NCBI GenBank assembly: GCA_016938535.1
Contig: JAFGUL010000138.1
Location: 1 to 6,112 of the forward strand
Origin: Candidatus Delongbacteria bacterium
GTDB lineage: Bacteria > Delongbacteria > UBA4055
Direction: 5' to 3'
DNA: 6,112 nucleotides
Part shown: positions 1-6,112 of the stretch, piece by piece
Numbering within the stretch: position 1 is the first letter of the stretch
How the letters are laid out: each line of letters opens with the position of its first letter
Program-made: the position numbers and the translations under genes
The notes under the pieces: generated by a model
Databases searched by the model: none
What the model saw: the letters and a program-made list of their open reading frames with translations, nothing else
What the model was told of the DNA's origin: nothing

Positions 1-4
1 CCTA

Positions 5-68
5 AAGTACACTTACCATGGAGAAAGACCGATGGGTCGTTTTCGAAAGGGAACGGTCTCCCGTGCTT
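5..68 (+). promoter_or_regulatory. putative structured 5' leader RNA (three-way junction)
   Basis: Bases in the leader of the operon can fold into a closed multi-stem RNA. The outer stem is AAGTAC (5-10) with GTGCTT (63-68). An inner stem is GGAGA (20-24) with TCTCC (57-61). Two abutting hairpins follow: GACC/GGTC (27-30/35-38, loop GATG) and GTTTTC/GGGAAC (39-44/49-54) closed by a GAAA tetraloop. GACCG (27-31) could instead pair with CGGTC (54-58), giving a mutually exclusive fold, as expected of a switch. I do not recognise it as a cobalamin, TPP, c-di-GMP, ZTP or other known riboswitch. From 69 to 172 I see only AU-rich sequence with a minor hairpin (GCGT 106-109 / ACGC 114-117) and no convincing promoter. 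If the element is transcribed, its promoter lies upstream of the window. The fold was found by eye and is not covariation-tested. Confidence 0.3.
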
Positions 69-186
69 GGAAAGGAGCTTGAAATGTATTCAAAAGAAAA
101 ATATTGCGTCATTACGCGCGAAAAAGCACGGAAGGACTTTTGTTTGGAAAAATTGACAACTCAAAACTAAACAAAAGGAGAAACAA

Positions 187-978
187 ATGTTCAAAAAAAT
201 GATCAAAGTGCTTGGATTGTCTTTACTAGCGATCTCGGTTTTCACAGCATGCACGGATGATGAAGATCCTATGATCCCGGATGACGGCCAGTCAGAGATA
301 CCTTACCTGACAATGGGGAACTTCACAGCGGCCGGTGATTCTGCAATTTACACAATTGATGTGACAGATGAAGATACGCTGTCAGTTTACTGGATCGAAG
401 CGGGAACTGTTTCAAAAGCTGACGCTGAAATTGAATGTTCTGTGTTCAAGAAAGACGGGATAACACCCTACAAGCAGATCGATAACGGAAAAGATTTTCT
501 AAATATCACGAACAGTGCTCCGACAAACGCTAAGAGGATCAATGTTGAAGAGAATGAGATAGTAGTCAAGGTCAAAGGAATAACAGCAGGTGATTATACT
601 CTTCTTTCTACATCAGAGAAACCGTACTATTTCGCAAATGAGGACCTGCTCGCAGACACTTTAACCGTATTCGATTACACTGTACCTGTAGGCTCGGCCG
701 AATATGTTTATATCTATTGGGAAGAGCTGGATGATAACACAGGTGAAAGTGCGGACATACAGGGATCGGTATATAAAATGGACGGTGTTACAGCTTATAA
801 AATAGCCGACAACAATAAAGATTTCGTGAATAAAGACAACAGCTCATTAGACAATCCCAAGCCGATACAGGTCGATCCGCTTGAGACTTCAATAAAGATC
901 CACATTGAAAGAGATATATCCAATCCGGTAGTTGGAAATTTTAAAATTTATGTAAGGGAAACTTCAGTTGAGTGGTAG
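187..978 (+). CDS. two-domain lipoprotein, probably surface exposed
   Basis: This encodes a 263-residue exported lipoprotein of unknown function. The N-terminus has KK, a hydrophobic stretch (about residues 7-20) and a lipobox-like VFTAC with the acylated Cys at 22. The next residues, TDDED, are strongly acidic; in Bacteroidota such residues act as an export signal to the cell surface. The mature part contains two copies of one beta-rich domain (about 60-140 and 165-258), vaguely like pre-peptidase C-terminal (PPC) domains; that family call is weak. A strong ribosome site (AAAAGGAG, 173-180) sits 6 bases before the ATG and fixes the start over Met5. The gene overlaps the TonB receptor start by 11 bases. 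Lipoproteins paired with TonB receptors often act as surface ligand-binding partners or lids (SusD-like logic), although this one is not SusD-like in sequence. It is the first gene of the operon. Function is inferred from context. Confidence 0.85.
   Translation: MFKKMIKVLGLSLLAISVFTACTDDEDPMIPDDGQSEIPYLTMGNFTAAGDSAIYTIDVTDEDTLSVYWIEAGTVSKADAEIECSVFKKDGITPYKQIDNGKDFLNITNSAPTNAKRINVEENEIVVKVKGITAGDYTLLSTSEKPYYFANEDLLADTLTVFDYTVPVGSAEYVYIYWEELDDNTGESADIQGSVYKMDGVTAYKIADNNKDFVNKDNSSLDNPKPIQVDPLETSIKIHIERDISNPVVGNFKIYVRETSVEW
421..957 (+). repeat. internal tandem domain duplication in the lipoprotein
   Basis: Residues 85-120 and 194-229 of the lipoprotein align without gaps at a constant offset of 109 residues, with 20 of 36 positions identical. 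Shared motifs include SV(F/Y)K, DG(I/V)T, YK, a D-N-x-KDF block and N-x-K-x-I-x-V. The flanking strand (…SVYWIE / …YIYWEE) and the end strand (GDYTLL / GNFKIYV) also correspond. The duplication is old, because the DNA copies are well diverged. Cys84 just before the first copy has no counterpart in the second (Gly193). Confidence 0.8.
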
Positions 979-3109
979 AATATCATATATCCTTTTTTCT
1001 GGACTGATCCTGACAGTTTCACTTTTTTCCCAGATGGACGAGGTTATTCTGCCAGAGCTGAATGTTTCTGTGGAACAGGAAAGCAGGGAGATGAGAAAGC
1101 TTGCCGCAAGCAGGAAGATAATAATCAACCAGAAAGACTTTGAGAACCTGGGGGACATCACGGCCGGAGATGTTATAAAAAGATATCCCGGCCTGTGGGT
1201 CCAGGGACCTGTCAGTTCGAACAGAAATGTGCTTCTGTGCGGACTTGATAAAGTTTTTCAGTCGGTAATGATAGACGGTAACAGACCGGCAGGGGGCGAA
1301 GCCGACCGTGAATTCAAGCTTGACAGAATACCTCTCGATGCCATCGACAGGATCGAGATCATAAACATTCCAACTGTGGATTACTGCTCAGATGCGGTTG
1401 CAGGCGTTGTAAATCTGGTTACTAAAAAAAGCGAGTTCCAAAAGAAACTGCTGATTGATGTCTCCCCTTCAGCGAATTCAACTAATGATTACAAGGCCGG
1501 GAACGGTGAAATATACGCATCACTGAAACAGAATAATTTCTTTTTGAGCGGTAGCTATAATACCGAAGCAAGGATCAATACCGAAGAACTTACAGACCCG
1601 ATTACAGGCATAAACGGAGATGTTGAAGAAGATTGTGACATTCAGATCCTGACATTTAATACCAATTCGGGTTTTATGGCCGGTGAGAACATGAGATTAT
1701 CCTTTGATGCGCTCTATTCAAAATTCGATGAGGTCAGAGATATAGTTCAGAATGTGAAGCTTAGATCTCAGGGAGGACTTAATTACAGGAATATCGTGAC
1801 AGGTCAGACTATGTACAGGGGTCTTGTTCAGGGCGGGATCAGGCTCGATCATGACTTCAGTTCAAACAGGGATCTTTCTTCCCGGATCCTTTTTGCGCGT
1901 TCAGATGATGAAAAAGTCAAATATCTCACCGAACAGAAAAGTGCAGGAATAGCCTACACTGATGAGAATGAGGATCAGGAAAATTACGAACTCATGATGC
2001 AGTCGGACTATACGGATCTCGGAAGAATGATGTTCACTCATCAGAACACTTTTAAGACCGGTTTTAAGATCAATTACCTCATAAGAGACTACGACAGGTA
2101 TGTTGAAACTATCGAGGAAAGTCTGACTGATACTCTGATATCAAAAGAGGACGGATCTTTCGAATATGATGAATTCCAGGCAGGATACTACATCAGGGAC
2201 GAGCTTTATATCAAACCTGTGATCTATTCTTTCGGAATAAGGGCGGAATATGCATATTACGATTACCTTGTCAATTTTTCAGAAAAAACGGGAGATAACG
2301 GTTACTTTTTCATAAACCCTTCACTTCTTCTCAACTATAAGATAAATCAGAATAATATAATAAAAGCCGGATTTTCCAGGCAGATCGCAAGGCCTCCGTT
2401 CGCTTCTGTCGTACCGGTGGATAAGATCAAGACCAAAAAAAATATCATCGAAAGAGGTAATCCCGACCTTCTTCCTGCAGACGCATGGGTTTATAATCTC
2501 GGGATCGAATTCTACAGAGGATCTGATTTTTTCTCGGTGTACGGATATTTTAAGGATGTGAACAACATAATCGAGATAGAGAATGTCGGTGTCGATGGAG
2601 CCACCGGTTATAATATTCAGCAGTTCGTCAATATTGCGGATGCTCTCGTTTTTGGAGTGGATGTGGAATTTACCATTTATATGGATAAATTCGGTGCAAA
2701 AGGACTTTCGCTTTCAGGAAATTATTCCTGGCTCGGTTCTCAGATCGAGGATGAAAACACAGGGCTTATGAGAAGACTGAACGAACAGCCCATGAACATC
2801 ATTAACGGAAGCATCAATTACAAATATGATAAACTCTTTCTCTCGGCAGGCGTTAATTATACTGACGAAAAGATCATCTGGGCTACAATAGTGGACGGAT
2901 CAGTAACGGATAAATCCGTAACCGATGAATTCCTTCAGTTCGACGCGTCGGTCAAGTACAGGTTCAATGAATCTCTTACCGCTTATTTAAATGCCGAGAA
3001 TGTTTTCGGCGAAAAAGTCAGAACTGTACAGGGTACTGTCGAAGGCACAGAAACCATGGGAACGACACTAACACTGGGACTTAAATACGGGATAAGTGGA
3101 AAAAAATGA
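968..3109 (+). CDS. TonB-dependent outer-membrane receptor
   Basis: This is a 713-residue outer-membrane gated porin for TonB-energised uptake; the ligand is unknown. Residues 1-22 form a signal peptide. The plug domain spans about 50-153, with the family patterns MIDGNRP (101-107), IPLDAIDRIEI (121-131) and AVAGVVNLVTKK (143-154). The rest is a beta-barrel with the typical C-terminal-half motif RQIARPPF followed by a RGNPDLLPAD-type segment. The start is TTG at 968, eight bases after AAGGGA (954-959), inside the lipoprotein gene; the first ATG (1034) would delete the signal peptide. There is no N-terminal carboxypeptidase-like domain. Two odd points: Cys91 and Cys140 occupy plug positions usually held by Arg (RG) and Gly (YG) in relatives, and the protein ends SGKK rather than in the usual terminal aromatic residue. 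The stop overlaps the next start (ATGA). The family call is firm; the substrate is open (metal chelate, cofactor or peptide). Confidence 0.93.
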   Translation: MSGRISYILFSGLILTVSLFSQMDEVILPELNVSVEQESREMRKLAASRKIIINQKDFENLGDITAGDVIKRYPGLWVQGPVSSNRNVLLCGLDKVFQSVMIDGNRPAGGEADREFKLDRIPLDAIDRIEIINIPTVDYCSDAVAGVVNLVTKKSEFQKKLLIDVSPSANSTNDYKAGNGEIYASLKQNNFFLSGSYNTEARINTEELTDPITGINGDVEEDCDIQILTFNTNSGFMAGENMRLSFDALYSKFDEVRDIVQNVKLRSQGGLNYRNIVTGQTMYRGLVQGGIRLDHDFSSNRDLSSRILFARSDDEKVKYLTEQKSAGIAYTDENEDQENYELMMQSDYTDLGRMMFTHQNTFKTGFKINYLIRDYDRYVETIEESLTDTLISKEDGSFEYDEFQAGYYIRDELYIKPVIYSFGIRAEYAYYDYLVNFSEKTGDNGYFFINPSLLLNYKINQNNIIKAGFSRQIARPPFASVVPVDKIKTKKNIIERGNPDLLPADAWVYNLGIEFYRGSDFFSVYGYFKDVNNIIEIENVGVDGATGYNIQQFVNIADALVFGVDVEFTIYMDKFGAKGLSLSGNYSWLGSQIEDENTGLMRRLNEQPMNIINGSINYKYDKLFLSAGVNYTDEKIIWATIVDGSVTDKSVTDEFLQFDASVKYRFNESLTAYLNAENVFGEKVRTVQGTVEGTETMGTTLTLGLKYGISGKK
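2900..2926 (+). repeat. short in-frame tandem repeat (SVTD-K-SVTD) in the receptor
   Basis: Two 12-base units, at 2900-2911 and 2915-2926, differ at two positions, are separated by AAA and encode SVTD twice. The same stretch also forms an imperfect inverted repeat (GTAACGGAT facing ATCCGTAAC, one mismatch). It falls near the end of the barrel, probably in an external loop, where short duplications are tolerated. Confidence 0.6.
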
Positions 3110-3843
3110 AAATACTGATATCTATCGACGATACCGATGACATCGGTACTAAAGGAACCGGGGAAATACTCGAAGAATTGTGTTGCGGACTCAAAAAAAA
3201 GTTCGGCGGCAATTACTCGAGAGTAACCAGGCACCAGCTGCTTGTTCACGATGACATACCTTATACTTCGCATAACAGCTCCATGTGCTGCGAAGCAGAA
3301 ATTGACGGAACGCATCTTGACGGATTAAAAGACTTTTCGATCCGGTTTCTGGAAAGCAACTGTGCGGACAGATCTGACCCCGGACTTTGTATTGCTGTTA
3401 CAGAGAACCTGAAACCCGGCGTTCTCGATAAATTGATCAAGTGGGGATATTCAGCAAAAATTGAAGTTCTGACAAAAGACGGAGCATACAAGCTCGCCGG
3501 TGAAACAGGAATACATCTTTCGGAGCACGGCGGTACGGGAGACGGGGTGATCGGAGCACTTGCCGGTGCAGGCCTCAGGCTTACCGGGAACGACGGAAGG
3601 TTCAAAGGCAAGTTCGACATGCACTCACCGGAAGGATACCTGTCAGTCAAAGAGATAGAAGATTCAGAGCATATTGATGAAATCAGGGATGAAAAATTCA
3701 ATAAAATACCTTCTGCTGAAAAGATATACATCGCGGACAAGATCAAGACCGTACTTTACGGACACAAGTCTGTTCTTCTTGTAAAAAAAGACGAATGCGG
3801 CAGGCTGACCAATCTTTCAAGAAAAGAGATCAAGGAGATTTAG
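3106..3843 (+). CDS. stand-alone TiaS-like protein (TCKD plus ferredoxin-like domain)
   Basis: This 245-residue cytoplasmic protein is related to the N-terminal half of archaeal TiaS, which uses ATP and agmatine to modify C34 of tRNA-Ile2. Visible hallmarks are the N-terminal ISIDDTDDIGTKGTGE (residues 6-20; acidic Asp8, Asp9, Asp11), the IPYTSHNSS segment (51-59) that matches the TiaS IPxKTRGNAA region, and GTGDGVIGALAGAGLRLTGND (143-163), equivalent to the TiaS GRGxIGALAAIG motif of the ferredoxin-like domain. TiaS continues into OB-fold and zinc-ribbon domains that bind tRNA; these are absent. The only Cys pairs are CC at 26-27 and CC at 61-62, so a tRNA substrate is doubtful. A small-molecule or peptide kinase/ligase role is inference. 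It starts at the ATGA overlap with the receptor; the weak upstream GTGGA suggests translational coupling. It is followed after 4 bases by a small Cys protein that may be its partner. Confidence 0.75.
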   Translation: MKILISIDDTDDIGTKGTGEILEELCCGLKKKFGGNYSRVTRHQLLVHDDIPYTSHNSSMCCEAEIDGTHLDGLKDFSIRFLESNCADRSDPGLCIAVTENLKPGVLDKLIKWGYSAKIEVLTKDGAYKLAGETGIHLSEHGGTGDGVIGALAGAGLRLTGNDGRFKGKFDMHSPEGYLSVKEIEDSEHIDEIRDEKFNKIPSAEKIYIADKIKTVLYGHKSVLLVKKDECGRLTNLSRKEIKEI

Positions 3844-3847
3844 GGTC

Positions 3848-4060
3848 ATGTGGACAGTTGAAAGTGGAAGAAAAATATTCAGATACGGTTTAAACGACTA
3901 TTCCAAAGCACGGTCGGCTGCAGCAGAATGCTCCAGTTTTCTTACAGATGACGAAGATGAGATCATTGATGATTCGGTTTCATGTTATAACTGCGCATAC
4001 AGAAGATATTCCGGAAATACGATAAGCTGTCTGGCCCGTTCAGAAAAGAGCATCAAATGA
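3848..4060 (+). CDS. small CxxC-containing protein of unknown function
   Basis: This is a 70-residue protein that I do not recognise. The N-terminus (MWTVESGRKIFRYGL) is basic and aromatic. An acidic linker follows (DDEDEIIDD, 34-42), then a Cys module C46-Y-N-C49-AYRRY and C61, with a further Cys28. CxxC-x11-C with Cys28 could supply four ligands for zinc or an Fe-S cluster. It has no signal peptide or membrane segment. Start support is AAGGAG at 3832-3837, 10 bases upstream. The gene lies 4 bases after the TiaS-like gene and overlaps the ABC exporter gene by ATGA, so it is almost certainly co-translated with both. It could be a metal-binding subunit of the TiaS-like enzyme, perhaps replacing its missing zinc ribbon. 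Less likely, it is a ribosomally made precursor peptide exported by the ABC protein. Both ideas are inference. Confidence 0.7.
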   Translation: MWTVESGRKIFRYGLNDYSKARSAAAECSSFLTDDEDEIIDDSVSCYNCAYRRYSGNTISCLARSEKSIK

Positions 4061-5751
4061 AATCAGTCAGATTCCTGTGGTCATACATCTTAAGGTCAAA
4101 AAAACACATAATACTCGGTGTCGTTTTCACGCTTTTAATGAGCATCGTCAGTATTTTTCCGGGTGTGATCTATAAAATTATCGCCGATTCGCTTACAAAA
4201 CTGACCAAAACCGCTGATAAACTCAACATTAAGGTCCCTGTCAAGATACCTGTGATAGAGATCGAACCTCTTAAATTTTCAGTCAAAGACCCCGAAAGGA
4301 TATTCTCTGTATTCGTTCTTATTTGCGTACTTTTCGTTATAATTTACATACTTGACGGACTTTTCAGATATTTAAGAGATATTTACTTCAATTTCGCCAT
4401 TCAGAAGATCTTAAAAGAGATAAAGGATGCTGTCTGCGGAAAAATTCTGGCTCTTCCCTATTCCGAGTTTACAAAAAACAGGACCGGGGATCTGATGTCA
4501 AGAGTTACTTACGATGTCACCATACTGCATAATGTGATAGATATTTTCATTGAACTCTCAAGGTCCCTTATATCGCTGATGATCTTCTGTCCGATACTTT
4601 TTTACATCAATTTTAAGGTGTCTCTGATCGCCTTTCTGTTCTTCCCCGCATCTTTTTACATAATAAGATATTTTTCACGGAAGATGAAGATCCTGAGTAA
4701 AGGGATCTCGGACACAACTGCTGATTATACCGAATTTCTGAAAGATAAAGCGGAAAGGAATGCCGTAATTAAACTTGCGGGCAGTTCAGAACAAGAACTC
4801 AATGATTTTAAATCACTCACAAAAAGAAAATACGAGCTTGCAGTCAGGAATATAAAGATAAAATTCTTTCTTAAGCCTTCAAATGAAATTATCGGGGTTC
4901 TCGGTATAGCTGTGATAGCTATTTATTTTTGCAGGCTGCTTCTAAATAAAGAAATGGGGGCGGGGAATATCGTCCTTTATATCTCTGTATTGAAAGAAGC
5001 TTATAAACCATTCAAAAAAGTAGCCGAATCAATAGGCGATCTTAATTTCTCACTTGCAGGAGCAGATAAAATAGTAAAATTTCTTGAAAACCCGGAAGAA
5101 AGACAGTCAGGAGAGAACATCCGGGGCTCTATAAACGAGATCGAGTTAAGAAATGTTTCACTTTCTTTCGGAGATAAAAAAGCAACCGGCCCGCATTCGA
5201 TGATATTTAAAAAAGGGCTATCTTACGGGATAACAGGTCCTTCCGGATCAGGAAAGACGAGTCTCTCAAACCTGATCCCCGGACTTTACACTGCTACTTC
5301 GGGAACGATATCATTTAACGGAAAACCGTTAAATGATATTTCCCTTTCTGATATCCGGAAAAGAATTTCTTTCGTAAATAACGAACATTCTGAACTTTCA
5401 GGAACACTTTCTGATATAATGAGCTACGGCGTAACAAATGCGGCAGAAAAGATCGGTGAACTTAACTCAAACGGAATAATAGAAGGATTTCTCGATATTG
5501 AGGGTTACGATCCTGATCTGAAAACCGGCAAGGAAGGTATCAGGCTTTCGTCGGGACAGGTACAGAAGCTGCTCCTTGTAAATGCGATTTTAAAAGAACC
5601 TGAAATTATTATAATTGACGAGAGCCTCGATCTGCTCGCCGAAAATGATGTTGACACCTTTTTTAAACTCATAAGAAAAGATATTATTCTGATCATAATT
5701 TCAAGACAGGAACGCATTCTAAGCCGGTTCGATACGATAATTAATTTCTAA
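4057..5751 (+). CDS. ABC exporter half-transporter (TMD-NBD fusion), atypical ATPase
   Basis: This is a 564-residue inner-membrane protein. Residues 1-340 are a six-helix type-I exporter membrane domain with clear hydrophobic segments near 18-45, 82-100, 168-185, 188-205 and 276-296. An unusually long first periplasmic loop (about 48-80) contains a VPVKIPVIEIEP stretch. The ATPase has Walker A GPSGSGKT (394-401), signature LSSGQ (497-501) and Walker B IIIID521 with catalytic Glu522. Departures from the family are the Q-loop Gln replaced by Asn442 (FVNN), the D-loop Asp replaced by Ala528, the H-loop His replaced by Arg550 (ISRQ), and an end only 14 residues after the H-loop, lacking the usual C-terminal helices. 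These suggest a slow or degenerate site, perhaps in a heterodimer, but no partner gene follows. The start is the ATGA overlap with the small Cys gene. The substrate is unknown, and the operon context points to the same molecule handled by the upstream genes. Confidence 0.9.
   Translation: MKSVRFLWSYILRSKKHIILGVVFTLLMSIVSIFPGVIYKIIADSLTKLTKTADKLNIKVPVKIPVIEIEPLKFSVKDPERIFSVFVLICVLFVIIYILDGLFRYLRDIYFNFAIQKILKEIKDAVCGKILALPYSEFTKNRTGDLMSRVTYDVTILHNVIDIFIELSRSLISLMIFCPILFYINFKVSLIAFLFFPASFYIIRYFSRKMKILSKGISDTTADYTEFLKDKAERNAVIKLAGSSEQELNDFKSLTKRKYELAVRNIKIKFFLKPSNEIIGVLGIAVIAIYFCRLLLNKEMGAGNIVLYISVLKEAYKPFKKVAESIGDLNFSLAGADKIVKFLENPEERQSGENIRGSINEIELRNVSLSFGDKKATGPHSMIFKKGLSYGITGPSGSGKTSLSNLIPGLYTATSGTISFNGKPLNDISLSDIRKRISFVNNEHSELSGTLSDIMSYGVTNAAEKIGELNSNGIIEGFLDIEGYDPDLKTGKEGIRLSSGQVQKLLLVNAILKEPEIIIIDESLDLLAENDVDTFFKLIRKDIILIIISRQERILSRFDTIINF
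5308..5339. repeat. perfect 14-bp inverted repeat with AAAA loop inside the ABC gene
   Basis: ATATCATTTAACGG (5308-5321) is followed by AAAA and then its exact reverse complement (5326-5339). A flanking G5307·T5340 adds a wobble pair in RNA. It lies between Walker A and the Q-loop, where the reading frame encodes an ordinary NBD sequence (ISFNGKPLNDIS), so the palindrome fits within conserved coding. The T-rich ATTTCCC after it is too short and interrupted to call it an intrinsic terminator. Confidence 0.9.
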
Positions 5752-5759
5752 TATTCATC

Positions 5760-5789
5760 TTGAATAATCCCCTGGATCTGACTTATATT
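5760..5789 (+). promoter_or_regulatory. putative sigma70-type promoter for umuC
   Basis: A TTGAAT -35 (5760-5765) and a TATATT -10 (5784-5789), 18 bases apart, sit in the 73-base gap after the ABC gene and would start transcription near 5796. I see no terminator for the upstream operon in this gap, so read-through is also possible. Confidence 0.4.
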
Positions 5790-5803
5790 TAGTATTAAAG
5801 TCA
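5779..5803. promoter_or_regulatory. inverted repeat overlapping the umuC promoter, possible operator
   Basis: TGACTT (5779-5784) and AAGTCA (5798-5803) are exact reverse complements separated by 13 bases and straddle the proposed -10 box and start site. The position suits a repressor site for a damage-inducible polymerase. It does not match the E. coli CTGT-N8-ACAG or Bacillus LexA boxes, although LexA sites vary between phyla. Six-base arms are short enough to arise by chance. Confidence 0.25.
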
Positions 5804-5824
5804 TTTTCAGAACGGAGGATTTAA

Positions 5825-6112
5825 ACGAACAAGATCTACGCGCTCATAGACTGCAACAGTTTTTACGCCTCGTGCGAGAGGGTTTTCCGTCCCGAACTGA
5901 AGAACGAACCCGTAGCTATCCTTTCCAACAATGACGGCTGCGTTGTGGCCTTGACGAAAGAGGCGAAAGACCTCGGCGTTAAGCGCGGGAACCCGTATTT
6001 TAAAATTGAAAAAAATATCCTCGAAAAACTGCATGTTTTTTCATCGAACTACACGCTATACGGAGACATGAGCCACAGGGTGATGACGATCCTGTCTGAA
6101 TTTTCGCCCGGC
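5825..6112 (+). CDS. umuC: Y-family DNA polymerase UmuC (pol V catalytic subunit), 5' part
   Basis: This is the first 96 codons of a translesion polymerase, cut by the window end. UmuC copies damaged DNA, usually as part of the SOS response with UmuD'. Recognisable blocks are IDCNSFYASCERVFRP (8-23; catalytic Asp9, Tyr14 near the steric gate), AILSNNDGCVVALTKEAK (31-48) and FSSNYTLYGDMSHRVM; the second catalytic motif (SIDE) lies beyond the window. No ATG, GTG or TTG precedes the catalytic Asp. A TAA at 5822-5824 closes the frame, so the frame begins at ACG (5825), six bases after a perfect GGAGG (5814-5818). The protein would start MNKIYALIDC, as expected for the family. The first in-frame GTG (5945) would remove the active site. 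Arginine codons include CGT and CGC, unlike the AGA/AGG-rich upstream operon. No umuD is adjacent. Confidence 0.88.

Follow-up and report, generated by a model that had tools for sequence, protein, structure and literature searches.

The window, the whole stretch of 6,112 nucleotides from a Candidatus Delongbacteria contig that we analysed, carries a riboswitch followed by five genes on the plus strand. These encode a lipoprotein (187..978), a TonB-dependent outer-membrane receptor (968..3109), a stand-alone TiaS-type enzyme made of the TCKD domain (3106..3843), a small protein recognised by its pattern of invariant residues and termed here CYNC (3848..4060), and an ABC half-transporter of the type IV (MsbA/BmrA-like) family (4057..5751). 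Consecutive genes overlap by 11, 4 and 4 bp, with a single gap of 4 bp. An earlier note on this DNA had taken the five coupled genes for one unit and it was right to do so, as the overlaps were confirmed and the gene order is common to three Ca. Delongbacteria genomes; the five-gene operon is real and conserved. Most of the closest relatives whose source is named come from Ca. Delongbacteria. The lipoprotein, the TiaS-like protein and CYNC have no Pfam match at cut-off. Behind the operon, at 5825-6112 and directly after an in-frame TAA, lies the frame of a UmuC-like polymerase whose first codon is ACG, 6 nt behind GGAGG; it has no ATG, GTG or TTG before 5945, suggesting a rare start codon or a sequence error.

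The Rfam search of the window returned a single match, the molybdenum/tungsten cofactor (Moco/Tuco) riboswitch aptamer RF01055 at 1-93 on the plus strand (47.0 bits against a gathering score of 36, E 4e-9). Its 5' end, 27 model positions, falls outside the window and its 3' end lies 93 nt upstream of the lipoprotein start at 187. A covariance model that we built from 16 RF01055 copies, the window copy being among these training sequences, scores it at 67.7 bits. The P3 element of RF01055 is a gap in the window alignment; judged by eye, it is carried by none of the 16 first-aligned copies, and it is missing from the RF01055 copies that Rfam detects upstream of all three orthologous Delongbacteria operons (L001, L002, L003). 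According to the excerpted text of Regulski 2008 (PMC2408646), 58 of 176 RF01055 copies are without P3 and go with tungsten-cofactor organisms and genes, exceptions included, the assignment of the P3-less subclass to the Tuco ligand being correlative. By homology, the window riboswitch would thus fall into the tungsten-cofactor (Tuco) class. Between the aptamer and the first gene, fold and leader comparison predict an expression platform at 136..180, in which CTTTTGTTT (137-145) is predicted to pair with AAACAAAAGG (169-178; fold z -2.5). Such pairing would mask the ribosome-binding site AAGGAG (175-180). Across four leaders both segments hardly vary, L002 having a single mismatch, and the leader may control translation.

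The earlier note, which had overlooked the riboswitch, knew of no named pathway for this gene set. With the riboswitch linking the operon to the tungsten/molybdenum cofactor, a pathway can be named. Among 13 Delongbacteria genomes, the TiaS-like gene is found in three (G001, G002 and G003), and an ortholog of the ABC protein (E 1e-100 or better) in exactly the same three, a coincidence with a chance of 1 in 286. G001 and G002 contain two RF01055 copies each and G003 contains four, counts that stayed the same when every first-look candidate in the 13 genomes was scored, and one copy in each genome heads the operon. Further copies precede moaA-moaC in two of the three genomes, once in G002 and twice in G003 (L088, L089, L090); MoaC was matched by search at all three loci, L088 was assigned by a full family scan, and MoaA was assigned by Pfam at L089 and by likeness alone at L090. 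The contig of moaC in G001 shows no RF01055. The MoaA proteins of L088 (3554-4354) and L089 (4382-5182) are short (266 aa), with a cysteine triple at the C-terminus and a GG end. In G001 and G003 a further copy precedes a TupABC-like tungstate importer (L087, L091), the TupA search having covered these two genomes; the binding proteins of both match TupA and, in G001, TupB is matched by the permease, all scores staying below the equivalog cut-offs. WtpA is absent from G001, G002 and G003. All three therefore synthesise pterin themselves, and in G001 and G003 tungstate probably enters through the products of genes outside the operon. As the TupABC-like importer is already there, uptake of bare tungstate by the operon would be redundant in G001 and G003, and with pterin (and in these two genomes tungstate) covered elsewhere, the operon should contribute something further, be it uptake of a chelate or of a pterin, or another range of affinity.

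The lipoprotein consists of two similar repeats behind a lipobox-like FTAC, with Cys22 kept in 12 aligned homologs. At E 0.01 it has 17 homologs, four of them with a named source (two Delongbacteria, one Clostridiales MAG and one Labilibacter). Plug and barrel of the TonB receptor are both over the Pfam cut-off (PF07715, 1.5e-10; PF00593, 1.1e-26; PF14905, 3.4e-27). At L001 (1363-3290) the receptor is split into two ORFs by a frameshift or an assembly error, and we left these unjoined. The ABC protein has its membrane and ATPase domains over the Pfam cut-off, as expected of type IV, and its best sequence matches are BmrA and MsbA. Among four orthologs, the membrane domain is 69-76% identical whereas the ATPase domain is 36-52% identical, the reverse of the usual, in which the membrane half is the less conserved one; strong conservation of this domain is as would be expected for a specific substrate. 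In all four the H-loop position, its place being judged by eye, shows Arg or Lys instead of the His of an ordinary ATPase site. These features fit a dedicated, unusual transporter.

The TiaS-like protein carries IDDTD at residues 7-11 and T18 and shares the TCKD fold with archaeal TiaS. Could it therefore modify tRNA-Ile2 as archaeal TiaS does and lie in the operon by chance? The common fold is what speaks for this. Archaeal TiaS has further RNA-binding and zinc-ribbon domains, whereas the window protein is a stand-alone domain of 245 aa, against 402, 420, 440 and 252 aa (3u02) for the matched chains, and scores 21.2 bits in NCBIfam against a curated TiaS cut-off of 600 (methanogenesis marker protein 11: 28.9 bits against 255.8). 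Hosts of a true TiaS are expected to be without TilS, which acts on this tRNA in bacteria, and yet TilS was above cut-off in 21 of 21 tested genomes with the TiaS-like gene. With the gene linked, in addition, to importers and the riboswitch, a role in tRNA-Ile2 modification is extremely improbable.

CYNC was aligned over 39 sequences (36 of the 61 loci described below, the window and the database proteins P0121 and P0122). Eight positions are invariant, namely four Cys, two acidic residues, an Asn and an Arg (C28, D34, E38, C46, N48, C49, R52, C61), within the motifs C-x5-D-x-E/D-x-E and SC-x-NC-xx-R(R)W...C. The earlier note had proposed searching genomes for co-occurrence of the two proteins. 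Our genome scan gave 277 relatives, ranked by how closely they resemble the window protein; the best 80 of 277, from 77 genomes, were taken as loci for counting, with counts uncorrected for phylogeny. In 61 of these best 80 loci, the TiaS-like gene has a CYNC homolog within 300 nt, downstream in 55 and upstream in six. Four loci (L040, L041, L048 and L064; three Syntrophomonas records and one Firmicutes MAG) have two to three TiaS-like genes in tandem.

Nor does the pair occur mostly without transporters, as the earlier note had considered. An importer part, that is, FecCD, a binding protein, EcfT, an ECF S-like component or a TonB receptor, was seen in 64 of the best 80 of 277 loci (same strand, 60; within 500 nt, 49) and was not seen in the other 16. 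Two main layouts recur, one in which a Big_5 Ig-like exoprotein, FecCD, an ATPase and a binding protein are followed by the TiaS-like gene and CYNC, and one in which ECF genes, often with a TonB receptor, precede the pair. This linkage rests on adjacency and repeated order rather than on importer frequency. Secreted Big_5 Ig-like proteins are encoded in 39 of the best 80 of 277 loci (e.g. L006:4057-4962) and are perhaps Gram-positive counterparts of the lipoprotein.

Profiles of these importers cover 14 of the 29 binding proteins, 12 of the 28 permeases and 14 of the 20 S components in the respective clusters; those of permease and binding protein were compared with PDB entries. The FecCD permease is closest to HI1471 (MolB) at 300 bits, against 197 for a heme permease and 162 for the vitamin B12 permease BtuC, and the binding protein matches 4ovk (unnamed) at 157 bits and HI1472, which we take to be MolA, at 139 bits, with B12-binding proteins at 31 bits or less. 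In the excerpted text of PMC4031551, molB is HI1471 and MolA binds molybdate and tungstate. MolBC-A-like systems are the commonest importer class among the TiaS-like loci, and permease and binding protein of this kind make a species of tungsten or molybdenum likelier than a pterin alone. Organic cofactors are the usual cargo of TonB receptors and ECF systems, whose use at these loci favours something larger than a bare oxyanion. Since metal-type importers and bulky-cargo carriers both accompany the pair, a tungsten chelate becomes the first choice of substrate and cofactor salvage its main rival.

The riboswitch linkage extends to other genomes. Our covariance model found 46 sites, namely the window copy, a weak one (23.8 bits) and 44 others in 28 of the best 80 of 277 loci, so that a riboswitch on either strand is present in only 28 of the 80. 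Rfam, run on 43 of the 80 with the other 37 covered by our model alone, confirms 42 of the 44 sites, in 27 loci; of the remaining two, one is in L079, the unscanned twin of L078, and one, in L077, is seen by our model only. In 24 of the best 80 loci, upstream status being assigned by reading of rows, the riboswitch lies on the same strand upstream of the TiaS cluster, all 24 copies scoring above the Rfam gathering score and an opposing ORF of at least 100 aa intervening only in L059. At L039, L051 and L065 it lies 89-97 nt upstream of the TiaS-like gene itself. Judged by eye, P3 is absent from 23 of the 24 upstream copies. The exception, at L033 (Desulfosporosinus), includes a hairpin resembling P3. 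That form is linked to molybdenum and not to tungsten, so that the molybdenum form of the cofactor may be what is sensed there; this leaves the odds of our reading of the operon as before, because that reading covers tungsten or molybdenum.

When 35 genomes were searched whole, 125 RF01055 sites were found in 137.6 Mb, and 14 of 35 loci were seen with a riboswitch against 0.62 expected (Poisson p ~7e-15, kinship uncorrected), an expectation that may be low, as at most 68 first-look candidates were scored per genome and copies may have been missed. At the same depth, 14 of the 35 genomes yielded no copy of RF01055. A TiaS-like locus of Sporomusa sp. KB1 carries a cobalamin riboswitch (L034:3163-3345). 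We conclude that the TiaS-like gene and CYNC make up an uncharacterised module that occurs widely and is linked to the tungsten/molybdenum cofactor regulon, that the operon almost certainly belongs to this regulon, and that it is most likely an acquisition system. Uptake under metal or cofactor limitation, a theme of the earlier note, is borne out by RF01055 upstream and by the importer neighbours elsewhere.

The other theme of that note, production or export of a small molecule or modified peptide, finds no support. It would take the form of a siderophore-like loop, in which a chelator made with the help of the TiaS-like protein and CYNC leaves the cell through the ABC protein and, once loaded, returns through the TonB receptor. 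The ABC protein does come from an exporter-type family and the receptor is present, but no chelator or other biosynthetic genes were recognised in the window (Pfam, NCBIfam), the pair adjoins FecCD/binding-protein or ECF importers in other phyla, and the other 77 loci yielded no ORF that matches the window ABC protein at E 1e-40 or better. We consider such a loop improbable. Some known ABC proteins of the exporter fold take up siderophores or cobalamin (IrtAB, YbtPQ, Rv1819c). As the slot of the ABC protein is held by importers elsewhere and such exporter-fold importers exist, import is favoured, and by analogy the window "exporter" may be the inner-membrane import step.

Cofactor and tungsten-enzyme genes at some loci also speak for the link to the cofactor: among the best 80 of 277 loci, AFOR is present in three (L009, L050, L065), MoaA in four, MoaC in two and MoeA in three (L004, L009, L050). 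At the genome level, MoaC was matched in 75 of the 77 genomes with TiaS-like loci, those of L052 and L060, both MAGs, giving no match, and there are therefore no clear pterin auxotrophs. AFOR is present in 30 of 35 genomes with the TiaS-like gene and absent from five. Its co-occurrence does not discriminate, because AFOR is also common in genomes without the gene: in Delongbacteria, 3/3 with the TiaS-like gene vs 7/10 without, and in the sampled family of G006, 2/2 vs 63/119. This suggests that tungsten enzymes can do without the pair. In the five genomes with the pair and no AFOR match (L024, L031, L053, L005, L032), another tungsten or molybdenum enzyme may be served. An amino-acid-kinase family (UMP-kinase-like) protein is encoded in 10 of the best 80 of 277 loci (e.g. 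L042:11729-12532); molybdenum storage proteins belong to the amino-acid-kinase superfamily. An HdrD-like (CCG) membrane FeS reductase occurs in 17 of the best 80 (e.g. L037:9022-11163), and at L043, L058 and L067 it lies downstream of the same RF01055 riboswitch.

These data bear on the salvage of pterin, by which tungstopterin or its breakdown products would be imported, the TiaS-like enzyme would re-phosphorylate or activate them, and CYNC, with the HdrD-like reductase in some loci, would keep the dithiolene reduced. Salvage would agree with that reductase, with the organic cofactors usually carried by TonB and ECF systems, and with the other RF01055-led genes, which handle pterin synthesis (G002, G003) and tungstate uptake (G001, G003). 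The riboswitch ligand class is, moreover, the cofactor itself (PMC2408646, excerpted text). Nonetheless, the near-universal MoaC weakens cofactor import, and MolBC-A-like systems are the commonest importer. The free molybdenum/tungsten cofactor is, in addition, very labile. On balance, salvage as the function of the operon appears unlikely.

Based on our data we propose, with a probability of roughly 0.65, that the operon is a Tuco-controlled acquisition system for a tungsten or molybdenum compound that is processed in the cytosol by the TiaS-like protein and CYNC. At low Tuco, the P3-less riboswitch would permit translation; the lipoprotein and the TonB receptor would take the compound, with its tungsten or molybdenum, through the outer membrane, and the ABC protein would move it across the inner membrane, replacing the MolBC-A-like and ECF importers of other phyla. 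In the cytosol, the ATP-dependent TiaS-type enzyme and the four-cysteine CYNC would release the compound, or activate it, to serve the assembly of Tuco. As for the substrate, tungsten as an organic chelate is our first choice, at about even odds, and a pterin form of the cofactor the second, at distinctly longer odds. A broader suggestion, which we put forward tentatively, is that the pair stands at the centre of a widespread bacterial pathway, so far undescribed, for the import of a preformed tungsten cofactor, tungsten-pterin or chelate through a lineage-specific importer (FecCD, ECF, or TonB with an exporter-fold ABC protein), with re-activation by the TiaS-type enzyme and ATP.

If the proposal is true, the operon adds an outer-membrane and ECF-linked route for tungstate or molybdate, two uncharacterised protein families receive a first function, and tungsten acquisition at trace levels or cofactor reuse by bacteria becomes testable. 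No described link was found in the open-licence literature. Three ABC routes for tungstate or molybdate were listed in 2025 (PMC11980592, excerpted text), and MolBC-A is a further molybdate/tungstate route (PMC4031551, excerpted text).

How does the operon compare with these systems? With the Moco/Tuco regulon it shares the aptamer and the P3-less Tuco class, the regulon combining pterin-synthesis and molybdate/tungstate-uptake genes, whereas the excerpted text of PMC2408646 names no TonB receptor, ECF importer or TiaS-like/CYNC pair; a riboswitch operon of Syntrophomonas wolfei is said there to hold "other genes of unknown function". TupABC, WtpABC and ModABC have a likely common end purpose with the operon, and TupABC-like genes also stand under RF01055 in G001 and G003, but the protein families are different: no binding protein or permease of these systems was found in the operon (Pfam, NCBIfam; for the ABC protein, among the matches listed, 25 of 169 families). 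MolBC-A (HI1470-1472) is the nearest solved relative of the FecCD permease that accompanies the TiaS-like gene in Bacillota and others, and the second-best match of the neighbouring binding protein, whereas the window, without FecCD or a MolA-like binding protein, has a TonB receptor and a type IV ABC protein instead. For the latter, IrtAB, YbtPQ and Rv1819c are a precedent of an exporter fold used for import. Finally, archaeal TiaS and methanogenesis marker protein 11 have the TCKD domain in common with the window protein, which differs in being a stand-alone domain far under both curated cut-offs, and the TiaS-like system suggests where to seek the role of archaeal marker protein 11.
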